Origin: Cystobacter fuscus
GTDB lineage: Bacteria > Myxococcota > Myxococcia > Myxococcales > Myxococcaceae
DNA length: 64,000 bases
NCBI RefSeq assembly: GCF_002305875.1
Contig: NZ_CP022098.1
Span: forward strand, 5,146,001 to 5,210,000
Direction: 5' to 3'
Positions within the stretch are counted from its first letter, which is position 1; every line of letters starts with the position of its first letter. Of the stretch, positions 1 to 64,000 are shown piece by piece. The position numbers and the translations under genes were made by a program. The notes under the pieces are model-generated. The model had not been told where the DNA came from. It ran no database searches and saw only the letters and a program-made list of their open reading frames with translations.

Positions 1-1061
1 AAGTCGCGGCCCATCGCCTTGAGCACGCGGAAGAGCTGCCGGAAGTGCAGCGACTGATCCGTGGCCACCACGTAGAGCGACTTGTCGAAGTGGAAGCGCT
101 CGTGGCGGTCGATGGCCGCCGCCAGGTCGCGCGTGGCGTAGAGCGTGCTGCCGTCGTTCTTCTTGAGGAGCACCGGCGGCTCGTTCTCCTCGTAGGGCAG
201 GCCCACGATGAGGGCGCCCTCGGACTGCTTGACGCCCACCGTGCGGGAGATCTCCTCGATCACCGGCTCCATCTTGTCCTGGTAGAAGCTCTCGCCCTCG
301 ATGTGCTCGAAGCGGATGCCCAGCCGGGCGTAGATGCGCAGGAAGTCGCGGATGGACGTCTCGCGGAACTCCTTCCACAGCGCGAGCGCCTCGGCGTCAT
401 TGGCCTCCATGCGCCGGAAGAAGTCACGGGCGCGCTCGTCGAACGCGGGCTCCTTCTCCGCGCGCTGGTTGGCCTGGACGTACACCTTGACCAGGTGCGC
501 CATGTCCTGGCGCTTGGCCGGGTCGCCGTACTCCTGGAAGCCCACGGCGACGAGGCCGAACTGCTTGCCCCAGTCGCCCAGGTAGTTGATGCCCTCCACG
601 CGGTAGCCGAGCGCCCGGTGCAGGTTGGCCACGGCGTGGCCGATGACGGTGGAGCGGATGTGGTGGAAGGCGATGGGCTTGGCGATGTTGGGCGAGGAGT
701 AGTCCATCACCACCGTCTTGCCCGCGCCCGAGTCCCCGCCGCCATAGCGCGTGCCCTGGGCGCGCGCCGCGTCGATGACCTCGGCGGTGAAGGGCAGGAG
801 CGAGAAGCGCGCGTTGACGTAGGGACCGGCGGCCACGATCTCCAGGCCGGGCACCTTCAGGTTCTGCGCGAGCCCGGCGGCGATCGCCGGAGGAGCCTTC
901 TTCTGCGCCTTGGCCAGGGGAAAGGTGGGAAACGACAGGTCCCCGTGCGTGGGGTCGGCCGGCTTGACCTGGGCGTCGATCTCGGAAGCGGGCACGCCCA
1001 GCGACTGGGCGAGCGCCTCGACGAATGCTGCCCGGTAATGCGAGTAGGCGGAAGTGCTCAT
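1..1061 (-). CDS. argS: Arginyl-tRNA synthetase, 3' end outside window
   Basis: Class I aminoacyl-tRNA synthetase that charges tRNA-Arg in the cytoplasm. Read on the minus strand from the ATG at 1061, the protein begins MSTSAYSHYRAAFVEALAQ and carries an N-terminal arginyl-tRNA synthetase additional domain. It then shows the class I signature region SSPNIAKPIAFHHIRST, where HHIRS is the HIGH-like motif. About 353 residues are visible; the rest of the catalytic domain and the anticodon-binding DALR domain lie beyond base 1. It follows the histidine kinase gene on the same strand with an 88-bp gap, so co-transcription is possible but not shown. The identification is secure; only the end is missing. 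Confidence 0.93.
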   Translation of the reverse strand, partial: MSTSAYSHYRAAFVEALAQSLGVPASEIDAQVKPADPTHGDLSFPTFPLAKAQKKAPPAIAAGLAQNLKVPGLEIVAAGPYVNARFSLLPFTAEVIDAARAQGTRYGGGDSGAGKTVVMDYSSPNIAKPIAFHHIRSTVIGHAVANLHRALGYRVEGINYLGDWGKQFGLVAVGFQEYGDPAKRQDMAHLVKVYVQANQRAEKEPAFDERARDFFRRMEANDAEALALWKEFRETSIRDFLRIYARLGIRFEHIEGESFYQDKMEPVIEEISRTVGVKQSEGALIVGLPYEENEPPVLLKKNDGSTLYATRDLAAAIDRHERFHFDKSLYVVATDQSLHFRQLFRVLKAMGRD

Positions 1062-1149
1062 GGGACGCGCGGCATACTAAGCGAAGGAGTCAGGGATTCC
1101 GCGCATCTTCTGTTGACGCAGCGTGTCGTGCGTCCTTGGAATGACTGCT

Positions 1150-2829
1150 TCAGGTCACCGCGCCCCGGCGGCTCGGGCGCACCACGGCGGCCACGGTGTC
1201 GAGCAGTCGCGGCAGTTGGAGGGGCTTCTCGAAGAAGCCATCGATGCGATCCAGGCCCTGGCCGGCGCCGAGGGTGGACACGTCGCTGGCGCCCGAGATG
1301 ATGTAGACGGCCACGTCGGCGAGCGACTCGGTGCCACGGATGAAGCGCAGCACCGAGCGGCCGTCTTCCTCGCTCAGGCGCAGATCCAACAGCACCATGG
1401 CCGGGCGGATGTGCGAGAGGATGGAGCGCGCCTCGGAGGCGCCCGAGGTGGACATCACCCGGTAGCCCTCCTGTTCGAGGACCTGTTGGAGCACCTCGCG
1501 GCAGTCCACGTCGTCCTCGACGAGGAGGATGCCGCCGGCGCGGGGACCGGTCTGGGCGAGGTCGGGCGAGCTGACGGCGCCGGCGAACAGGGGCATGACC
1601 ATCTGCAGGGCGGTGCCCTCGCCCAGGGTGCTCGAGGCCTCCACGCGGCCGCCGTGCAGCGCCATGATCTTGGCGACCAGGGGCAGGCCGAGGCTGTGGC
1701 CCTGGCCGCGCGTGCCATCGGGGCGGTGGAAGGGATCGAAGACGTGCTCCAGGTCCTCGGTGCCCAGACCCGGGCCGCTGTCCTTGACGGTGAGCAGGGC
1801 GAGTCCGTCCTCGCTGCCCACGCGCAGCTCCACGGTGTCCTCGGGCTCGCAGCGGTTGATGCCGCTCTCCACGAGGTTCTGGATGGCCTCGGCGATGCGC
1901 TCGCGGTCGCCGCGCACGAAGACCTCGCCCGTGGGGGGCAGCACGAGCTGGACCTTGGACTGCTCGGCGGCGGGGGCGAGGGTGCGCACCACCTCCTCGG
2001 CCACGGCCTTGAGCCCGAAGGGGCGCTGGTTGAGCTGCATCTTGCCCGCCTGGAGCCGGGACATGAGGAGCAGATCATTCACCATGCGCAGCATGCGGTC
2101 CGCGCTCCGGTCGCACACCTGCACCGCGCGGCGCTGGGCGTCCGACAGGCCCCCGAGCTTCTCGCGTCCCATCATCGCCAGGTAGGCCTTGATGGTGGTG
2201 AGGGGGTTCTTCAAGTCATGGGACACGTTGCCGAGCAGCTCGTCGCGGCTCTGCTCCAGGGCCTTGAGGCCGGCGATGGCCGTCTGCAGGTCCTTGTTGC
2301 GCCGGGCGCTGTCGTCGCGCAGGCGCGCCACCTCGTAGGAGGCGGACAACTGGCTGGCGAGCGCCATGAGGAGCGAGTCCGGGGCGGAGCGGCGCGGGGC
2401 GAGGATGGCGAGCACGCCGCTGGTGCCCAGGGGGCTCTCCAGGGGCACGGCGATGGTCTCCTCGTCGCGCAGGATGGCGCGCTCGGCGAAGGCGCGGCCC
2501 ACGACACCCTCCTCGGGGGTGGCGGCGGTGATGCGCTCGTCGTAGCGGCCGCGCACGTGCTCCACGTGGAGCTGGTTGCGCGCGGGGAGGTAGCGCGCGA
2601 CGTAGCAGGCCTTGGCCTGCATCAGGCCGTGGATGAGCTGGAGCTGGGCGCGCAGCGCCTCGGTGGGGCCCTCGCTGGAGGTGATGTGCTGGGCCATCTC
2701 CGCGAGGGTGCGCTCGGCGACCTCGCTCTCCACGGGGGGCTGGGGCTTCACCAGACGCCGGACGGGCTTCTTGGGCTCAGGGCGCAGGGTGACGACTTCG
2801 GCCAGATGGGGAACCTTCTTCTTGGGCAC
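1150..2829 (-). CDS. Hybrid sensor histidine kinase (GAF-HisKA-HATPase-REC)
   Basis: Cytoplasmic 559-aa two-component protein with a GTG start and no membrane segment. A lysine- and proline-rich N-terminus is followed by a GAF-like sensor domain (about 40-170), a HisKA dimerisation domain with the phosphoacceptor in NVSHDLKNP (His204), an HATPase domain (about 280-415) with G1 box DSGPGLG (Asp350) and a G2-like SLGLPLV, and a C-terminal receiver (about 433-555) with acidic pair Glu438/Asp439-Asp440, Asp482 and Lys535. The N-box reads NLVESGINR, so the second, Mg-ATP-coordinating Asn is replaced by Ser322. Autokinase activity may therefore be weak or absent. No DNA-binding output is present. 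It lies upstream of argS; the signal it senses cannot be told from sequence. Confidence 0.85.
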   Translation of the reverse strand: MPKKKVPHLAEVVTLRPEPKKPVRRLVKPQPPVESEVAERTLAEMAQHITSSEGPTEALRAQLQLIHGLMQAKACYVARYLPARNQLHVEHVRGRYDERITAATPEEGVVGRAFAERAILRDEETIAVPLESPLGTSGVLAILAPRRSAPDSLLMALASQLSASYEVARLRDDSARRNKDLQTAIAGLKALEQSRDELLGNVSHDLKNPLTTIKAYLAMMGREKLGGLSDAQRRAVQVCDRSADRMLRMVNDLLLMSRLQAGKMQLNQRPFGLKAVAEEVVRTLAPAAEQSKVQLVLPPTGEVFVRGDRERIAEAIQNLVESGINRCEPEDTVELRVGSEDGLALLTVKDSGPGLGTEDLEHVFDPFHRPDGTRGQGHSLGLPLVAKIMALHGGRVEASSTLGEGTALQMVMPLFAGAVSSPDLAQTGPRAGGILLVEDDVDCREVLQQVLEQEGYRVMSTSGASEARSILSHIRPAMVLLDLRLSEEDGRSVLRFIRGTESLADVAVYIISGASDVSTLGAGQGLDRIDGFFEKPLQLPRLLDTVAAVVRPSRRGAVT

Positions 2830-3026
2830 GGAGCAACCTCGGCGGCCAGGGAGCGGTGCTTCCGCTCCTCATCGACGGGGGAGGGTGGAAGGCCTCACCC
2901 CGCGCAGGCAATCCTGCGCCAGTGGACACGGGGGTGGGAACCCAGGTGTGCCACCGCGGCGCAACAGCGCTCTCCGCAGGACAATTGCCGTGTCCAACAG
3001 GTGACATCAGGTGGGGAGGCGGGCGG

Positions 3027-3053
3027 CCAACCCCAAGGGTTTTCCAGGGTTGG
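3027..3053 (-). terminator. Hairpin after the HEAT-repeat gene
   Basis: Seven-base-pair stem (CCAACCC with GGGTTGG) directly beyond the stop codon of the minus-strand HEAT-repeat gene. No U-run follows it, so it is at best a weak or factor-dependent terminator. Nothing else is recognisable in the 225-bp gap 2830-3054. Confidence 0.3.
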
Positions 3054-3054
3054 G

Positions 3055-3696
3055 TCAGGCCTGGAAGCCGCTCTCCTGGAGCGCCTGGGTGGCGGCCATC
3101 TGGACGCGGCGCGCGGTGTCGCCCGTGGTGAGCTTCTGGATGGGCTCGCGCGCGGGGGCGTACTTGAGGGGCCCCAGCGCCTTGAGGGCGGCGATCTTCA
3201 CGTCGTCGGACATGTCGTCGAGGAAGGGCAGGAGCGCCGGGGCGATGCGCTCGTCCTGCTTGCCGGTGATGTAGTGCAGCAGGACGACCTTCTTCTCCGG
3301 GTCGCGCATGTACTGGGCGCTCAGGGCGGTGAGCGTGTCCACGACGGTGGAGACGACCTCGGCCTCGCTCTGGAGCGACTCGAGGATGCGCACGGCCCAG
3401 GACGTGGCCTGCTCGTTCTTGCGCAGGAACTCGGTGACGGGGGCGATGGCGTCCTTGCCAAAGCCCTTGATGAGCTCGAAGACGTGCTCCTTCTCGTCCG
3501 CGTCCGTGGTGAGCGGCTCCACGTTGATGGTGTAGCGGTGCATGAGCACGGTGACGGCCTCGGGGAACTTCATCTCCCCGAGCTGCTGGAGGGCCTTCTG
3601 CCGGGAGGTGGGGTCGCCGTACTTCTGGGTGACCTTGGGCTTGAGCTTGAGGGCTTTGTCGGGGCCGGAGCCGCCGAGGAAGTCGAAGATACCCAT
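3055..3696 (-). CDS. HEAT-repeat protein
   Basis: A 213-aa soluble protein starting MGIFDFLGGSGPDKALKLK with an ATG at 3696. The body is a series of amphipathic helical pairs typical of HEAT/PBS-lyase-type repeats, for example RQKALQQLGEMKFPEAVTVL, then EHVFELIKGFGKDAIAPVTEFL and DDVKIAALKALGPLKYAPA. Such repeats make a curved scaffold for protein binding; no catalytic residues are seen. It sits between dnaJ and the kinase on the same strand, 107 bp after the dnaJ stop. A chaperone or scaffold role is only a guess from the neighbourhood. Confidence 0.75.
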   Translation of the reverse strand: MGIFDFLGGSGPDKALKLKPKVTQKYGDPTSRQKALQQLGEMKFPEAVTVLMHRYTINVEPLTTDADEKEHVFELIKGFGKDAIAPVTEFLRKNEQATSWAVRILESLQSEAEVVSTVVDTLTALSAQYMRDPEKKVVLLHYITGKQDERIAPALLPFLDDMSDDVKIAALKALGPLKYAPAREPIQKLTTGDTARRVQMAATQALQESGFQA

Positions 3697-3803
3697 GAGT
3701 GAAGAGGCTCCGAGGGGGGTTGAACCGGGTTCTTGAAGGGCCGTGTAGGACGTGGCGGCGGGGAACGCAAGAGACTTGGGGGGCTGGCCCGGGGGCGGCG
3801 GGC

Positions 3804-4985
3804 CTAGAGGTGGAGCGCGCCCCGGACATCCGTCTGGTAGGCCCGGGCGAGCGACTCCGCGGCGCGGCGCGCCTCGTCCGAGAGCTGCTCGGGCACCTTG
3901 ACCTGGAGGGTGAGGTAGAGGTCTCCCGGGGGCCCGCCCTTGAGCGAGGGCGAGCCGCGGCCCTTGAGGCGCATCTTGCGGCCGGACTGGGAGCCGGGGG
4001 GCACCTTGACGGTGACCTCGCCCTGGAAGGTGGGCACGCGGATCTCCGCGCCCAGCATGGCCTCGGAGACGGTCACCGGGAGATCCATGGACAGATCATC
4101 CCCCTCCCGGCGCACCAGGGGGTGCTCGGACACGATCGTCTCGATGTAGAGATCGCCCGGAGGGCCACCCCGCGAGCCCGCGGAGCCCTGTCCGGACAGC
4201 CGCACCTTGGAGCCGGTCTGCACGCCCGCGGGAATCTTCACGGTGAGCCGGGCCGTCTCGTCGAGCACGCCCGAGCCCTGGCAGGAAGGGCAGGGAGGAG
4301 CGGCGCGTCCGGAGCCGCGGCAGGTGGGGCAGGTGCCCCCGGAGGCCATGCCGAGCACGCCACCGGCCCGGCGCGTCTTGCCCGTGCCGCCGCAGGTGGC
4401 GCACGTGGTGGGAGTGCCCACCTGGCCCGAGCCCTGGCAGCGCTGACAGCGTCCGGGACGTTGCAGCGAGATGCTGCGCTCGGTGCCGGTGAGGGCCTCG
4501 GCGAAGCTGAGCGTGAGCGTGGCCGAGATGTCTTCGCCCGGAGTGGGACCCGCCGCCCGGCCGCCCGCGCGCCCGAAGATCTCCCCGATGTCCACCCCGC
4601 CGGTGCCGCCGCCCGTGCGCCCGAAGATGTCGCCCAGGATGTCCCCCAGGTCGAAGTCCGCGCCGCCCCCTCCACCGCCACCGCTGAAGGGCATTCCGCC
4701 ACCCGAGGCACGCGCGGCCTTGTAGGCGCGATACTGCTGGGCCTTCTTCTCGTCGAAGCCGAGCTTGGCGGCCTCTTCGCCGAACTCGTCATAGAGCTTG
4801 CGCTTCTTCTCGTCCGACAGCACCTCGAAGGCGGCGTTGAGTTGCTTGAACTTCTCCTCGGCGCTCTTGTCCCCCGGGTTGACATCCGGGTGGTACTTGC
4901 GCGCGAGTTTGCGGAAGGCCTTCTTGATGTCTTCGGCCGATGCCGTCCGGGACACGCCGAGAATCTGGTAATAGTCGTCCGCCAT
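3804..4985 (-). CDS. dnaJ: Chaperone protein DnaJ (Hsp40)
   Basis: Co-chaperone that stimulates the DnaK ATPase and delivers unfolded clients. The 393-aa product from ATG 4985 begins [11 protein letters not shown]. It has a J domain with the HPD tripeptide ([10 protein letters not shown]), a Gly/Phe-rich linker ([14 protein letters not shown], then FGRTGGG and FGRAGGR), four CxxCxGxG zinc motifs ([32 protein letters not shown]) and the C-terminal beta-sandwich substrate-binding domains. A GTG six codons upstream (5003) is also in frame, but the GGAGG sequence lies after that GTG and 11 bases before the ATG, which favours 4985. It is divergent from the SurA-like gene, so 4986-5095 must carry both promoters. 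Confidence 0.93.
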
Positions 4986-5095
4986 GTGCTTGGCATCCTC
5001 CACGATTGCAAGAACGTAACCAGTTGTACGGAGAGCGCCAGCATGGCGTGTTGCCCAGGGTCCGGATGTATAAAGTGAGAGGACCGAGGAAGATC

Positions 5096-5809
5096 ATGGG
5101 TGCGCCGCGCGGACGAACCGTGAAGAGGGGACTGGTGGTGGGCTGTCTCGCGCTGGTGCCGATGACTTCCGGTGGGGCCGTGGCGCAGACCGCTTCGCCG
5201 ACTTCCCTGGAGGGCTCTCGGGTACTGGACCGGGTGGTGGCGGTCGTGGGGGGGCAGGTGCTGACCCTGAGCGAGCTGGAATTCGAGGCCCGGGTGGCGC
5301 TCGTGGAGCGGGGAGGCGTCAGGGCGGCCGATGAGCGGCTGGACGAGCCCACGCTGCTGGGCGCGCTCGAGCTGGGCATCAACCAGCGGCTGCTGGTGGC
5401 GGGGGCGGATCGCCTGCAGGCCTTCGCCGCGGAGCGCTCGGCGGTGGATGCGCGGCTGCGGCGGTTCCGCGAGCGCTTCGAGGACGAGCCGGCGCTGTTG
5501 TCCTTCCTGGCGCGGCACGACGCGGATCTGGATCAACTGATGGTGGTGCTGGAGCGGAGCGTGCGGGCCGAGCGCATCCTGGACAGCCGGATCCGCCTGC
5601 GTGCCCAGGTGAGCGAAGCGGAGGTGCGGCGCTACTGGGAGGAACACAAGTCGACCCTGGGGGGGTCCTACGAGGGCGTGCACGACGCCTTGAAGGAGCG
5701 GTTGATGCGGGAGCGCTACGGAGAGCTCGCGAAGGAGGAGTTCAAGCGGGTCCGGGCGGACGCGCGGGTACGCCGGGTGGCGCCCTTCGCCCAGGGGGCT
5801 CGGCCATGA
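5096..5809 (+). CDS. SurA N-terminal-like periplasmic protein
   Basis: A 237-aa exported protein. From ATG 5096, preceded by an AGGA element, it has an Arg-rich n-region, a hydrophobic stretch (GLVVGCLALVPM) and a likely Sec cleavage after AVAQ. The mature part resembles the N-terminal chaperone half of SurA-type peptidyl-prolyl isomerases: LDRVVAVVGGQVLTLSELE near the start, then helical LGALELGINQRLLVAGADRL. No parvulin PPIase domain follows, so it would be a chaperone-like periplasmic protein rather than a full isomerase. An in-frame ATG at 5066 overlaps a TATAAA sequence and is less likely. Its stop overlaps the rimI start (ATGA), so the two are translationally coupled. Confidence 0.7.
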   Translation: MGAPRGRTVKRGLVVGCLALVPMTSGGAVAQTASPTSLEGSRVLDRVVAVVGGQVLTLSELEFEARVALVERGGVRAADERLDEPTLLGALELGINQRLLVAGADRLQAFAAERSAVDARLRRFRERFEDEPALLSFLARHDADLDQLMVVLERSVRAERILDSRIRLRAQVSEAEVRRYWEEHKSTLGGSYEGVHDALKERLMRERYGELAKEEFKRVRADARVRRVAPFAQGARP

Positions 5810-6324
5810 GGCGGATGCGGGAGGAGCCCCGGGGGAGCAGGCCGCCGGGCGCCCGGCCGTCCGCCTTCCTCCTGCGGCGGATGACGCACGAGGATCTGCC
5901 CGCGGTGATGGAGCTGGAGAAGGCGTCGTTCACCAACCCCTGGTCGCTGGAGCTGCTGCGGCGCGAGCTGGGGCACGACTGGTCCGTCATCTTCCTGCTC
6001 GAGGAGCCCATCGAGGAGGGAGGCCGTCGACTGCTGGGCATCTCCATCTTCTGGATCGTCCACGACGAGGTGCACGTGCTCAACGTGGCCACGGCGCCGG
6101 AGCACCGGCGGCGCGGGGTGGGGCGGACCCTGATCGAAGCCACCCTGGCCGAGGGCCGGACGCGCAAGTGCAGCCTGGCGACACTCGAGGTGCGCAAGAG
6201 CAACGAGGCCGCCATCAACCTCTACAAATCCTTCGGGTTCCGTCCGGTGGGGGTGCGGCCCAACTACTACGTGGACGAGGGCCAGGCCGCCGAGGACGCG
6301 ATCGTGATGGTCCTCGACTTCTAG
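5806..6324 (+). CDS. rimI: Ribosomal-protein-alanine N-acetyltransferase RimI
   Basis: GNAT-family enzyme that transfers acetyl from acetyl-CoA to a protein N-terminus, classically ribosomal protein S18. The 172-aa product has a short Arg-rich N-terminal extension and the GNAT core: LLRRMTHEDLPAVMELEK, the motif-A acetyl-CoA loop EHRRRGVGRTLIE (Q/RxxGxG/A), and EVRKSNEAAINLYKSFGF near the end. The start overlaps the upstream stop by four bases. Its position just before the ribosomal cluster fits its role, but a strong promoter lies between it and rpsL. Confidence 0.88.
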   Translation: MRRMREEPRGSRPPGARPSAFLLRRMTHEDLPAVMELEKASFTNPWSLELLRRELGHDWSVIFLLEEPIEEGGRRLLGISIFWIVHDEVHVLNVATAPEHRRRGVGRTLIEATLAEGRTRKCSLATLEVRKSNEAAINLYKSFGFRPVGVRPNYYVDEGQAAEDAIVMVLDF

Positions 6325-6382
6325 CGACCGGGGGAGTAGAGGAGCGCGGCCATCCGTAGAGTGTGGGAACGACCGCCAGTGC

Positions 6383-6410
6383 TTGACACGGGGGGTCCCC
6401 TCCCTATACT
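6383..6410 (+). promoter_or_regulatory. Sigma70-type promoter of the str operon
   Basis: A perfect -35 TTGACA (6383-6388), a 16-bp spacer and a near-perfect -10 TATACT (6405-6410) lie 88 bp before the rpsL start. The bases just after the -10 are GC-rich (CGCGGCCCTT), as expected for a discriminator of a promoter under growth-rate or stringent control. Seen directly; activity and regulation are inferred. Confidence 0.8.
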
Positions 6411-6497
6411 CGCGGCCCTTTTTCAAAGCGCAGTGGTAGGTGTGTATGCGCCCCCGGGTACACCCGCCCGGGACAATCGGGAAGGAAGAGGAGTTCA

Positions 6498-6869
6498 GTG
6501 CCAACCATCAGCCAGCTGGTCCGCCAGGGCCGCGAGAAGTTGAACATCAAGGGCAAGAGCCCCGCTCTGAAGGAGTGCCCTCAGAAGCGCGGCGTCTGCA
6601 CCCGCGTGTACACCACGACGCCGAAGAAGCCGAACTCGGCCCTTCGCAAGGTGGCGCGCGTTCGTCTGACGAACGGAATCGAAGTGACGTCCTACATCCC
6701 CGGCGTGGGTCACAACCTCCAGGAGCACTCGGTGGTGATGATCCGTGGTGGCCGTGTGAAGGATCTCCCGGGCGTTCGCTACCACATCATCCGCGGCACG
6801 CTGGACTCGGTCGGCGTGGCCGGCCGCAAGCAGGGCCGTTCCAAGTACGGCGCCAAGCGTCCGAGCTGA
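6498..6869 (+). CDS. rpsL: 30S ribosomal protein S12
   Basis: Decoding-centre protein of the small subunit, 123 aa, GTG start with GGAAGAGGAG upstream. The conserved [17 protein letters not shown] and [13 protein letters not shown] segments are intact, including the lysines whose mutation gives streptomycin resistance, so S12 is predicted to be streptomycin-sensitive. The usual GGEGHNL loop reads PGVGHNL. First gene of the str operon, followed by rpsG after 142 bp. Confidence 0.98.
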
Positions 6870-7011
6870 GCTCGGAGCTGATCACCTTCGCTTCATGACT
6901 TGGGACGCTTGCCCCGCACCCTGGGGAGCCTCCCGGATTCGCCAACGCAGTTCGAAGCCCCCATTGAAGACTCCCGGGTGCATGGGAGCGGGGCGTAAGG
7001 GATAGAAAAAG

Positions 7012-7482
7012 ATGCCTCGTCGTCGCGTAGTAGCCAAGCGCAAGATCCTTCCCGATCCGAAGTTCCAGGACCGTCTCGTCACGAAGTTCGTGAACGACCT
7101 GATGCGCAAGGGGAAGAAGTCCATCGCCGAGCGGGTGTGCTACGGCGCCTTCACGCTCATCGAGGAGCGTGCGAAGGAAGATCCCCTCAAGACGTTCAAG
7201 AAGGCCCTGGACAACGTCAAGCCGGTGCTCGAGGTGAAGAGCCGCCGCGTCGGTGGCGCCACCTACCAGGTGCCCGTGGAGGTCCGTCAGGATCGCCGCG
7301 TGGCGCTGGGCATGCGCTGGATCATCACCTACGCCAAGGCGCGCGGTGAGAAGACGGCCATGGAGAAGCTGGCCGGCGAGATCATGGACGCCGCCAACAA
7401 CCGCGGCAACGCGGTGAAGAAGCGCGAGGACACGCACAAGATGGCCGAGGCCAACAAGGCCTTCGCCCACTACCGCTGGTAG
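7012..7482 (+). CDS. rpsG: 30S ribosomal protein S7
   Basis: Primary 16S rRNA-binding protein of the small-subunit head, 156 aa, the usual length. Begins [18 protein letters not shown] and keeps the family segments [20 protein letters not shown] and [17 protein letters not shown] start 12 bases after a weak AAGGGA element. Second gene of the str operon; a strong hairpin lies between it and fusA. Confidence 0.98.
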
Positions 7483-7507
7483 TCCTCGCGATTTCTTGTT
7501 GTGCCCG

Positions 7508-7550
7508 ACACCCGGATGCGCTTAACGCGCGTCCGGGTGTTTGCGGTTTT
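7508..7550 (+). terminator. Intrinsic terminator or attenuator between rpsG and fusA
   Basis: A 14-bp stem: ACACCCGGA (7508-7516) pairs with TCCGGGTGT (7532-7540), continuing inward through a G-U pair and GCGC/GCGC to a 5-base loop. Short T-runs follow (TTT at 7540-7542, TTTT at 7547-7550). It lies inside the str operon, so it would reduce or regulate read-through into fusA rather than end the operon fully. Confidence 0.65.
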
Positions 7551-7582
7551 GTAGACATCCGCTTCTGGAGAGGTTTGGAGCC

Positions 7583-9658
7583 ATGCCCCGCGAGTATCCC
7601 CTCGAGCGCTATCGCAACATCGGCATCATGGCGCACATCGACGCCGGCAAGACCACGACCACGGAACGGATCCTGTTCTACGCGGGGGCCATCCACAAGA
7701 TGGGCGAGGTGCATGAAGGCACCACGACCACGGACTGGATGGTGCAGGAGCGCGAGCGTGGCATCACCATCACCTCGGCGGCCATCACCGCGTTCTGGAA
7801 CCGCAACGAGCAGAAGTACCGCATCAACATCATCGACACGCCGGGCCACGTGGACTTCACCATCGAGGTGGAGCGCTCGCTGCGCGTGCTGGACGGGGCC
7901 GTCGCGGTGTTCGACGCGGTCAACGGCGTCGAGCCGCAGTCGGTGACGGTGTGGCGCCAGGCGGACAAGTACAAGGTTCCGCGCATCTGCTTCGTGAACA
8001 AGATGGACCGGGTGGGGGCGGACTACGAGATGTCCGTGGGCACCATCCGCGAGAAGCTGGGTGCGCGTCCGGTGCGCCTGCAACTGCCGCTGGGCGCCGA
8101 GGACAAGCACCGCGGCGTCATCGATCTCGTGCGCATGAAGGCGCTCGTCTTCTCCGACTCGGAGATGGGCAGCCGCTTCGACGAGGTGGAGATCCCCGAG
8201 GAGTTCCGGGCCGAGGCGGACGCGGCGCGCGCGGAGCTGGTGGAGACGGCGGCCGAGCAGGACGACGCGCTCACCGAGAAGTTCCTCGAGGGCACGGAGC
8301 TCACGGAGGCGGAGATCCGCTCGGCCATCCGCAAGGGGTGCCTGGCGCTGAGGATCTTCCCGGTGTTCTGCGGCTCGGCCTTCAAGCACAAGGGCGTGCA
8401 GCCGCTGCTGGACGCGGTGGTGGACTATCTGCCGGGCCCGCTCGACATCCCGTCCGTGCAGGGCAAGAACCCCAAGGGCAAGGAGGAGACGCGGGAGACG
8501 AGCGACAAGGCGCCCTTGAGCGCGCTGGCGTTCAAGATCATGCCGGACCCGTCCTTCCCGTCGCAGTCGCTCACCTTCTTGCGCATCTACTCGGGGAGCC
8601 TGGAGTCGGGCTCGGCGGTGTGGAACTCGGTGAAGGGCAAGCGCGAGCGCATCGGACGGCTGGTGCAGATGCGCGCGGACAAGAAGGACGAGGTGGCCGA
8701 GTGCTACGCGGGGGACATCTGCGCGGTGGTGGGCATGAAGCTGGCCACCACGGGCGACACCCTGTGTGACGACAAGCACCCCATCATCCTCGAGCAGATG
8801 GAGTTCCCCGAGCCCGTCATCGACGTGGCCATCGAGCCCAAGTCCACGGCGGACCAGGAGAAGATCCACACGAGCCTGGCGCGCCTGGCGGCGGAGGATC
8901 CCTCGTTCCGGGTGAGGACGAACGAGGAGACGGGGCAGACGCTCATCGCGGGCATGGGCGAGCTGCACCTGGAGATCATCGTCGACCGGCTCCTGCGCGA
9001 GCACAAGGTGGACGCCAACGTGGGCAAGCCCCAGGTGGCCTACCGCGAGACGATCACCCGGACGGTGGAGTCCGAGGGCAAGTTCATGCGCCCCCTGGGC
9101 GGCAAGAACCAGTTCGGCCACGTGTGGCTGCGCGTGAGCCCGAACAAGGCGGGGCAGGGCTTCGTCTTCGAGAACACCATTCCCGCGGAGAAGGTGACGA
9201 AGGAGTTCGTCGAGGCGGCGCGACAGGGCGTGCAGGAATCGCTGCAGAGCGGCCCCATCGCGGGCTACCCGCTGCTGGACGTGAAGGTGGAGGCCTATGA
9301 CGGCTCCATGCACGAGACGGAGTCGAGCGAGATGGCCTTCAAGATCGCCGGCTCCATGGCCTTCCGGGAGGCCGTGCGCGGCGCGGAGCCCGTGCTGCTC
9401 GAGCCCATCATGGACTGCGAGGTCGTCACGCCCAACGACTTCACGGGCGACGTCATCGGCGACCTGACGGCGCGGCGGGGGCGCATCCAGGGCATGGAGC
9501 CTCGGCCGGGAGGCGTGCAGGCGATCCTCGCCCAGGTGCCACTCGCCAAGATGTTCGGCTACTCGACGGACCTGCGCAGCCGCAGTCAGGGAAGAGCGAC
9601 CTACACCATGCGGTTCAGCAACTACGCGCCGGCACCGAAGGACGCGCTGAATCGCTGA
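7583..9658 (+). CDS. fusA: Elongation factor G
   Basis: Translocation GTPase, 691 aa. The start is set at ATG 7583 ([15 protein letters not shown]), preceded by GGAG; an earlier in-frame start at 7541 would lie in the terminator hairpin. G1 [13 protein letters not shown]2-region RGITITSA, G3 DTPGHVDF and G4 NKMD are all present, as are EF-G domains II-V, including the [10 protein letters not shown] loop of domain IV. It lies between rpsG and tuf in the classical str order. Confidence 0.97.
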
Positions 9659-9665
9659 GTGACTT

Positions 9666-9684
9666 GCTCCCTCGCGAAGGGAGC
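9666..9684 (+). terminator. Hairpin after fusA
   Basis: Perfect 7-bp stem GCTCCCT/AGGGAGC with a 5-base loop, 8 bases after the fusA stop. It is followed by a mixed sequence with only a weak T-run, so it may act as a processing site, partial terminator or mRNA-stabilising end before tuf. Confidence 0.4.
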
Positions 9685-9779
9685 AGGCGATTTCAATTGA
9701 CGTTTTCGCGGGTTTGAAGCACGACGCAGCACCTTTTTTTTCTCCATTCGGTCGGTAAGCCAGTCTCCGAGGAGCAGCG

Positions 9780-10970
<1,191 letters not shown>

Positions 10971-11035
10971 TAAGAGAAGTTTCCGCTTGCCCTGGCTCGA
11001 AGAAACAGCGAAAAGCCGGGGCAGTGTGAATTAGG

Positions 11036-11074
11036 TTGCATACACGCGGGGCGCGGTGGTACATGCCGCGCCCC
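11036..11074 (+). promoter_or_regulatory. Candidate S10-operon promoter inside an inverted repeat
   Basis: The tuf-rpsJ gap holds a perfect 9-bp inverted repeat, GGGGCGCGG (11048-11056) and CCGCGCCCC (11066-11074). A weak -10-like TACATG (11060-11065) fills most of its loop, with TTGCAT (11036-11041) 18 bp upstream. The right arm plus TT matches the GC-rich sequence after the -10 of rpsL and of the secY candidate. It could be a stringently controlled promoter or a structured leader. Confidence 0.4.
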
Positions 11075-11155
11075 TTCGAAGAGACGGCTCTGTGACATCC
11101 AGGGGACGTTGGGCGTAGCGCCTCCATCAGAGGCCGTACAAAGAGGTTTTTGCGA

Positions 11156-11464
11156 ATGGCGACACAGAAGATCCGCATCCGGCTGAAGGCCTACGACTCC
11201 AAGCTCCTGGATCAGAGCGCTGGGGAGATCGTCGAGACGGCGCGGCGCACGGGCGCCAAGGTTGCCGGTCCGATCCCCCTGCCCACGCGCATCAACAAGT
11301 TCACGGTGCTGCGGTCGCCGCACGTGGACAAGAAGAGCCGCGAGCAGTTCGAGATCCGCACTCACAAGCGCCTGCTCGACATCCTCGAGCCCACCCAGCA
11401 GACGCTGGACGCGCTGATGAAGCTGGATCTGTCGGCCGGCGTTGACGTGGAGATCAAATCCTGA
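11156..11464 (+). CDS. rpsJ: 30S ribosomal protein S10
   Basis: Small-subunit protein, and NusE in antitermination complexes; 102 aa from ATG 11156 ([19 protein letters not shown]). A TTG two codons upstream is in frame but unneeded. The central [27 protein letters not shown] loop region is intact. The next gene, 51 bp on, is rplD rather than the expected rplC. Confidence 0.97.
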
Positions 11465-11515
11465 GGGACGGGGTAGGGCCCACCGGTTCCACTCCATTCC
11501 CCAGAGGAAATAGCC

Positions 11516-12139
11516 ATGGCGAAGTTCGACGTAGTCGATCTGGACTTGAAGAAGGTGTCGGAGCTCGAGCTCTCCGACGACATTTTCGGCGCCAAGCCGA
11601 ACGCGCACCTCTTCTATGAGGTGGCGAAGATGCAGCAGGTGAATCGTCGCCGCGGTACGGTGGCGGTGAAGAACACCTCGCTGGTGAGCGGTGGCGGCAA
11701 GAAGCCCTGGAAGCAGAAGGGTACCGGCCGCGCCCGCCAGGGTTCCATCCGCGCTTCCCACTGGGTGGGCGGCGGTAAGGCGATGGGTCCCAAGCCTCGG
11801 GATTACTTCTACCGTCCGCCCAAGAAGGTGCGGCGCGGTGCGCTCCGGGCGGCCCTGTCGCTGCGCGCCCAGGAGAAGACGCTCATCATCCTGGACGGCT
11901 TCAAGCTGGACGCGGCGAAGAGCAAGCAGGCGTTCGATGTGCTGACCAAGCGGCTGAAGCTGGCCGGCGCGCTGGTCATCGACGCCAAGGACAACATCAA
12001 CCTGCACCGCAGCGTGCGCAACCTGGCGAAGTTCGACGTGCTCCCGCCCGAGGGGCTGAACCTCGAGTCCGTCCTGCGCCACAAGCACCTGGTGGTGACT
12101 TCCGCGGCCATCAAGGCCATCGAGGGGGCGCTCTCGTGA
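11516..12139 (+). CDS. rplD: 50S ribosomal protein L4
   Basis: Exit-tunnel protein, 207 aa. The extended internal loop is recognisable from [19 protein letters not shown], and the C-terminal globular part is intact. Good AGAGGAAATAGCC ribosome-binding region before ATG 11516. Its stop overlaps the rplW GTG start (GTGA). Confidence 0.96.
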
Positions 12140-12429
12140 ACGCTACCGACGTCATCAAGGGTCCGCTCATCACGGAGAAGCTGGACCAGGCCCGTGAGAA
12201 GTTCCGGCAGTACTCGTTCATCGTCGACAAGAAGGCCACCAAGTACGATGTGGCCAACGCCGTCGAGAAGCTCTTCAAGGTGAGCGTCGAGGGCGTCCGG
12301 ACCAACATCGTCCGCGGCAAGACCAAGCGCGTGGGGCGCTCGATCGGCAAGCGGCCGAACTTCAAGAAGGCGGTCGTCACCCTCAAGGAGGGGGACAAGA
12401 TCGAACTCTTCGAGGGAGGCGCGGTCTAG
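12136..12429 (+). CDS. rplW: 50S ribosomal protein L23
   Basis: Tunnel-exit protein that docks SRP and trigger factor, 97 aa. GTG start overlaps the rplD stop by four bases, indicating translational coupling. Family segments [11 protein letters not shown] and the basic loop [20 protein letters not shown] are present. Confidence 0.96.
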
Positions 12430-12461
12430 CGCACGGCGCTGACCGACGTTGAGGACCAACC

Positions 12462-13307
12462 ATGGGCATCAAGAAGTACAAGCCGACCTCCGCCGCCCGT
12501 CGTCTGATGACGGTGTCCGACTTCGCGGACATCACCAAGGACACGCCGGAGAAGAAGCTCACCGAGTCTCTGAAGAAGTCTGGCGGCCGCAACGTTCACG
12601 GCCACATCACCCGCCGTCACCAGGGTGGTGGACACAAGCGCCGCTACCGCGTCATCGACTTCAAGCGTCGTGACAAGGACGGCGTGCCGGCCAAGGTCGC
12701 CGCGGTGGAGTACGACCCGAACCGCTCGGCCAACATCGCCCTCCTGCACTACGCGGACGGCGAGAAGCGCTACATCATCGCCCCCGTCGACCTGAAGGTC
12801 GGGGACACCGTGATGGCGGGCGAGAACGCGGACATCCGTCCGGGCAACAGCCTGCCGCTCATCAACATCCCGGTCGGTACGGTCATCCACAACGTGGAGC
12901 TCAAGCCGGGCCGCGGTGCGCAGATCATCCGCTCGGCCGGCTCCTCGGGCCAGCTGATGGCGAAGGAAGGCCGCTACGCCCAGGTGCGTCTGCCCTCCGG
13001 CGCCGTGCGCATGGTGCAGATCGAGTGCCGCGCCACCGTGGGCCAGGTGGGCAACCTGGAGCACGAGATCATCCGCATCGGCAAGGCGGGTCGTAGCCGC
13101 TGGCTGGGCATCCGTCCCACCGTCCGCGGTCTGGCGATGAACCCCGTTGACCACCCGCACGGTGGTGGTGAGGGTAAGTCGGGCCAGGGTAACCCGCATC
13201 CGGTGTCGCCGTGGGGCCAGAAGACCAAGGGCCTGAGCACGCGCAAGAACAAGCGTACTGACAAGTTCATCGTGAGCGTCCGCCGTCCGGGCGCGCGCAG
13301 CCAGTAG
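12462..13307 (+). CDS. rplB: 50S ribosomal protein L2
   Basis: Large-subunit core protein near the peptidyl-transferase centre, 281 aa. Begins [16 protein letters not shown] and contains the diagnostic [18 protein letters not shown] segment with the essential histidine, and ends in a basic tail. ATG start 32 bp after rplW. Confidence 0.98.
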
Positions 13308-13322
13308 TCGAGGGTTTACACA

Positions 13323-13604
13323 ATGGCGCGTTCGATTAAGAAGGGTCCGTTCGTCGATGGTTACCTCGTCAAGAAGGTCGAGGACATGATCAAGACGAAC
13401 AAGAAGAGTGTCGTGAAGACGTGGTCCCGCCGTTCGACCATCCTTCCGGAGTTCGTGGGTCATACCTTCGCGGTGCACAACGGCCGCAAGTTCATCCCCG
13501 TCTTCGTGACCGAGAACATGGTGGGCCACAAGCTCGGCGAGTTCGCCCCGACGCGTACGTTCGGCGGTCACTCGGCGGAGAAGAAGGTCGCCAAGGGCAA
13601 GTAG
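13323..13604 (+). CDS. rpsS: 30S ribosomal protein S19
   Basis: Small-subunit head protein that pairs with S13, 93 aa. Begins [19 protein letters not shown] and has the signature [19 protein letters not shown] and [16 protein letters not shown]. Starts 15 bp after rplB. Confidence 0.97.
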
Positions 13605-13644
13605 CCGGCCCCGCTGACAGGCGGCGTCCGCCAGAGGAGATGAC

Positions 13645-13989
13645 ATGGAGTCGAAGGCACATCTGAGGTTCCTGAGCATGTCGCCCCGGAAGGTTTCCAC
13701 CGTGGCGGCTCTCGTCCGCGGTAAGCCGGTGGGGCAGGCGCTCAACATCCTGCGCTTCACCAGCCGCGCCGCGGCGGTTCCCGTGGCCAAGCTCATCAAG
13801 AGCGCCGTGGCCAACGCGACCGACCTGTCCAAGGGCCAGGTCGACGTGGACAAGCTCGTGGTGAAGACGATTTCGGTGGATCAGGGTCCGACCCAGCGCC
13901 GCTACATGCCGCGCGCCATGGGCCGCGCCTCGCGCATCAACAAGAAGACCAGCCACATTCACGTGGTGCTGGCGGAGGCGGCCAAGTAG
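13645..13989 (+). CDS. rplV: 50S ribosomal protein L22
   Basis: Exit-tunnel protein whose hairpin lies near the macrolide site, 114 aa. Begins MESKAHLRFLSMSPRKVSTV; the hairpin region GPTQRRYMPRAMGRASRIN is intact, with no insertion or deletion of the type that gives macrolide resistance. Good GAGGAGATGAC before ATG 13645. Confidence 0.96.
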   Translation: MESKAHLRFLSMSPRKVSTVAALVRGKPVGQALNILRFTSRAAAVPVAKLIKSAVANATDLSKGQVDVDKLVVKTISVDQGPTQRRYMPRAMGRASRINKKTSHIHVVLAEAAK

Positions 13990-14037
13990 TTGGCCGCCCG
14001 CCGGGCGAACCACGCAACCGATTGAAGGAGACGCACG

Positions 14038-14703
<666 letters not shown>

Positions 14704-14760
14704 CCCCCTCGTGGGCCGCTCCGTGAGGCGCGGCCCGCTCGGGATTGAAGGACACCGACG

Positions 14761-15180
14761 ATGCTTCAGCCTGCTCGTACGAAGTTCCGCAAGATGCACA
14801 AGGGCCGCACGCCGGGTTTGGCGTACCGCGGCAGCGACCTCACCTACGGTGAGTACGGCCTCATGTCGCTCCAGCCGGGGTGGCTCACCTCCCGGCAGAT
14901 CGAGGCGGCCCGTATCGCGATGACGCGCCACATCAAGCGTGGCGGCAAGATCTGGATCCGCGTGTTCCCGGACAAGCCGATCACCAAGAAGCCCGCCGAG
15001 ACCCGTATGGGTACCGGTAAGGGTGGTGTGGAGTACTACGTGGCGGTGGTCAAGCCTGGCCGTATCCTCTATGAGATGGAGGGTATGACGCCCGAGGTGG
15101 CCACCAGCGCCCTGAAGTTGGCCCAGGCCAAGCTCCCGGTGCTGACGAAGATCGTCACCCGTAGCGAGCTGGCGCTCTAG
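14761..15180 (+). CDS. rplP: 50S ribosomal protein L16
   Basis: Central-protuberance base protein, 139 aa, [19 protein letters not shown] at the start and [19 protein letters not shown] in the middle, both typical. ATG start after GAAGGACACCGACG. Gap of 57 bp from rpsC. Confidence 0.97.
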
Positions 15181-15243
15181 TTCCGCCGCGGGCGGCCCCT
15201 TGGTGGTATGAGGGCCGCCCACTGGCTCTGAGGAGATTGGAAG

Positions 15244-15450
15244 ATGGCGACTGCGAAAGAACTCAAGGAGCTCTCGGCGGACGACCTGAAGCAGCGCGCG
15301 GCCGAACTGCGCGACACGCTGTTCCAGGATCAGCTCAAGCGGGCCACCGGCTCGCTGGACAACCCGTCCGAGCGCACCCAGCACAAGCGCGATCTGGCGC
15401 GCATCCTGACCGTCCTGGGAGAGAAGGCCCGGGCGGAGAAGAAGGCTTAG
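15244..15450 (+). CDS. rpmC: 50S ribosomal protein L29
   Basis: Small two-helix protein at the tunnel exit, 68 aa, with [22 protein letters not shown] and the family RVQ-like helix replaced by [35 protein letters not shown] precedes ATG 15244. Followed 11 bp later by rpsQ. Confidence 0.95.
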
Positions 15451-15461
15451 GAGCTTTTCTC

Positions 15462-15776
15462 ATGGCTGAAGCGACTCAAACCACTCCCGCCACGACCCCC
15501 TCCCGCGGCCGTCCCAAGACCCGCGTGGGCATCGTGACCTCCAACAAGATGCAGAAGACGGTGGTGGTCACCGTCTCGCGCCGCGCTGCTCACCCCAAGT
15601 ACGGGAAGATCATGAGCCTGCGTGAGAAGTACAAGGCGCACGTCGAGGACCACGACTACCCGGCGAAGGTCACCATCAACGAGGGTGATCGCGTGCGCAT
15701 CGCCGAGACCCGTCCCGGCTCGAAGGACAAGCGCTGGCGCGTGGTCGAGGTGTTGGAGAAGACCAAGAACGTCTGA
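15462..15776 (+). CDS. rpsQ: 30S ribosomal protein S17
   Basis: Primary rRNA-binding protein with an OB fold, 104 aa, from ATG 15462 with AGGAGC upstream. The Thr/Pro-rich N-terminal extension ([19 protein letters not shown]) is longer than in E. coli. Core: [17 protein letters not shown] and [20 protein letters not shown] longer reading from 15237 overlaps rpmC in another frame and is not real. Confidence 0.95.
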
Positions 15777-15878
15777 GCCGTCCGAGCCCGCGCCCGCGCG
15801 CGGGGACCGTGGCTCGAGCCGCGCGGAGCCCCTCCGGATGGGATGGGGCCTGCAGCAAGCTGAGAGAGGAAATTCCAG

Positions 15879-16247
15879 ATGATTCAGATGACGAGCGTGC
15901 TCGACGTGGCCGACAACTCGGGCGCCAAGAAGGTGTTCTGCATCAAGGTGCTGGGTGGTTCCAAGCGCAAGTACGCGTCCATCGGCGATGTGATCGTCGT
16001 GTCGATCCGCGAGGCGCTGCCGAACTCGAAGGTGAAGAAGGGTGACGTGGCCAAGGCGGTCATCGTGCGCACCGCGCGCGAGGTGGGCCGTCCGGATGGC
16101 AGCTACATCAAGTTCGATGGCAACTCCGCCGTCCTCATCAACAAGGACATGGAGCCCATCGGGACGCGCATCTTCGGGCCGGTGGCCCGCGAGCTCCGCG
16201 CCCGTAAGTTCATGAAGATCATCTCGCTCGCTCCCGAGGTCCTCTAG
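15879..16247 (+). CDS. rplN: 50S ribosomal protein L14
   Basis: Large-subunit protein at the subunit interface, 122 aa, [20 protein letters not shown] at the start and [20 protein letters not shown] near the end. GAGAGGAAATTCCAG precedes the ATG. First gene of the spc group here, 102 bp after rpsQ. Confidence 0.97.
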
Positions 16248-16284
16248 TAGGGCGTCAGGCGGTCCGCGAGGAGGGAGAGGAACC

Positions 16285-16620
16285 ATGGAGAAGCTCAAGG
16301 TTGGAGACACCGTGCAGGTCATCGCCGGCGCCGAGCGCTCGGAGAAGACCGAGGCGACCAAGCGCGGGAAGATCCTGAAGATCGACCGGGAGGCCCAGCG
16401 CGTGACCGTGGAGGGTCTGCGCCTGGTCAAGCGGCACCTGAAGAAGACCCCCCAGCAGCCCGAGGGCGGCATCGTCGAGAAGCCGGGCACGATCCACATC
16501 TCGGACGTGCAGCTGGTCTGCGCCAAGTGCGGCAAGCCGACCCGCGTCGGCATCCGCCTGGATGGGGACAAGAAGAAGCGGTTCTGCAAGCGCAAGGATT
16601 GCAACGGCCTGATTGACTAG
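16285..16620 (+). CDS. rplX: 50S ribosomal protein L24
   Basis: Assembly-initiating large-subunit protein with a KOW motif (GDTVQVIAGAERSEK), 111 aa. The C-terminus carries CAKC and a second pair in FCKRKDC, a possible zinc-binding set seen in some bacterial L24 proteins. GGAGAGGAACC precedes ATG 16285. A 179-bp gap to rplE follows, with no clear terminator. Confidence 0.95.
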   Translation: MEKLKVGDTVQVIAGAERSEKTEATKRGKILKIDREAQRVTVEGLRLVKRHLKKTPQQPEGGIVEKPGTIHISDVQLVCAKCGKPTRVGIRLDGDKKKRFCKRKDCNGLID

Positions 16621-16799
16621 GGTCGTGGGTTCAGGCATGTATGCGCGCCCTTTGCCCTGCCCGGGTGAGGGGAGGGCAGACGAGCGGGTGTTACCGGGGC
16701 TCCGAAGGACCCGTAGGGCTCCGGTGTTCGTAGTTTTCCATAGCGGTACTGATCGGCGCGCTGGGTCCACGGCCGCGCTCCGAAGCAGGGGACAAGACG

Positions 16800-17450
<651 letters not shown>

Positions 17451-17465
17451 CGAGGATCCGCACCC

Positions 17466-17651
17466 ATGGCCAAGCTCTCGAAGATCGCCCAGGCGAAGCG
17501 CAAGCCGAAGTTCTCTGTCCGCGCGTACAACCGCTGCCCGCTGTGCGGCCGCCCCCGCGCGTTCCTGCGCAAGTTCAACATGTGCCGCATCTGCTTCCGT
17601 CACCGCGCGCTGCGCGGTGAGGTCACCGGCGTCACCAAGTCGTCCTGGTAG
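17466..17651 (+). CDS. rpsN: 30S ribosomal protein S14, zinc-binding type
   Basis: Small-subunit head protein, 61 aa, the short C+ form with two CxxC pairs (CPLC and CRIC) that bind zinc. Starts [19 protein letters not shown] at an ATG 15 bp after rplE. Confidence 0.97.
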
Positions 17652-17829
17652 TTGGACGCGGGTGTCCGGGCGCCGAAGAGGCACCGGGGCACCCTGGTCC
17701 GCCCTGAAGAGGGTGGACCGCCCGCAGTAGAGCAGGGCAACCGTGGCGAACCCCTGGGATGGGCCCAGCAGGCGCGGCGGTTGCGAACGCGGAGTCGGCC
17801 AGGCCGCTCCGCATGGAAGGTAGCCATTC

Positions 17830-18231
17830 ATGTCGGTCGTCAACGATCCCATCGGCGACATGCTGACCCGCCTGCGCAACGGTTCCCGCGCGCGGCACGA
17901 CAAGGTCGTCATGCCCCACTCGAACCTCAAGGTCGAGATCATCAAGGTCCTCAAGGCGGAGGGCTTCATCGGGGACTACACCGTTCACGAGCGCAAGCCG
18001 CAGAACGAGATCTCCGTGCAGCTGAAGTACGGCCCGGACCGCGCCCCCGCCATCACCGGCATCCGCCGCATCTCCAAGCCCGGTCTGCGCCGTTACGTGA
18101 ACGTGCGTGAGATTCCCCAGGTTCTCGGGGGCTTGGGCATCTCCATCCTGTCCACCTCCAAGGGCGTGCTGGTGGATTCCGAAGCTCGCAAGCAGAAGGT
18201 CGGCGGCGAGCTGCTCTGCACCGTCTACTAG
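17830..18231 (+). CDS. rpsH: 30S ribosomal protein S8
   Basis: Primary 16S rRNA-binding protein and, in other bacteria, translational repressor of the spc operon; 133 aa. Starts [20 protein letters not shown] and ends with the signature [20 protein letters not shown]. Preceded by a 178-bp gap after rpsN in which nothing clear is seen. Confidence 0.97.
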
Positions 18232-18289
18232 CCAGCAGCGGTGAGGAGACCGTGGCTTGTGCCACGACCCGACACCGCACGAGGAAATC

Positions 18290-18859
18290 ATGAGTCGGAT
18301 TGGAAAGCTTCCGGTCAAGCTGGCGGACAAGACGAAGGCCACGGTCGTGGGCCGCCAGGTCAATTTCGAAGGCCCCAAGGGCAAGATGGTCGTTCAGCTT
18401 CCCGCCACGGGCGTGAAGGTGACGGTCGCCAACGGCGAGATCGTCGTGGAGCGCGAGAACGACTCGCGCGAGGCGCGCAGCCTGCACGGCCTGACGCGCA
18501 CGCTGCTGGCCAACGCGGCCAAGGGCGTGTCCGCGGGCTTCGAGCGTCGCCTGGACATCCGCGGCGTCGGTTTCCGCGCCGAGGTGAAGGGCAAGGCGAT
18601 CAACTTCCAGCTGGGCTACTCGCACCCGGTGGTGTTCAACCTTCCCGAGGGCGTGACGGCCGAGGTCGACAAGACCGCGCGCACCGAGGATGGTCTGCCC
18701 ACGCTGGGCCTGACGCTGCGCTCGGCGGACAAGGAAGTCCTCGGCGCCGCCGCGGTCAACATCCGGTCGCTGCGCCCGCCCGAGCCGTACAAGGGCAAGG
18801 GCATCAAGTACGCGACCGAGAAGATCCGCCGCAAGGAAGGCAAGACCGGTACCGCCTAG
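18290..18859 (+). CDS. rplF: 50S ribosomal protein L6
   Basis: Large-subunit protein near the GTPase centre, 189 aa from ATG 18290 (MSRIGKLPVKLADKTK), preceded by GAGGAAATC. C-terminal signature PPEPYKGKGIKYATEKIRRK is present. An in-frame start at 18257 would add 11 unrelated residues. Confidence 0.97.
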   Translation: MSRIGKLPVKLADKTKATVVGRQVNFEGPKGKMVVQLPATGVKVTVANGEIVVERENDSREARSLHGLTRTLLANAAKGVSAGFERRLDIRGVGFRAEVKGKAINFQLGYSHPVVFNLPEGVTAEVDKTARTEDGLPTLGLTLRSADKEVLGAAAVNIRSLRPPEPYKGKGIKYATEKIRRKEGKTGTA

Positions 18860-18955
18860 TCGGAGTGAACACCCAACCGCGGGGCGCCAGGTGGTGCCTC
18901 GCAATCATCCGGCGGTGGAAATCCCCATCACCGCCGGACGGAGAAGGAATCATCC

Positions 18956-19312
18956 ATGTCGAACAAGCTCGATCCGCGCATCAAGAGGAAGAACCGCATC
19001 CGCAAGAAGCTCTCCGGTTCCACGGAGCGCCCGCGGCTCACGGTCTACAAGAGCCTCAAGCACATCTACGCGCAGGTGGTGGACGACACCACGGGCCGCA
19101 CCCTGGCGTACGCCTCTTCGCTGTCCAAGGAACTCAAGGGCAAGGATGAGGGCGACAAGAAGGCCGACGCCAAGCGCGTGGGTACGCTGATCGCCGAGAA
19201 GTGCAAGGCGGCCAATGTCGAGGCGGTGGTGTTCGACCGCAACGGCTTCCCGTACCATGGTCGGATCGCCGCCGTGGCCGATGCCGCGCGCGAGGCCGGG
19301 CTCAAGTTCTAG
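18956..19312 (+). CDS. rplR: 50S ribosomal protein L18
   Basis: 5S rRNA-binding protein of the central protuberance, 118 aa. Basic N-terminus ([19 protein letters not shown]), core [20 protein letters not shown], and end [31 protein letters not shown] precedes the ATG. Confidence 0.96.
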
Positions 19313-19339
19313 ACACCTTTCGAAGAAGGAAGTTCCCAA

Positions 19340-19858
19340 GTGGCAACTCCGATCAATCCGAACGATCTCGACCTCACCGACCGCGTGGTGAACATCAACC
19401 GCGTCGCCAAGGTGGTGAAGGGCGGCCGGCGGTTCTCGTTCGCCGCCCTCGTGGTGGTGGGCGATGGCGCCGGTCACGTTGGCGTGGGGCTGGGCAAGGC
19501 CAACGAGGTTCCCGAGGCCATCCGCAAGGGTGGCGAGAACGCGAAGAAGAACCTGTTCCGCGTTCCGCTGCAGGGTCACACCATTCCTCACGAGGTGCTC
19601 GGGCACTTCGGCGCGGGCTGGGTGCTCCTGAAGCCGGCCGGTGAGGGTACGGGCGTCATCGCCGGTGGCGCGGTGCGCGCGGTCCTCGAGGCGGCGGGCA
19701 TCCGCAACATCCTCACCAAGAGCCAGGGCTCGCGCAATCCGCACAACGTGCTGAAGGCGACCGTGGCCGGCCTGAAGACGCTGCGCTCCCCGGAGCAGGT
19801 GTCGCGCCTGCGTGGCAAGGACGTGGGTCCCACGAAGTCCGAAGAGGCGAGGGGCTAA
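19340..19858 (+). CDS. rpsE: 30S ribosomal protein S5
   Basis: Accuracy and helicase-site protein, 172 aa, GTG start after GAAGGAAG. Contains [20 protein letters not shown], where the spectinomycin-contact loop is of normal form, and [13 protein letters not shown]. Ends two bases before the rpmD start. Confidence 0.97.
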
Positions 19859-19860
19859 TC

Positions 19861-20124
19861 ATGGCGATCAAGGTCAAGTTGACGAAGAGCGCCGCGGGTT
19901 CGTCCGTGGATCAGCTCGCGACCATCGCGAGCCTCGGACTGAAGAAGTTCGGCTCCGAGCGGCTCCTGCAGGACACGCCGGCCATCCGCGGCATGGTGAA
20001 CAAGGTCCGTCACCTGGTGACGGCCGAGACGGTGCAGGGTGATGCTCCCAAGGCCACCCGCCGCAAGCCTCGGAAGATCCGGGCCCGGGACGCCGCGCGC
20101 GCCCGCCAGGCCTCGAAGGCCTAG
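19861..20124 (+). CDS. rpmD: 50S ribosomal protein L30 with basic C-terminal tail
   Basis: Large-subunit protein, 87 aa against about 60 usual; the extra part is an Arg/Ala-rich tail ([19 protein letters not shown]). Core: [20 protein letters not shown] and [16 protein letters not shown] only two bases after the rpsE stop, so coupled. Confidence 0.95.
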
Positions 20125-20141
20125 GGAAGAGGACTCAGACA

Positions 20142-20660
20142 ATGTCGACGACGCTCAACAATCTGAAGCGGCCCGAGGGCTCCTGGCACCGCAAGAAGCG
20201 CGTGGGCCGTGGCCAGGGTAGCGGTCTGGGCAAGACGGCCGGCCGCGGTGGCAAGGGCCAGAAGGCTCGTACCGGCAACATGCGGTTCGAGGGTTTCGAA
20301 GGTGGTCAGAGCCCGCTGCAGCGCCGGCTGCCGAAGTTCGGCTTCACGTCGCCCAACCGGACCATCTACGCGGTGGTGAACCTGTCGGACCTCGAGGGCT
20401 TCGACGCGGGCGCCACGGTGGACGTGGCCGCGCTGGAGAAGCAGGGTCTGGTCAAGGGCCGCTACGACGGCGTGAAGGTGCTCGGCAACGGCTCGCTCAC
20501 CAAGAAGCTGACCCTTCGGGTCCACAAGCTCTCGGCGGCGGCTCGTGAGGCCATCGAGAAGGCGGGCGGTACGGCGGAGGAGCTTCCGCTGGTGGCGCAC
20601 AAGCCCGAGTCCGCCGTCAAGGCCCACTCGGGCAAGGGTGTCAAGCAGGCCCGGAAGTGA
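20142..20660 (+). CDS. rplO: 50S ribosomal protein L15
   Basis: Late-assembly large-subunit protein, 172 aa. Gly/Arg/Lys-rich N-terminal arm ([19 protein letters not shown]) and C-terminal globular part [17 protein letters not shown] are typical. GGAAGAGGACTCAGACA precedes ATG 20142. Confidence 0.96.
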
Positions 20661-20707
20661 GGGCGGGGCGAGTAACACTCCCAGTGGTGCTCGCCTTCCC
20701 ATCCGTG

Positions 20708-20725
20708 TAGGATTCCGCGCCCCTT
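20708..20725 (+). promoter_or_regulatory. Candidate secY promoter -10 and GC-rich discriminator
   Basis: TAGGAT (20708-20713) followed by TCCGCGCCCCTTT, closely matching the sequence after the -10-like elements of rpsL and rpsJ. No good -35 is visible at 16-18 bp, so a promoter here is tentative. It would allow secY-adk to be expressed partly independently of the spc genes. Confidence 0.35.
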
Positions 20726-20786
20726 TCCGAATTCGGATTGGGGCGCTGCTGTTCTCGCAGAAACCTTTTTAGGGGATGGATCCCAC

Positions 20787-22133
20787 GTGGCTCTGAACGC
20801 CTTCGCCAACGTCTTCCGCATCGCGGAGTTGCGTAGTCGGCTCATCTATACGCTGATGCTGCTCGCGGTGTACCGCATCGGCATCTTCATCAACACGCCC
20901 GGGGTGGATCGGGCGGCGATGAACGCGTTCATGGACGCCCAGCGCCAGTCGGGTGGCCTGTTCTCGCTCTTCAACCTGTTCTCCGGCGGCGCCCTGAACC
21001 AGATGTCCATCTTCGGTCTGGGCATCATGCCGTACGTGTCCGCCTCCATCATCATCCAGCTGCTCGCCGTGGTGGTGCCGAGCCTGGAGCGGCTGCAGAA
21101 GGAAGGCGCGGGCGGCCGGCAGAAGATCAACCAGTACACCCGCTACGGCACCATCGTGCTGTCCACCATCCAGGGCATCGGCATCTCGCGCTGGCTGGCG
21201 TCGCTGGGCCGCTCCGATGCGGGGCAGAGCGGGTTCAACCAGGTGGTGGTGCCCAACGACAACCTCTGGTTCACCTTCATGACCGTCATCAGCCTGACGG
21301 CGGGCACCGCGTTCATCATGTGGCTGGGCGAGCGCATCACCGAGCGCGGCATTGGCAACGGCATCTCGCTCATCATCTTCGCGGGCATCGTCGCGGGCCT
21401 GTTGCCCAGCGGCAAGACGCTGCTGGACCTGGTGCAGCAGGAAGTGGTCAGCATGGCCGCCGTGCTCGCCCTGCTGGTCTTCATGGTGGGCGTGGTGGGC
21501 GTGGTGGTCTACGTCGAGCGCGGGATGCGGCGCATCCCGGTGCAGTACGCGAAGCGGATGGCCGGGCGGCGCATGTTCGCCGGTCAGGCGACCTACTTCC
21601 CCATGAAGGTCAACACCGCGGGCGTCATCCCGCCCATCTTCGCGGGCGCGATCCTGTCCTTCCCGGCGACGCTGGGCACGTGGTTCCCGTTCCTGCAGGG
21701 GCTTCAGCGCAGCATCGAGAGCAGCCCCTGGGTGTACAACGGCCTGTTCGTGCTCTTCATCGTCTTCTTCTCGTTCTTCTACACGGCGCTGACCTTCCGG
21801 CCGGACGACGTGGCGGACAACATCAAGAAGCAGGGTGGCTACATCCCGGGAATCCGTCCGGGCCGTCAGACCGCGGACTTCATCGAGGGCGTCCTCAACC
21901 GCATCACCTTCGGTGGAGCCATCTACCTGGCCGCCATCTGCGTGATTCCGTCCATCATCACCAACCTGCTCAACGTGCGTTTCACCTTCGGCGGCACGGC
22001 CTTGCTGATCGTCGTGGGCGTGGCACTCGACACGGTGCAGCAGATCGAAGGCCATCTCATCAGCCGCAACTACGAGGGTTTCGCGGGTCCGCGTGGTCCG
22101 AGGATCCGTGGCCGGGTTCGCGTCGCGGCCTAG
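20787..22133 (+). CDS. secY: Protein translocase subunit SecY
   Basis: Central channel of the Sec translocon in the inner membrane, 448 aa, GTG start after AGGGGATGG. About ten hydrophobic segments are seen, including the plug-region GLFSLFNLFSGGALNQMSIF, the first signature MPYVSASIIIQLL and the cytoplasmic loop before VNTAGVIPPIFAGAILSFP. The C-terminal basic tail RGRVRVAA is short. Located after rplO as in most bacteria. Confidence 0.97.
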   Translation: MALNAFANVFRIAELRSRLIYTLMLLAVYRIGIFINTPGVDRAAMNAFMDAQRQSGGLFSLFNLFSGGALNQMSIFGLGIMPYVSASIIIQLLAVVVPSLERLQKEGAGGRQKINQYTRYGTIVLSTIQGIGISRWLASLGRSDAGQSGFNQVVVPNDNLWFTFMTVISLTAGTAFIMWLGERITERGIGNGISLIIFAGIVAGLLPSGKTLLDLVQQEVVSMAAVLALLVFMVGVVGVVVYVERGMRRIPVQYAKRMAGRRMFAGQATYFPMKVNTAGVIPPIFAGAILSFPATLGTWFPFLQGLQRSIESSPWVYNGLFVLFIVFFSFFYTALTFRPDDVADNIKKQGGYIPGIRPGRQTADFIEGVLNRITFGGAIYLAAICVIPSIITNLLNVRFTFGGTALLIVVGVALDTVQQIEGHLISRNYEGFAGPRGPRIRGRVRVAA

Positions 22134-22271
22134 TCCAGCTGCCGCTTCGCGGGCGCTCCTCCCCCTCGCCCCGGGGAGGGGCGCTTCGCCGTTCCTGGGG
22201 TGCAACGAGCAGCGGGAAAAGGGTGGCTTATGGCCCCCCGCGCTCCTTCCTGACGAGCTGAGAGAGAACAC

Positions 22272-22919
22272 ATGAACCTCATCCTGTTGGGTCCGCCTAA
22301 CGCCGGGAAGGGGACCCAGGCGAAGAAGCTGTACGTGGATTACTCGATTCCGCAGATCTCGACGGGGGACATCCTCCGCAAGGCGGTGCGCGAGGGGACC
22401 GAGCTGGGCAAGCTGGCCGGGCCGCTGATGGCCGCGGGCTCCTACGTGCCCGACGAGCTCGTCATCGGCATCGTGGAGGAGCGCCTCAAGGAGGCCGATT
22501 GCGCCCAGGGCTTCATCCTGGACGGTTTTCCCCGCACCATCCCCCAGGCCGAGGCCCTCGAGCGCATGCTCGCCAAGCTGGGCAAGAATCTGCACGCCGT
22601 GGTGTCGCTCGAGGTTCCGCACGAGAAGCTCATCGAGCGCGGCTCGGGACGTCGCTCCTGCCCCAACTGCGGCGCCGTCTACCATGTCTACCAGAGCCCT
22701 CCGAAGCGGGCCGGCTTCTGCGACAAGGACGGCACCGGCCTCATCCAGCGTGAGGACGACAAGGCCGAGGTCATCGAGAAGCGGCTGCAGAAGTACGACA
22801 AGGAGACCTCGCCGCTGAAGCAGTTCTACGCCCAGCGCGGCCTGCTCAAGAGCATCGACGGAGTGGGGCCTCCCGAGGGCATCTACGAGGAGCTCAAGAA
22901 GGCCGTGGGCAAGGCCTAG
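22272..22919 (+). CDS. adk: Adenylate kinase, zinc-lid type
   Basis: Converts ATP plus AMP to two ADP; 215 aa. P-loop GPPNAGKGTQAKK, AMP-binding STGDILRKAV and DGFPRTIPQA, and a long LID carrying CPNC and a following Cys/Asp pair (FCDKDGTG), a zinc-stabilised type. The second glycine region of the P-loop is GPPNAGKGT rather than GAPGAGKGT, still functional in the family. Follows secY by 138 bp. Confidence 0.96.
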   Translation: MNLILLGPPNAGKGTQAKKLYVDYSIPQISTGDILRKAVREGTELGKLAGPLMAAGSYVPDELVIGIVEERLKEADCAQGFILDGFPRTIPQAEALERMLAKLGKNLHAVVSLEVPHEKLIERGSGRRSCPNCGAVYHVYQSPPKRAGFCDKDGTGLIQREDDKAEVIEKRLQKYDKETSPLKQFYAQRGLLKSIDGVGPPEGIYEELKKAVGKA

Positions 22920-22956
22920 GGACGAGGGCTTCCTTCCCCGGCGCCCGGCCACGACG

Positions 22957-23236
22957 GTGCTGGCTGGGAGATGCTTCCCCGGGGCGCGGGCCCTGGTGGC
23001 CGCCACCCGGGAGGCCCTGGACGAGGGCACCCGGGCGGGCGGTGGCATGGCGCTCCGTCCGGGAGTGGTCCTCGCGGGCGAGCCCATGGTGAACCAGGCC
23101 ACGTCCCAGCAGGTGGTGCTCGAGGATCGACTGGACAGCGATCCCCGTCGAGAACAAGCTTTCCGCGCACTTCGAGCACACGGTGCTCATCACCGAGGGA
23201 GGGCCGGAGATCCTCACCCGACGTCGGTCCGGGTAG
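22957..23236 (+). pseudogene. map: Decayed methionine aminopeptidase (map) remnant
   Basis: The 454-bp adk-infA gap is where map normally sits. Pieces of type I methionine aminopeptidase can be read. In one frame (22957 onward) there is RALVAATREALDEG, then, after loss of the central 50-60 codons with the metal ligands, [15 protein letters not shown] followed by QQVVLED. After a one-base shift near 23130 the other frame gives [18 protein letters not shown] and [13 protein letters not shown], ending at TAG 23234-23236. The gene is therefore internally deleted and frameshifted and cannot make enzyme. An intact copy must be elsewhere, since map is normally essential. Comparison is from knowledge of the family, not a search. 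Confidence 0.75.
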
Positions 23237-23373
23237 GATGGCGGAATACGACGCAGTACCCAGGGGTTTACCGGTTTCGTGGTTTTCCAGCGCGAGGATG
23301 CTTGCCACTTCAGGACCAAAGTGTTATCCCGCCGCGCTTCCAAAGTTCAGGTGGTCCGCGAGAGGGCTTCTGA

Positions 23374-23592
<219 letters not shown>

Positions 23593-23595
23593 CGG

Positions 23596-23645
23596 AGGCC
23601 TGGTTCCGCGGAATGGCGGCCAGGCCTTCAGGGCTTTTCTTTTCT
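23596..23645 (+). terminator. Intrinsic terminator or attenuator after infA
   Basis: Eight-base stem AGGCCTGG (23596-23603) with CCAGGCCT (23620-23627); the loop itself contains a TTCCGCGGAA palindrome. A T-rich run follows (GGGCTTTTCTTTTC, about 23631-23644). Placed between infA and rpmJ, it may set a lower level for the downstream alpha genes. Confidence 0.6.
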
Positions 23646-23671
23646 AAAAGCGAAGGAAGGGAAGTACCGCC

Positions 23672-23788
23672 ATGAAGGTTCGGGCGTCCGTCAAGAAGAT
23701 TTGCGACAAGTGCAAGGTTGTTCGCCGTAAGGGCATCGTGCGCATCATCTGCGCCTCCAACCCCCGGCACAAGCAGCGCCAGGGCTAG
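23672..23788 (+). CDS. rpmJ: 50S ribosomal protein L36
   Basis: Smallest ribosomal protein, 38 aa ([19 protein letters not shown] at the start, ending NPRHKQRQG). Zinc-binding C+ type with CDKC, a third Cys in IICASNP and a following His. GAAGGGAAGTACCGCC precedes ATG 23672. Confidence 0.96.
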
Positions 23789-23839
23789 TCCCCAACGGGA
23801 CTTGGCTCCAGACCAACTCACCCAGAAGGAACGACGAAG

Positions 23840-24223
23840 ATGGCTCGTATCGCCGGCATCGACCTCCCGCCCAACAAGCGCGCGGTGATCTCGTTGCAGT
23901 ACATCTACGGGATCGGCAACAAGACCGCCCACGACATCATCGAGGGCGCGGGGATCGACCTCGCTACCCGGACCAAGGACCTCACCGAGGAGCAGACGCG
24001 CAAGATCCGCGAGCTCATCGAGGCGAACTACAAGGTCGAAGGCGACCTGCGCCGCGAGGTCACCATGAACATCAAGCGCCTGATGGACCTGGGTTGCTAC
24101 CGGGGTCTGCGTCACCGCAAGGGTCTGCCGGTGCGTGGCCAGCGGACGCACACCAACGCGCGCACCCGCAAGGGTCCCAAGCGCGGCATCGTGCGCGCCA
24201 AGCCGGCGGCGGGCCCGCGCTAG
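23840..24223 (+). CDS. rpsM: 30S ribosomal protein S13
   Basis: Head protein contacting the P-site tRNA and L5, 127 aa. [19 protein letters not shown] at the start, helix-two-turn-helix [13 protein letters not shown], and basic tail [17 protein letters not shown]. Good AGAAGGAACGACGAAG before ATG 23840. Confidence 0.97.
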
Positions 24224-24291
24224 TCCTCCCACCTGCGCCGGCCCCGTGAGGAGCTGGCGTCGATCACCTACTTCCAGGAGCAACGAGTTCC

Positions 24292-24735
24292 ATGGCTGAA
24301 GAGACCAACGCGCCGGCGGCGGCTGCGGCCCCCGCGGCGGGCGGCGAGACCGCCGCAGCGCGCAAGAAGAGCAAGAAGGGCAAGAAGAACATCCTCAACG
24401 GCGTGGTCCACATCCAGTCCACGTTCAACAACACCATCATCACGATCACGGACGTGTCCGGGAACGTGATCTCCTGGTCCTCCGCGGGCGCCCGTGGCTT
24501 CCGCGGCAGCCGCAAGTCGACGCCGTTCGCCGCCCAGGTGGCCGCCGGTGACGCCGCGGCCAAGGCGATGGAGCACGGTCTGAAGAACGTGACGGTGCTG
24601 GTGAAGGGTCCGGGCGCGGGCCGTGAGTCCGCCCTGCGCGCGCTGGCCGCCGCTGGCCTGAAGATCGCCCTCATCCGCGATGTGACGCCCATCCCGCACA
24701 ACGGCTGCCGTCAGCCCAAGCGCCGCCGCGTCTAG
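24292..24735 (+). CDS. rpsK: 30S ribosomal protein S11 with Ala/Lys-rich N-terminus
   Basis: Platform protein of the small subunit, 147 aa; longer than the usual 129 because of an N-terminal Ala/Pro then Lys-rich extension. Core: [15 protein letters not shown], the region [19 protein letters not shown], and C-terminal [32 protein letters not shown] precedes ATG 24292. Confidence 0.97.
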
Positions 24736-24804
24736 TTCCATTCCGGGCCGCTTCCTCCCTGGGAGGGAGCGGCCCCAGACCATCTTTCGACACGGAGAAG
24801 CATC

Positions 24805-25431
24805 GTGGCCCGTTATACCGCCTCCTCCTGCCGCATCTGCCGGCGGGAGAACCTGAAGATGTACCTGAAGGGTGACCGCTGCTACACGGACAAGTGTGCC
24901 ATCGAGCGGCGTCCCTATCCCCCCGGTCAGCACGGCCAGGGCCGCGTGAAGTTCTCCGGCTACGGCGTGCAGCTGCGCGAGAAGCAGAAGGTCAAGCGCA
25001 TGTACGGCCTGCTGGAGAGCCAGTTCCGGGGCTACTACCACCGCGCCTCGGCCGCCAAGGGCAAGACGGGTGAGAACCTCCTGCAGCAGCTGGAGCTCCG
25101 CCTGGACAACGTGGTGTTCCGCATGGGCTTCGCGGACACGCGCAACGAGGCGCGCCAGCTCGTGCGCCACGGCCACTTCACCGTCAACGGCAAGCGGGTG
25201 AACATCCCCTCGTTCGCCGTCAAGCCGGGCACCACCATCGAGGTGGCGGAGAAGAGCCGGAAGATCCTCCGCATCTCCGAGGCCCTGGAGACCGTGGATC
25301 GCCGCGGCGTGCCGCAGTGGATCGACCTGGACAAGAAGTCCTTCAAGGCCACGGTGAAGAGCCCGCCCAACCGCGAGGACCTCACCATGCCCATCCAGGA
25401 GCAGCTCATCGTCGAGTTGTACTCGAAGTAA
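24805..25431 (+). CDS. rpsD: 30S ribosomal protein S4, zinc-binding type
   Basis: Primary rRNA-binding protein with an S4 domain, 208 aa, GTG start. N-terminal C+ zinc motif (CRIC then CYTDKC), and S4 domain [20 protein letters not shown] followed by [14 protein letters not shown]. In many bacteria S4 represses the alpha operon. A 165-bp gap to rpoA follows with nothing distinct. Confidence 0.97.
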
Positions 25432-25596
25432 TCGGACGGGCAGGCCCGTCCCCGGGCTCGCCGCCGATGCTTCCGCACACGCCCTGGCCTCACCGCCGGG
25501 GCGTCGTGCTTCTGCCGCAGACACCCCACGTGCCCATCCTCCCGCCGCCGGGGCGGGGAAGTTGGTGGTGGTCCACGTCACGAGGAGAAGAAGGAC

Positions 25597-26640
<1,044 letters not shown>

Positions 26641-26819
26641 TCGTCGTCTGTTGAAGTCCCTGCCCACCCGGGGCGGCATGGTTTCATGCCCCGGGGCGAG
26701 CAGGGGGCCCTCACCGGCCCAACCCCGCAGCGGTGGAGCCCGTGCCGGCCTCCATCCTTTCCACCCGGTACCTCGTACGGCCGGAGTGGTGGGCCCCTTC
26801 AAGGCCCGGAGTCAGTCCC

Positions 26820-27248
26820 ATGCGTCACAAGGTTGGACAACGGAAGCTCCACCGCACCACGAGCCACCGGCTCGCGATGCTGCACAACATGGTCACCTCG
26901 CTGCTCGAGCACGAGGCCATCCGCACCACGCTGCCCAAGGCCAAGGAGGCCCGGGCCCTCGCCGAGCGCATCATCACCCTCGGCAAGCGCGGCGGTCTGT
27001 CCAATGTGCGCCTCGCGGAGCGCACCGTCCGCAATCGCGTCATCCTGAAGAAGGTCTTCGGGGAGTACAAGGAGCGCTACGCCAACCGGCCGGGTGGTTA
27101 CACCCGCATCGTCCGGCTCGGCTTCCGTCGCGGTGACGGCGCCGAGATGGCCCTGCTGGAGCTGGTGGATCGTCCCGCCAAGAGCACCCCGGTCGACGCG
27201 CCGGAGACCGAGGCCCAGGGCGAGGCCTCCGAGAACAAGGCGGAGTAG
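26820..27248 (+). CDS. rplQ: 50S ribosomal protein L17
   Basis: Tunnel-exit-side protein, 142 aa from ATG 26820 ([20 protein letters not shown]). Core: [20 protein letters not shown] and [20 protein letters not shown], with an acidic C-terminal tail. An upstream in-frame start at 26733 has no homology to L17. Last gene of the cluster; a terminator follows. Confidence 0.97.
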
Positions 27249-27278
27249 TCGGCCGTCCTGAGCGTGTGTGGTTCACGG

Positions 27279-27317
27279 GAGCGTCCTTCCTCCGGGAAGG
27301 GCGCTCTCGTGCTTTTT
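27279..27317 (+). terminator. Intrinsic terminator of the ribosomal cluster
   Basis: Twelve-base-pair stem with one G-U pair: GAGCGTCCTTCC (27279-27290) with GGAAGGGCGCTC (27295-27306), loop TCCG, then TCGTGCTTTTT. Placed 30 bp after rplQ. The convergent minus-strand gene ends at 27345, so it may also stop that transcript in part. Confidence 0.85.
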
Positions 27318-27344
27318 GGAGGGCCCCCTAGCCGCGCGGGAAGG

Positions 27345-28031
27345 CTAGGGCGCTTCTTCCGTGAGGTTGTGGCCGTTCTCGAGCAGTCGGGCCCGGCCCT
27401 CGGACGTGCGCATCTCGACATCGCGGATCTTGATGTCCGAGGGAGCCGCCCGTCCGTCCGCGCCCAGCAGTTGCTTGGGGGTGACGGTGAGCTCCTTGGT
27501 CGGATCCACGCGCGCGACGGAGGCCCGCCACTCCGCGCCCCGGTTGTCCCTGACGACGACGATGACGTCGCGCCACGTCTCGTCGCTCTTGTTCATGATC
27601 GTCACCGAGGCGCGGCTGGTGATGGGGATGAGCTTCGCGCCGAAGTCACCCGTCTCCTTCACGCCCCGGGCGCAGGTGAGTCCCACGGTGGCGAGCGACA
27701 GAAACACCCAGCCGCCCACGATGAAGGCCTTGTACTTGAAGAAGCGGTCCTGCTGACGGAAGTCGCCGACCATCTCCTTCAGGACGGCCACGGCGTTGAG
27801 CGCCACGTTGGCGGACTCGGATTTCAGCCGCTGGCTGATCGCCTCTTCCTGGCCCTTGGGCAGGGGCGCCGTGCGCGCGGCGGACATCACCCGGGGATTC
27901 GTCGTCGACGACACACGCGGCGTCGTCGTCGAGGACACACGAGGCGTGCCCGTGGACGATACGCGAGGAGTCGTCGTCGACGACGGCGTCCCCCGTCGGG
28001 GCGGCTGCGATTGATCGGCACCATCACTCAT
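27345..28031 (-). CDS. Membrane-anchored protein with Thr/Pro/Ser N-terminal repeats
   Basis: A 228-aa protein of unknown function. The N-terminus (about residues 13-52) is built of TPRVSS-type repeats separated by TTT/TGT/TTN, likely disordered and exposed in the cytoplasm. A single hydrophobic segment, AFIVGGWVFLSLATVGLTC (about 105-123), follows. The C-terminal half reads SRASVTIMNKSDETWRDVIV and forms a beta-rich domain resembling an Ig/FixG-like fold of membrane proteins. The repeat DNA lies at about 27895-27995. It follows the TPR lipoprotein gene on the same strand, 48 bp apart, so the two may be co-transcribed. Confidence 0.65.
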   Translation of the reverse strand: MSDGADQSQPPRRGTPSSTTTPRVSSTGTPRVSSTTTPRVSSTTNPRVMSAARTAPLPKGQEEAISQRLKSESANVALNAVAVLKEMVGDFRQQDRFFKYKAFIVGGWVFLSLATVGLTCARGVKETGDFGAKLIPITSRASVTIMNKSDETWRDVIVVVRDNRGAEWRASVARVDPTKELTVTPKQLLGADGRAAPSDIKIRDVEMRTSEGRARLLENGHNLTEEAP

Positions 28032-28079
28032 CGGTTCCCTCAGTGTAGAGGGCCCGGGCCGCCGCTGGCTACTGGCCCT

Positions 28080-29471
28080 TCACGGCCGCTTGAGCTGTTG
28101 CAGTGCTCGCGAGGCCACCGCGTTCTCCGGCTGGGCCTCGAGCACCTTGCCAAGCCACTGCTCCGCCTTCGCCGCCGCTTCCCGGCGCTCTTCCGGACGC
28201 GAGGACTGGCGTGCCTGCTCGGTGAACAGGATGCCCAGGCGCAGGGTGAACTCGAGGTTCTCCGGCTCCTTGTCCACCACCCGCTTCAGCTCGCGCTCCG
28301 CCCCCGCCCAGTCGCCCTCGAGCTGGAGCACCAGCGCCAGCTTGCCCCGCGGCGGCGCCTCGTCCGGCTCCAGGTGCGTCAGTACCCGGAAGGCCTCGCC
28401 CGCGGCCTTCAAGTCCTTGCGCTCCAGCCGGATGTCGCCGAGCCGGAACCACGCCATGTCCAACAACGGGTTGAGCTCCACCGCCTTCTCGAAGTGAGGC
28501 AGCGCCGCTTCCGGCCGCTGCCTCGCCAGGTACAGCTCCCCCAGGTAGAAGTGGTTCTTGCCGTCCGCCGGCGCCAGCTCGATGGCCCGCTTGAACTCCT
28601 CGACCGCCCGGCCCGCGTCATCCAGGCGCTGCCACGCCAGCCCCATCAGCGCGTGCACCACCGCCAGGTCCGGATAGTCCCGAAGGATCTCCTCGAAGGC
28701 GATGATGGCCGGGTGGGGCGCGTCCAGCTCCTGGAGGTAGCGCATGCCTTCCTCCAGCTTGGACTCGGCCGCCTTGGGAAAGCGCGTGAACGGATCCGCG
28801 AGCTGGTTCATCAGCGCTCGCGCCGTCGCCACCTCGGCGGGGCTCGGCTCCTTCCTCACCAGCACGGACAGGGCCGCCACCGCCCCCGGCTCGTCCCCGG
28901 TGCGATGCAGTGCCTTGGCCAGTGGCAGGCGGATGCCCGCGCGCTCCGGCGCCAGCTCGGCCGCCCGGCGCAACGGGCCCACCGCCGCCGCGTACTGCTC
29001 GGACTCCAGCAGGGCGAGCCCCAGGCGGTAATGGAACTCGGGCTCGTCCGGCCGCAGCTCCAGGGCGCGCTGGAAGGCGGTCACCGCGGTCGTCCCCGCA
29101 TCCGACGCCCGCGAGAAGTACGCGAGCCCCAGCATGTAGTGGTTCACCGCCCGCTCCGCCTGGCCGTTGCGGCGGAGCAGCTCGGCGATCCACGCCTCCG
29201 CCCGGCCCGCCTTCACCTGGGCCTCGGTGAGCGTGCGCGCCAGCTCCAGGTCCTCCGGCGCCCGGGCCGCTTCGGCCTCCAGCAAGGGGAGGGCGCGCTC
29301 GGGCTGGTTCCTCGCGAGGTACTCGCGGGCCTGGGCACGCGCGTCGAGCGGTCGCCCGGTGGCTCCGTGCTGACAGCCCGTGGTCAGGCCCAGGCCGAGC
29401 ACGCACAACCAGGGACTCAGCCGGCGGCGCACGCCGGCACGCCGGGAAGGGGAACAAGGGGGGAGGGGCAC
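28080..29471 (-). CDS. TPR-repeat lipoprotein
   Basis: A 463-aa exported protein. The N-terminus has an Arg-rich region, a hydrophobic stretch (SPWLCVLGLGLTTGC) and a likely lipidated cysteine, weakly matching a lipobox. The rest is a run of about ten tetratricopeptide repeats, e.g. PEFHYRLGLALLESEQYAAA, then KNHFYLGELYLARQRPEAAL and NPLLDMAWFRLGDIRLERK. TPR arrays mediate protein contacts, often in envelope machines such as pili or assembly complexes. The partner is not indicated by neighbours. Same strand as the TM protein downstream and plsC upstream (30-bp gap). Confidence 0.75.
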   Translation of the reverse strand: MPLPPCSPSRRAGVRRRLSPWLCVLGLGLTTGCQHGATGRPLDARAQAREYLARNQPERALPLLEAEAARAPEDLELARTLTEAQVKAGRAEAWIAELLRRNGQAERAVNHYMLGLAYFSRASDAGTTAVTAFQRALELRPDEPEFHYRLGLALLESEQYAAAVGPLRRAAELAPERAGIRLPLAKALHRTGDEPGAVAALSVLVRKEPSPAEVATARALMNQLADPFTRFPKAAESKLEEGMRYLQELDAPHPAIIAFEEILRDYPDLAVVHALMGLAWQRLDDAGRAVEEFKRAIELAPADGKNHFYLGELYLARQRPEAALPHFEKAVELNPLLDMAWFRLGDIRLERKDLKAAGEAFRVLTHLEPDEAPPRGKLALVLQLEGDWAGAERELKRVVDKEPENLEFTLRLGILFTEQARQSSRPEERREAAAKAEQWLGKVLEAQPENAVASRALQQLKRP

Positions 29472-29500
29472 GCGGTCTCCTCTAAGGGGCTCTCGTGGAC

Positions 29501-30289
29501 TCAGGATGCACTGCGACGCGACACGCTCTGGCCCTCGACGCCCATGGCGGCCACGGCCTCCTCGGAGTCACCGCCCTTGCCGCCCAGCTCGAGGCTCTGC
29601 GCGATGATGACGTCGCGCACGGCCCGGGCCAGGCCCTCGCGGTCGTTGTCGGCGAAGCGCGTGGTGTCGATGGGCTTGCCAATCTTCACGTACACGGGGC
29701 CCGGCTGGATGTTCCAGGAGTTCTTCGGCATCACCGTGCCCGAGCCTTCGATGGTGATGGGCACCACGGGCACCTTCGCCTTGAGCGCCAGGGCGAACGG
29801 TCCCTTCTTGAAGGGCAGCACGCGGCCGTCGTCCGAGCGCGTGCCCTCCGGGTAGAGGAACACGCTCGTGCCGCCGCGAATCTTCCGCGCCGCGTCATCC
29901 AGCGAGGCGATGGCCTTCTCGCGCCGGCCCCGGTTGATGAAGACATGGCCCGCCATCCACAGATACCAGCCGATGAGCGGCACGTACTTGAGCTGGTGCT
30001 TGGCCACGTAGCGGAAGTTCACCGGCACCGCCACGAAGTGGATGGGGATGTCCAGCGTCGACTGATGGTTGGAGACGTAGATGGTGGGGCGCTTGGGGTC
30101 CACGTTCTCCTGGCCGGTCACCACCACCCGGGCCCCGCCCGTCGCGATGAGCACCGGCGACCACAGCCGGCGCGCCACCCACACCGTGGCGCCAGGATTG
30201 AGGGTAACCAGCGCCACCACCACCGTCAGTGGAAAGAACACGGCGGTGGCCACCACGGCGACCACCATGCACAACAGGTTGCGGAGCAT
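29501..30289 (-). CDS. plsC: 1-acyl-sn-glycerol-3-phosphate acyltransferase
   Basis: Membrane enzyme that converts lysophosphatidate to phosphatidate in phospholipid synthesis, 262 aa from ATG 30289 (MLRNLLCMVVAVVATAVFF). GAGG stands nine bases before this start; an upstream in-frame start (30370) lacks support. N-terminal hydrophobic segment, catalytic NHxxxxD box SNHQSTLD, substrate motif FINRGRREKA, and the EGTRS box in YPEGTRSDDG. Normal family length. Distinct from the acyltransferase remnant at 63.2 kb. Confidence 0.9.
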   Translation of the reverse strand: MLRNLLCMVVAVVATAVFFPLTVVVALVTLNPGATVWVARRLWSPVLIATGGARVVVTGQENVDPKRPTIYVSNHQSTLDIPIHFVAVPVNFRYVAKHQLKYVPLIGWYLWMAGHVFINRGRREKAIASLDDAARKIRGGTSVFLYPEGTRSDDGRVLPFKKGPFALALKAKVPVVPITIEGSGTVMPKNSWNIQPGPVYVKIGKPIDTTRFADNDREGLARAVRDVIIAQSLELGGKGGDSEEAVAAMGVEGQSVSRRSAS

Positions 30290-30511
30290 CCTGGCGACCT
30301 CGGCTTCGTCCAAAGGGGGAGCGTGCCGCCCGGTACGGCACCCGGACTCCCACCTGGCAAGGCGGAACATCCGGGCCCCCCACGTCTCTTCCTCACCGCT
30401 CGGGTGGGGGAATCGCAGAGGGCGGGGGCGGGGGACGGCATGACGGGGAGCCTATCTACCATCACCTTGCCGCTGGTGTGTGCTCGCGGGTGGGGATAGA
30501 AGCGGAACGCC

Positions 30512-31126
30512 TTGGCCCGAAAGAAGTTCATCGCGATCGCGGGAAACATCGGCGCGGGGAAGACGGAGCTCACGTCCTTCCTCTGCCGGAAGTACGACCT
30601 CACTCCCTTCTTCGAACCCAACGAGCAGAACCCCTACCTGGCCGACTTCTACGCGGACATGAAGACCTGGGCCTTCCGCTCCCAGCTCTTCTTCCTCACC
30701 ACCAAGTTCCGCCTCCAACGCCAGCTCGAGCGCTCCCCCGGCACCGTCCTGCAGGACCGGACGCTCTACGAGGACGCGGAAATCTTCGCCAAGAACCTCC
30801 ACCGCCAGCGCTTCATCGACAAGCGCGACTGGGCCCTGTACTCGGACCTCTACGAGACGTTCTCCCAGACGCTCGCTCCGCCGGACCTGATGATCTACCT
30901 GCGCTGCCCCGTGCGCACCCTGCGCCAGCGCATCCGTCTGCGCGGACGGGAGATGGAGCAGGATATCCCTCCCTCGTACCTCAAGCGGCTGAACGGCCTG
31001 TACGAGGAATGGTTCAGTGGCTACAAGTTGTCCCCTGTCCTGGTTCTCCCCACGGACAAGCTGGACTATGTGACGGACCTGGTGGACCGCGTGGACCTCT
31101 TGCGACAGATCGAGAAGTACTTGTGA
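30512..31126 (+). CDS. Deoxynucleoside kinase
   Basis: Phosphorylates deoxynucleosides (dA/dG/dC-type salvage kinases of the dNK/DCK family). 204 aa with a TTG start at 30512. P-loop AGNIGAGKTEL, substrate-region PNEQNPYLADFY, the catalytic region QDRTLYEDAEIF (DRS/T-like) and the LID arginines in RIRLRGREMEQDI. Length fits the bacterial dNK family. Exact base preference cannot be told. Its stop overlaps the next gene's GTG start (GTGA), so translation is coupled. Confidence 0.85.
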   Translation: MARKKFIAIAGNIGAGKTELTSFLCRKYDLTPFFEPNEQNPYLADFYADMKTWAFRSQLFFLTTKFRLQRQLERSPGTVLQDRTLYEDAEIFAKNLHRQRFIDKRDWALYSDLYETFSQTLAPPDLMIYLRCPVRTLRQRIRLRGREMEQDIPPSYLKRLNGLYEEWFSGYKLSPVLVLPTDKLDYVTDLVDRVDLLRQIEKYL

Positions 31127-32295
31127 AGGAGGTCTACCTCGTCGCCATCGAGAGCGCCGTGCCGGTGGCTCCCGAGACCCTGCTCGCCTCCTTCGAGACC
31201 GAGGAGATGGCGTTCGTGCTCGCTCCCGACGGGCAGGGCTTCACGCTCGAGGCCGAGGAGACCCGGGTGGAGGTCGTCTTCGAGTCGCGGCCCACCCCCC
31301 GGGAGTGGACGAACGATTTGTTCTCCGGCAGCGAGCCCGCCCTGGAGGCGCTCGGCCGGGCCCGGGCCTTCTACCGTCTGGCCTTCGAGACGGGCTCCGC
31401 CCAGCCCACCGTGCCCGTCTTCGTGGCCCTCATGTGCGCCCGCGTCCTGCTCACCCATGCCACCGGCGTGCTGGTGGACATCACCTCGTCCAAGGTCCAC
31501 GAGGCCGATGACGTGGCGGAGATCACCGAGCTGGACTTCGACATCCGCGACCACGTCAACCTCCACGCCGTGGAGGTCATCGAGGGGGAGACGCCCCTGT
31601 GGGTGCACTCGCACGGCATGGCGAAGTTCGGCGCGAGGGATCTGGAGATCTTCCACCTGGGTGAGCAGGATCTGCTGCCCGCCGAGGCCTTCCTCCACGA
31701 GCTGTGCACGGACCTGGCCTTCGGGCAGGGGCCGCCGCTGCGCACCCAGATGGGCACGAGCGAGGGCCAGCCCTTCATGCTGGTGCCCTCGGACGAGGCG
31801 CGCACCAACCTGCTCGGCGTGCCGCTGGACGCCTTCGAGGGCCACGAGGGCCTCTACCTCACCGTGGTGTCACCCCAGGGCCGGCACAACACGGCGGAGC
31901 TGTTGCGCCCCTTCCGCGAGCGCTTCCTCCAGGAGCCCACCGAGCGCACCGAGTCCATGCACGAGGAGTCCCAGTCGCTCCTGCCCGCCTTCAAGGCGCG
32001 CTTCCTGCGCCGCGGCCTCATGGAGCCGCTCACCTTCCTGGTGCGCGCCCCCTTCGAGACGCACCCGGAGGGCGGTGATGCGACGGAGCAGCTCTGGCTG
32101 GAGGTGCTCTCCTGGGACGACGCCACCATCGTCGGCCGCCTGGTGGATGGCGCCGTGCACACCACCGAGTGGCGCAAGGGCGCCCACGTGGAAGTGCCCG
32201 AGGCGGACGTGAACGCGCTCGCCCTCAGCCGCGAGGGCCGCACCCTGGAGGACGAAGAGGTGCGCGCCCTGCTCCAGGCCGAGCGCCCCAGCTAG
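31123..32295 (+). CDS. DUF2314-containing protein
   Basis: A 390-aa cytoplasmic protein with a GTG start that overlaps the deoxynucleoside kinase stop. The C-terminal 70 residues (LTFLVRAPFETHPE, then EQLWLEVLSWDDATIVGRLV and HVEVPEADVNALAL) match the DUF2314 pattern from memory of the family. The N-terminal part (EVYLVAIESAVPVAPETLLA) has no domain I recognise but contains a central region rich in acidic residues. No signal or membrane segment. Function unknown; the tight coupling suggests expression with the nucleoside kinase. Confidence 0.7.
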   Translation: MKEVYLVAIESAVPVAPETLLASFETEEMAFVLAPDGQGFTLEAEETRVEVVFESRPTPREWTNDLFSGSEPALEALGRARAFYRLAFETGSAQPTVPVFVALMCARVLLTHATGVLVDITSSKVHEADDVAEITELDFDIRDHVNLHAVEVIEGETPLWVHSHGMAKFGARDLEIFHLGEQDLLPAEAFLHELCTDLAFGQGPPLRTQMGTSEGQPFMLVPSDEARTNLLGVPLDAFEGHEGLYLTVVSPQGRHNTAELLRPFRERFLQEPTERTESMHEESQSLLPAFKARFLRRGLMEPLTFLVRAPFETHPEGGDATEQLWLEVLSWDDATIVGRLVDGAVHTTEWRKGAHVEVPEADVNALALSREGRTLEDEEVRALLQAERPS

Positions 32296-32313
32296 GGTGT
32301 AGACTCCCGTGCC

Positions 32314-32460
32314 ATGTCCTCCTCCGACGCCAAGTCCCCCGAGAAGAAGACCGTGAAGGAGACCCGCCGGCGCCTGGCCACCCAGGGCGTGAAGCTGCAG
32401 ACAGGCACTCCCATGAAGATCATCGTCAAGAAGAAGCGGCCCTACCTCTTCTCCAGCTGA
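32314..32460 (+). CDS. Small basic protein, 48 aa
   Basis: ATG 32314 to TGA 32460 encodes a lysine/arginine-rich 48-aa protein (MSSSDAKSPEKKTVKETRRR at the start, ending KKKRPYLFSS). It starts 18 bp after the DUF2314 gene and is likely in its operon. Codon use (G/C in third position) matches the neighbours, which supports real coding. No known family is recognised; it could be a nucleic-acid-binding or ribosome-associated microprotein. Confidence 0.5.
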   Translation: MSSSDAKSPEKKTVKETRRRLATQGVKLQTGTPMKIIVKKKRPYLFSS

Positions 32461-32463
32461 GCC

Positions 32464-33096
32464 TCACGCGTCCAGCTCCGGGAAGGTGACCACGCACTCT
32501 CCCGGCTCGATGCCCTCCACGCGGACCCGTCCCTGGGCGTCCACCTTGCCCTCGCGCGTCGAGCCGTCCGGCAGGGTGAGCTTGTAGCCCACTCCCACGA
32601 GTGGCCCGCCCTCCGCGTCCACCAGCTCGAACTCCACCCAGGCCGTGGGCTTCTTCTCCTCTTGCTTTTCCTTCTCGCGCGGAGCGGGGCCCGGTGGCAC
32701 CTGCTCGAGCAGGGGAACGGCGAGCGGAGGGCTCGAGCCCTTCGGCGCCGCGGGAGTGGGCCACTTCTTGAGGCGCACCGGCCCCGCGGGCAGCGCGAGC
32801 AACTCTCCCCGGCGAAAGGCCTCGGCCAGGCGGCTCTTGATGCGTCCGGCCGTCCGCGGATCCTTCAGCGTCGGCTCCCTCACCGGGGGAGTGCCCGTGA
32901 CGGCCTCGTACAATTCGTGAAGCGTGCGCTGGGTGAACGTGGAGGACAGCCACCGGTCCAGCTCGGCCACCAGGAGACTGGCCGACACGAGCTCCTCGGG
33001 CTGCTCGGCCAGGCCAAAGTTCCTCACGATCTGGTAGTTCTGCGTGCGGCCGCGCAGACGCCAGGCTCGCCGGGTATCGATGAATTGTCGTGACAC
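32464..33096 (-). CDS. Protein with C-terminal carboxypeptidase-regulatory-like domain
   Basis: A 210-aa protein. The N-terminal 110 residues are helical and unrecognised. A Pro/Lys/Glu-rich linker leads to a C-terminal domain of about 58 residues (WVEFELVDAEGGPLVGVGYK, then LPDGSTREGKVDAQGRVRVE and PGECVVTFPELDA). This resembles the small beta-sandwich modules often found joined to VgrG, PAAR or other type VI-secretion-related proteins in myxobacteria. A link to secretion is therefore possible but the neighbours do not support it. Convergent with the small basic gene (3 bp gap). Confidence 0.55.
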   Translation of the reverse strand: MSRQFIDTRRAWRLRGRTQNYQIVRNFGLAEQPEELVSASLLVAELDRWLSSTFTQRTLHELYEAVTGTPPVREPTLKDPRTAGRIKSRLAEAFRRGELLALPAGPVRLKKWPTPAAPKGSSPPLAVPLLEQVPPGPAPREKEKQEEKKPTAWVEFELVDAEGGPLVGVGYKLTLPDGSTREGKVDAQGRVRVEGIEPGECVVTFPELDA

Positions 33097-33242
33097 GTTG
33101 CATCCTCCGCGAACGCGAGGACCTCGCGGGGTCCAACCTTACCACCCGGCGCGGCGGGCGCCGACCGTCCCCGCGCCGTCCTCCCCGGGCCACGGCCACG
33201 CACCCTCCGTGAAGCTTCGGTGATATAGCCCCGTCGCCGCTC

Positions 33243-34943
33243 ATGCCCTCCCTGCTGCTTCTCTCCGGTCCCAGCGCTGGCCTTCGACATGAACTCCTCG
33301 GAGAGGCGACGATGGGCCGCAGCCCCTCGTGTGAGCTGCCCCTGCCCGAGGACGATCGGATGTCGCGCCGCCACGCGCGCTTCTTCGTGCGCGAGGAGCA
33401 GGTGCACGTGGAGGACCTGGGGTCGCGCAATGGCACCTCGGTCAACGGCGAGCGCATCACCGGCGAGGTGGCGCTGCACCCCGGAGACCGGGTGCAGGTG
33501 GGCAAGACGCTGGTGCTCGTCTCGCCCTCCGGGCCGTCGGTGGGCGTGGGCGAAGCGCGGGGGGCCACGCGCCAGGCGCCCGTCGTGGAGGTGCTGCCCC
33601 ACGTGGGCACCGAGGCGGCGCTGTACTCGGCGGGCGTGGCGCTGCTGGGAGCCACCAGCGAGGCCATGGTGCTGCGGCACCTCGCCGAGCACGCGCTGCA
33701 CGCGCTGCGCGCGGAGACGTCCGCGGCGCTCCTGGGCAGCATCAAGGGCATGCTCACCGCGGCCGTGGTGGGCGCCTCCTCCGTGGAGGTGCCTCGGGAC
33801 ATGGCCCGCGCCGCGATGGAGCACGCCGAGCAGAGCCGCGCGGAGGGGGTGGTGTGCTCGCCCCTGGTGGCCTCGGGTGGTCTTCCCTTCGGCCTGCTCT
33901 ACCTGGAGCGCTCCGAGCCGCCCTTCACCGACGCGGAAGCGCGGCTGGCCGCCATGCTCGGGCGGCTCGGCGGCGAGGCCTATGCCGCGGTGCGCTCGCG
34001 CGCGAGCACGCCGTCCGGACGCGTGGACCTGGTGGGCGGCTCGCGCTCCTTCCGCAAGGTGGTGGAGCAGGCCCGCCGCGCCTCGGCGAGTGACGCCCCC
34101 GTGGTGCTCTTCGGCGAGCCGGGGACTGGCAAGTGCCTGGCCGCCCGCTACATCCACGCGCGCTCTCCCCGGGCGCTCGGGCCGCTCGTGCAGGTGGATT
34201 GCCGGGAGGGCACCTCGCTGGAGGAGGTGCTCTTTGGCCGCGCCAGTACACCCGGCGCGCCGCCCATGCCCTCCGCGCTCCTGCGCGCCGATGGGGGCTC
34301 CCTGTTGCTCCAGCACGTGGAGCGTCTGCCGCGCTTCATGGCCGAGCGGCTCGCCCGGTTGCTCGCGCGAAAGAGCGCTCCCGCGCGCGAGGGAGGCGAG
34401 GAGCCCGTGGACGTGCGGCTCCTGGTCACCACGCACACCCCGCCCCGCATGCTCGCCCTCCAGGGAGAGCTCGACGAGTCGCTCGCCCTGCAGCTGTCGG
34501 GACTGGAGCTGGCGCTGCCCGCGCTGCGCGAGCGGCGCGCCGACATTCCCCAGCTCTTCGAGCGCTTCGCTTCCCGGGGCTCGCGCTCGGGTCGGGAGGC
34601 GCCCCCCGTGCTCACTCCCGAGGCGCGGCGTCTGCTCATGGAATACGCGTGGCCCCACAACGTGCGTGAGCTGGAGTTGCTCAGTGAGCGGCTCGCCCTG
34701 CTGCATGCCGGCGCGAGCATCCCCGTCTCGGCCCTGCCTCCCGAGTTCCACCAGGACGCCGCTCCTCCGTCGCTCTCGCTGCAGGAGCGCGTGTCTCGTT
34801 TGGAACGGGAGACCATCGCCGAGGCCTTGCGCTCGGCGGGGGGACGGAAGATCGTCGCCGCGCGACTGTTGGGCATCAGCCGCCCGACCCTGGACAAGAA
34901 GATCGAGGATTATGGGCTCACCGTTGAGCGCAGACGGGTGTGA
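33243..34943 (+). CDS. FHA-GAF-AAA-Fis regulator with degenerate ATPase
   Basis: A 566-aa regulator with an FHA domain (about 1-95; phosphothreonine-binding Arg26, Ser41, Asn63), a GAF-like middle (about 120-250), a sigma54-activator-type AAA module (about 262-440) and a Fis-type HTH (about 515-560). The Walker A is close to normal (GEPGTGKC, 291-298). The GAFTGA loop that contacts sigma54 is absent (FGRASTPGA instead), and the Walker B LDE is replaced by LQH (Gln357, His358). It therefore probably cannot hydrolyse ATP or activate sigma54 and may act as a DNA-binding adaptor responding to Ser/Thr kinase signals. Upstream of a phosphatase gene, 34 bp apart. Confidence 0.85.
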   Translation: MPSLLLLSGPSAGLRHELLGEATMGRSPSCELPLPEDDRMSRRHARFFVREEQVHVEDLGSRNGTSVNGERITGEVALHPGDRVQVGKTLVLVSPSGPSVGVGEARGATRQAPVVEVLPHVGTEAALYSAGVALLGATSEAMVLRHLAEHALHALRAETSAALLGSIKGMLTAAVVGASSVEVPRDMARAAMEHAEQSRAEGVVCSPLVASGGLPFGLLYLERSEPPFTDAEARLAAMLGRLGGEAYAAVRSRASTPSGRVDLVGGSRSFRKVVEQARRASASDAPVVLFGEPGTGKCLAARYIHARSPRALGPLVQVDCREGTSLEEVLFGRASTPGAPPMPSALLRADGGSLLLQHVERLPRFMAERLARLLARKSAPAREGGEEPVDVRLLVTTHTPPRMLALQGELDESLALQLSGLELALPALRERRADIPQLFERFASRGSRSGREAPPVLTPEARRLLMEYAWPHNVRELELLSERLALLHAGASIPVSALPPEFHQDAAPPSLSLQERVSRLERETIAEALRSAGGRKIVAARLLGISRPTLDKKIEDYGLTVERRRV

Positions 34944-34977
34944 GGGGGTTCTGCCGAGACGGCGGGGGGTGAGGAAG

Positions 34978-35481
34978 ATGGTGGAAATCTGGCCAGGACT
35001 GCACGTCGGCAACGAGCTCGACTACGAGAACACCGTGCGGCATCAGTCGGGGTGGAGCGTCGTCCACGCCTGCAAGGAGCCCTACCATCGCGGGGCCCTG
35101 GGCTACCGCACGCCCCTGGTGCCCGAGGCGCATCCCGAGGCCGTGGTGGCGCGGCGGGGCGCGCGGCTCATGCTCAACCTCGTCGACATGACCGATCCCG
35201 CGTACATCCCCAAGGAAGCCATCGACGCGGCGCTCGCCTTCATCCACGAGGCCCTGGGCGCGGGACAGCGGGTGCTGCTGCACTGCAACCAGGGCGCCTC
35301 GCGCTCGCCCACCATCGCGTTTCTCTATCTGGTGGCGCACACCCAGCGCTTCGCGACCCGGACGTTCGAGGAGGCGCAGCTGGAGTTCCGCGTCCTCTAT
35401 CCCGGGTACGCGCCCGCGCTGGGCATGTATGAGTTCGCGCGGCAGCACTTCGAGGAATACCGGGCCTCGCGTCCCTCCTGA
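34978..35481 (+). CDS. Dual-specificity protein phosphatase family protein
   Basis: A 167-aa cytoplasmic phosphatase. Active-site CX5R loop HCNQGASRSP, with the nucleophilic Cys and the Arg, and an upstream aspartate-containing segment (LVDMTDPAYIP) that may supply the general acid. ATG 34978 after GAGGA; GTG 34969 is an alternative. Located immediately after the FHA regulator, so it may remove phosphates that the FHA domain reads. This pairing is inferred from position only. Confidence 0.8.
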   Translation: MVEIWPGLHVGNELDYENTVRHQSGWSVVHACKEPYHRGALGYRTPLVPEAHPEAVVARRGARLMLNLVDMTDPAYIPKEAIDAALAFIHEALGAGQRVLLHCNQGASRSPTIAFLYLVAHTQRFATRTFEEAQLEFRVLYPGYAPALGMYEFARQHFEEYRASRPS

Positions 35482-35502
35482 CGGGAGAGCTCCGGGCGCC
35501 GC

Positions 35503-36411
35503 TCACCGTCTGCGGCTGACGAGCACCCCGGAGATGACGAGCCCCGCGCCCATGGCCTGGACCCAGGTGGGGCGCTCGCCGCGCACGGCCCAGGCGGTGA
35601 GCGCGGCCACCACGGGCGTGCCACTGCTGTAGAGCGCCGTGCGGCTGCTGCCCACCGACTGCACGCTGCGGCTCCAGACGACATAGGCCAGCACCAGGGG
35701 GACGAGCGCCGAGTACACCACGCCCGCCCAGGCGCTCGGGCCGATGGTGGCGCCCTGGAGGGACAGCACCTCGGGCACGCCCAGGAGGATGACGCCCGGG
35801 GCGCCGGTGAGCATGGAGAGCGCGGTGATGCGCAGCGCGGACAGGCCGGGGCCGAGCCAGCGCAGCCCCACGGTGTACAGCGCCCAGCACAGCGAGGCGC
35901 CGAGGATGAAGAGATCTCCCACGCGCGTGGACGCATCCAGTCCCGGGCCCCGCGCCGAGACGATGAGCACCACGCCGGGGATCGCGAGCATGAGCCCCAT
36001 CATCAGCGGCCGGCGCAGCCGCTCCACGCCCAGCAGGGCGCCGAGCAGGGCGGTGAGCACGGGCGTGCCCGAGGAGAGCAGGCCGCTGTTGGCGGCGGTG
36101 GTGTGGGCCACGCCCATGACGAAGCAGAACTGGTAGAGCGTGTGGCCCACGAGCCCGAGCCCCACGAGCTTGAGCACGGTGGCACGGGGCAGGGGAGTGA
36201 AGCCCTCGCGCACATGGAGCACGAGCGCCATGGCGATGGAGGCGATCGCGAAGCGCAGCGACATGAAGGCCAGGGGGGGAATGCTCTCCAGGGCCCCCTT
36301 CACCACCGTGTAGTTCGTCCCCCAGATGAAGATGACGACGATGAGGGTGAGGTCGGACCAGGAGATGGCGCGGGGCGCGGGGACAACGGCGGGGGTGCTG
36401 GTGGCGTTCAA
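35503..36411 (-). CDS. EamA/DMT-family exporter
   Basis: Inner-membrane transporter with two EamA halves and about ten transmembrane helices; 302 aa from a TTG at 36411, the usual family length. First half begins DLTLIVVIFIWGTNYTVVKG, second half VGDLFILGASLCWALYTVGL. A GTG at 36510 would add 33 residues and overlap the divergent psuG start; no ribosome-binding site decides between them. DMT exporters move metabolites such as amino acids; the substrate cannot be named. Confidence 0.8.
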   Translation of the reverse strand: MNATSTPAVVPAPRAISWSDLTLIVVIFIWGTNYTVVKGALESIPPLAFMSLRFAIASIAMALVLHVREGFTPLPRATVLKLVGLGLVGHTLYQFCFVMGVAHTTAANSGLLSSGTPVLTALLGALLGVERLRRPLMMGLMLAIPGVVLIVSARGPGLDASTRVGDLFILGASLCWALYTVGLRWLGPGLSALRITALSMLTGAPGVILLGVPEVLSLQGATIGPSAWAGVVYSALVPLVLAYVVWSRSVQSVGSSRTALYSSGTPVVAALTAWAVRGERPTWVQAMGAGLVISGVLVSRRR

Positions 36412-36504
36412 GGCGGGGGCGGAATAGCGCTGGTGGACGACGCTGGCAACCGGGGGCCATCTTCCGCACTTGTCCCGCCGGTAAGGCCATGGCGTATTGG
36501 GCCC

Positions 36505-37425
36505 ATGCACTTGCGTTACTCAGAAGAGGTGCGGCGCGCTCGGGAGCAGGGCGTGCCGTTGGTGGCACAGGAGACGAGCGTGGTGGCCCAGGGGCTGCCC
36601 TATCCGGACAACCTCGGGGCGGCCCGGGCCTGTGAGGAAGCCGTGCGCCGAGCGGGTGCCGTGCCTGCTCCCATCGCCGTGGTGGACGGGGAGGTGTGGG
36701 TGGGGCTGGAGGAGGCGCACATGCGCCGGCTCGCCGAGGGCAAGGAGCGCCTGCTCAAGCTCGCCTCGCGCGATCTGGCGGTGGCCATCGCCCAGAAGGC
36801 CACGGGAGGCACCACCGTGAGCGCCACGTGCGAGGTGGCCGCCGCCGCGGGCATCCGCGTCTTCGCCACCGGCGGCATTGGCGGCGTGCACCGCGGGGTC
36901 GCCGAGCAGATGGACATCTCCCAGGACATCTGGGCGCTGACACGCTTCCCCGTGGCGGTGGTGTGCGCCGGGGCCAAGTCCGTGCTGGATCTGCCCAAGA
37001 CGCTCGAGGCGCTGGAGACCGCGGCCGTGCCCGTGCTCGGGGTGGGCACCGATGAGCTGCCGTCCTTCTACAGCCGCTCGTCCGGGCTGCCCCTGGAGCA
37101 CCGCGTGGAGGATGCCGCCAGCGCGGCGGCGATCTGCCGCGCCCGCTTCGAGACGCTGGGGCAGGGCGGCCTGCTCTTCACCGTGCCTCCGCCCGAGGAG
37201 ACGGCGCTGCCGCGCGCCGAGGTGGAACTGCACATCGCCTCGGCGCTGGCGGAGGCCGAGCGGCAGGGCATCCGCGGCAAGGCGGTGACCCCCTTCCTGC
37301 TCTCGGAGATGGCCCGGCGCACGAGCGGCAAGACGCTGCGCGCCAACCTCGCCCTGCTCACCAACAACGCCCGTTTCGCCGGACAGCTCGCGGTGGCATA
37401 CGCCCAGGGCGCTGCGGGGCGCTGA
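36505..37425 (+). CDS. psuG: Pseudouridine-5'-phosphate glycosidase
   Basis: Cleaves pseudouridine 5'-phosphate to uracil and ribose 5-phosphate in pseudouridine breakdown. 306 aa from ATG 36505, normal length. Family segments: ETSVVAQGLPYPDN near the start, ATGGTTVSATCEVAAAAGI with the lysine-bearing region before it (AIAQKATGG), FATGGIGGVHRG, and the C-terminal LTNNARFAGQLAVAYA. The partner kinase PsuK is not adjacent. A terminator-like hairpin lies 22 bp downstream. Confidence 0.93.
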   Translation: MHLRYSEEVRRAREQGVPLVAQETSVVAQGLPYPDNLGAARACEEAVRRAGAVPAPIAVVDGEVWVGLEEAHMRRLAEGKERLLKLASRDLAVAIAQKATGGTTVSATCEVAAAAGIRVFATGGIGGVHRGVAEQMDISQDIWALTRFPVAVVCAGAKSVLDLPKTLEALETAAVPVLGVGTDELPSFYSRSSGLPLEHRVEDAASAAAICRARFETLGQGGLLFTVPPPEETALPRAEVELHIASALAEAERQGIRGKAVTPFLLSEMARRTSGKTLRANLALLTNNARFAGQLAVAYAQGAAGR

Positions 37426-37446
37426 CGCCCGGGAGCCTCGTGAACA

Positions 37447-37468
37447 CGCCGGGAGGGGTTTCCCGGCG
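37447..37468. terminator. Bidirectional hairpin between psuG and the lytic transglycosylase gene
   Basis: Perfect 8-bp stem CGCCGGGA (37447-37454) with TCCCGGCG (37461-37468), loop GGGGTT, extended outward by ACA...TGT-type pairing with a bulge. Placed between two convergent genes. T-runs are weak on both sides, so termination strength is uncertain. Confidence 0.45.
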
Positions 37469-37514
37469 GGCGTGTCTGGTTTGGACCGATGGTGTCTGGG
37501 GTTGACCCGACGTG

Positions 37515-39662
37515 TCAGAACTCCACGCCCTCGGTGTGGGGGACGGGCACCGTCAATGACAGACGTTGCGGCGAGGTGTCCTTGCCGTAGAAGGATTGAT
37601 AGAGATACAGGTCCGCGAGCACCTGCTTCACGTAGCCACGCGTCTCGCGGAAGGGAATCTCCTCGACGAACAGGTCCAGCGGGAGCACGCCCTTGTCCTT
37701 CACCCATTTGACGGCCGCCTCGGGCCCCGCGTTGTACGCGGCCGCCGCGAGCGCCGGATGGGCGAAGCGCTTCATCAACTGCGACAGGTACCATGCCCCA
37801 TACCGGATGCTCAGCGAGGGCGAGAACAGCTCCGCGGGCGCGGGCTCCGGCTCGGCGAGCTTGCGGGCGATGGCGCGCGCGGTGGGCGGAATCACCTGCA
37901 TCAGCCCCCGCGCGTCCGCGGCGCTGGCCACCTCGGGCCGGAAGGCGCTCTCGCGGCGCATGATGGCCCAGACGAGGTAGGGGCTCACCTCGTAGCGCGA
38001 CGCCTCGCTCTGCACCGCGTTCTCGAAGGCGCGGGGATAGAAGGCGGCGAGCGCCTCGGGCATGCGCGCGCCGAACGCCCGGCCCCACAGGTGCCGCGCC
38101 GCCACCATGTGCGCGTTGCCGTACTCGCCCAGCCGCAGGAGAGCGCCCGCGAACGCCAGCGCCTGCTCCGGATCCCGGATGCGCGCGGCGCGGGCCCGCA
38201 CGTCCTCGGCCGCGTCGCGGAACAGCCCCGCCTCGGTGAGCGCCACCGCCAGCTTCAGCTCCGCGGGCACCTCGCTGCCCTTGGGCGGCCGGGGCGCCTC
38301 GGGAAAGGGCGGAGGCGGCTGCTTGCCCAGCTCGCGCAGCCGCTCGGTGGCGAGCAGGGCGTAGTACGAGTTGGGCGCGCTGGTGATGACGGTCTCGTAC
38401 GCGGGCCCGATGACGTCCGCCGAGGCGCCCTCGAGCGCCTGGCCGCGCGCCGCCCAGTAGCGCGCCTGGGGCACCAGGCTGCTCTGGGGGAAGGTGCTCA
38501 CCAGGGTGTCCAGCACCGCGCGCGTCTGGGGGTACTGCCCGAGCCGCAGGTGCGCCAGTGCCCGGTACCACATCGCCTCGTCCCGGCGCCGCGAGCGCGC
38601 GTGCCGCTGATCGAAGTCCGTGAAGGCCTTCACCGCGTCCGCGAAGTGTCCCGCCTGCAAGTCCAACCAGCCCACGAAGAAGCCCGCCTCGTCGGCCGGG
38701 GCCTCCGTGGGGAACTCCTTCTCCAGGGCCTGCATGAGCTTGCGGGCGGCGGCGTTGTCGTCCGTCTTCATGGCCCGGCGGGCGGTGACATAGGCGGCCT
38801 CGGCGGCCACCGACGGAGGGCCCCGGCGCGCCACGGCCAGGGCCTCCTCGGCCTTCGGCTTCTGGCCGGTGGCGAACAGCGCCTGGGCGCGCACCAGCGC
38901 CACGCGCGCCTGGTCGGGTCTGGCGCGCACGAGCTTCGCGGCCTCGGCCCGCTCCAGCTCCACCAGGGCGCGCCGGGCGTCGCCGGCGTCCAGCAGCCCC
39001 TGGGCGCGTTGCAGGTGCTCGGCGAGCGTCAGCCGGAGCGGGGGCTTGAGGGCCTCGAGCAGGCCCAGGGCCTCGTCCGCGTAGGGGTGCGTGGGGTAGC
39101 GCAGCGCCACGGCGCGCAGATCCGCCTGCTCTCCGGCGGTGTTGCCCAGGGCCTTGCGCGCCTGGGCGCGCTGGAAGAGCAGCTCCGCGCCAGGCTCCTG
39201 GGTGGCCGCGGCCTCCAACATGGGGGCGGCCTCCTTGGCCCTGCCCGCGGCCAGCAGCGACTCACCCAGCCGGGCCCGGGCCTCGGGGGCCAGCGCCGGG
39301 GGTGCCTTCTCCAACGCCCGGGCGAACGCCGCCGCCGCCGCCGCCGCGTCCCCCGCGTAGAAGTGCGCCTGTCCCTGGTAGTAGGCGAGGTAGGGCCGCA
39401 AGAGCGCGGGCACCTCCGCGCCCGTCAGCAGGGTGCGCGCTTCTGCCACATCCCCCTCCGCCAGGGCGAGGGTGCCGGTGAGCAGGGCGAGCCGGCCTTG
39501 TTCCGGACACTTGCGGGCCACGCACGCTTCGAGCTCCTGGCTCGCCTGGGTCCGGGCCTCGGCGCGGTGCAGCCGGACGGCTTCCAGCGTCGAGGCGGAC
39601 TGGGCCCAGGCCCCCGTGCCCACCATCACCGTCAGCAGCCCACTGCCCGTCCACCGTCGCAT
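37515..39662 (-). CDS. Soluble lytic murein transglycosylase (SLT) with TPR-like region
   Basis: Periplasmic enzyme that cleaves peptidoglycan glycan strands to 1,6-anhydro ends. 715 aa from ATG 39662 with a signal peptide (RRWTGSGLLTVMVGTGAWAQ). A long helical TPR-like superhelix (about 25-540) is followed by the SLT catalytic domain (about 550-690). That domain has the catalytic Glu in MRRESAF (about residue 571) and the motifs GLMQVIPPTA and AAYNAGPEAAVKWV. Layout matches Slt70. An upstream in-frame reading from 39869 has no export signal. The divergent region upstream carries an inverted repeat and a promoter-like site. Confidence 0.9.
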   Translation of the reverse strand: MRRWTGSGLLTVMVGTGAWAQSASTLEAVRLHRAEARTQASQELEACVARKCPEQGRLALLTGTLALAEGDVAEARTLLTGAEVPALLRPYLAYYQGQAHFYAGDAAAAAAAFARALEKAPPALAPEARARLGESLLAAGRAKEAAPMLEAAATQEPGAELLFQRAQARKALGNTAGEQADLRAVALRYPTHPYADEALGLLEALKPPLRLTLAEHLQRAQGLLDAGDARRALVELERAEAAKLVRARPDQARVALVRAQALFATGQKPKAEEALAVARRGPPSVAAEAAYVTARRAMKTDDNAAARKLMQALEKEFPTEAPADEAGFFVGWLDLQAGHFADAVKAFTDFDQRHARSRRRDEAMWYRALAHLRLGQYPQTRAVLDTLVSTFPQSSLVPQARYWAARGQALEGASADVIGPAYETVITSAPNSYYALLATERLRELGKQPPPPFPEAPRPPKGSEVPAELKLAVALTEAGLFRDAAEDVRARAARIRDPEQALAFAGALLRLGEYGNAHMVAARHLWGRAFGARMPEALAAFYPRAFENAVQSEASRYEVSPYLVWAIMRRESAFRPEVASAADARGLMQVIPPTARAIARKLAEPEPAPAELFSPSLSIRYGAWYLSQLMKRFAHPALAAAAYNAGPEAAVKWVKDKGVLPLDLFVEEIPFRETRGYVKQVLADLYLYQSFYGKDTSPQRLSLTVPVPHTEGVEF

Positions 39663-39792
39663 GCGCTTCTCCTTGTGCTCCGCTTCATCCACCGCTGTCG
39701 CGCGGACCAAGGGAACCACAACATGGGCCCGGGAGCACACATTCCCACCTGTCCCGTTTCGTGGATGTCTGTCTCCCTGCTCCGGGGTCGGT

Positions 39793-39821
39793 TTGACAGA
39801 CGGGCCGACAAGCCCTAGATC
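39793..39821 (+). promoter_or_regulatory. Candidate promoter toward the 78-aa gene
   Basis: TTGACA (39793-39798), a 17-bp spacer and TAGATC (39816-39821). It lies in the 382-bp divergent gap 39663-40044, about 225 bp before the plus-strand gene. A second, weaker pair (TTGCGA at 39920 and TAGGGT at 39944) is nearer to that gene. Confidence 0.45.
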
Positions 39822-39846
39822 CCCCCCCGCAACGTCAGCAACCCGG

Positions 39847-39881
39847 ACTGTTGGCCGACGACCGGGCAATCGGCCAACAGT
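39847..39881. repeat. Perfect 12-bp inverted repeat in a divergent promoter region
   Basis: ACTGTTGGCCGA (39847-39858), 11-bp spacer, then TCGGCCAACAGT (39870-39881). No T-run follows, so it looks more like an operator for a dimeric regulator than a terminator. It stands just downstream of the candidate promoter at 39793-39821 and between the transglycosylase gene and the 78-aa gene. Confidence 0.6.
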
Positions 39882-40044
39882 CGGAAGTGGTGACTACCCA
39901 CCACCGGGAAGCTGGGTTGGTTGCGACAAGTGAATGCTGTTCTCTAGGGTGTGCGGCGTGTTGCATCGCATGACCTGAGAGGTTGTCTCAAAGGCTGAAG
40001 CGTGTCACGGGGGGACGACTGATTCACAGGGAGGGCGCTGTTCC

Positions 40045-40281
40045 ATGTTCAAGCCGTGTCCGACTGATCTTCCGCAGACCATCAACCCCGAGGCCGGGCC
40101 GAAGCGTGCCGGTGTCGAGACCCACCGCAACCTCAACTGCAACTACTACGACAACTGTCTCGACGAGGCGGTGCGTCGTGGCTGGCAATCCTTCACCTGC
40201 GTGAAGTGCCAGCTCAACCAACAGGTGGCGCCTCCCCAGATGGGAATCGAGGCCTACGCCACCCAGCGCCGCGCCATCTGA
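40045..40281 (+). CDS. Small cysteine-containing protein, 78 aa
   Basis: Unknown soluble protein starting MFKPCPTDLPQTINPEAG, with ATG after GGGAGGGCG. Four cysteines in the middle (CNYYDNC, then CVKC about 20 residues on) form a likely zinc site. No known family is recognised. The unusually long upstream region with an inverted repeat and a promoter-like pair suggests regulated expression. Confidence 0.6.
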   Translation: MFKPCPTDLPQTINPEAGPKRAGVETHRNLNCNYYDNCLDEAVRRGWQSFTCVKCQLNQQVAPPQMGIEAYATQRRAI

Positions 40282-40298
40282 CGCGCGTGCCCATCGCG

Positions 40299-41804
40299 TC
40301 AACGGGTGGCGGCGTAGATGACCACCACCCAGTATCGCCCTTCTCCGTAGGTGGGAGAGTCGCCGCGCACGGTGCCCACACCCATCACGGTTGTCTTGCG
40401 ATCCGCCAGATTCTTGGAATCTGGTAGCCGCGAGGGATTGTCCGTCACATAGAAATCCACCGAGGCGCTCCGGGCATTGTCATTCAAGGCCCGGAAGACG
40501 CGCTCGTGCACGGGTTCTCCCGGCAGTTGGGAGGGAGGCACGTTGGCGGCGAGTGCCCGCCGGGCCTGCTCCAGGGCGATGCGCTCCAGGGAGGGCAGAC
40601 GCCGCAGGGGCGCCAGTTCATGCGAGGCACGGTGGGCGGCGAGTGCCTGGTACACGTCCTCGCGGGGATCCGCCGGGCGCGAGGCGCCACCGCTCGAGGC
40701 GAATACCTCGGTGAGCAGCACCTGGGGGCGCCCGTCCACCGAGTGGAAGCTCACCCCGAGGCCGACGTGGGTGAAGTGCGCGCCGAGCAGGTTGTTGCGG
40801 TGGCCGGGGCTGTGTTCGATGCCCGAGTGGGCGGCGAGCGCTCCGGAGGCCGTGCCCAGGTTCTCCCCGGACACGCGCGCCTGGGCCCCCGCGGCGCGCA
40901 GGCGGCTGCTCAAGTCCGAGCCATCCGGCGCCACGTGGGCGAAGAAGCCCTCGCGCGCCATGCGCTCGCTGTAGGCCTGGGCCACCTCCTCCAGGGTGCG
41001 ATCAATGCTCAGCGGCGGCAGGCCCTGGGCGCGACGCAGCGCGTTGATGCGCTCGAGCACCGCCTCGCGCGCGGCCTCCACGCTGGTGGGCTCCTCCACG
41101 CGCGTGCCCTCGCCCTGCCGCCGCGGCGTGCCCACGTCCACGAGGAAGAGCGCCGCCACCTCCGGGCCCCGCTCCCCCCGGCCGACGACTTCCACCGTGT
41201 AGCGGCCCGGCTGGGCGAGCAGCAGCCGGGTGCAGAAGGAGGCCTCCGCCTGGCGCGTGAGGGCGGGGCGCTCCACGCGGCCATCCGGCAGGGTGACGAA
41301 AACCTGGGCGCCGCGCAGGGGGGCGGTGAACTCGCCGCACAGGCCCTGGGTGGTGGGGGTGTCGAAGACGCGAGGGAAGCGCTGGAGCGTGGCCTTGCGC
41401 TCGGCGAGCAGCACCACGAGGGCCGAGCGCGAGCCGTCCACCGCCACGCCCACGCCCAGGTGCGTGGCGCGCTCCTGGCTCAAGTCCTTGCGCTCGAGGA
41501 TCGTCTCCAGGGCGTGCTCGCGCTCTCCGGCGCGGACGACATAGGAGCGGGGAGTGGGATCGGCGCCGCCCGCGTCGCTGATGGCCTCGGTGAGGGCGGG
41601 CTCCTCCACCGCGCCCGCGGGGCTGTCGTCGAGCGCCCGGCGCGCCAGCACGCGCGCCGCCTCGGTGAGGGCCGGATCCACCTGGGGGGAGCGCCGGCCC
41701 ACGCGCTCGAACTCCTGGAGCACATGGCGCGCCGTGCGCTCTTCCATGTCGGGGGGCGTCAGGGGGGCGGCGGCCACGAGGGCGCCGAGGACGAGGGCGA
41801 GCAT
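40299..41804 (-). CDS. CAP-domain (SCP/PR-1-like) exported protein
   Basis: A 501-aa exported protein from ATG 41804 with a short signal peptide (MLALVLGALVAAAPLTPP). The N-terminal half is unassigned; residues about 260-390 form a CAP/SCP domain, with NALRRAQGLPPLSIDRTLEE, FFAHVAPDGSDLSSRLRAAG, SGENL and the signature GHRNNLLGAHFTHVGLGV. A C-terminal extension of about 110 residues follows. Bacterial CAP proteins are secreted or surface-bound with unclear biochemical roles. It starts 8 bp after the DUF721 gene, so the two form an operon. Confidence 0.8.
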   Translation of the reverse strand: MLALVLGALVAAAPLTPPDMEERTARHVLQEFERVGRRSPQVDPALTEAARVLARRALDDSPAGAVEEPALTEAISDAGGADPTPRSYVVRAGEREHALETILERKDLSQERATHLGVGVAVDGSRSALVVLLAERKATLQRFPRVFDTPTTQGLCGEFTAPLRGAQVFVTLPDGRVERPALTRQAEASFCTRLLLAQPGRYTVEVVGRGERGPEVAALFLVDVGTPRRQGEGTRVEEPTSVEAAREAVLERINALRRAQGLPPLSIDRTLEEVAQAYSERMAREGFFAHVAPDGSDLSSRLRAAGAQARVSGENLGTASGALAAHSGIEHSPGHRNNLLGAHFTHVGLGVSFHSVDGRPQVLLTEVFASSGGASRPADPREDVYQALAAHRASHELAPLRRLPSLERIALEQARRALAANVPPSQLPGEPVHERVFRALNDNARSASVDFYVTDNPSRLPDSKNLADRKTTVMGVGTVRGDSPTYGEGRYWVVVIYAATR

Positions 41805-41812
41805 CGCTGGGG

Positions 41813-42106
41813 CTACTCCAACTGGAAGACGAGTGAGGACACCGCACCGGGGCCCAGCCGGTGGTTGAGCTGCTCGCGCAGCGAGTCCTCCTGGCGCGAC
41901 AGGGTGTGTGCCCACTCCGCGCTGGCCACGGACACCACCAGGGTGCCGCCCTCGAGCGAGGCGGGCCGGGAGTGCCGGGCGATGGCGTCCCCCACCGTGG
42001 CTCGCCACACCGGACCGAGCGTCCGCCCCTTGCCGGACTGCTCGGCCAGGCGGGCCAGGACACGGGGAAGGAGCTGATCGAGGGTCTGCGGTTCGCGCCG
42101 GGCCAT
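41813..42106 (-). CDS. DUF721/DciA-like protein
   Basis: A 97-aa protein (MARREPQTLDQLLPRVLARL) with the DUF721 pattern: LGPVWRATVGDAIARHSRP, LVVSVASAEWAHTLSRQEDS, LREQLNHRLGPGAVSSLVF. DciA, which contains this domain, loads the replicative helicase in bacteria lacking DnaC. ATG 42106 chosen; ATGs at 42115 and 42118 are also in frame. Overlap with a replication role is inferred from family only. Confidence 0.75.
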   Translation of the reverse strand: MARREPQTLDQLLPRVLARLAEQSGKGRTLGPVWRATVGDAIARHSRPASLEGGTLVVSVASAEWAHTLSRQEDSLREQLNHRLGPGAVSSLVFQLE

Positions 42107-42232
42107 GGGACGCATCATCGACCGGGGCGAGCGGAATGCCAACGTCCGTTCTCCCCGGGGCGCTTCGCTCCGGGCCCGGCTTGACAACCCCCGAGGGGTG
42201 CCGCTTGCCTGGATGCCCCACCGGAGCCGCCG

Positions 42233-44437
42233 ATGAATCCAGCCCGTCTTCTGGCGCGATGCGCCCTGCTGCTGTGGAGTGCCGTATGGATGGCCGCCTG
42301 CTCCGGTGACGGATTCTTCCCGTTCCTTCCGGATCCCGATGAGGAGACCCCCCTGCTGCCGGGGAGCTGCCAGGTGGATCAGGACTGCCCGGATCCCCGG
42401 CTCTTCATCTGCGACACGGCGGAAGCGCGCTGCAAGCCCGCGTGTCGCACACGAGAGGACTGCACGGCGGCGAGGCGGGGCACGGCGTACCGGATCTCCG
42501 CCTGCGACGAGAACCCGCTGGGCTGCCAGTGTGACGCCAACCAGTGTGTGGAGGCGATGTGCTCGGCGGACGAGGCGTGCGCGGCGTCGGGGCGGGTGTG
42601 CCGCGATGGGCGGTGCACCAGCGCCTCGGGGGCCCGGGCCCGGACGTGCCGGGTGACGCCGGACCATGTGGTGGGGCGGGTGGGATCTCGGGTGCGCTTC
42701 TCGCTGCTGGCCTGGGACGAGACGGGCGCGCCGGTGGCGGTGGAGCCCGCCGCGCAGCGGTGGACGGCGTTGGAGGCGAGCGTGAGCGTGGACGTGGGGG
42801 GCGCCTCCTCCTTCGTGTTGTCGGCGCCCACGTCCGAGGCGCGCGAGACGGTGCGGGCGGAGGTCGGGGGCGCGGTGTGCACGGCGCGCGTGCGGGTACT
42901 GGAGGCGCCGGAGCCGGGGCGGATGCGCGTGGTGGTGACGGACGAGCAGACGGGCCGCCCCATTGCTGGCGCGCGCGTGGTGGTGGCGGACGCGGTGGGG
43001 GCGGTGGTGGGCCAGGCCCTCACGGACGAGGGAGGGGTGGCGCTGCCGCCCGGGGGCGTGGAGGCGGGGAGCGTCTCCGTCTTCCACGAGGGCTTCGACT
43101 ACCTCACGGTGGCGCATGCGGGGGAGACGGGGCCCATGGATTTGTCATTGCCCTTGAGGCGCAATCCCATCGAACGGATCGGAGGCTTCGAGGGCACGGT
43201 CCAGGTCTTGTCGGAGCACCTGACGATGGTGGGGGTGGTGGGGCTGTCCTCGCCGGACGAGGGGCCGAGCGCGGCGGCGTCGTCGCTGCTGGCTCCGGAG
43301 CGCCAGGTGGACTTCATCTCGGCCAGCCAGCAGCGGTTGGCGACGTTGCCCGCGGGGGCCTTCGCGGTGCTCGCGGGCTCCAATCTGCGGGAACTGGAGG
43401 TTCAGGGGCGTGGGAGCGCGGGGGTGTGCGACGAGGAGCCGCGCACGCGGGAAGGCACCTGTGGCGTGCGGACGGCATGGGGGCTCGGGGGCGAACTTCC
43501 CCTCAACGCGCTGCAACTGGGGGGAGGGGTGGACGTGGGTTCCCTGCTCGCGCGGGTGACGCCCTCGCTGGGCACCTTCAAGTCCTGGGTGGTGCGGGAT
43601 GCGCGCTTCACGTTGGAAGAGGGGGCGGGGGCCTTCACGCGGCTCGCTCCCGACTTCTCCGCGGGGCGGAGCATGGCGCTGGGCTTTCCCTTCGTCCTGG
43701 ACGTGCCCTCGCTGCCTGGCCACCAGGGCCGCTACATGGACCGCGTGTGGGTGCTGGGCTCGGCACGGGTGCCGGGACGGGGCGGAGTCCCCCTGGGCCT
43801 CGGCCTGGGGATGAACACGGCGCCTGCGGACCCGAACACGGACACCCAGCCCGGCCTGTCCGCGCCGGGGCTCGTGCGGGTGCGGATGGCTCCCACCCAC
43901 CATGGGCTCGAGGGCAGTCCCTACGTGTTGCACCTCACGGCGTCCTCCCCGGAGGGGGCGGTGAGCGGGCTCATCCATCGCTCGCTGGCGGCGCTGCCCT
44001 TCGATCCCACGGGCGCGGCTCCGGTGGAGATCGAGGGTCCATTCCTGCCCGTCCCCGAGGGCGCGCGCTACTCCCCGGTGGACGACGAGGGCGGCCGGCG
44101 GTTGCGTCCCCCCCCGGCTCCGGCACTTCCCCCGGGCACGGTGCTGCGCGCGGTGTTCTCCAACAGGGCGGGGCGGCGGTGGGGGGTGTTGCTGGACGCG
44201 TCGAGGGACTCCGAGGGCGTGCGCCTGCCTTTGCCTCCCGCGCCGCTCGAGGATCGCACGTTCCAGGGCAACCACCTGGGCTCCTTCGCGTCGCTGGAGT
44301 TGCAGGCGTGGTCCCTGCGCGAGGGCGGGCTGCCGGACGGCGGGCTCTTGCCTCTGGAGGCGCTGACGCGAGACGAGAACCTGTCGCGGCTGGGAGAGCT
44401 GGTGGTTGCCTGGTCGGCCCTGGAGGCGACCCCCTGA
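42233..44437 (+). CDS. Large lipoprotein with Cys-rich N-terminus and carboxypeptidase-regulatory-like domain
   Basis: A 734-aa exported protein. Signal peptide ends in a lipobox (VWMAAC), giving a lipid-anchored Cys at about residue 23. Then comes a cysteine-rich segment (about 45-140: CQVDQDCPDPRLFICDTAE, CRTREDC, CQCDANQC) typical of myxobacterial surface lipoproteins. A carboxypeptidase-regulatory-like module follows (GRMRVVVTDEQTGRPIAGAR, about 225-300). The remaining 400 residues are unassigned beta-rich sequence. Likely outer-membrane or surface anchored; function unknown. Confidence 0.75.
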   Translation: MNPARLLARCALLLWSAVWMAACSGDGFFPFLPDPDEETPLLPGSCQVDQDCPDPRLFICDTAEARCKPACRTREDCTAARRGTAYRISACDENPLGCQCDANQCVEAMCSADEACAASGRVCRDGRCTSASGARARTCRVTPDHVVGRVGSRVRFSLLAWDETGAPVAVEPAAQRWTALEASVSVDVGGASSFVLSAPTSEARETVRAEVGGAVCTARVRVLEAPEPGRMRVVVTDEQTGRPIAGARVVVADAVGAVVGQALTDEGGVALPPGGVEAGSVSVFHEGFDYLTVAHAGETGPMDLSLPLRRNPIERIGGFEGTVQVLSEHLTMVGVVGLSSPDEGPSAAASSLLAPERQVDFISASQQRLATLPAGAFAVLAGSNLRELEVQGRGSAGVCDEEPRTREGTCGVRTAWGLGGELPLNALQLGGGVDVGSLLARVTPSLGTFKSWVVRDARFTLEEGAGAFTRLAPDFSAGRSMALGFPFVLDVPSLPGHQGRYMDRVWVLGSARVPGRGGVPLGLGLGMNTAPADPNTDTQPGLSAPGLVRVRMAPTHHGLEGSPYVLHLTASSPEGAVSGLIHRSLAALPFDPTGAAPVEIEGPFLPVPEGARYSPVDDEGGRRLRPPPAPALPPGTVLRAVFSNRAGRRWGVLLDASRDSEGVRLPLPPAPLEDRTFQGNHLGSFASLELQAWSLREGGLPDGGLLPLEALTRDENLSRLGELVVAWSALEATP

Positions 44438-44479
44438 AGTTGGCTTCCAGGGTTTCCCTGGGCTACCGTCCTGACGGTC

Positions 44480-45358
44480 ATGGGTCAGAACGAGACCGTC
44501 GTCACGGTCATCTCGAAGATTTCCGAGCGGCCAGTCGATCTCGACGCGGCGCTGGTGGTGATCTACGGCCTGGAGCTGGGGCGCAAGTACGACCTGTGCA
44601 AGACGGAGACGCTCATTGGCCGCTCGGCCAAGGCGGAGATCCAGGTGGACCAGGAGTCCATCAGCCGCAACCACGCGTGCATCACCACGAGCAAGCGGGG
44701 GGTGTTCATCAAGGACCTGGAGTCGACGAACGGCACGTTCGTGAACGACGAGCCGGTGCGGGGGGAGACGCCCCTGTGCAATGGGGACCTGGTGAAGATT
44801 GGCCGGACGATCTTCAAGTTCATCGCCGGGGGGAACATCGAGACGGCGTACCACGATGAGATCTACCGGCTGACGACGATGGACGGGCTGACGCAGATCT
44901 ACAACCGGCGCTACTTCGAGGAGGCGCTGGAGCGCGAGGTGTCACGCTCGCGCCGCTACGAGCGCAGCCTGGCGCTGGTGATGTTCGACGTGGATCACTT
45001 CAAGCGGGTGAATGATCAGCACGGGCACCTGGCGGGGGACTACGTGCTCAAGCAGCTCGCCTCCACGCTGCGCACGCGCATCCGCCGCGAGGACGTGTTC
45101 GCGCGCTATGGCGGGGAGGAGTTCGGGATGCTGCTGCCCGAGGTCGATGTCGCGGGAGCGGTGAAGCTGGCGGAGAAGGCGCGCCGGCTGGTGGAGAAAC
45201 AGCGCTTCGAGTTCGACAACACCCTGATTCCCATCTCCATCTCGCTGGGGGTGGCGGTGCTGGGGTCGGGGCACCGGGACTCGGTGGACTTGAAGCGGGC
45301 CGCGGACGCGAAGCTGTACGAGGCGAAGGCGGCGGGCCGCAACCGCGTCTGCGCGTGA
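44480..45358 (+). CDS. FHA-domain diguanylate cyclase
   Basis: Makes cyclic di-GMP from two GTP. 292 aa: an FHA domain (about 25-115; Arg48, Ser62-Arg63, Asn84) then a GGDEF domain (about 130-290). The active site is GGEEF (211-215), complete. An RxxD I-site (RRED, 202-205) stands five residues before it, so product feedback inhibition is expected. The FHA domain should tie c-di-GMP synthesis to a Ser/Thr protein kinase. ATG 44480 lies 43 bp after the lipoprotein gene, with a CCAGGG/CCCTGG palindrome (44447-44461) between. Confidence 0.9.
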   Translation: MGQNETVVTVISKISERPVDLDAALVVIYGLELGRKYDLCKTETLIGRSAKAEIQVDQESISRNHACITTSKRGVFIKDLESTNGTFVNDEPVRGETPLCNGDLVKIGRTIFKFIAGGNIETAYHDEIYRLTTMDGLTQIYNRRYFEEALEREVSRSRRYERSLALVMFDVDHFKRVNDQHGHLAGDYVLKQLASTLRTRIRREDVFARYGGEEFGMLLPEVDVAGAVKLAEKARRLVEKQRFEFDNTLIPISISLGVAVLGSGHRDSVDLKRAADAKLYEAKAAGRNRVCA

Positions 45359-45429
45359 TTTGATTTGTCATTCCACGCCATGCGCTCGTGGTTTGGCATT
45401 GGCATGGAGGTGGGTGCCACCGGGCTCAC

Positions 45430-46506
45430 TCAAACATCCAGGGGCGCCTTGAATTCGCTGGCGGGCACGTGGACGCCGCCGCGCCGTCCCACCTCCACGC
45501 TGCCATAGCGCTCGGTGAAGATCGGCGGCAGTGGACGGCCATCCGGCGGGCACAGCCACAGCCGCAGCAGGTGCCGCCGGCGCTCGGGCTCTGGCCAGTC
45601 CTCGAAGGCCGTCCGATCGTGGAGGATTTGATGGTTGTGGATGAACTGCATGTCCCCGGGCTCGAGCCGCATCTCCAGGTGCAGCGCGGGGTCATCGAGC
45701 AGGGAGTCGAACAGATCGAGCGCCTCCACCTGCTGGGGCGTCAGCCGGGGGGAGTCCTCGAAGCGCTGGGCGGACTCGATGTAGCGGCGCTGGTAGATGC
45801 CCGTGAGCTCGCCCGCGTGGAAGTTGAGCACGGGGATGGAGAAGTAGGGCTTGTGGCCGGGCTTGTACTCGCTGCGGTGGTCGGTGTGGAAGGGCTCGAA
45901 GAGGACGCGGGAGAGGTCCGGCCGGCGCCGGTACATCTCGTTGTAGACCGTCACCGTGCTGGCGAGGCTGCTGAGCCCTCCACGCATGGCGGTGCGCACG
46001 CACAGCAGTCCCACGATGTCCGCCGAGTCCGTGTGATAACCCTGCCGCTGGTTGGTCTGGTAGAGGCGCGTGCTGGGGTTGTTGGCATCGTATCCCAGAT
46101 CCTTCACATGCCCGAGCACGTGCCCCTGGGCGTTCTGTGACACGGCCGTGCCGAGATACGTGCCGAGCCCCCAGAACAGCGTGGCCAGCTCCGGGAGCGA
46201 GTAGCGCTGCGTGGGCAGGCCCCGGAAGAGGATGAAGCCGCGGCCATGCAGCAGTTCGTGCTTCACGCGCGCCAGGGTTGGCGCCAGCGTGGGCAGGACG
46301 AAGTTGTCCCGGGTGACATCGAGCACCGGGCGGGGCAGCCCGCGCACTCCGGCGAGCGCCCGGTCCAGCTCGGCGAGCTCGCCGGACGAGAAGCGGTGGA
46401 TCCACGTCTCGTTCCGGGCGAGGTCCGCGCCGCGCCACGCGGCCGGCCCCTCGAGGACGCGGCCGGGCCAGATGCCAGGGGGAGTGGCTGTCGTCGAGGC
46501 CATCAT
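45430..46506 (-). CDS. TauD/TfdA-family Fe(II)/2-oxoglutarate dioxygenase
   Basis: Oxidises an organic substrate using O2 and 2-oxoglutarate. 358 aa. Iron ligands are visible as the HxD pair in GYHTDSADI and a later His in FIHNHQILHDRTAF; the 2-oxoglutarate-binding Arg is probably in RRHLLRLWL. Segment GFILFRGLPTQRYSLPELAT is typical of the family. ATG 46506 or 46503. Convergent with the cyclase gene. Substrate unknown; such enzymes occur in secondary-metabolite and sulfonate pathways, but no pathway genes adjoin. Confidence 0.82.
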   Translation of the reverse strand: MMASTTATPPGIWPGRVLEGPAAWRGADLARNETWIHRFSSGELAELDRALAGVRGLPRPVLDVTRDNFVLPTLAPTLARVKHELLHGRGFILFRGLPTQRYSLPELATLFWGLGTYLGTAVSQNAQGHVLGHVKDLGYDANNPSTRLYQTNQRQGYHTDSADIVGLLCVRTAMRGGLSSLASTVTVYNEMYRRRPDLSRVLFEPFHTDHRSEYKPGHKPYFSIPVLNFHAGELTGIYQRRYIESAQRFEDSPRLTPQQVEALDLFDSLLDDPALHLEMRLEPGDMQFIHNHQILHDRTAFEDWPEPERRRHLLRLWLCPPDGRPLPPIFTERYGSVEVGRRGGVHVPASEFKAPLDV

Positions 46507-46633
46507 GGGGCGAAGCGTTAGCAGCAATCGCGACGTCCGAACAAGTTGGAGGGACGCGAGAGGTCCTCGGGTACGATCAATCTCCGGGCGGCCCGGATCA
46601 AGCCTTGGCCGTTTCTTTCGGGAGGAGGTCGAA

Positions 46634-46735
46634 GTGCTCAAGGCGCTCTGGGTTCTTGCGTTTTTTCTGTGCTCTTGCAGTGAGATGAAGGAGCGCAGGG
46701 GGATGGTTCTGGTTATGGCGAGTGTCTTGATTTGA
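46634..46735 (+). pseudogene. Truncated lipoprotein leader, 33 aa
   Basis: GTG 46634, with a strong GGGAGGAGG eleven bases upstream, begins MLKALWVLAFFLCSCSEMKE: a signal peptide with lipobox-like LCSC, ending after 33 residues at TGA 46733. It resembles the start of a small lipoprotein, like those in front of the Rhs genes, that has lost its body. It may be a remnant from array rearrangement or a true microprotein. Confidence 0.35.
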
Positions 46736-46796
46736 ACGGCGAGCGGTGAGAATGAAAAACAGGAGTGGTCGTGGCGAACCGAGCGGTGAGGATCCG

Positions 46797-47516
46797 ATGA
46801 GTCAAGGGGTGGTCGCACGGAGGCGCTACGACAGGGTTGACGGTCGCGGACACGTGGAGGTCGCGTTCTTCCAGCCCGAGCAGGACGGGGAGACGGGGGA
46901 TTTTCGTTGCCCCTTTGAAATCAGTGGCCTGGAGGGCGTCGAGTCGATCCGCCAGCAGGCCTGGGGGGTCGATTCGGTTCAGGCCCTCCAGCAGGCGATG
47001 CAAGGGGCGCGAGTGGCGTTGGCGCCGCATCGTGAACAGCTCAGATGGCTCAGTGACTCGGACCTGGGCTTTGCCCGGTATGTGCCGAATGGCTTCGGAC
47101 CTGAGCTGGATGCGCATTTCGAGAGGTTGATCGAACAGGAGATGGTCAGGCTCGCCCCGGCGATGAAGCGCCAATGGAACCAGGAAGACACCCTCTCCGA
47201 TATGGAGTGGCTGGAGCAGTGGTATGAGGCCCAGTGCCGGGAGGAGTGGGCGCATCATCAGGGGGTGAACATCCAATCCCTGGACAACCCGGGATGGTTG
47301 CTCAAGGTCGACCTGCGTGGGACGAACCTGGAGGGGCGCATGGCCGATGCCCTGGTTCAGCGCACGAGGGAGCCTCCCTCGGAGACCAACGGGAATCAGG
47401 GGGGAGACGATTGGATGGAGTGCTCCATCAAGGAGGGGTGCTTCATCGGAGCGGGAGATCCCCGGAAGCTCCGAGCCATCCTGAACTGCTTCCGGGTATG
47501 GGCTCGCGCTACATGA
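46797..47516 (+). CDS. Predicted immunity protein, DUF6968-like plus Imm53-like
   Basis: A 239-aa cytoplasmic protein from ATG 46797 after GGTGAGGA. The N-terminal half (RRRYDRVDGRGHVEVAFFQP, then WGVDSVQALQQAMQGARVAL, then DLGFARYVPN) resembles DUF6968. The C-terminal half (EEWAHHQGVNIQSLDNPGW, then KVDLRGTNLEG, then GDPRKLRAILNCFRVW) resembles immunity protein Imm53. Both halves are known beside polymorphic toxins. The joined form suggests a fused immunity gene that protects against two toxins or has two modules. No toxin tip precedes it here, so it is an orphan. GAGCGGTGAG occurs twice (46741 and 46781), a 40-bp-spaced direct repeat. Confidence 0.65.
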   Translation: MSQGVVARRRYDRVDGRGHVEVAFFQPEQDGETGDFRCPFEISGLEGVESIRQQAWGVDSVQALQQAMQGARVALAPHREQLRWLSDSDLGFARYVPNGFGPELDAHFERLIEQEMVRLAPAMKRQWNQEDTLSDMEWLEQWYEAQCREEWAHHQGVNIQSLDNPGWLLKVDLRGTNLEGRMADALVQRTREPPSETNGNQGGDDWMECSIKEGCFIGAGDPRKLRAILNCFRVWARAT

Positions 47517-47663
47517 CAACCGCTCGAGTTGATTTCATCAAGATGCTAATGACATGAAGAAGGTTCATGAGGCGAGAGTCCTGACGTCGGGGTCAAGCGT
47601 GTCTCGGCCCGCGGGTTGGTGCACTGTCCACTCCCATGGGGTGGCGAAGATCGGAATTCGCAT

Positions 47664-48584
47664 ATGCGCCAGAGAGAGCCCTTGACCGAAGAGCAGAGGG
47701 AAGCCGCACTGAGGGACATCCGAGGACCGGATCCCGTCGCCATCGTCGAGGCGGCGAAGCTGCTTTCGGCGGACAGCTCGACGACGGCGCGGCTGCTCGA
47801 GCTGCTCGCCAGCGAGGAGCGTGTCGAGGTGCGACAGGGTATCCTTTATGCGCTGACCTGGCATGGCGACGTCAGCTTGTGGGACCTCATGATCCGGATT
47901 CTCTCGGACCAGAAGGAGCACCCCAAGGTTCGAGGTCAGGCAGCGGAGTGCATCTCCTACATGTTCGACAAGAAGGAGGGGAGTTCACAGCGCCCTCACG
48001 GCATACCGAAGGATCGCGAACCGGCGGATGTGCTCGATGCTGTTCGGGCAGAAGTTCATGCTCGGTCCGAAGGCAAGCTGTTCAACCTCCTGATGGAGTT
48101 CGTGTTCGGGCTGCGCGGGTACGACGAATTTCCTGAAGACGCGTTCGAGCGATTCACGTCACTTCTTGCTGATCCGGCATTCTGGAAGCACGAGGACATC
48201 TGGCCGTTCTTGAGAGAGATTGGGGACAGATGGACGCTTCTATCGTCGAGTCAGCGAGAGCAGCTCCGGCCGTTGTTGATTGCCAACTTCGACAAGGGTT
48301 CCAATCCGGTGGGGGCATTCGTCATCGGAGAGCTGCTTGGAGGCCGCTATGGCGACGAGGCCGCGCTGGATGCACTCTCGAGTCTGGCGGGGGTCGCGTC
48401 CATGCCGGCAAGAGCTTTCGTCCCGCATGGACTCGGAGTCCTCGCCAGGGAGACGAGGAACGGCAAATTGCGGAAGCGTGCTGTTCTCGTGCTTCGCCAC
48501 TTGGAGAAGAGCGAGATTGAAGAAGTCCGCTCGGAGGCGGGTCTGGCCCTCAGGAAGATCGGTATCCCGGAAGTACACGAATGA
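47664..48584 (+). CDS. HEAT-repeat protein, candidate immunity protein
   Basis: A 306-aa soluble protein from ATG 47664 (MRQREPLTEEQREAALRDI). Built of alpha-helical HEAT-type repeats: DPVAIVEAAKLLSADSSTTA, ERVEVRQGILYALTWHGDV, PKVRGQAAECISYMF and EEVRSEAGLALRKIG. No catalytic motif. It lies among Rhs-associated immunity genes and has lower GC than the housekeeping genes, which suggests transfer with the array. A role in toxin neutralisation is possible but unproven. Confidence 0.6.
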   Translation: MRQREPLTEEQREAALRDIRGPDPVAIVEAAKLLSADSSTTARLLELLASEERVEVRQGILYALTWHGDVSLWDLMIRILSDQKEHPKVRGQAAECISYMFDKKEGSSQRPHGIPKDREPADVLDAVRAEVHARSEGKLFNLLMEFVFGLRGYDEFPEDAFERFTSLLADPAFWKHEDIWPFLREIGDRWTLLSSSQREQLRPLLIANFDKGSNPVGAFVIGELLGGRYGDEAALDALSSLAGVASMPARAFVPHGLGVLARETRNGKLRKRAVLVLRHLEKSEIEEVRSEAGLALRKIGIPEVHE

Positions 48585-48656
48585 CTCACTCTTAGGCGCC
48601 GTAAATAAATAATGTTGCCAATGTCTATGATTGGCCTCCGAGTAGGCCGCTGAATG

Positions 48657-48707
48657 AAGGTGGTCAATTTATTCTTTTACAGTGCCTTACCGTGGACGCT
48701 GCCATGA
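48657..48707 (+). pseudogene. C-terminal remnant of a deleted Rhs toxin tip
   Basis: The codons just before TGA 48705-48707 read NLFFYSALPWTLP, matching QILNYSPIPWRLP at the end of the toxin tip at 60908-61387 (YS, PW and LP shared, same stop overlap). Only this tail remains; the body of the toxin is missing. It marks the lost partner of the EF-Tu-domain-III-like gene that starts at 48704. Confidence 0.55.
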
Positions 48708-49024
48708 AGCGGTTCATCGCCAATATCCGTCTCAGTCGGACTGAAGAGGGAGGAAGAAGTCAGCCCATTCCTCCGAGGACCTTTGGGTGCCCGGTCTTCT
48801 TCGAGAATGTCCCAGAGCTTCAGTCCCACGGTTATGATTGTCGGATGCTTCTCGCGGAATACGGAGAGCCCGTTCCTCCAGGTGGGGCCGTCGATGAAGT
48901 CGCTCTGCTATTTCTTGCAGCAGATGAGATCCTCTCCTACCTGAGGCCAGGTGTCAGGTTCTCGCTGTGGGAAGGCAAGACGATCGGCTCTGGAATCGTG
49001 GTCAGGATTGAGGATGCACCTTGA
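48704..49024 (+). CDS. EF-Tu domain III-like protein, candidate immunity protein (copy 1)
   Basis: A 106-aa protein from ATG 48704 (MKRFIANIRLSRTEEGGRSQ). The pattern follows EF-Tu domain III: RF-A-I followed by EEGGR and P, then FLAADEILSYLRPGVRF and LWEGKTIGSGIVV, which match [19 protein letters not shown] and [14 protein letters not shown] in the EF-Tu of this window. A near-identical copy lies at 61384, there directly behind an intact toxin tip. Here the toxin is deleted, so this is an orphan immunity gene. The start overlaps the remnant toxin stop (ATGA). Its function as a decoy is inferred. Confidence 0.7.
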   Translation: MKRFIANIRLSRTEEGGRSQPIPPRTFGCPVFFENVPELQSHGYDCRMLLAEYGEPVPPGGAVDEVALLFLAADEILSYLRPGVRFSLWEGKTIGSGIVVRIEDAP

Positions 49025-49179
49025 TGGCGGTGCGGACGCAACAGCTCATGAATCGCCGACTCTCGATTGCACTCGCCGTGGTCCTGCTCCTGGTGATTCA
49101 CCTGATTGGGTGCCACGATCCAAGGTGCAACGTGGCCGCGTGCCTACCCGGAGAAGACGGAGCGGCGCTCCTTGAGTAG
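49024..49179 (+). other. Chimeric short ORF, 51 aa
   Basis: ATG 49024 overlaps the previous stop (TGATG). The first 33 codons look like a lipoprotein signal (SIALAVVLLLVIHLIGC). The rest is read across sequences that belong to other genes: 49097-49124 matches the 3' end of the gene at 62535, and 49125-49207 matches the end of the acyltransferase remnant at 63151. It is probably an accidental ORF over a deletion junction. Confidence 0.3.
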
Positions 49180-49463
49180 GGCCAGCAACATGCCCTGGAT
49201 GGACTCGCTTCACCCCGAGGCCATTGGCCAGGGCGGTGGAGTAGGACTGCCACGCGTGGCCGTCGATGGTGACCGCGCTCCCGTTGAAGTTGACGCCGCG
49301 GACGAAGGTGTTTCCGCCTCCCCCGGCGCCGAGAACCTCGATGCCGGAGAGGTTGGGCTGGAGGTGTCGCCTCCTGCGGGTGGTACGTCATGAGGACCTG
49401 GGCGTAGTCCTCGGCGCCGGACACGCCGAGGGCGATGCCCTTGGCGAGCGCGCGCCACACGGC
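49097..49463. other. Mosaic of gene remnants
   Basis: 49097-49124 keeps the 3' end (in frame SPDWVPRSK) of a gene like that at 62535. 49125-49207 is an 83-bp copy of 63151-63233, the 3' end of an acyltransferase gene on the minus strand. 49208-49463 shows minus-strand coding pieces with no open frame across the whole, such as VRGVNFNGSAVTIDGHAWQS and IALGVSGAEDYAQVLMTY, from a gene I do not recognise. No intact gene can be supported here. Confidence 0.6.
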
Positions 49464-49550
49464 GGCCATGTCAACTGGGTGGGACTGGTGGTGGAAACAG
49501 CGCATCCGCTCGACAACGACAGTTCCTCCAGCCAGACACTGGGTGAGAAG
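49464..49550 (+). pseudogene. Rhs core fragment
   Basis: Reads GHVNWVGLVVETAHPLDND then SSQTLG, matching GHINRVGLVAETAHPLDNN and SQTLG of the full Rhs at about 55083-55165. The fragment has no start and its flanks are unrelated, so it is debris from a lost Rhs copy. The rest of the stretch to 49701 contains no recognisable gene. Confidence 0.6.
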
Positions 49551-49701
49551 GAACCGCGCCCTGGGTACAATCGAGATTTCTCGCGAAGGGTGTGAACCGG
49601 TTCACAGCACTTGCGTGGCGGGTGGGGTAGAGGACAGTGGCCGGAGATTGCGAAAAGTGCTGGTCGTTCAATGGACCAGGACTTCTCTTCTAGAAAGAAT
49701 C

Positions 49702-50061
49702 ATGAAGTGGATTGCTGTCGCGTTGGGGCTCGCCGCTGGGGTCTGGGTGGGCTGCGGAAAAACAGAGAGCGAGTCCCGGGCCGAAGTGGAGCCGCAAGTG
49801 CTGACGGAGCCTCGTCCGCTGCGGGCCGAGAAGGCAACGAAGCAACTGGGGGATGATTGCAGGGAGAACGGAGCCAGCGCATGCCTGTCGGGCATCTGCC
49901 TTCACGTGAAGCCCGGCCGTCACGAGGGCTATGTGTGCAGCCAGTCCTGCCAGGCGCAGTCGGACTGCCCCTCGGACTGGCGCTGCTCTCAATTCTACCC
50001 GACCTCCAAGAGGCGGTTGTGCGTTCCACCCGCCACGAGGGCTGATACCTCGGTTCCTTGA
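49702..50061 (+). CDS. Small lipoprotein preceding the Rhs gene
   Basis: A 119-aa exported protein. Signal peptide KWIAVALGLAAGVWVGCGK with a likely lipid-modified Cys at 18, then a Glu/Lys linker and a Cys-rich domain (CRENGASACLSGICLHVKPG, CSQSCQAQSDCPSDWRCSQF, CVPPA). A related gene starts at 63930, sharing MxWIxVALG and GCGxTESE. The Rhs gene starts 83 bp later, so it probably belongs to the Rhs operon, possibly aiding export or surface display. Confidence 0.7.
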   Translation: MKWIAVALGLAAGVWVGCGKTESESRAEVEPQVLTEPRPLRAEKATKQLGDDCRENGASACLSGICLHVKPGRHEGYVCSQSCQAQSDCPSDWRCSQFYPTSKRRLCVPPATRADTSVP

Positions 50062-50144
50062 GTCCCCATTTCCGGGCCATTCGTTGAGCCGGCGCGGGCG
50101 TGTCCTCGAGCCGGATTGGTCTTCCATTGTCTGAGTGTCTGTTC

Positions 50145-53100
50145 ATGACGAATAAAAATTCTCCTTGTTCCACCAGGCTCCTCTTGTCGTCTGGAGCGTC
50201 CCGGTCGTCTGCTGCTTGTCTGGCCGCGCTGTTCTGTCTGTTGGCCATGACGCCCGCTCGTGCCGATTTTGGCTATAAAGAACTGGTTTCCAGTCCCGAT
50301 GGAACCAGTCAGGCCATCGTTTCCTGGACCTGCGAGTGCCCCGGCGAATCCGTGGGGGGGGCTCAGTGTGCTGCTTATGCCTCTGATGGCGCGGGCAACG
50401 TGCCTGCCCACGAGCGCAGAGACCATCTGTTCCTTGAGGGCGGGGGCTTCAGTGCCTGCCCTAAAGGGCCTCAGTGGGAATGCAACAGCGACCTGGACTG
50501 CGCGAAACCAGGCGCTTTTGGCCAGGGGCAGTGTGTCCTCAATCCGGAGGCTCAACTGACGGTGACGGCGACTGGGAATGAGTTTTTCGACCCCGTCGTG
50601 GTGTGCGCGTACCCGGTGTCGGAACCCGAGGTGTGTGATGGCAAGGACAATGATCTCGATGGGCAGACGGATGAAGACGGGTTCGGTGGAACGGTCTGCC
50701 TGCAGGATGGTGGAACCTCGACGGGTCCGGACGCGGGGGGCGACGGTGGTTTGTCCTGTGGGTCGGAAATCTGCGCGGACGGCCAGGACAACGATTGCGA
50801 TGGCGCGGTGGACGAGGACTGTGTGCCCGGGGAAATCGATGGTGGCGGCCCCGTGGGAAGCAATCAATGCCTCTACAGATACGATCCCGTCAATCTCGCC
50901 TCGGGCTCCAGCTTCGAGCAGGTGGAGGACCTGAGTGTCGGGGATGGCCTCACCACCTTGACCTTCGAGCGGACGTTCAGCTCGCGGGGCGATGAGTGGA
51001 TATACGACGCGCCCCTGGTGGGGGTGCCCAAGCCCTTTGGCGGAAGCCCCAACAATCCCGAGTCCGTGGAATGGTGGCACAACTGGCTGAGCGTCGTGGT
51101 GGAACACCAGTACCACTGGAGTGTCCGTACGCCGGATGGAGGCTTGTTGCGTTTCCTCCCGTGCTCGGGCTCGACTTGCGAGGCCGCACCCGCGGAAGGA
51201 AACCAGTCCCGTCCAGAGCGCTTGAAGCGGACGCCCACGGGTTATGAGCTGCGCCAGTCGGATGGCTCGCTGCTGGTGTATGAGTCCCTCTTCCTGGCAC
51301 CGCAAGAGGGGAGGCGCCGCTATTTCTTGTCCCGGGTGGTCTCCGGGGCGGGAATCAACCTGGCGCAGTTGAACTATGCCCAGCCCAACCTGACCGGCTG
51401 TGCGCAGGGCGCGACGGGAAGCAGTCCGGGCGTCCCCTATCTCTCCAGTGTGCAGAGTCCCGCGGGAGCGAGCCTGAGCTTCGAGTACCGTGAGCTCGCA
51501 CGTTCCACGGGGGGCGTGGACTGTGTCCTCGGTCGGGTGCGCTCCCTGCCATACCAGGATAGACCGAAGGATTTCGTGGAGTACACCTACACCACACAAG
51601 GGGGAGTCGAGCGGCCAGGGCGTATCGGAAAGGCGGAACAACGCTCGCGCCTGGAGCGCTACCTCTACACGGCGGGAGAGTTTCAGCGCTCGGAGGCGGG
51701 AGTGCTGCTGGTGCGGCATACGTACGGGGCGGATGGGCGTGTGGCCTCGGCGACAGGAGGAGGCCATGGCGCCGCGCTTTCCTGGGAACCCACGGCGGGG
51801 GCCTGCCAACCGGGTTCCAATTGCTGCGGCCGGACGCCCCAGGTGCGCCAGGCGGTGGATTCCTACGCGGGACGGGGTGACGGCAATGAGGGGGCCGCCG
51901 GCGTGTTGAGCACCTATGCGACGCTCTCCAACTATGGCCAGGAGAATGCGCCGCGCATGTACCAGACCCAGGATGAGTGCGCGGTGAGTGGTGCCTGCAG
52001 CCCGGGCTCGGTCCGCTCGGAGTGGACCTGCTCGTCGCCCGGAAATCCCGGCAAGGAAATCGCGCGCAAGGACAAGCGGGGCAACTGGCGGGTGTTTGGC
52101 TATTCCCTGTCCCCCGAAGCCTCGCCCCGATTGGAGCTCGCCAGCGTCAAGCGGGGCGCCTCGGACATGCTCGGGACGGGGGCCCTGGAGGAAACACAGT
52201 ACACCTATACCTACGCCAACGGCCAGCAACTGCCGCAGGTGGAGGAGCAGGCCAGTGTCCTGGGAGGGGCCACGGACCGCAAGCGCACGCTTCACGTCTA
52301 TGCTCCCGGAACGAATCGCACCAAGGCCCTCATCCGCTCCGGATGGACGCGGATCCGCGGGAGCAACGGCGCCTGGACGACCGAACGCCGTTTCTTGGGC
52401 ACCTTCTACCTCACCACCTTCAATGGAAACCAGGAGGACCCATTGGGCCGGGTGAGGGAGATTCATGGACCCTGCTGGGTGAGCAGCGAGTCCGCCACGG
52501 ATTGTCCCGCGACCTCCCCCTATCCTGTGACGCACTACGTGTATTTCGAGCCGAACACCACTCGCGCGCTTGCCAACCGGTTGTCCCAGGAAATCGTCTA
52601 CCCCGCCGGAGGCCCGGTGAGTGCGAATTCGGTCAGCTCGGTGACCGGTCACGACTACTCTTTCAGTTTCGATTCAAGCCGCATCGAGACCATCATCAAC
52701 GGCAACAGTGGGTGGACCACCCTGAACCATTACAATGAAGACCGGCTCGTGAGGAAGGAGGAGGGCGTCTATAATTCGGCTCCATCGAGAATCACCACCT
52801 ACGGCTATCAGAGCGACAAGTACTTGACCTACATCAACCATCCCGAGGGAGACTTCGATGTCTTCTGCTACCGTACCGGCGCCTCGCCGGACGGGCGCTG
52901 CACCAGTGGCGCGATGTCGGACAAAGTCCAGTGGGTGGCGCGTGCCAGCGGAGCGGATGGGATGGGCTGGACGGAGAAGACCGTCTACGCCTACTGGCCG
53001 GATGGAACGCTGAAGGAGGAGCGTTTCCTGAGCCAGACGGGGAGTGGGGTCCAGACGAGGCGGGTGATGAAGTACGCGGCGGATGCGCACAAGCGTCCGA

Positions 53101-56012
53101 CGTGGAACAAGTGGGGAGAAGGCGCGGGGAACTTCAGCGCGGCGAAGTCCTTCGATGGCGCGGACAACCTCACGGGAGTGGGGCATGCCTTCAACAATCC
53201 GCCCGCGTGGTGTGGCGGGGTGAAGACGGGAGTGGGGCCGCTGGAGAACGGTACGCCGCTGTCGCAGCTGTGTTCCTCGCTGGCCTATGACCGGGCCAAC
53301 CGCCTGGTGCAGGTGGATGAGTACCCGGCGGACGGCGTCTCCCAGCGCACGCTCTTCTCCTATGACGTGCAGGGCAATGTTGCCGGCGTGAAGGTGGGCT
53401 GTCAGTTGGCGGATACGTTCGCCACCTGTGCCCAGCCCGCGTCCATGTACGCGTATGACGATTTCGGCCAGGTGGTGGAAGCATCCCTGCCGCACGCGGA
53501 TGGCCCGGTGCGCTACGCCTATGATGCCCAGGGCAACCAGGTGGTGAAGGAGACGGCGGCCATGCGCCAGGCCGGCGAGTATGTATTCTCCACCTACGAC
53601 ATGCTCTCGCGCCTGCTCTCCGCCCAGCGGGTGCATGCCACGGGAAGTGAGCTGCTCTATCGTCTGGGCTACGATGAGCAGAGAGCGCCTCCCTCGAGCT
53701 GCCCGGCCATGGAATACACGAAGGGCCGGCTGCGCTACCGCGAGGACTCTTTCGGCACCACCTGGTTCTCGTATGACTTGTGGGGCAACGTGGTGGGAGA
53801 GATTCGCGTGAGGGCGGGGGCCACGTCGTGTGGCGCCGTGGCCAACGCGAACCCGCACACCCGCTACACCTATACGCTCAACGGCAACCTCCAGTCGGTG
53901 ACGTACCCGAACGGGCGGACGGTGACGTATGTGTATGGGACGGGAGGTAGCGCCAACCGGGTGAGCGCGGTGGATGTGACGCTGTACGACGGCACGGCGT
54001 GGACCACGCGGCGGCTGCTGAGCAACGTTTCCTGGGAGCCCTCTGGCGGGCTGCGGGGCTACACGCTGAACCAGCCCGGAGCGAGCGGCTCCATGACGGT
54101 GGAGTACGGCCTGGGAGATGACGGCTCGGTGCCGCCCGCGGGTTGCTCCACCAGCTTCCCCTCCGCGGCGGGCTCGGACCTGACGGGACGGCTGCGCAGC
54201 CTGCGAGTGTCCTCGGGCGGCGTGGCGATGGGGGCGGGGACGGGAGATATCTACCAGCGGACGTACACGTGGAAGGCGGACCAGGTGGTGCGCACGGACA
54301 CGTGCCTGCTGGGGCAGAATGCGACGCCGATGCAGGAGACGTACGCCTACGACAGGACGCTGCGTCTGACGGGAGCGGGCCGGACGGCGGGCAACTTCAG
54401 TGCGACGGGTGGGGCATTCGGCTCGCGAGCCTACACGTATGACGGACGCGGCAACCGCACGGCCATGACGAACGAGGGCGCCACCTTCTTCCTGAACTAC
54501 GCGACGGACAGCGGGCACAAGGATCGGCTGGTGGGGTGGGGCTCGAGCGCGGCCAACAGCCAGTTGGGGTACACGCTGGCGTACGACGTGGAGGGACGAG
54601 TCACGCGCAAGGCGGACCTGGGCGAGAACACCACCCTGGCGTTTGAGTACGGGCAGTCGGTGGGAGTGGCCACGGAGAGCGTCTTCCGGGCGGTGGAGGT
54701 GAATGGGGCCTTCTACAACTACTACTACGACGGGCTGGGACGCCGGAGGCAGAAGAGTTACCCGGGAGGAACGAGCGACGAGTTTTTCTACATGGGAGCC
54801 AACCAGTTGCTGGTGGACCGGGGAAGCAGCGATGTGGTGACGCCGGTGGCGCACTACACGCAGGACGACTACGTGTGGCTGGACGGGCGGCCAGTGGTGC
54901 TGGTGCGCGGCAAGCTGAGCAACGCGTGGACGCGGCTGGCGGACACGTCGGCGGACTGCGCTCGCAACGGGGAAGCGGCGGCGTGTGGGGTGTACTTCCC
55001 GGTGACGGACCACCTGGGCAAGCCGGTGCTGATGTTGGATGGCGGCGGCCACGTGGCGGGAGCGGTGGACTACGAGCCGTTTGGCCACATCAACCGGGTG
55101 GGACTGGTGGCGGAGACGGCGCATCCGCTCGACAACAACAGTGCCGTCAGTCAGACGCTGGGGACCATGGCACAGCCCACGGGGGCTTCGCCGCTGGCGA
55201 ACCACGCGACGTTCGTGAGGATGCGGGCTATGTTCCACAGGGTGGACCTGACGGCGGGCCAAGTGGAGGTGGTGGATGCGGACCTGGGGACGGTGTTGGC
55301 GTCCGTGTCGGGAACGGGCCGGGGGCGGACCTGGTCGGACTGGGTCACTCCCTCCACGGGGCGCGCGAGCGTGAGGCTGGCCTGGCCCGGTGGGCTGGCG
55401 AACACGACGTCTCAGGGCGTGGTGCTGGAAGGCTACGAGTACCAGCGCTACCAGACGGGGGCCCATCCCTTCTGGATGCCGCTGCGCTTCCCCGGCCAGT
55501 ACCACGACGCGGAGACGGACCTCTTCGAGAACTGGAACCGCTACTACGATCCCAGCATCGGCAGGTACCTGCAGCCGGAGCCGTTGGCGCTGAACCCCGA
55601 GTACGTCAAGACGCAGGCTCTCGCGGGTTATTCAGCGCCCACCTACACCTACGCCCTGAACAATCCAGTCAGATTCACGGACCCTGATGGACGCGCAGTA
55701 CCTATCATCATCAGTGGCATCGCCCTGGAAGAACTCATCATCGGTGGTGGCGCCACCATTGGCACCGGTATTTTGCTCGACTACTGCATCAGATCGGGCA
55801 TCTGTAGGCCCAAGGATCCGCCGAAGGATCAGTGTGAGGACTCGCCACGATCGCCTCCCCGGCAAACAGCCGATGAGCGCTGCAAACAGGTGGCTGAGGA
55901 GTGCACACTGGAATGTATTGACATGCTACCAACGCCCGATCATGGTTTCTCCTACTGGAAGTGCAGAAATGCCTGTTTGGAGCGGAATGGTTGCACACCT
56001 GGTATGTATTGA
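50145..56012 (+). CDS. Rhs repeat protein with MopE motif and Cys-rich C-terminal tip
   Basis: A 1955-aa exported polymorphic toxin. Start at ATG 50145, giving a signal peptide with hydrophobic CLAALFCLLAMTPARA. N-terminal region: MopE-type metal-binding repeats (EVCDGKDNDLDGQTDEDGF and EICADGQDNDCDGAVDEDC, about 160-225), then a DUF6531-like entry (YRYDPVNLASGSSFEQVEDL) and many YD/RHS repeats. The Rhs core ends with YYDPSIGRYLQPEPLALNP and NNPVRFTDPDG (about 1785-1848), the usual boundary before a variable tip. The tip (about 107 aa) starts with a hydrophobic segment (PIIISGIALEELIIGGGATI) and then a Cys-rich part (CKQVAEECTLECIDM, CRNACLERNGC). It is not a family I know. A small gene follows 14 bp later as candidate immunity. 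Confidence 0.88.
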   Translation: MTNKNSPCSTRLLLSSGASRSSAACLAALFCLLAMTPARADFGYKELVSSPDGTSQAIVSWTCECPGESVGGAQCAAYASDGAGNVPAHERRDHLFLEGGGFSACPKGPQWECNSDLDCAKPGAFGQGQCVLNPEAQLTVTATGNEFFDPVVVCAYPVSEPEVCDGKDNDLDGQTDEDGFGGTVCLQDGGTSTGPDAGGDGGLSCGSEICADGQDNDCDGAVDEDCVPGEIDGGGPVGSNQCLYRYDPVNLASGSSFEQVEDLSVGDGLTTLTFERTFSSRGDEWIYDAPLVGVPKPFGGSPNNPESVEWWHNWLSVVVEHQYHWSVRTPDGGLLRFLPCSGSTCEAAPAEGNQSRPERLKRTPTGYELRQSDGSLLVYESLFLAPQEGRRRYFLSRVVSGAGINLAQLNYAQPNLTGCAQGATGSSPGVPYLSSVQSPAGASLSFEYRELARSTGGVDCVLGRVRSLPYQDRPKDFVEYTYTTQGGVERPGRIGKAEQRSRLERYLYTAGEFQRSEAGVLLVRHTYGADGRVASATGGGHGAALSWEPTAGACQPGSNCCGRTPQVRQAVDSYAGRGDGNEGAAGVLSTYATLSNYGQENAPRMYQTQDECAVSGACSPGSVRSEWTCSSPGNPGKEIARKDKRGNWRVFGYSLSPEASPRLELASVKRGASDMLGTGALEETQYTYTYANGQQLPQVEEQASVLGGATDRKRTLHVYAPGTNRTKALIRSGWTRIRGSNGAWTTERRFLGTFYLTTFNGNQEDPLGRVREIHGPCWVSSESATDCPATSPYPVTHYVYFEPNTTRALANRLSQEIVYPAGGPVSANSVSSVTGHDYSFSFDSSRIETIINGNSGWTTLNHYNEDRLVRKEEGVYNSAPSRITTYGYQSDKYLTYINHPEGDFDVFCYRTGASPDGRCTSGAMSDKVQWVARASGADGMGWTEKTVYAYWPDGTLKEERFLSQTGSGVQTRRVMKYAADAHKRPTWNKWGEGAGNFSAAKSFDGADNLTGVGHAFNNPPAWCGGVKTGVGPLENGTPLSQLCSSLAYDRANRLVQVDEYPADGVSQRTLFSYDVQGNVAGVKVGCQLADTFATCAQPASMYAYDDFGQVVEASLPHADGPVRYAYDAQGNQVVKETAAMRQAGEYVFSTYDMLSRLLSAQRVHATGSELLYRLGYDEQRAPPSSCPAMEYTKGRLRYREDSFGTTWFSYDLWGNVVGEIRVRAGATSCGAVANANPHTRYTYTLNGNLQSVTYPNGRTVTYVYGTGGSANRVSAVDVTLYDGTAWTTRRLLSNVSWEPSGGLRGYTLNQPGASGSMTVEYGLGDDGSVPPAGCSTSFPSAAGSDLTGRLRSLRVSSGGVAMGAGTGDIYQRTYTWKADQVVRTDTCLLGQNATPMQETYAYDRTLRLTGAGRTAGNFSATGGAFGSRAYTYDGRGNRTAMTNEGATFFLNYATDSGHKDRLVGWGSSAANSQLGYTLAYDVEGRVTRKADLGENTTLAFEYGQSVGVATESVFRAVEVNGAFYNYYYDGLGRRRQKSYPGGTSDEFFYMGANQLLVDRGSSDVVTPVAHYTQDDYVWLDGRPVVLVRGKLSNAWTRLADTSADCARNGEAAACGVYFPVTDHLGKPVLMLDGGGHVAGAVDYEPFGHINRVGLVAETAHPLDNNSAVSQTLGTMAQPTGASPLANHATFVRMRAMFHRVDLTAGQVEVVDADLGTVLASVSGTGRGRTWSDWVTPSTGRASVRLAWPGGLANTTSQGVVLEGYEYQRYQTGAHPFWMPLRFPGQYHDAETDLFENWNRYYDPSIGRYLQPEPLALNPEYVKTQALAGYSAPTYTYALNNPVRFTDPDGRAVPIIISGIALEELIIGGGATIGTGILLDYCIRSGICRPKDPPKDQCEDSPRSPPRQTADERCKQVAEECTLECIDMLPTPDHGFSYWKCRNACLERNGCTPGMY
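54466..55421 (+). repeat. Long direct repeat, copy 1 (copy 2 at 58139-59095)
   Basis: About 955 bp inside the Rhs gene, beginning at TGACGAACGAGGGCGCC, recurs after the IS701 element at 58139-59095 with a few percent base differences. The same repeat-encoded residues (NEGATFFLNYATDSGHKDRL onward) are read in both. It indicates duplication of the Rhs 3' half and would serve as a substrate for homologous recombination. Confidence 0.85.
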
Positions 56013-56026
56013 AGGGACCGCGGAAG

Positions 56027-56245
56027 ATGAAGATGACAGAATCAACGGCAAAATCGGTTTCTGAACTCATGTTGTCCATTGGAGCACAACTAAACGAGTC
56101 TGTTCGGCTGGTCCAGACAACCGAGTCAGATGAAGTGTTTCGGAATTACCGGCTTCAGGTTGCAAGACTCATGGGGCTTATGATGGATGGTGTGATGAGT
56201 CCACTCTACAAAGAGCATCCCCATCTGAAGCCGCCCGAATTGTAA
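56027..56245 (+). CDS. Candidate immunity protein for the Rhs tip, 72 aa
   Basis: Starts at ATG 56027, 14 bp after the Rhs stop, with CGGAAG upstream. Sequence MKMTESTAKSVSELMLSIGA, ending LYKEHPHLKPPEL; predicted helical and acidic, soluble. Position immediately after a toxin tip is the usual place of an immunity gene. No family recognised. Lower GC than the Rhs core, like the tip itself, fitting a toxin-immunity pair acquired together. Confidence 0.55.
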   Translation: MKMTESTAKSVSELMLSIGAQLNESVRLVQTTESDEVFRNYRLQVARLMGLMMDGVMSPLYKEHPHLKPPEL

Positions 56246-56337
56246 TGACAGTTGCCATCCTCCAAGCTCGTTTTTAAAGTGAATTGAATCCTCTACTTTA
56301 ATACTGCGATGCATGGGGATGCGCAGCCATGAAGCCA

Positions 56338-56380
56338 AGCGGCAAGCTTCGCAAGCATGGAGTAGTCGAGGCTTGCCGCT
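56338..56380. repeat. 10-bp inverted repeat downstream of immunity gene
   Basis: AGCGGCAAGC (56338-56347) and GCTTGCCGCT (56371-56380) around a 23-base loop. No T-run, so a rho-independent terminator is unlikely; it may be a recombination or regulatory site. The rest of 56246-56427 shows nothing recognisable. Confidence 0.4.
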
Positions 56381-56427
56381 ACATTTCAATGCCTGATGTC
56401 TCTTCCCTGAGCTATCCCCTCATATTT

Positions 56428-58118
56428 ACTACAGTCGGACTTTCGAAGTAGATAGAGAAGCCCCTGGCCGCTGTCGGTCGAGGCATCACCTCCTAACGTC
56501 TTGCGCGAAGCCATCGCTCGTCGGCCCACTACCTCCTTCGATGCTCTCCACTCCAATCCTGAGATAACGCAGTTTGAGGCGAGCGCAACTGCGGAGGTGG
56601 GGTCGCGGGTACAACTTGTCTGGTGGGCAGCCAGAAGAGGAAGCAAACAAAAGGGACCGTGACTCTGGAGGTGGAGCGGTTACAACCCATGGGAGAAGTC
56701 ACCATCACCCGGGGGCCGCCATGTCGAGCAGCGCAGTCGTTTCTGACCACCAAGAGGTGGTTCTCGTGAGCAAATGGACTCAGGCCTGGCGCAAGGTCCA
56801 GGGATGGGTCCAACGGCACTTCGCGCGGCCGGAGACACGCGCCTCGGTCGAGTCGTTCCTTCAGGGCTTGCTGGCACGAGTGGAGCGCAAGAATTCCTGG
56901 GGCTTGAGCGAGGAGATGGGCCAGGCGACGCCCTATGCTTTTCAACATCTGCTCAATGGAGCGCAGTGGGACGAGGAGGCGCTGCGCGATGACGTGTTGA
57001 CGTATGCCCGAGAGCAGTTGGGAGAAGGGGGAATACTGGCTGTCGATGAGACAGGCTTCCTGAAGAAGGGAGACAAGTCCGCGGGAGTAGCCCGGCAGTA
57101 CACCGGCACAGCGGGACGCATTGAGAATTGCCAGGTCGGCGTCTTTCTGGCCTACGTCACCCCCAAGGGGCATACGCTGGTGGACCGAGAATTGTACTTG
57201 CCCGAGCATTGGTTGGAGGACGCGGAGAGATGTCGCCAGGCAGGAATTCCAGAGGACAAGCGCTTCGCGACCAAGCCCGAGTTGGCAAGAGCCATGGTGA
57301 AGCGAGCGTTGAGCGCGGGGCTTCGTCCGGCCTGGATAGTGGGAGACGAAGTGTATGGACGGGATGGAGAGTTGCGACGGTTTCTGGAGAGCCACGCGCA
57401 ACGGTATGTGCTGGCGGTGGCGTCCAACACCTACGCATGGCGCGGAATAGAGCAAGTCACAGCGGGCAGGGTATTGAAAGAGGTGGAGAAACAAGAATGG
57501 ACGAGGCTGTCGGCGGGAGCGGGAGCCAAAGGACCGCGGTGGTACAACTGGGCGCGAGTGCGGGTCAACGCGCATGCAGGGACCCAGGCGCGATGGTTTC
57601 TCTTCCGCAAAAACTTGTCGGATGAAAAGGACGTGGCGTTCTATCTGGTCCATGCACCAGACACCACGACATTGGCCGCCATGGTGGAAGCGGCCGGCAA
57701 CCGATGGCCCGTGGAGGAATGTTTTGAGTCGGCCAAGGGAGAGGTGGGGTTGGACGAGTATGAAGTGAGGCGCTGGAGAGGGTGGTATCGGCACATGACG
57801 TTGTGCTTGGTAGCCCATGCGTTCTTGGCCGCTGCGAGGGTGGAGGCCAACAAACCCGAGGAAAAACCCATCCCAAAACGCCTGGGCCCGCCGCACCGAA
57901 GAAGCCGCATGGAAGCGTTTCGACGGCGGCAGGGCCTGTGCTCATCCGCTTCAGTATTCAAGAAGTGAGGCACCTGCTGTGCAAGCTCGCGAAGTGGGTG
58001 GTAAAGCCCGCGTTGAATTTCATTCTCCAGTGGAGTCGATGGCGGCGCCGTCATCAGGCGCTCGCCAAGCTCTATCATTACCGCCACAGGGCGCCTGGAA
58101 TGCAGGTCCAACTGTAGT
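56428..58118 (+). mobile_element. IS701-family insertion sequence
   Basis: A 1691-bp element. Candidate ends are ACTACAGTCGGAC (56428-56440) and its imperfect inverse GTCCAACTGTAGT (58106-58118), which match at 12 of 13 positions. The sequence ATATT occurs next to both ends and may be a target duplication, though one base of the left end is ambiguous. It holds one transposase gene with a frameshift near its 3' end. Immediately after it begins a truncated Rhs copy, so it separates the functional Rhs cassette from the older one. Confidence 0.7.
56721..58117 (+). pseudogene. IS701-family transposase, frameshifted near the C-terminus
   Basis: DDE transposase. From ATG 56721 (MSSSAVVSDHQEVV) the frame gives the IS701 core: ILAVDETGFLKKGDKSAG with the first Asp, WIVGDEVYGRDGELRRFL with the second, and ECFESAKGEVGLDEYEVRRW with the catalytic Glu. 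It runs to AFRRRQGLC and stops at 57968. The family's C-terminal part (LIRFSIQEVRHLL, then WSRWRRRHQALAKLYHYRHR) continues in the -1 frame and stops at 58117, inside the right inverted repeat. So a shift of one base occurred at about 57875-57945. The three catalytic residues are in the first frame, so partial activity is possible. Confidence 0.75.
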
Positions 58119-58138
58119 ATATTGTTGGGCCGAGAAAT

Positions 58139-59228
58139 TGACGAACGAGGGCGCCACCTTCTTCCTGAACTACGCGACGGACAGCGGGCACAAGGATCGG
58201 CTGGTGGGGTGGGGCTCGAGCGCGGCCAACAGCCAGTTGGGGTACACGCTGGCGTACGACGTGGAGGGACGAGTCACGCGCAAGGCGGACCTGGGCGAGA
58301 ACACCACCCTGGCGTTTGAGTACGGGCAGTCGGTGGGAGTGGCCACGGAGAGCGTCTTCCGGGCGGTGGAGGTGAATGGGGCCTTCTACAACTACTATTA
58401 CGACGGGCTGGGACGCCGGAGGCAGAAGAGTTACCCGGGAGGGACGAGCGACGAGTTCTTCTACACGGGGGCCAACCAGTTGTTGGTGGACAGGGGAAGC
58501 AGCGACGTGGTGACGCCGGTGGCGCACTACACGCAGGATGACTACGTGTGGCTGGGCGGGCGGCCGGTGGTGTTGGTGCGGGGCAAGTTGAGCAACACGT
58601 GGGCGCGGTTGGCGGACACGTCGACGGACTGCGCGCGCAACGGGGAAGTGGCGGCGTGTGGGGTGTACTTCCCAGTGACGGACTACTTGGGCAAGCCGGT
58701 GCTGATGTTGGATGGTAACGGGAAGGTGGCGGGCGCGGTGGATTACGAGCCCTTCGGCCATGTCAACCGCGTGGCCCTGGTGGCGGAGACCGCGCACCCG
58801 CTCAATAACAACAGCGCCGCCAGCCAGACGCTGGGCACCATGACTCAACCCACGGGGACATCGCCGCTGGCGAACCACGCGACGTCCGTGAGGATGCGGG
58901 CCTTGTTCCACAAGGTGGACCTGACGGCGGGCCATGTGGAGGTGGTGGATGCGGACCTGGGCACGGTGTTGGCGTCCGTGTCGGGGACGGGCCGAGGGCG
59001 GACCTGGTCGGGCTGGGTGACTCCCTCCACGGGGCGCGCGAGCGTGAGGCTGGCCTGGCCCGGTGGGCTGGCGAACACGACGTCCCAGGGGGTGCTATGA
59101 GTACCAGCGTCACCAGACAAGAGCCCAACCCTTCTGGATGCCCCTACGCTTCCCCGGCCAGTACCACGACGCCGAGACCGACCTCTTCGAGAACTGGAAC
59201 CGCTACTACGACCCGACTATGGCCTTCC
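58139..59228 (+). pseudogene. Truncated and frameshifted second Rhs copy
   Basis: Matches the Rhs gene from 54466 onward: NEGATFFLNYATDSGHKDRL, DYVWLGGRPVVLVRGKLSN and AVDYEPFGHVNRVALVAETA. There is no start codon or N-terminal two thirds. At 59096 eight bases present in copy 1 (between two GCT repeats) are missing, causing a stop at 59100. The core then continues in another frame (FPGQYHDAETDLFENWNRYY) to about 59215 and departs before the usual YDPSIGRY boundary. So this copy is dead; it keeps its old tip just downstream in a third frame. Confidence 0.8.
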
Positions 59229-59522
59229 GAGCTTGGAGATAGTGCATGCGGCCCCAATGGTGAACGATGCCGCCCGCCTCCTGACAAGAAGAAATGTGAT
59301 GACGGCAATGGCGATGATCCCTGCGACACCGTTCTGTCGAAGTGGCAGTTGAAACAGGCTGGGATCTATGGAAAAGAATACGATGTGAAGCGCGAATGGC
59401 TTGGCAAGAAAGCGCCTATATCAAGATATGACCTTTGCGGATGTCGAGATGGTCAGGTTGTTATCAAGGCGCATGGTTGCAAAGGTCCCATTGTGGCGAC
59501 TACCGAATATACCTGGAGATAA
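59097..59522 (+). CDS. Orphan Rhs toxin tip
   Basis: A reading frame of 141 codons; the toxin part starts at about 59236 (LGDSACGPNGERCRPPPDKK). Then comes SKWQLKQAGIYGKEYDVKRE and SRYDLCGCRDGQVVIKAHGC. The last segment resembles tips of other Rhs/polymorphic toxins that end in a small Cys/His/Lys-rich fold, but I cannot name the activity. It is out of frame with the Rhs core before it, so it is probably not made as a fusion. Its immunity candidate follows after 3 bp. Confidence 0.55.
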   Translation: MSTSVTRQEPNPSGCPYASPASTTTPRPTSSRTGTATTTRLWPSELGDSACGPNGERCRPPPDKKKCDDGNGDDPCDTVLSKWQLKQAGIYGKEYDVKREWLGKKAPISRYDLCGCRDGQVVIKAHGCKGPIVATTEYTWR

Positions 59523-59525
59523 CAC

Positions 59526-59837
59526 ATGCCCAAGCTTGTTGTTCACGTCTTTGCAACGGACATGATGACTCATTCCGATCTGGAGCTGGCGCGATTGGAG
59601 TCAGATCGATACGACCCAGACCATCTTGAGGACTTGGTGCAAAAGTGTCTGACCAATGCGCTATCCTCGGATGAAGAGAAGAGGCGGGAGTCGGGCATGC
59701 TGGCAATGTGGCAGGTTTTCGTGGATCTCTTTGTCGATGAGCATGAGTCTGTGCGTCCGTCTCTGCATTTGAGCGGAAAAACAGTTCAATTGTTGGCTGA
59801 GGCTAAGGCCGAGTTCGACTTTGATCCATACGTGTGA
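59526..59837 (+). CDS. Candidate immunity protein for the orphan tip, 103 aa
   Basis: ATG 59526, 3 bp after the toxin-tip stop. MPKLVVHVFATDMMTHSDLE at the start; acidic, helical and soluble (about 12 kDa). No known family recognised. Spacing and order fit toxin-immunity pairing. It appears intact, which would be expected if it still protects against sister cells carrying the active toxin. Confidence 0.55.
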   Translation: MPKLVVHVFATDMMTHSDLELARLESDRYDPDHLEDLVQKCLTNALSSDEEKRRESGMLAMWQVFVDLFVDEHESVRPSLHLSGKTVQLLAEAKAEFDFDPYV

Positions 59838-59944
59838 GTTCGAAACGCGCTGAGCCGGACGCATAACGAATGGGGAGATGTGATGCAGAGGGGCCAAGGA
59901 GGGCTGCTGATGGGGGGCCCTCCGGGTCGTGCGCTAAGCTGATG

Positions 59945-60012
59945 GCTACTACGTACGACCCGAGCATCGGCAGGCACCTGCAGCCCGAGCCCTTGTTGGT
60001 TGATTCGGAATC
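59945..60012 (+). pseudogene. Fragment of the Rhs core boundary
   Basis: Reads TTYDPSIGRHLQPEPLLVD, matching YYDPSIGRYLQPEPLALNP at the end of the full Rhs core. Only this piece is left; the neighbouring 59838-59944 and 60013-60160 have no recognisable coding sequence. It is probably the broken end of a third Rhs gene whose tip lies at 60908, now separated by the transposase remnant. Confidence 0.6.
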
Positions 60013-60160
60013 CTTGCTCTTCTATGAGGATTCCAGTGGATTGGCGGCGTCTGCGCGCGGCGCGTGGCGAATGGACACACGGCAGCGAACTGCGGGCATG
60101 ACAGTGGCCTGCACCGGCCGGCGTTGAGGCCCGTCGAGGTTGTCAGAGAGCTGCGAGGCG

Positions 60161-60915
60161 TCAGGAGGGAGTTGGGACCTGGCGGAGCTGTTGGGCGATG
60201 CACGCGATGAGGTCCTTCACCGGCGCAGCCGCGCTGAGCGAGAGCACGACGCAGCGGACGCTGACGCGGACGATGGCGGCAACCTTGAGCAGCTTCAACC
60301 GGATGGTGCTCGCCTGCGCCCACTCCATCTCGGTGCCGCGTAGGCCGAAGTGGCGCAGCAGGTTCAGCAGGACGTACGCGGCGGAGGCAAACCAGAGGCG
60401 CAACTGGTTTGCGCGCAGGGAGTGGGCGCTGGTCCTGTCGGCGAAGAGGTCCAACTGCTGCTCCTTGATGCGGTTCTCCATGTCGCCGCGGGCGCAGTAG
60501 AGCTGTTCGTACAGATCCCGGGCCTCGTGCTCCTGGGCGTTGGCGACAACGCGGCGCTCGCGCGTCCAAGACTCCAGCGTGCGGTAGCGAAGTTCCCGGT
60601 GCGCCTTCGCGCTCTTGGCGGAAGACGGCGCGCACCAGCTTCAGGTCCCCGCTTATCATGGCTTCCAGCAGGGCGTTTCGAGCCAGACCGAACACGAAGT
60701 CGATGCCGTTGTACTCGCACCAGGTCATGAGTTCATCCCGGGCGAAGCCGGAATCCGCACGCAGCAGGATGCGCGTCTTCGGCCAGCGCGCGCGGATGCG
60801 CGAGACGATGCGTTGCACTTCCTCCAGCGAGCCCGCGACGGCGTCGAGGTCTGCGGTGCGCAGCCTGGCGCACAGCAGGAAGTAGCCTGCGAAGATGTAG
60901 AGCGGCAGGTATCGG
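60161..60915 (-). pseudogene. IS1380-family transposase remnant
   Basis: Minus strand. From about 60915: LPLYIFAGYFLLCARLRTAD, then RARWPKTRILLRADSGFARD and LMTWCEYNGIDFVFGLARNA, with the catalytic-type Asp in RADSGF. After a shift near 60700-60600 it continues YRTLESWTRERRVVANA, DLYEQLYCARGDMENRIKEQ and LRANQLRLWFASAAYVLLNL to the stop at 60161. About 180 N-terminal residues are missing and there is a frameshift plus a short internal deletion, so it is inactive. It separates a piece of Rhs core (59945) from the toxin tip at 60908. Confidence 0.8.
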
Positions 60916-61387
60916 AAATGTCATCAATGATATCGTTGTTGGAGACTGGACGGCACTCGGCTTCGATGTGGCTGCGATGGCTGTACCCTACGTCCCTGCG
61001 GGTGCCTCGAAAGTTGCCGGCTTCTGCGGTAAGGCTGCGAAGGGCGGAGGCGAAAAGCTCGTTGACATCTACCGCGCCATTGGTCCAGATGAGCTTGAGG
61101 ACATCCTCGCCACCGGAGCGTTCAGAAACTTGCCTGGGCTGGAAAGCAAATACTTCACGACGAGCGGCGAAGTGGCGGCAAGCTACGCTCGGCAAGCTGT
61201 TCAGGCTTTTGGCGACGCCCCGTATACCATCGTGCGGACGCAGGTTCCTGAGAGCGTTCTGCACACACCGGGGATCAGTGCAACGGTGGACCGTGGTATC
61301 CCAGCCTATGTTCTCCCGACAGAGACGTTGCCAGGCCTTCAACCTCAGATCCTCAACTACTCACCCATACCATGGAGGCTGCCATGA
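60908..61387 (+). CDS. Rhs toxin tip paired with an EF-Tu domain III-like gene (5' truncated)
   Basis: About 160 codons, no own start evident because the Rhs trunk was lost. Begins with a typical pre-toxin linker (GDWTALGFDVAAMAVPYVPA, then GASKVAGFCGKAAKGGGEK). The toxin domain is IYRAIGPDELEDILATGAF, then ESKYFTTSGEVAASYARQAV and YTIVRTQVPESVLHTPG, ending NYSPIPWRLP. The order YR, then F-T-S, then a later acidic region recalls ADP-ribosyltransferase-like toxins, but this is a weak resemblance. The stop (TGA 61385) overlaps the ATG of the EF-Tu-like gene at 61384. Confidence 0.6.
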   Translation, partial: GIGNVINDIVVGDWTALGFDVAAMAVPYVPAGASKVAGFCGKAAKGGGEKLVDIYRAIGPDELEDILATGAFRNLPGLESKYFTTSGEVAASYARQAVQAFGDAPYTIVRTQVPESVLHTPGISATVDRGIPAYVLPTETLPGLQPQILNYSPIPWRLP

Positions 61388-61704
61388 AACGGTTCATCGC
61401 CAACATCCGTCTTAATAGGACTGAGGAGGGAGGAAGAAGTCAGCCCATTCCTCCGAGAACCTTCGGGTGCCCAGTCTTTTTTGAAAACGTCCCGGAGCTT
61501 CAATCCCACGGTTATGATTGTCGGATGCTTCTTGCGGAATACGGAGAGCCCGTTCCTCCAGGTGGGGCCGTCGATGAAGTCGCTCTGCTATTTCTTTCAG
61601 CAGACGAACTCCTCCCTCACATGAGACCAGGTGTCAGGTTCTTGCTGTGGGAAGGCAAGGCCATCGGCTCTGGAGTTATGATCAGAGTTGAGGATGCACC
61701 TTGA
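61384..61704 (+). CDS. EF-Tu domain III-like protein, candidate immunity protein (copy 2)
   Basis: A 106-aa protein (MKRFIANIRLNRTEEGGRSQ), almost identical to that at 48704. Start codon overlaps the stop of the toxin tip (ATGA), the strongest possible coupling. The fold pattern follows EF-Tu domain III: EEGGR-P early, then F-LWEGKAIGSGVM late. Since the toxin tips are delivered into the cytoplasm of sister cells, a protein that imitates the EF-Tu surface might bind the toxin. Function is inferred from position and resemblance. Confidence 0.7.
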   Translation: MKRFIANIRLNRTEEGGRSQPIPPRTFGCPVFFENVPELQSHGYDCRMLLAEYGEPVPPGGAVDEVALLFLSADELLPHMRPGVRFLLWEGKAIGSGVMIRVEDAP

Positions 61705-61749
61705 GCAGCTATGGACTGCAACCGAAATTGTTGGCCATAGCCAGGAGCG

Positions 61750-62099
61750 GTGTCTCTCCACCCACTCATGTATTTTGGGACTGGTCCAGGACCAGGCGAA
61801 TGGGTGGGCGTAGAGACGAATGTTCTCATGACTCCTCTGGATGCACTTGTCATGCCGGCTGACCTTGCGGACGGGACGTGTGGCCCTAATCGGGATCGAT
61901 GGAGAAACTACACCACGTCAGAGATGAAAAAGAAGATTCAGGGGACGGGTAGAGATCCATGTGAGCATCTGCTTGGGCTCCTTCGGGAGGAGAAAGCAAG
62001 CCTAGGAAAAGTATGGATGAGGAAAGAGTCCGGGCGATTCAGTAAGCGCAAAAGTTCACGGATTGTCGTAACGCCAATGAGAGGGAGTAGCACAATTGA
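61750..62099 (+). pseudogene. Decayed Rhs toxin tip
   Basis: Coding-like sequence (GEWVGVETNVLMTPLDALVM, PADLADGTCGPNRDRWRNY, GTGRDPCEHLLGLLREEK) sits where a tip would be, and its CGPN and DPC elements recall the tip at 59236. After about 62010 a more toxin-like C-terminus is read in another frame (MDEERVRAIQ, a stop, then AQKFTDCRNANERE). So the tip is frameshifted and has a stop. The longest open frame continues to 62241 across the next gene and is not likely to be real beyond 62096. Confidence 0.45.
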
Positions 62100-62494
62100 G
62101 AGGCAAAGCGAAAACGTGGTATGCTGCCAGTGTTGTTTTGTTTTTTCGACTCAAGAGCGGCCGTCAAAGGAAATTCACCGTCTGGGAGAATGTCTATTTG
62201 ATTGCTGCGCGGACTCCAGCAGAGGCGCTGGCTCGTGCTGAGGAGCGCGGACGGCAGGCGACCGACCCACAAGACGAAATCACATGGAATGGAAAGCCCG
62301 CTGAGATTGTTTTTGGTGGAATCAGGAAGCTGATTACGTGTGCGGCGGACCCAATCCTTTCCAATCAGGCATTGGTCACAAGGCTTCACGACGGAGTCGA
62401 GGCCACTTATTCTTCGTTCACGGTCAATAGCAAGGCTGAATTGGATGCCTTGATTCGAGGGGAATCTGTTGCCGTTCTTTATGACGAAGGCTAA
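62096..62494 (+). CDS. DUF4288-like protein, candidate immunity protein
   Basis: A 132-aa protein with a TTG start (62096). KTWYAASVVLFFRLKSGRQ, then NVYLIAARTPAEALARAEER and a later YSSFTVNSKAELDALIRGES; this is the DUF4288 pattern, a small family often found near toxins. No membrane segment. It follows the decayed tip directly and is its likely immunity partner, still intact. Confidence 0.6.
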   Translation: MRGKAKTWYAASVVLFFRLKSGRQRKFTVWENVYLIAARTPAEALARAEERGRQATDPQDEITWNGKPAEIVFGGIRKLITCAADPILSNQALVTRLHDGVEATYSSFTVNSKAELDALIRGESVAVLYDEG

Positions 62495-62534
62495 AAGCAT
62501 CTGGTTACCTCAATTTTGGGTTCTGGAGACAAAC

Positions 62535-62945
62535 ATGCCTTTGCCGCACGTGTTGGAGATGGTGAGAAGGTGCCCCGGCATGTATTTGCGGTGCGTACAG
62601 TTTGATGTCGCCGTTGCATTCGTGGATGGTTTCGATGTCGCAACGAATGGTGGCCTTCTCGTCGGATTCAGGGAGTGGCTGGTGTTGAGGCTGAACGACG
62701 GGAACAACCTGGCGTGGTCCCAGATCCTCTTGAGGATTGACCAGTCAGAGCGGGCTGGCGATCCTTCTGCTGCAACGGAGGAGGCGCGGGTCGCCTTCCT
62801 GTTTTCGACTCTCGACGAGTTCCTCTCAGAACGCGAGCGACCAACCGGGATGCGCTCTATTTTCGTTCGGTACGAGGACTGGCTGCGGGCCCAAGACTGG
62901 TACGATCCCGGTTCACCTGATTGGGTGCCACGTTCCAAGGACTGA
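62535..62945 (+). CDS. Hypothetical protein, 136 aa
   Basis: ATG 62535. MPLPHVLEMVRRCPGMYLRC, then AFVDGFDVATNGGLLVGFRE and LRLNDGNNLAWSQILLRI. The 3' end (SPDWVPRSKD) recurs as a short fragment at 49097-49124. The MYL-then-FIDGF-GFREWL pattern occurs in small proteins near Rhs genes, which are often immunity-like, but I do not know a named family. Position after the DUF4288 gene (40 bp) fits an array member. Confidence 0.55.
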   Translation: MPLPHVLEMVRRCPGMYLRCVQFDVAVAFVDGFDVATNGGLLVGFREWLVLRLNDGNNLAWSQILLRIDQSERAGDPSAATEEARVAFLFSTLDEFLSERERPTGMRSIFVRYEDWLRAQDWYDPGSPDWVPRSKD

Positions 62946-63150
62946 GTAGAGTCGGTTGTTGGTGTAGGCAAGGAGCCGGAACTCCGCTCCTGCCCCTCTC
63001 TCCCGGCGCTCCACGTACCGTCCTGCCTCGCGTTGGGGCTGTGCGGGCGGAGAGCGCGTAGGGCGGTCTCATCGGACTGGTGTGGTGGGGAGCCGCTCTG
63101 GTTTCCTCGGAGTGGTCGCCGCGAGTTGGCTTTCGTCTGGGTCAATCACC

Positions 63151-63700
63151 GTGCAACGTGGCAGCGTGCCTACCCCGAGAAGACGGAGCGGCGCTCCTTG
63201 AGGAGGGCGTGCAACATGCCCTGGATGGACTCGCGGGTGCGCTCGGTGAGCCGCTGCACCTGGGACAGGTCCTCGGCGGCCTCGGGGGGCAGGTCGCCCA
63301 TGCCGATGGGCTCGCCAAAGCGCAGCGTCCAGCGCGCCGGCAGGGGCGGCAGCGTCACCGGCACATAGTCCAGGCCCAGGAAGCCCGCGGGCAGCTTGCC
63401 CAGCAGCGGCACCGTCTCCTCGGCCCCCACGATGGCCACCGGGACGATGGGCGCACCCGTGCGCAGCGCCAGCTTCACGAAGCCTCCCCGGCCGAAGCGC
63501 TTGAGCTGGTAGCGCTGGGCGAAGGGCTTGCCCATGCCCTGGCTGCCCTCGGGGAAGACGATGACCGGGCGCAACTCGTCCCAACAGCCGCAGCGCGTTC
63601 TCCGGGCAGGCGCGCACCGCCCCCAGCCGGTTCATCAGCGTCCCCATCATCGGCGCGCTCGTGGACGTCATGGCCAGAGTCTCTGTGCCGAGACTACCGT
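63151..63700 (-). pseudogene. Truncated, frameshifted PlsC-type acyltransferase
   Basis: Minus strand. From about 63700: APMMGTLMNRLGAVRACPEN, then a frame change near 63580, then VIVFPEGSQGMGKPFAQRYQ (EGxxG box), LALRTGAPIVPVAIVGAEET and LLGLDYVPVTLP-like FLGLDYVPVTLPPLPARW, ending at TAG 63170-63172. The N-terminal part with the NHxxxxD box is missing. An 83-bp copy of its end is at 49125-49207. The adjoining 62946-63150 holds only a short minus-strand coding-like piece (FRLLAYTNNRLYS). It is debris dragged into the array. Confidence 0.7.
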
Positions 63701-63929
63701 CCTGCTCCACGCTCACCCGCCGGGTCGGGAACGCGATGGGGTGTGGTGGCGGAACAGTCGGGGACAGAGGGGGCGAGCAGGTTGGCATGAGACGTGCTTG
63801 TCTGTGGATCTCGAGTGACTTGGGGTGGTTGCCGCAACGGTGGATGGACCTCGAAGGTCGCTTGGTTCCCGAGCCGAGGTTTGGCGTGAAGGACCGTGCC
63901 TGTTCTGAAGGTGGAAGAGAGTTTTGCCC

Positions 63930-64000
63930 ATGAGATGGATTGTTGTCGCGTTGGGATTTACCACTGTGTTTGGGGGCGGCTGTGGGAGAACAGAGAGCGA
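63930..64000 (+). CDS. Small lipoprotein, start only
   Basis: ATG 63930 begins MRWIVVALGFTTVFGGGCG and continues RTESE to the window edge. It is related to the lipoprotein at 49702 (WIxVALG, GCGxTESE). As that one stands before a Rhs gene, another Rhs gene may follow beyond the window. The stretch 63701-63929 has no gene. Confidence 0.6.
   Translation, partial: MRWIVVALGFTTVFGGGCGRTES

Follow-up and report, generated by a model that had tools for sequence, protein, structure and literature searches.

A putative catalytically dead EBP derivative with conserved FHA and HTH ends beside nucleoside-salvage-type genes of Cystobacter fuscus and related genomes

What can a regulator of the sigma54-activator (EBP) superfamily still do once the parts of its motor have gone, and for which genes? 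This question is raised by a gene at 33243-34943 (+) of the window, by which we mean the whole stretch of 64,000 nucleotides of Cystobacter fuscus DNA analysed here; we refer to its product, an FHA-GAF-pseudoAAA-HTH regulator, as pEBP. Labels beginning with G and L denote the genomes and loci of the analysis, respectively, G000 being the window's own genome.

The lost motor elements of pEBP

The features of the regulator gene, all on the plus strand, are as follows.

33243..34943, +, pEBP, FHA-GAF-pseudoAAA-HTH regulator, 566 aa, open frame without stops
33243..33518, +, FHA domain, residues 1-92 (Pfam; ortholog conservation)
33609..33992, +, GAF-like domain, residues about 123-250 (Pfam match below the cut-off; helices and strands in the AlphaFold2 model)
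34026..34526, +, AAA core, residues 262-428, catalytic residues gone, fold retained in the model (Pfam, alignment, AlphaFold2, Foldseek)
34113..34136, +, Walker A, GEPGTGKC (alignment)
34230..34256, +, site of the GAFTGA loop, LFGRASTPG, motif missing (alignment, 3-residue gap)
34293..34316, +, position of Walker B, GGSLLLQH, QH in place of DE (alignment)
34464..34496, +, Arg-finger segment, GELDESLALQL (canonical GRFREDLYYRL), without both Arg (alignment)
34527..34757, +, AAA lid, residues 429-505, present also in the mini-protein described below (Pfam)
34776..34940, +, Fis-type HTH, recognition helix GISRPTLDKK (Pfam, ortholog conservation)

Pfam matches above the cut-off covered FHA (residues 23-87), Sigma54_activat (264-423, 70.7 bits), the AAA lid (429-507) and HTH_8 (519-557) of the 566-aa protein, and a GAF match (PF01590, 180-242) fell just under it (20.4 bits against a cut-off of 22.4); the GAF domain had been absent from the description of the regulator in an earlier note on this DNA. 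An AlphaFold2 model based on 15 sequences had a mean pLDDT of 77, rising to about 87 in the AAA core, confidence being poor for residues 1-40 and for the linker between FHA and GAF, and its best Foldseek matches were the AAA parts of NtrX, FleQ, ZraR and VpsR. In this model the AAA fold is retained although the motor parts are gone, and the Sigma54_activat, AAA-lid and Fis-type HTH domains, the Foldseek matches and the tree described below place the protein by descent within the EBP superfamily. A second FHA match in the window lies at 44552-44818 (+), inside a 306-aa ORF.

Alignment with canonical EBPs bore out what the earlier note had reported, i.e., that the GAFTGA loop is missing and LQH replaces the LDE of Walker B, with Walker A and the Fis-type HTH still present: the loop reads LFGRASTP---G, the motif being gone and a 3-residue gap opened, Walker B reads GGSLLLQH versus the canonical GGTLFLDE, and GEPGTGKC (Walker A, GxxxxGK) and LGISRPTLDKK (HTH) are both recognizable. 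The two arginines of FREDLYYR are the Arg fingers of EBPs, and neither remains in pEBP (GELDESLALQL versus GRFREDLYYRL), a loss that the earlier note did not mention. GAFTGA, the Walker B DE and the Arg fingers are hallmarks of active sigma54 EBPs, and their absence from the window protein supports the further claim of that note, that the regulator should not be a sigma54 activator; we infer that pEBP would neither hydrolyse ATP nor remodel sigma54 polymerase.

The window's genome (12.35 Mb, one contig) provides a direct comparison: it has 55 PF00158 matches, 49 of them EBP-like and the other six below 36 bits, and a single match to the sigma54 DNA-binding domain. Walker B DE is retained in all 48 other EBPs and a GAFTGA-type loop in 47 of the 48; the second Arg-finger position is kept in 48/48 and the first in 44/48, with Lys in the remaining four. 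Set against these counts, the losses in the window protein are not a chance feature. This protein, which also has the lowest PF00158 score of the 49 (74 bits; the next is 109), is the sole one of the genome's EBPs without a catalytic centre. A second EBP lacking GAFTGA in this genome, L181 (G000:C1:8383300-8386000), resembles pEBP in that its loop is deleted (LFGGLR---ADE) and in that an FHA match lies within the same 480-aa ORF; unlike pEBP it has an intact Walker B DE and Arg fingers, and its HTH is different.

Conservation, selection and descent

A search at E<=1e-60 in 147 genomes of the class identified pEBP orthologs in 85 (75 of the 116 good-quality genomes), four of them cut by contig ends; among the aligned set, full orthologs span 557-574 aa. 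Myxococcus eversor and M. vastator have orthologs. The earlier note had called for a check on whether the substitutions are conserved in relatives, and they are: not one of the 85 orthologs has GAFTGA or the Walker B DE, the first Arg-finger position is Arg in 0/85, and the second in 1/85. An arginine stands one position ahead of the second finger in 68 of the 85, the window protein not being among them, so that a shifted finger is thinkable in those proteins and not in that of the window. Of the 84 orthologs covering the P-loop residue of Walker A, 65 have Lys, as does the window protein, and 19 have Arg, a pattern suggesting that Walker A is eroding. The spread of these losses over the orthologs shows the state to be an old one.

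The two ends of the protein are conserved. GRS, SxxH and NG residues make up the conserved phosphothreonine-reader motif of FHA domains, and these are present in the pEBP orthologs, with GRS, SRxH, NGT and NG invariant in all 82 that cover them; in the recognition helix, R547, T549, L550, D551 and K553 occur in 84/84. Mean pairwise identity, calculated over 81 of the 85 orthologs with the four contig-cut rows omitted, was highest in the HTH (0.753), followed by FHA (0.674), GAF (0.673), AAA core (0.643), lid (0.632) and linker (0.502). Across nine chosen pairs, dN/dS was 0.016-0.406 for the whole protein and 0-0.43 for the AAA core, and in the lid it reached 0.586, in one pair. By these dN/dS values and the domain conservation, pEBP is selected for function and is not decaying; it is under purifying selection, which is somewhat looser on the AAA part than on either end. 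The possibility of a decaying pseudogene was considered and is ruled out by the 85 open frames (no stop in the matched spans), dN/dS and conservation.

To place pEBP among EBPs we built a quick tree with the catalytic columns removed, comprising 23 of the 85 pEBP rows plus a homolog from G042, 19 other sister candidates and 47 of the 49 EBPs of the window's genome (the window's own EBP is shown as G000, L174 was omitted as cut, and candidate L272 fell outside the sister clade). All 24 pEBP rows formed one clade (SH-aLRT 98); its sister position to 18 FHA-GAF EBPs had an SH-aLRT of 93, short of the 95 needed for a star. These sister proteins share the order FHA-GAF-AAA-HTH with pEBP at 33-39% identity (most near full length, three partial) and also its recognition helix, as GISRPTLDRK in 16/18 rows (L271 differs, L273 is cut). 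They retain the catalytic elements of which pEBP has none: GAFTGA in 17/18 (L271 has GAVAGA), and Walker B DE and both Arg fingers in 18/18. The simplest reading is that catalysis was lost once, before these families diverged.

Two members of the series are further reduced. The homolog in G042, a genome of a different family, belongs to the pEBP clade and is more eroded, residues between Walker A and Walker B being deleted; its gene directly precedes a PF04227 gene in the same direction. In G014 (L251:3509-4282, +) we identified 257 aa in one frame in which FHA is fused to the AAA lid and HTH, with neither GAF nor AAA core; the gene occupies the slot between the DUF and PF04227 genes described below, and its TGA stop abuts the ATG of the next gene. 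This FHA-lid-HTH mini-protein was the only such match among the 147 genomes; as it comes from a single assembly, of about 910 contigs, it needs confirmation.

The sister clade bears on an antagonist role, which the earlier note had raised and in which pEBP would compete for the sites of an intact FHA-GAF EBP or form dead hetero-oligomers with it. Such a role is consistent with the shared recognition helix and with the presence of pEBP in 16 of the 18 sister genomes (G055 and G024 lack it), and EBPs are said to act as hetero-oligomers, to go by the title of Volz et al. 2012. The intact sister speaks for that part of the claim, but a full-length FHA paralog is lacking from the window's genome, where the best other match (3.1e-42) is confined to the AAA-HTH part, and none of the other EBPs listed for this genome has a TLD helix (L174 is cut before the HTH). 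In addition, 69 of the 85 pEBP genomes lie outside the 16 with a known sister; only seven candidates were scored per genome, so sisters may be missed, and sister-like matches were also present in G112 and G131, outside the 18 rows. We therefore regard a dominant antagonist as improbable. The Myxococcus xanthus EBPs MXAN_4899 and HsfA are reported to regulate secondary metabolites, motility and development (PMC4880591), which fits interplay of this kind. MXAN_4899 is like pEBP in being a myxobacterial EBP, and three papers tie it to motility, fruiting and secondary metabolites (PMC4880591, PMC7910581, PMC12773805). It was considered as a pEBP ortholog and rejected by length alone, since its ancestor-strain form is given as 459 aa (PMC12773805) versus the 557-574 aa of full pEBP orthologs; we take it to be a different gene.

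The gene neighbourhood, the downstream phosphatase and upstream DNA

The genes surrounding pEBP in the window are as follows.

30512..31126, +, deoxynucleoside kinase (dNK, PF01712), conserved neighbour (Pfam)
31129..32295, +, DUF2314/DUF4026-like protein, conserved neighbour, 2 nt past the kinase (Pfam)
32464..33096, -, 210-aa protein between the DUF gene and the regulator (no Pfam match)
34978..35481, +, dual-specificity phosphatase (DUSP), 34 nt downstream of the regulator (DSPc, 35.6 bits versus a cut-off of 33.5)
35503..36510, -, EamA transporter between the regulator and the PF04227 gene (Pfam)
36496..37425, +, PF04227 (Indigoidine_A) protein, conserved neighbour (profile match)

The PF04227 family presumably holds pseudouridine-5'-phosphate glycosidase; no NCBIfam match was found for this neighbour. 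Many of the stretches from 84 other genomes had flanks of 1.5 kb or stopped at the end of a contig, and the counts are therefore lower bounds. On these stretches pEBP is accompanied by dNK in at least 80, the DUF2314-like gene in at least 79, PF04227 in at least 74, EamA in at least 54, an acyltransferase in at least 53 and a lytic transglycosylase in at least seven. The conserved partners of pEBP are thus nucleoside-salvage-type genes. For the spacing, gene starts were estimated from homology: the kinase stop lies 2 nt from the DUF start in 63/78, the DUF stop 12-66 nt from the pEBP start in 73/79, and the pEBP stop within 72 nt of the PF04227 start, estimated overlaps included, in 16/72. The partner genes are more widely spread than pEBP, the kinase occurring in 123, PF04227 in 122 and DUF in 91 of the 147 genomes. 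In eight genomes that lack pEBP (G017, G031, G107, G108, G009, G023, G024 and G029) the DUF and PF04227 genes are contiguous, the kinase gene not being seen on the stretch in three of these (G009, G023 and G029); the stretch of G027 is cut before this junction. Gene adjacency does not prove that pEBP regulates the operon.

In the window's genome and two congeners the DUF gene and pEBP are 939-950 nt apart. The regulator is flanked there by the 210-aa gene (-) and the phosphatase gene (+), each of which was found beside pEBP in 2/84 stretches, in the same two congeners, and is absent from the 82 others; that the pair stands beside pEBP in three genomes only suggests recent insertions on both sides.

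The phosphatase ORF directly after the regulator, in which the earlier note saw a possible reversible Ser/Thr switch, is real: the DUSP lies on the same strand, scores above the DSPc cut-off and has an intact CX5R signature (HCNQGASRS). Its proposed action, removal of the phosphate read by FHA, would suit this position and the fact that the two genes adjoin in three of the four genomes of the genus. Against it, a DUSP was found in just 4 of the 147 genomes (E<=1e-10), adjoining the regulator in three, all of the same genus, and the fourth congener, G002, has kept the regulator and lacks the DUSP. The sole match outside the genus (G101, genus g26; L243:3507-3995; 62% identity, signature HCNQGGSRA) is on another contig, away from the regulator's neighbours. 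As a generally conserved partner the DUSP was accordingly rejected; the switch claim does not hold as a general rule, and we consider a phosphatase-coupled Ser/Thr switch very improbable.

Upstream of dNK and of pEBP the window has no sigma54 consensus match (up to two mismatches allowed), which may fit a promoter of another type, and the 13 matches in the window as a whole are fewer than the shuffle mean of 27. By eye, a CACC-N8-GGTG dyad near -50, ahead of the kinase gene, looked promising as an operator, and counts did not bear this out: in 65 genomes with enough upstream DNA it occurred, within one mismatch, in 29/59 upstream regions of pEBP-carrying and 4/6 of pEBP-lacking genomes, and in 331/1300 mononucleotide shuffles. 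Because the upstream regions are mutually related and the matches fall at several positions we do not claim this dyad, and the test yielded no operator upstream of the kinase gene in these genomes. A conserved block at 30400-30512, ahead of the kinase gene (TCTACCA... CACCTTG...CTGGTG...GGGGTTACAAG), is by eye common to several genera and is also present in four g15 genomes without the regulator; it is probably the promoter of the operon.

Mode of action and meaning

With the motor parts lost and the phosphate-reading and DNA-binding ends kept, pEBP probably switches genes without the usual motor. The reading we favour, with some confidence, is that pEBP is a catalytically dead EBP derivative that serves as a sigma54-independent, FHA-gated DNA-binding regulator, probably of the dNK-DUF-(pEBP)-PF04227 operon, and perhaps more likely a repressor than an activator. 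In this scheme a Ser/Thr kinase would place a phosphothreonine, in cis or on a partner, and its docking by FHA is predicted to gate assembly or binding; the AAA core and lid would provide a scaffold for dimerisation or oligomerisation, and the Fis-type HTH would bind DNA at a non-sigma54 promoter, the likely target being the nucleoside-salvage-type operon that houses pEBP. Conservation of FHA and HTH, and the natural occurrence of an FHA-lid-HTH mini-protein, agree with the phospho-dependent DNA-binding role that the earlier note had suggested.

Alternatively, DNA-bound pEBP may help the housekeeping polymerase as a sigma70-type activator, with or without nucleotide binding and without hydrolysis. 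There are precedents: Rhodobacter capsulatus NtrC and Vibrio VpsR, which lack GAFTGA, are reported to act at sigma70 promoters without ATP hydrolysis (PMC10274813), TyrR, DhaR and HupR are described as depending on sigma70 (PMC3162934), and most of the GAFTGA-less EBPs listed are reported to use sigma70 promoters (PMC10274813, PMC3162934). The AAA fold preserved in the model, and the Walker A Lys of 65/84 orthologs including the window's protein, would agree with this. On the other hand, the P-loop Arg in 19/84 and the complete absence of the AAA core from the G014 version suggest that nucleotide binding is not generally needed, and there is no direct sign of activation by pEBP; we view the activator reading as possible though less probable, and lean slightly towards the repressor.

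Loss of the sigma54-contact loop is itself known from R. capsulatus and Caulobacter NtrC, V. cholerae VpsR, E. coli TyrR and DhaR, and R. capsulatus HupR. According to PMC10274813 three of these proteins differ in what they need of the nucleotide site: Caulobacter NtrC requires Walker A and B residues, R. capsulatus NtrC requires ATP binding, and VpsR is reported not to need ATP. In pEBP, Walker B and the Arg fingers are gone as well, and it differs from this group in its FHA-GAF input and in that one version is core-less. EBPs without GAFTGA are thus already known, and what the pEBP clade adds is, as read from the alignments, the loss of Walker B and Arg fingers under purifying selection. Among the literature matches listed, no title or opening of an abstract concerned a catalytically dead FHA-EBP or psuG regulation through an FHA protein, which does not prove that such reports are absent.

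More speculatively, and as a scenario that we would put forward only tentatively, an ATP-driven sigma54 activator may have turned once, in a myxobacterial lineage, into an ATP-free transcription factor, gated by Ser/Thr-kinase signalling via FHA, that controls deoxynucleoside kinase and pseudouridine-phosphate salvage from within the operon, the AAA ring being dismantled stepwise, from the loop and catalysis through the deeper core deletion of G042 to the whole core in G014. Together the pEBP clade, its intact sister and the core-less version form an evolutionary series for EBP function without a motor, and the conserved operon offers a concrete target on which pEBP can be tested. The FHA domain, in turn, suggests that nucleoside salvage in these bacteria may be under Ser/Thr-kinase control.
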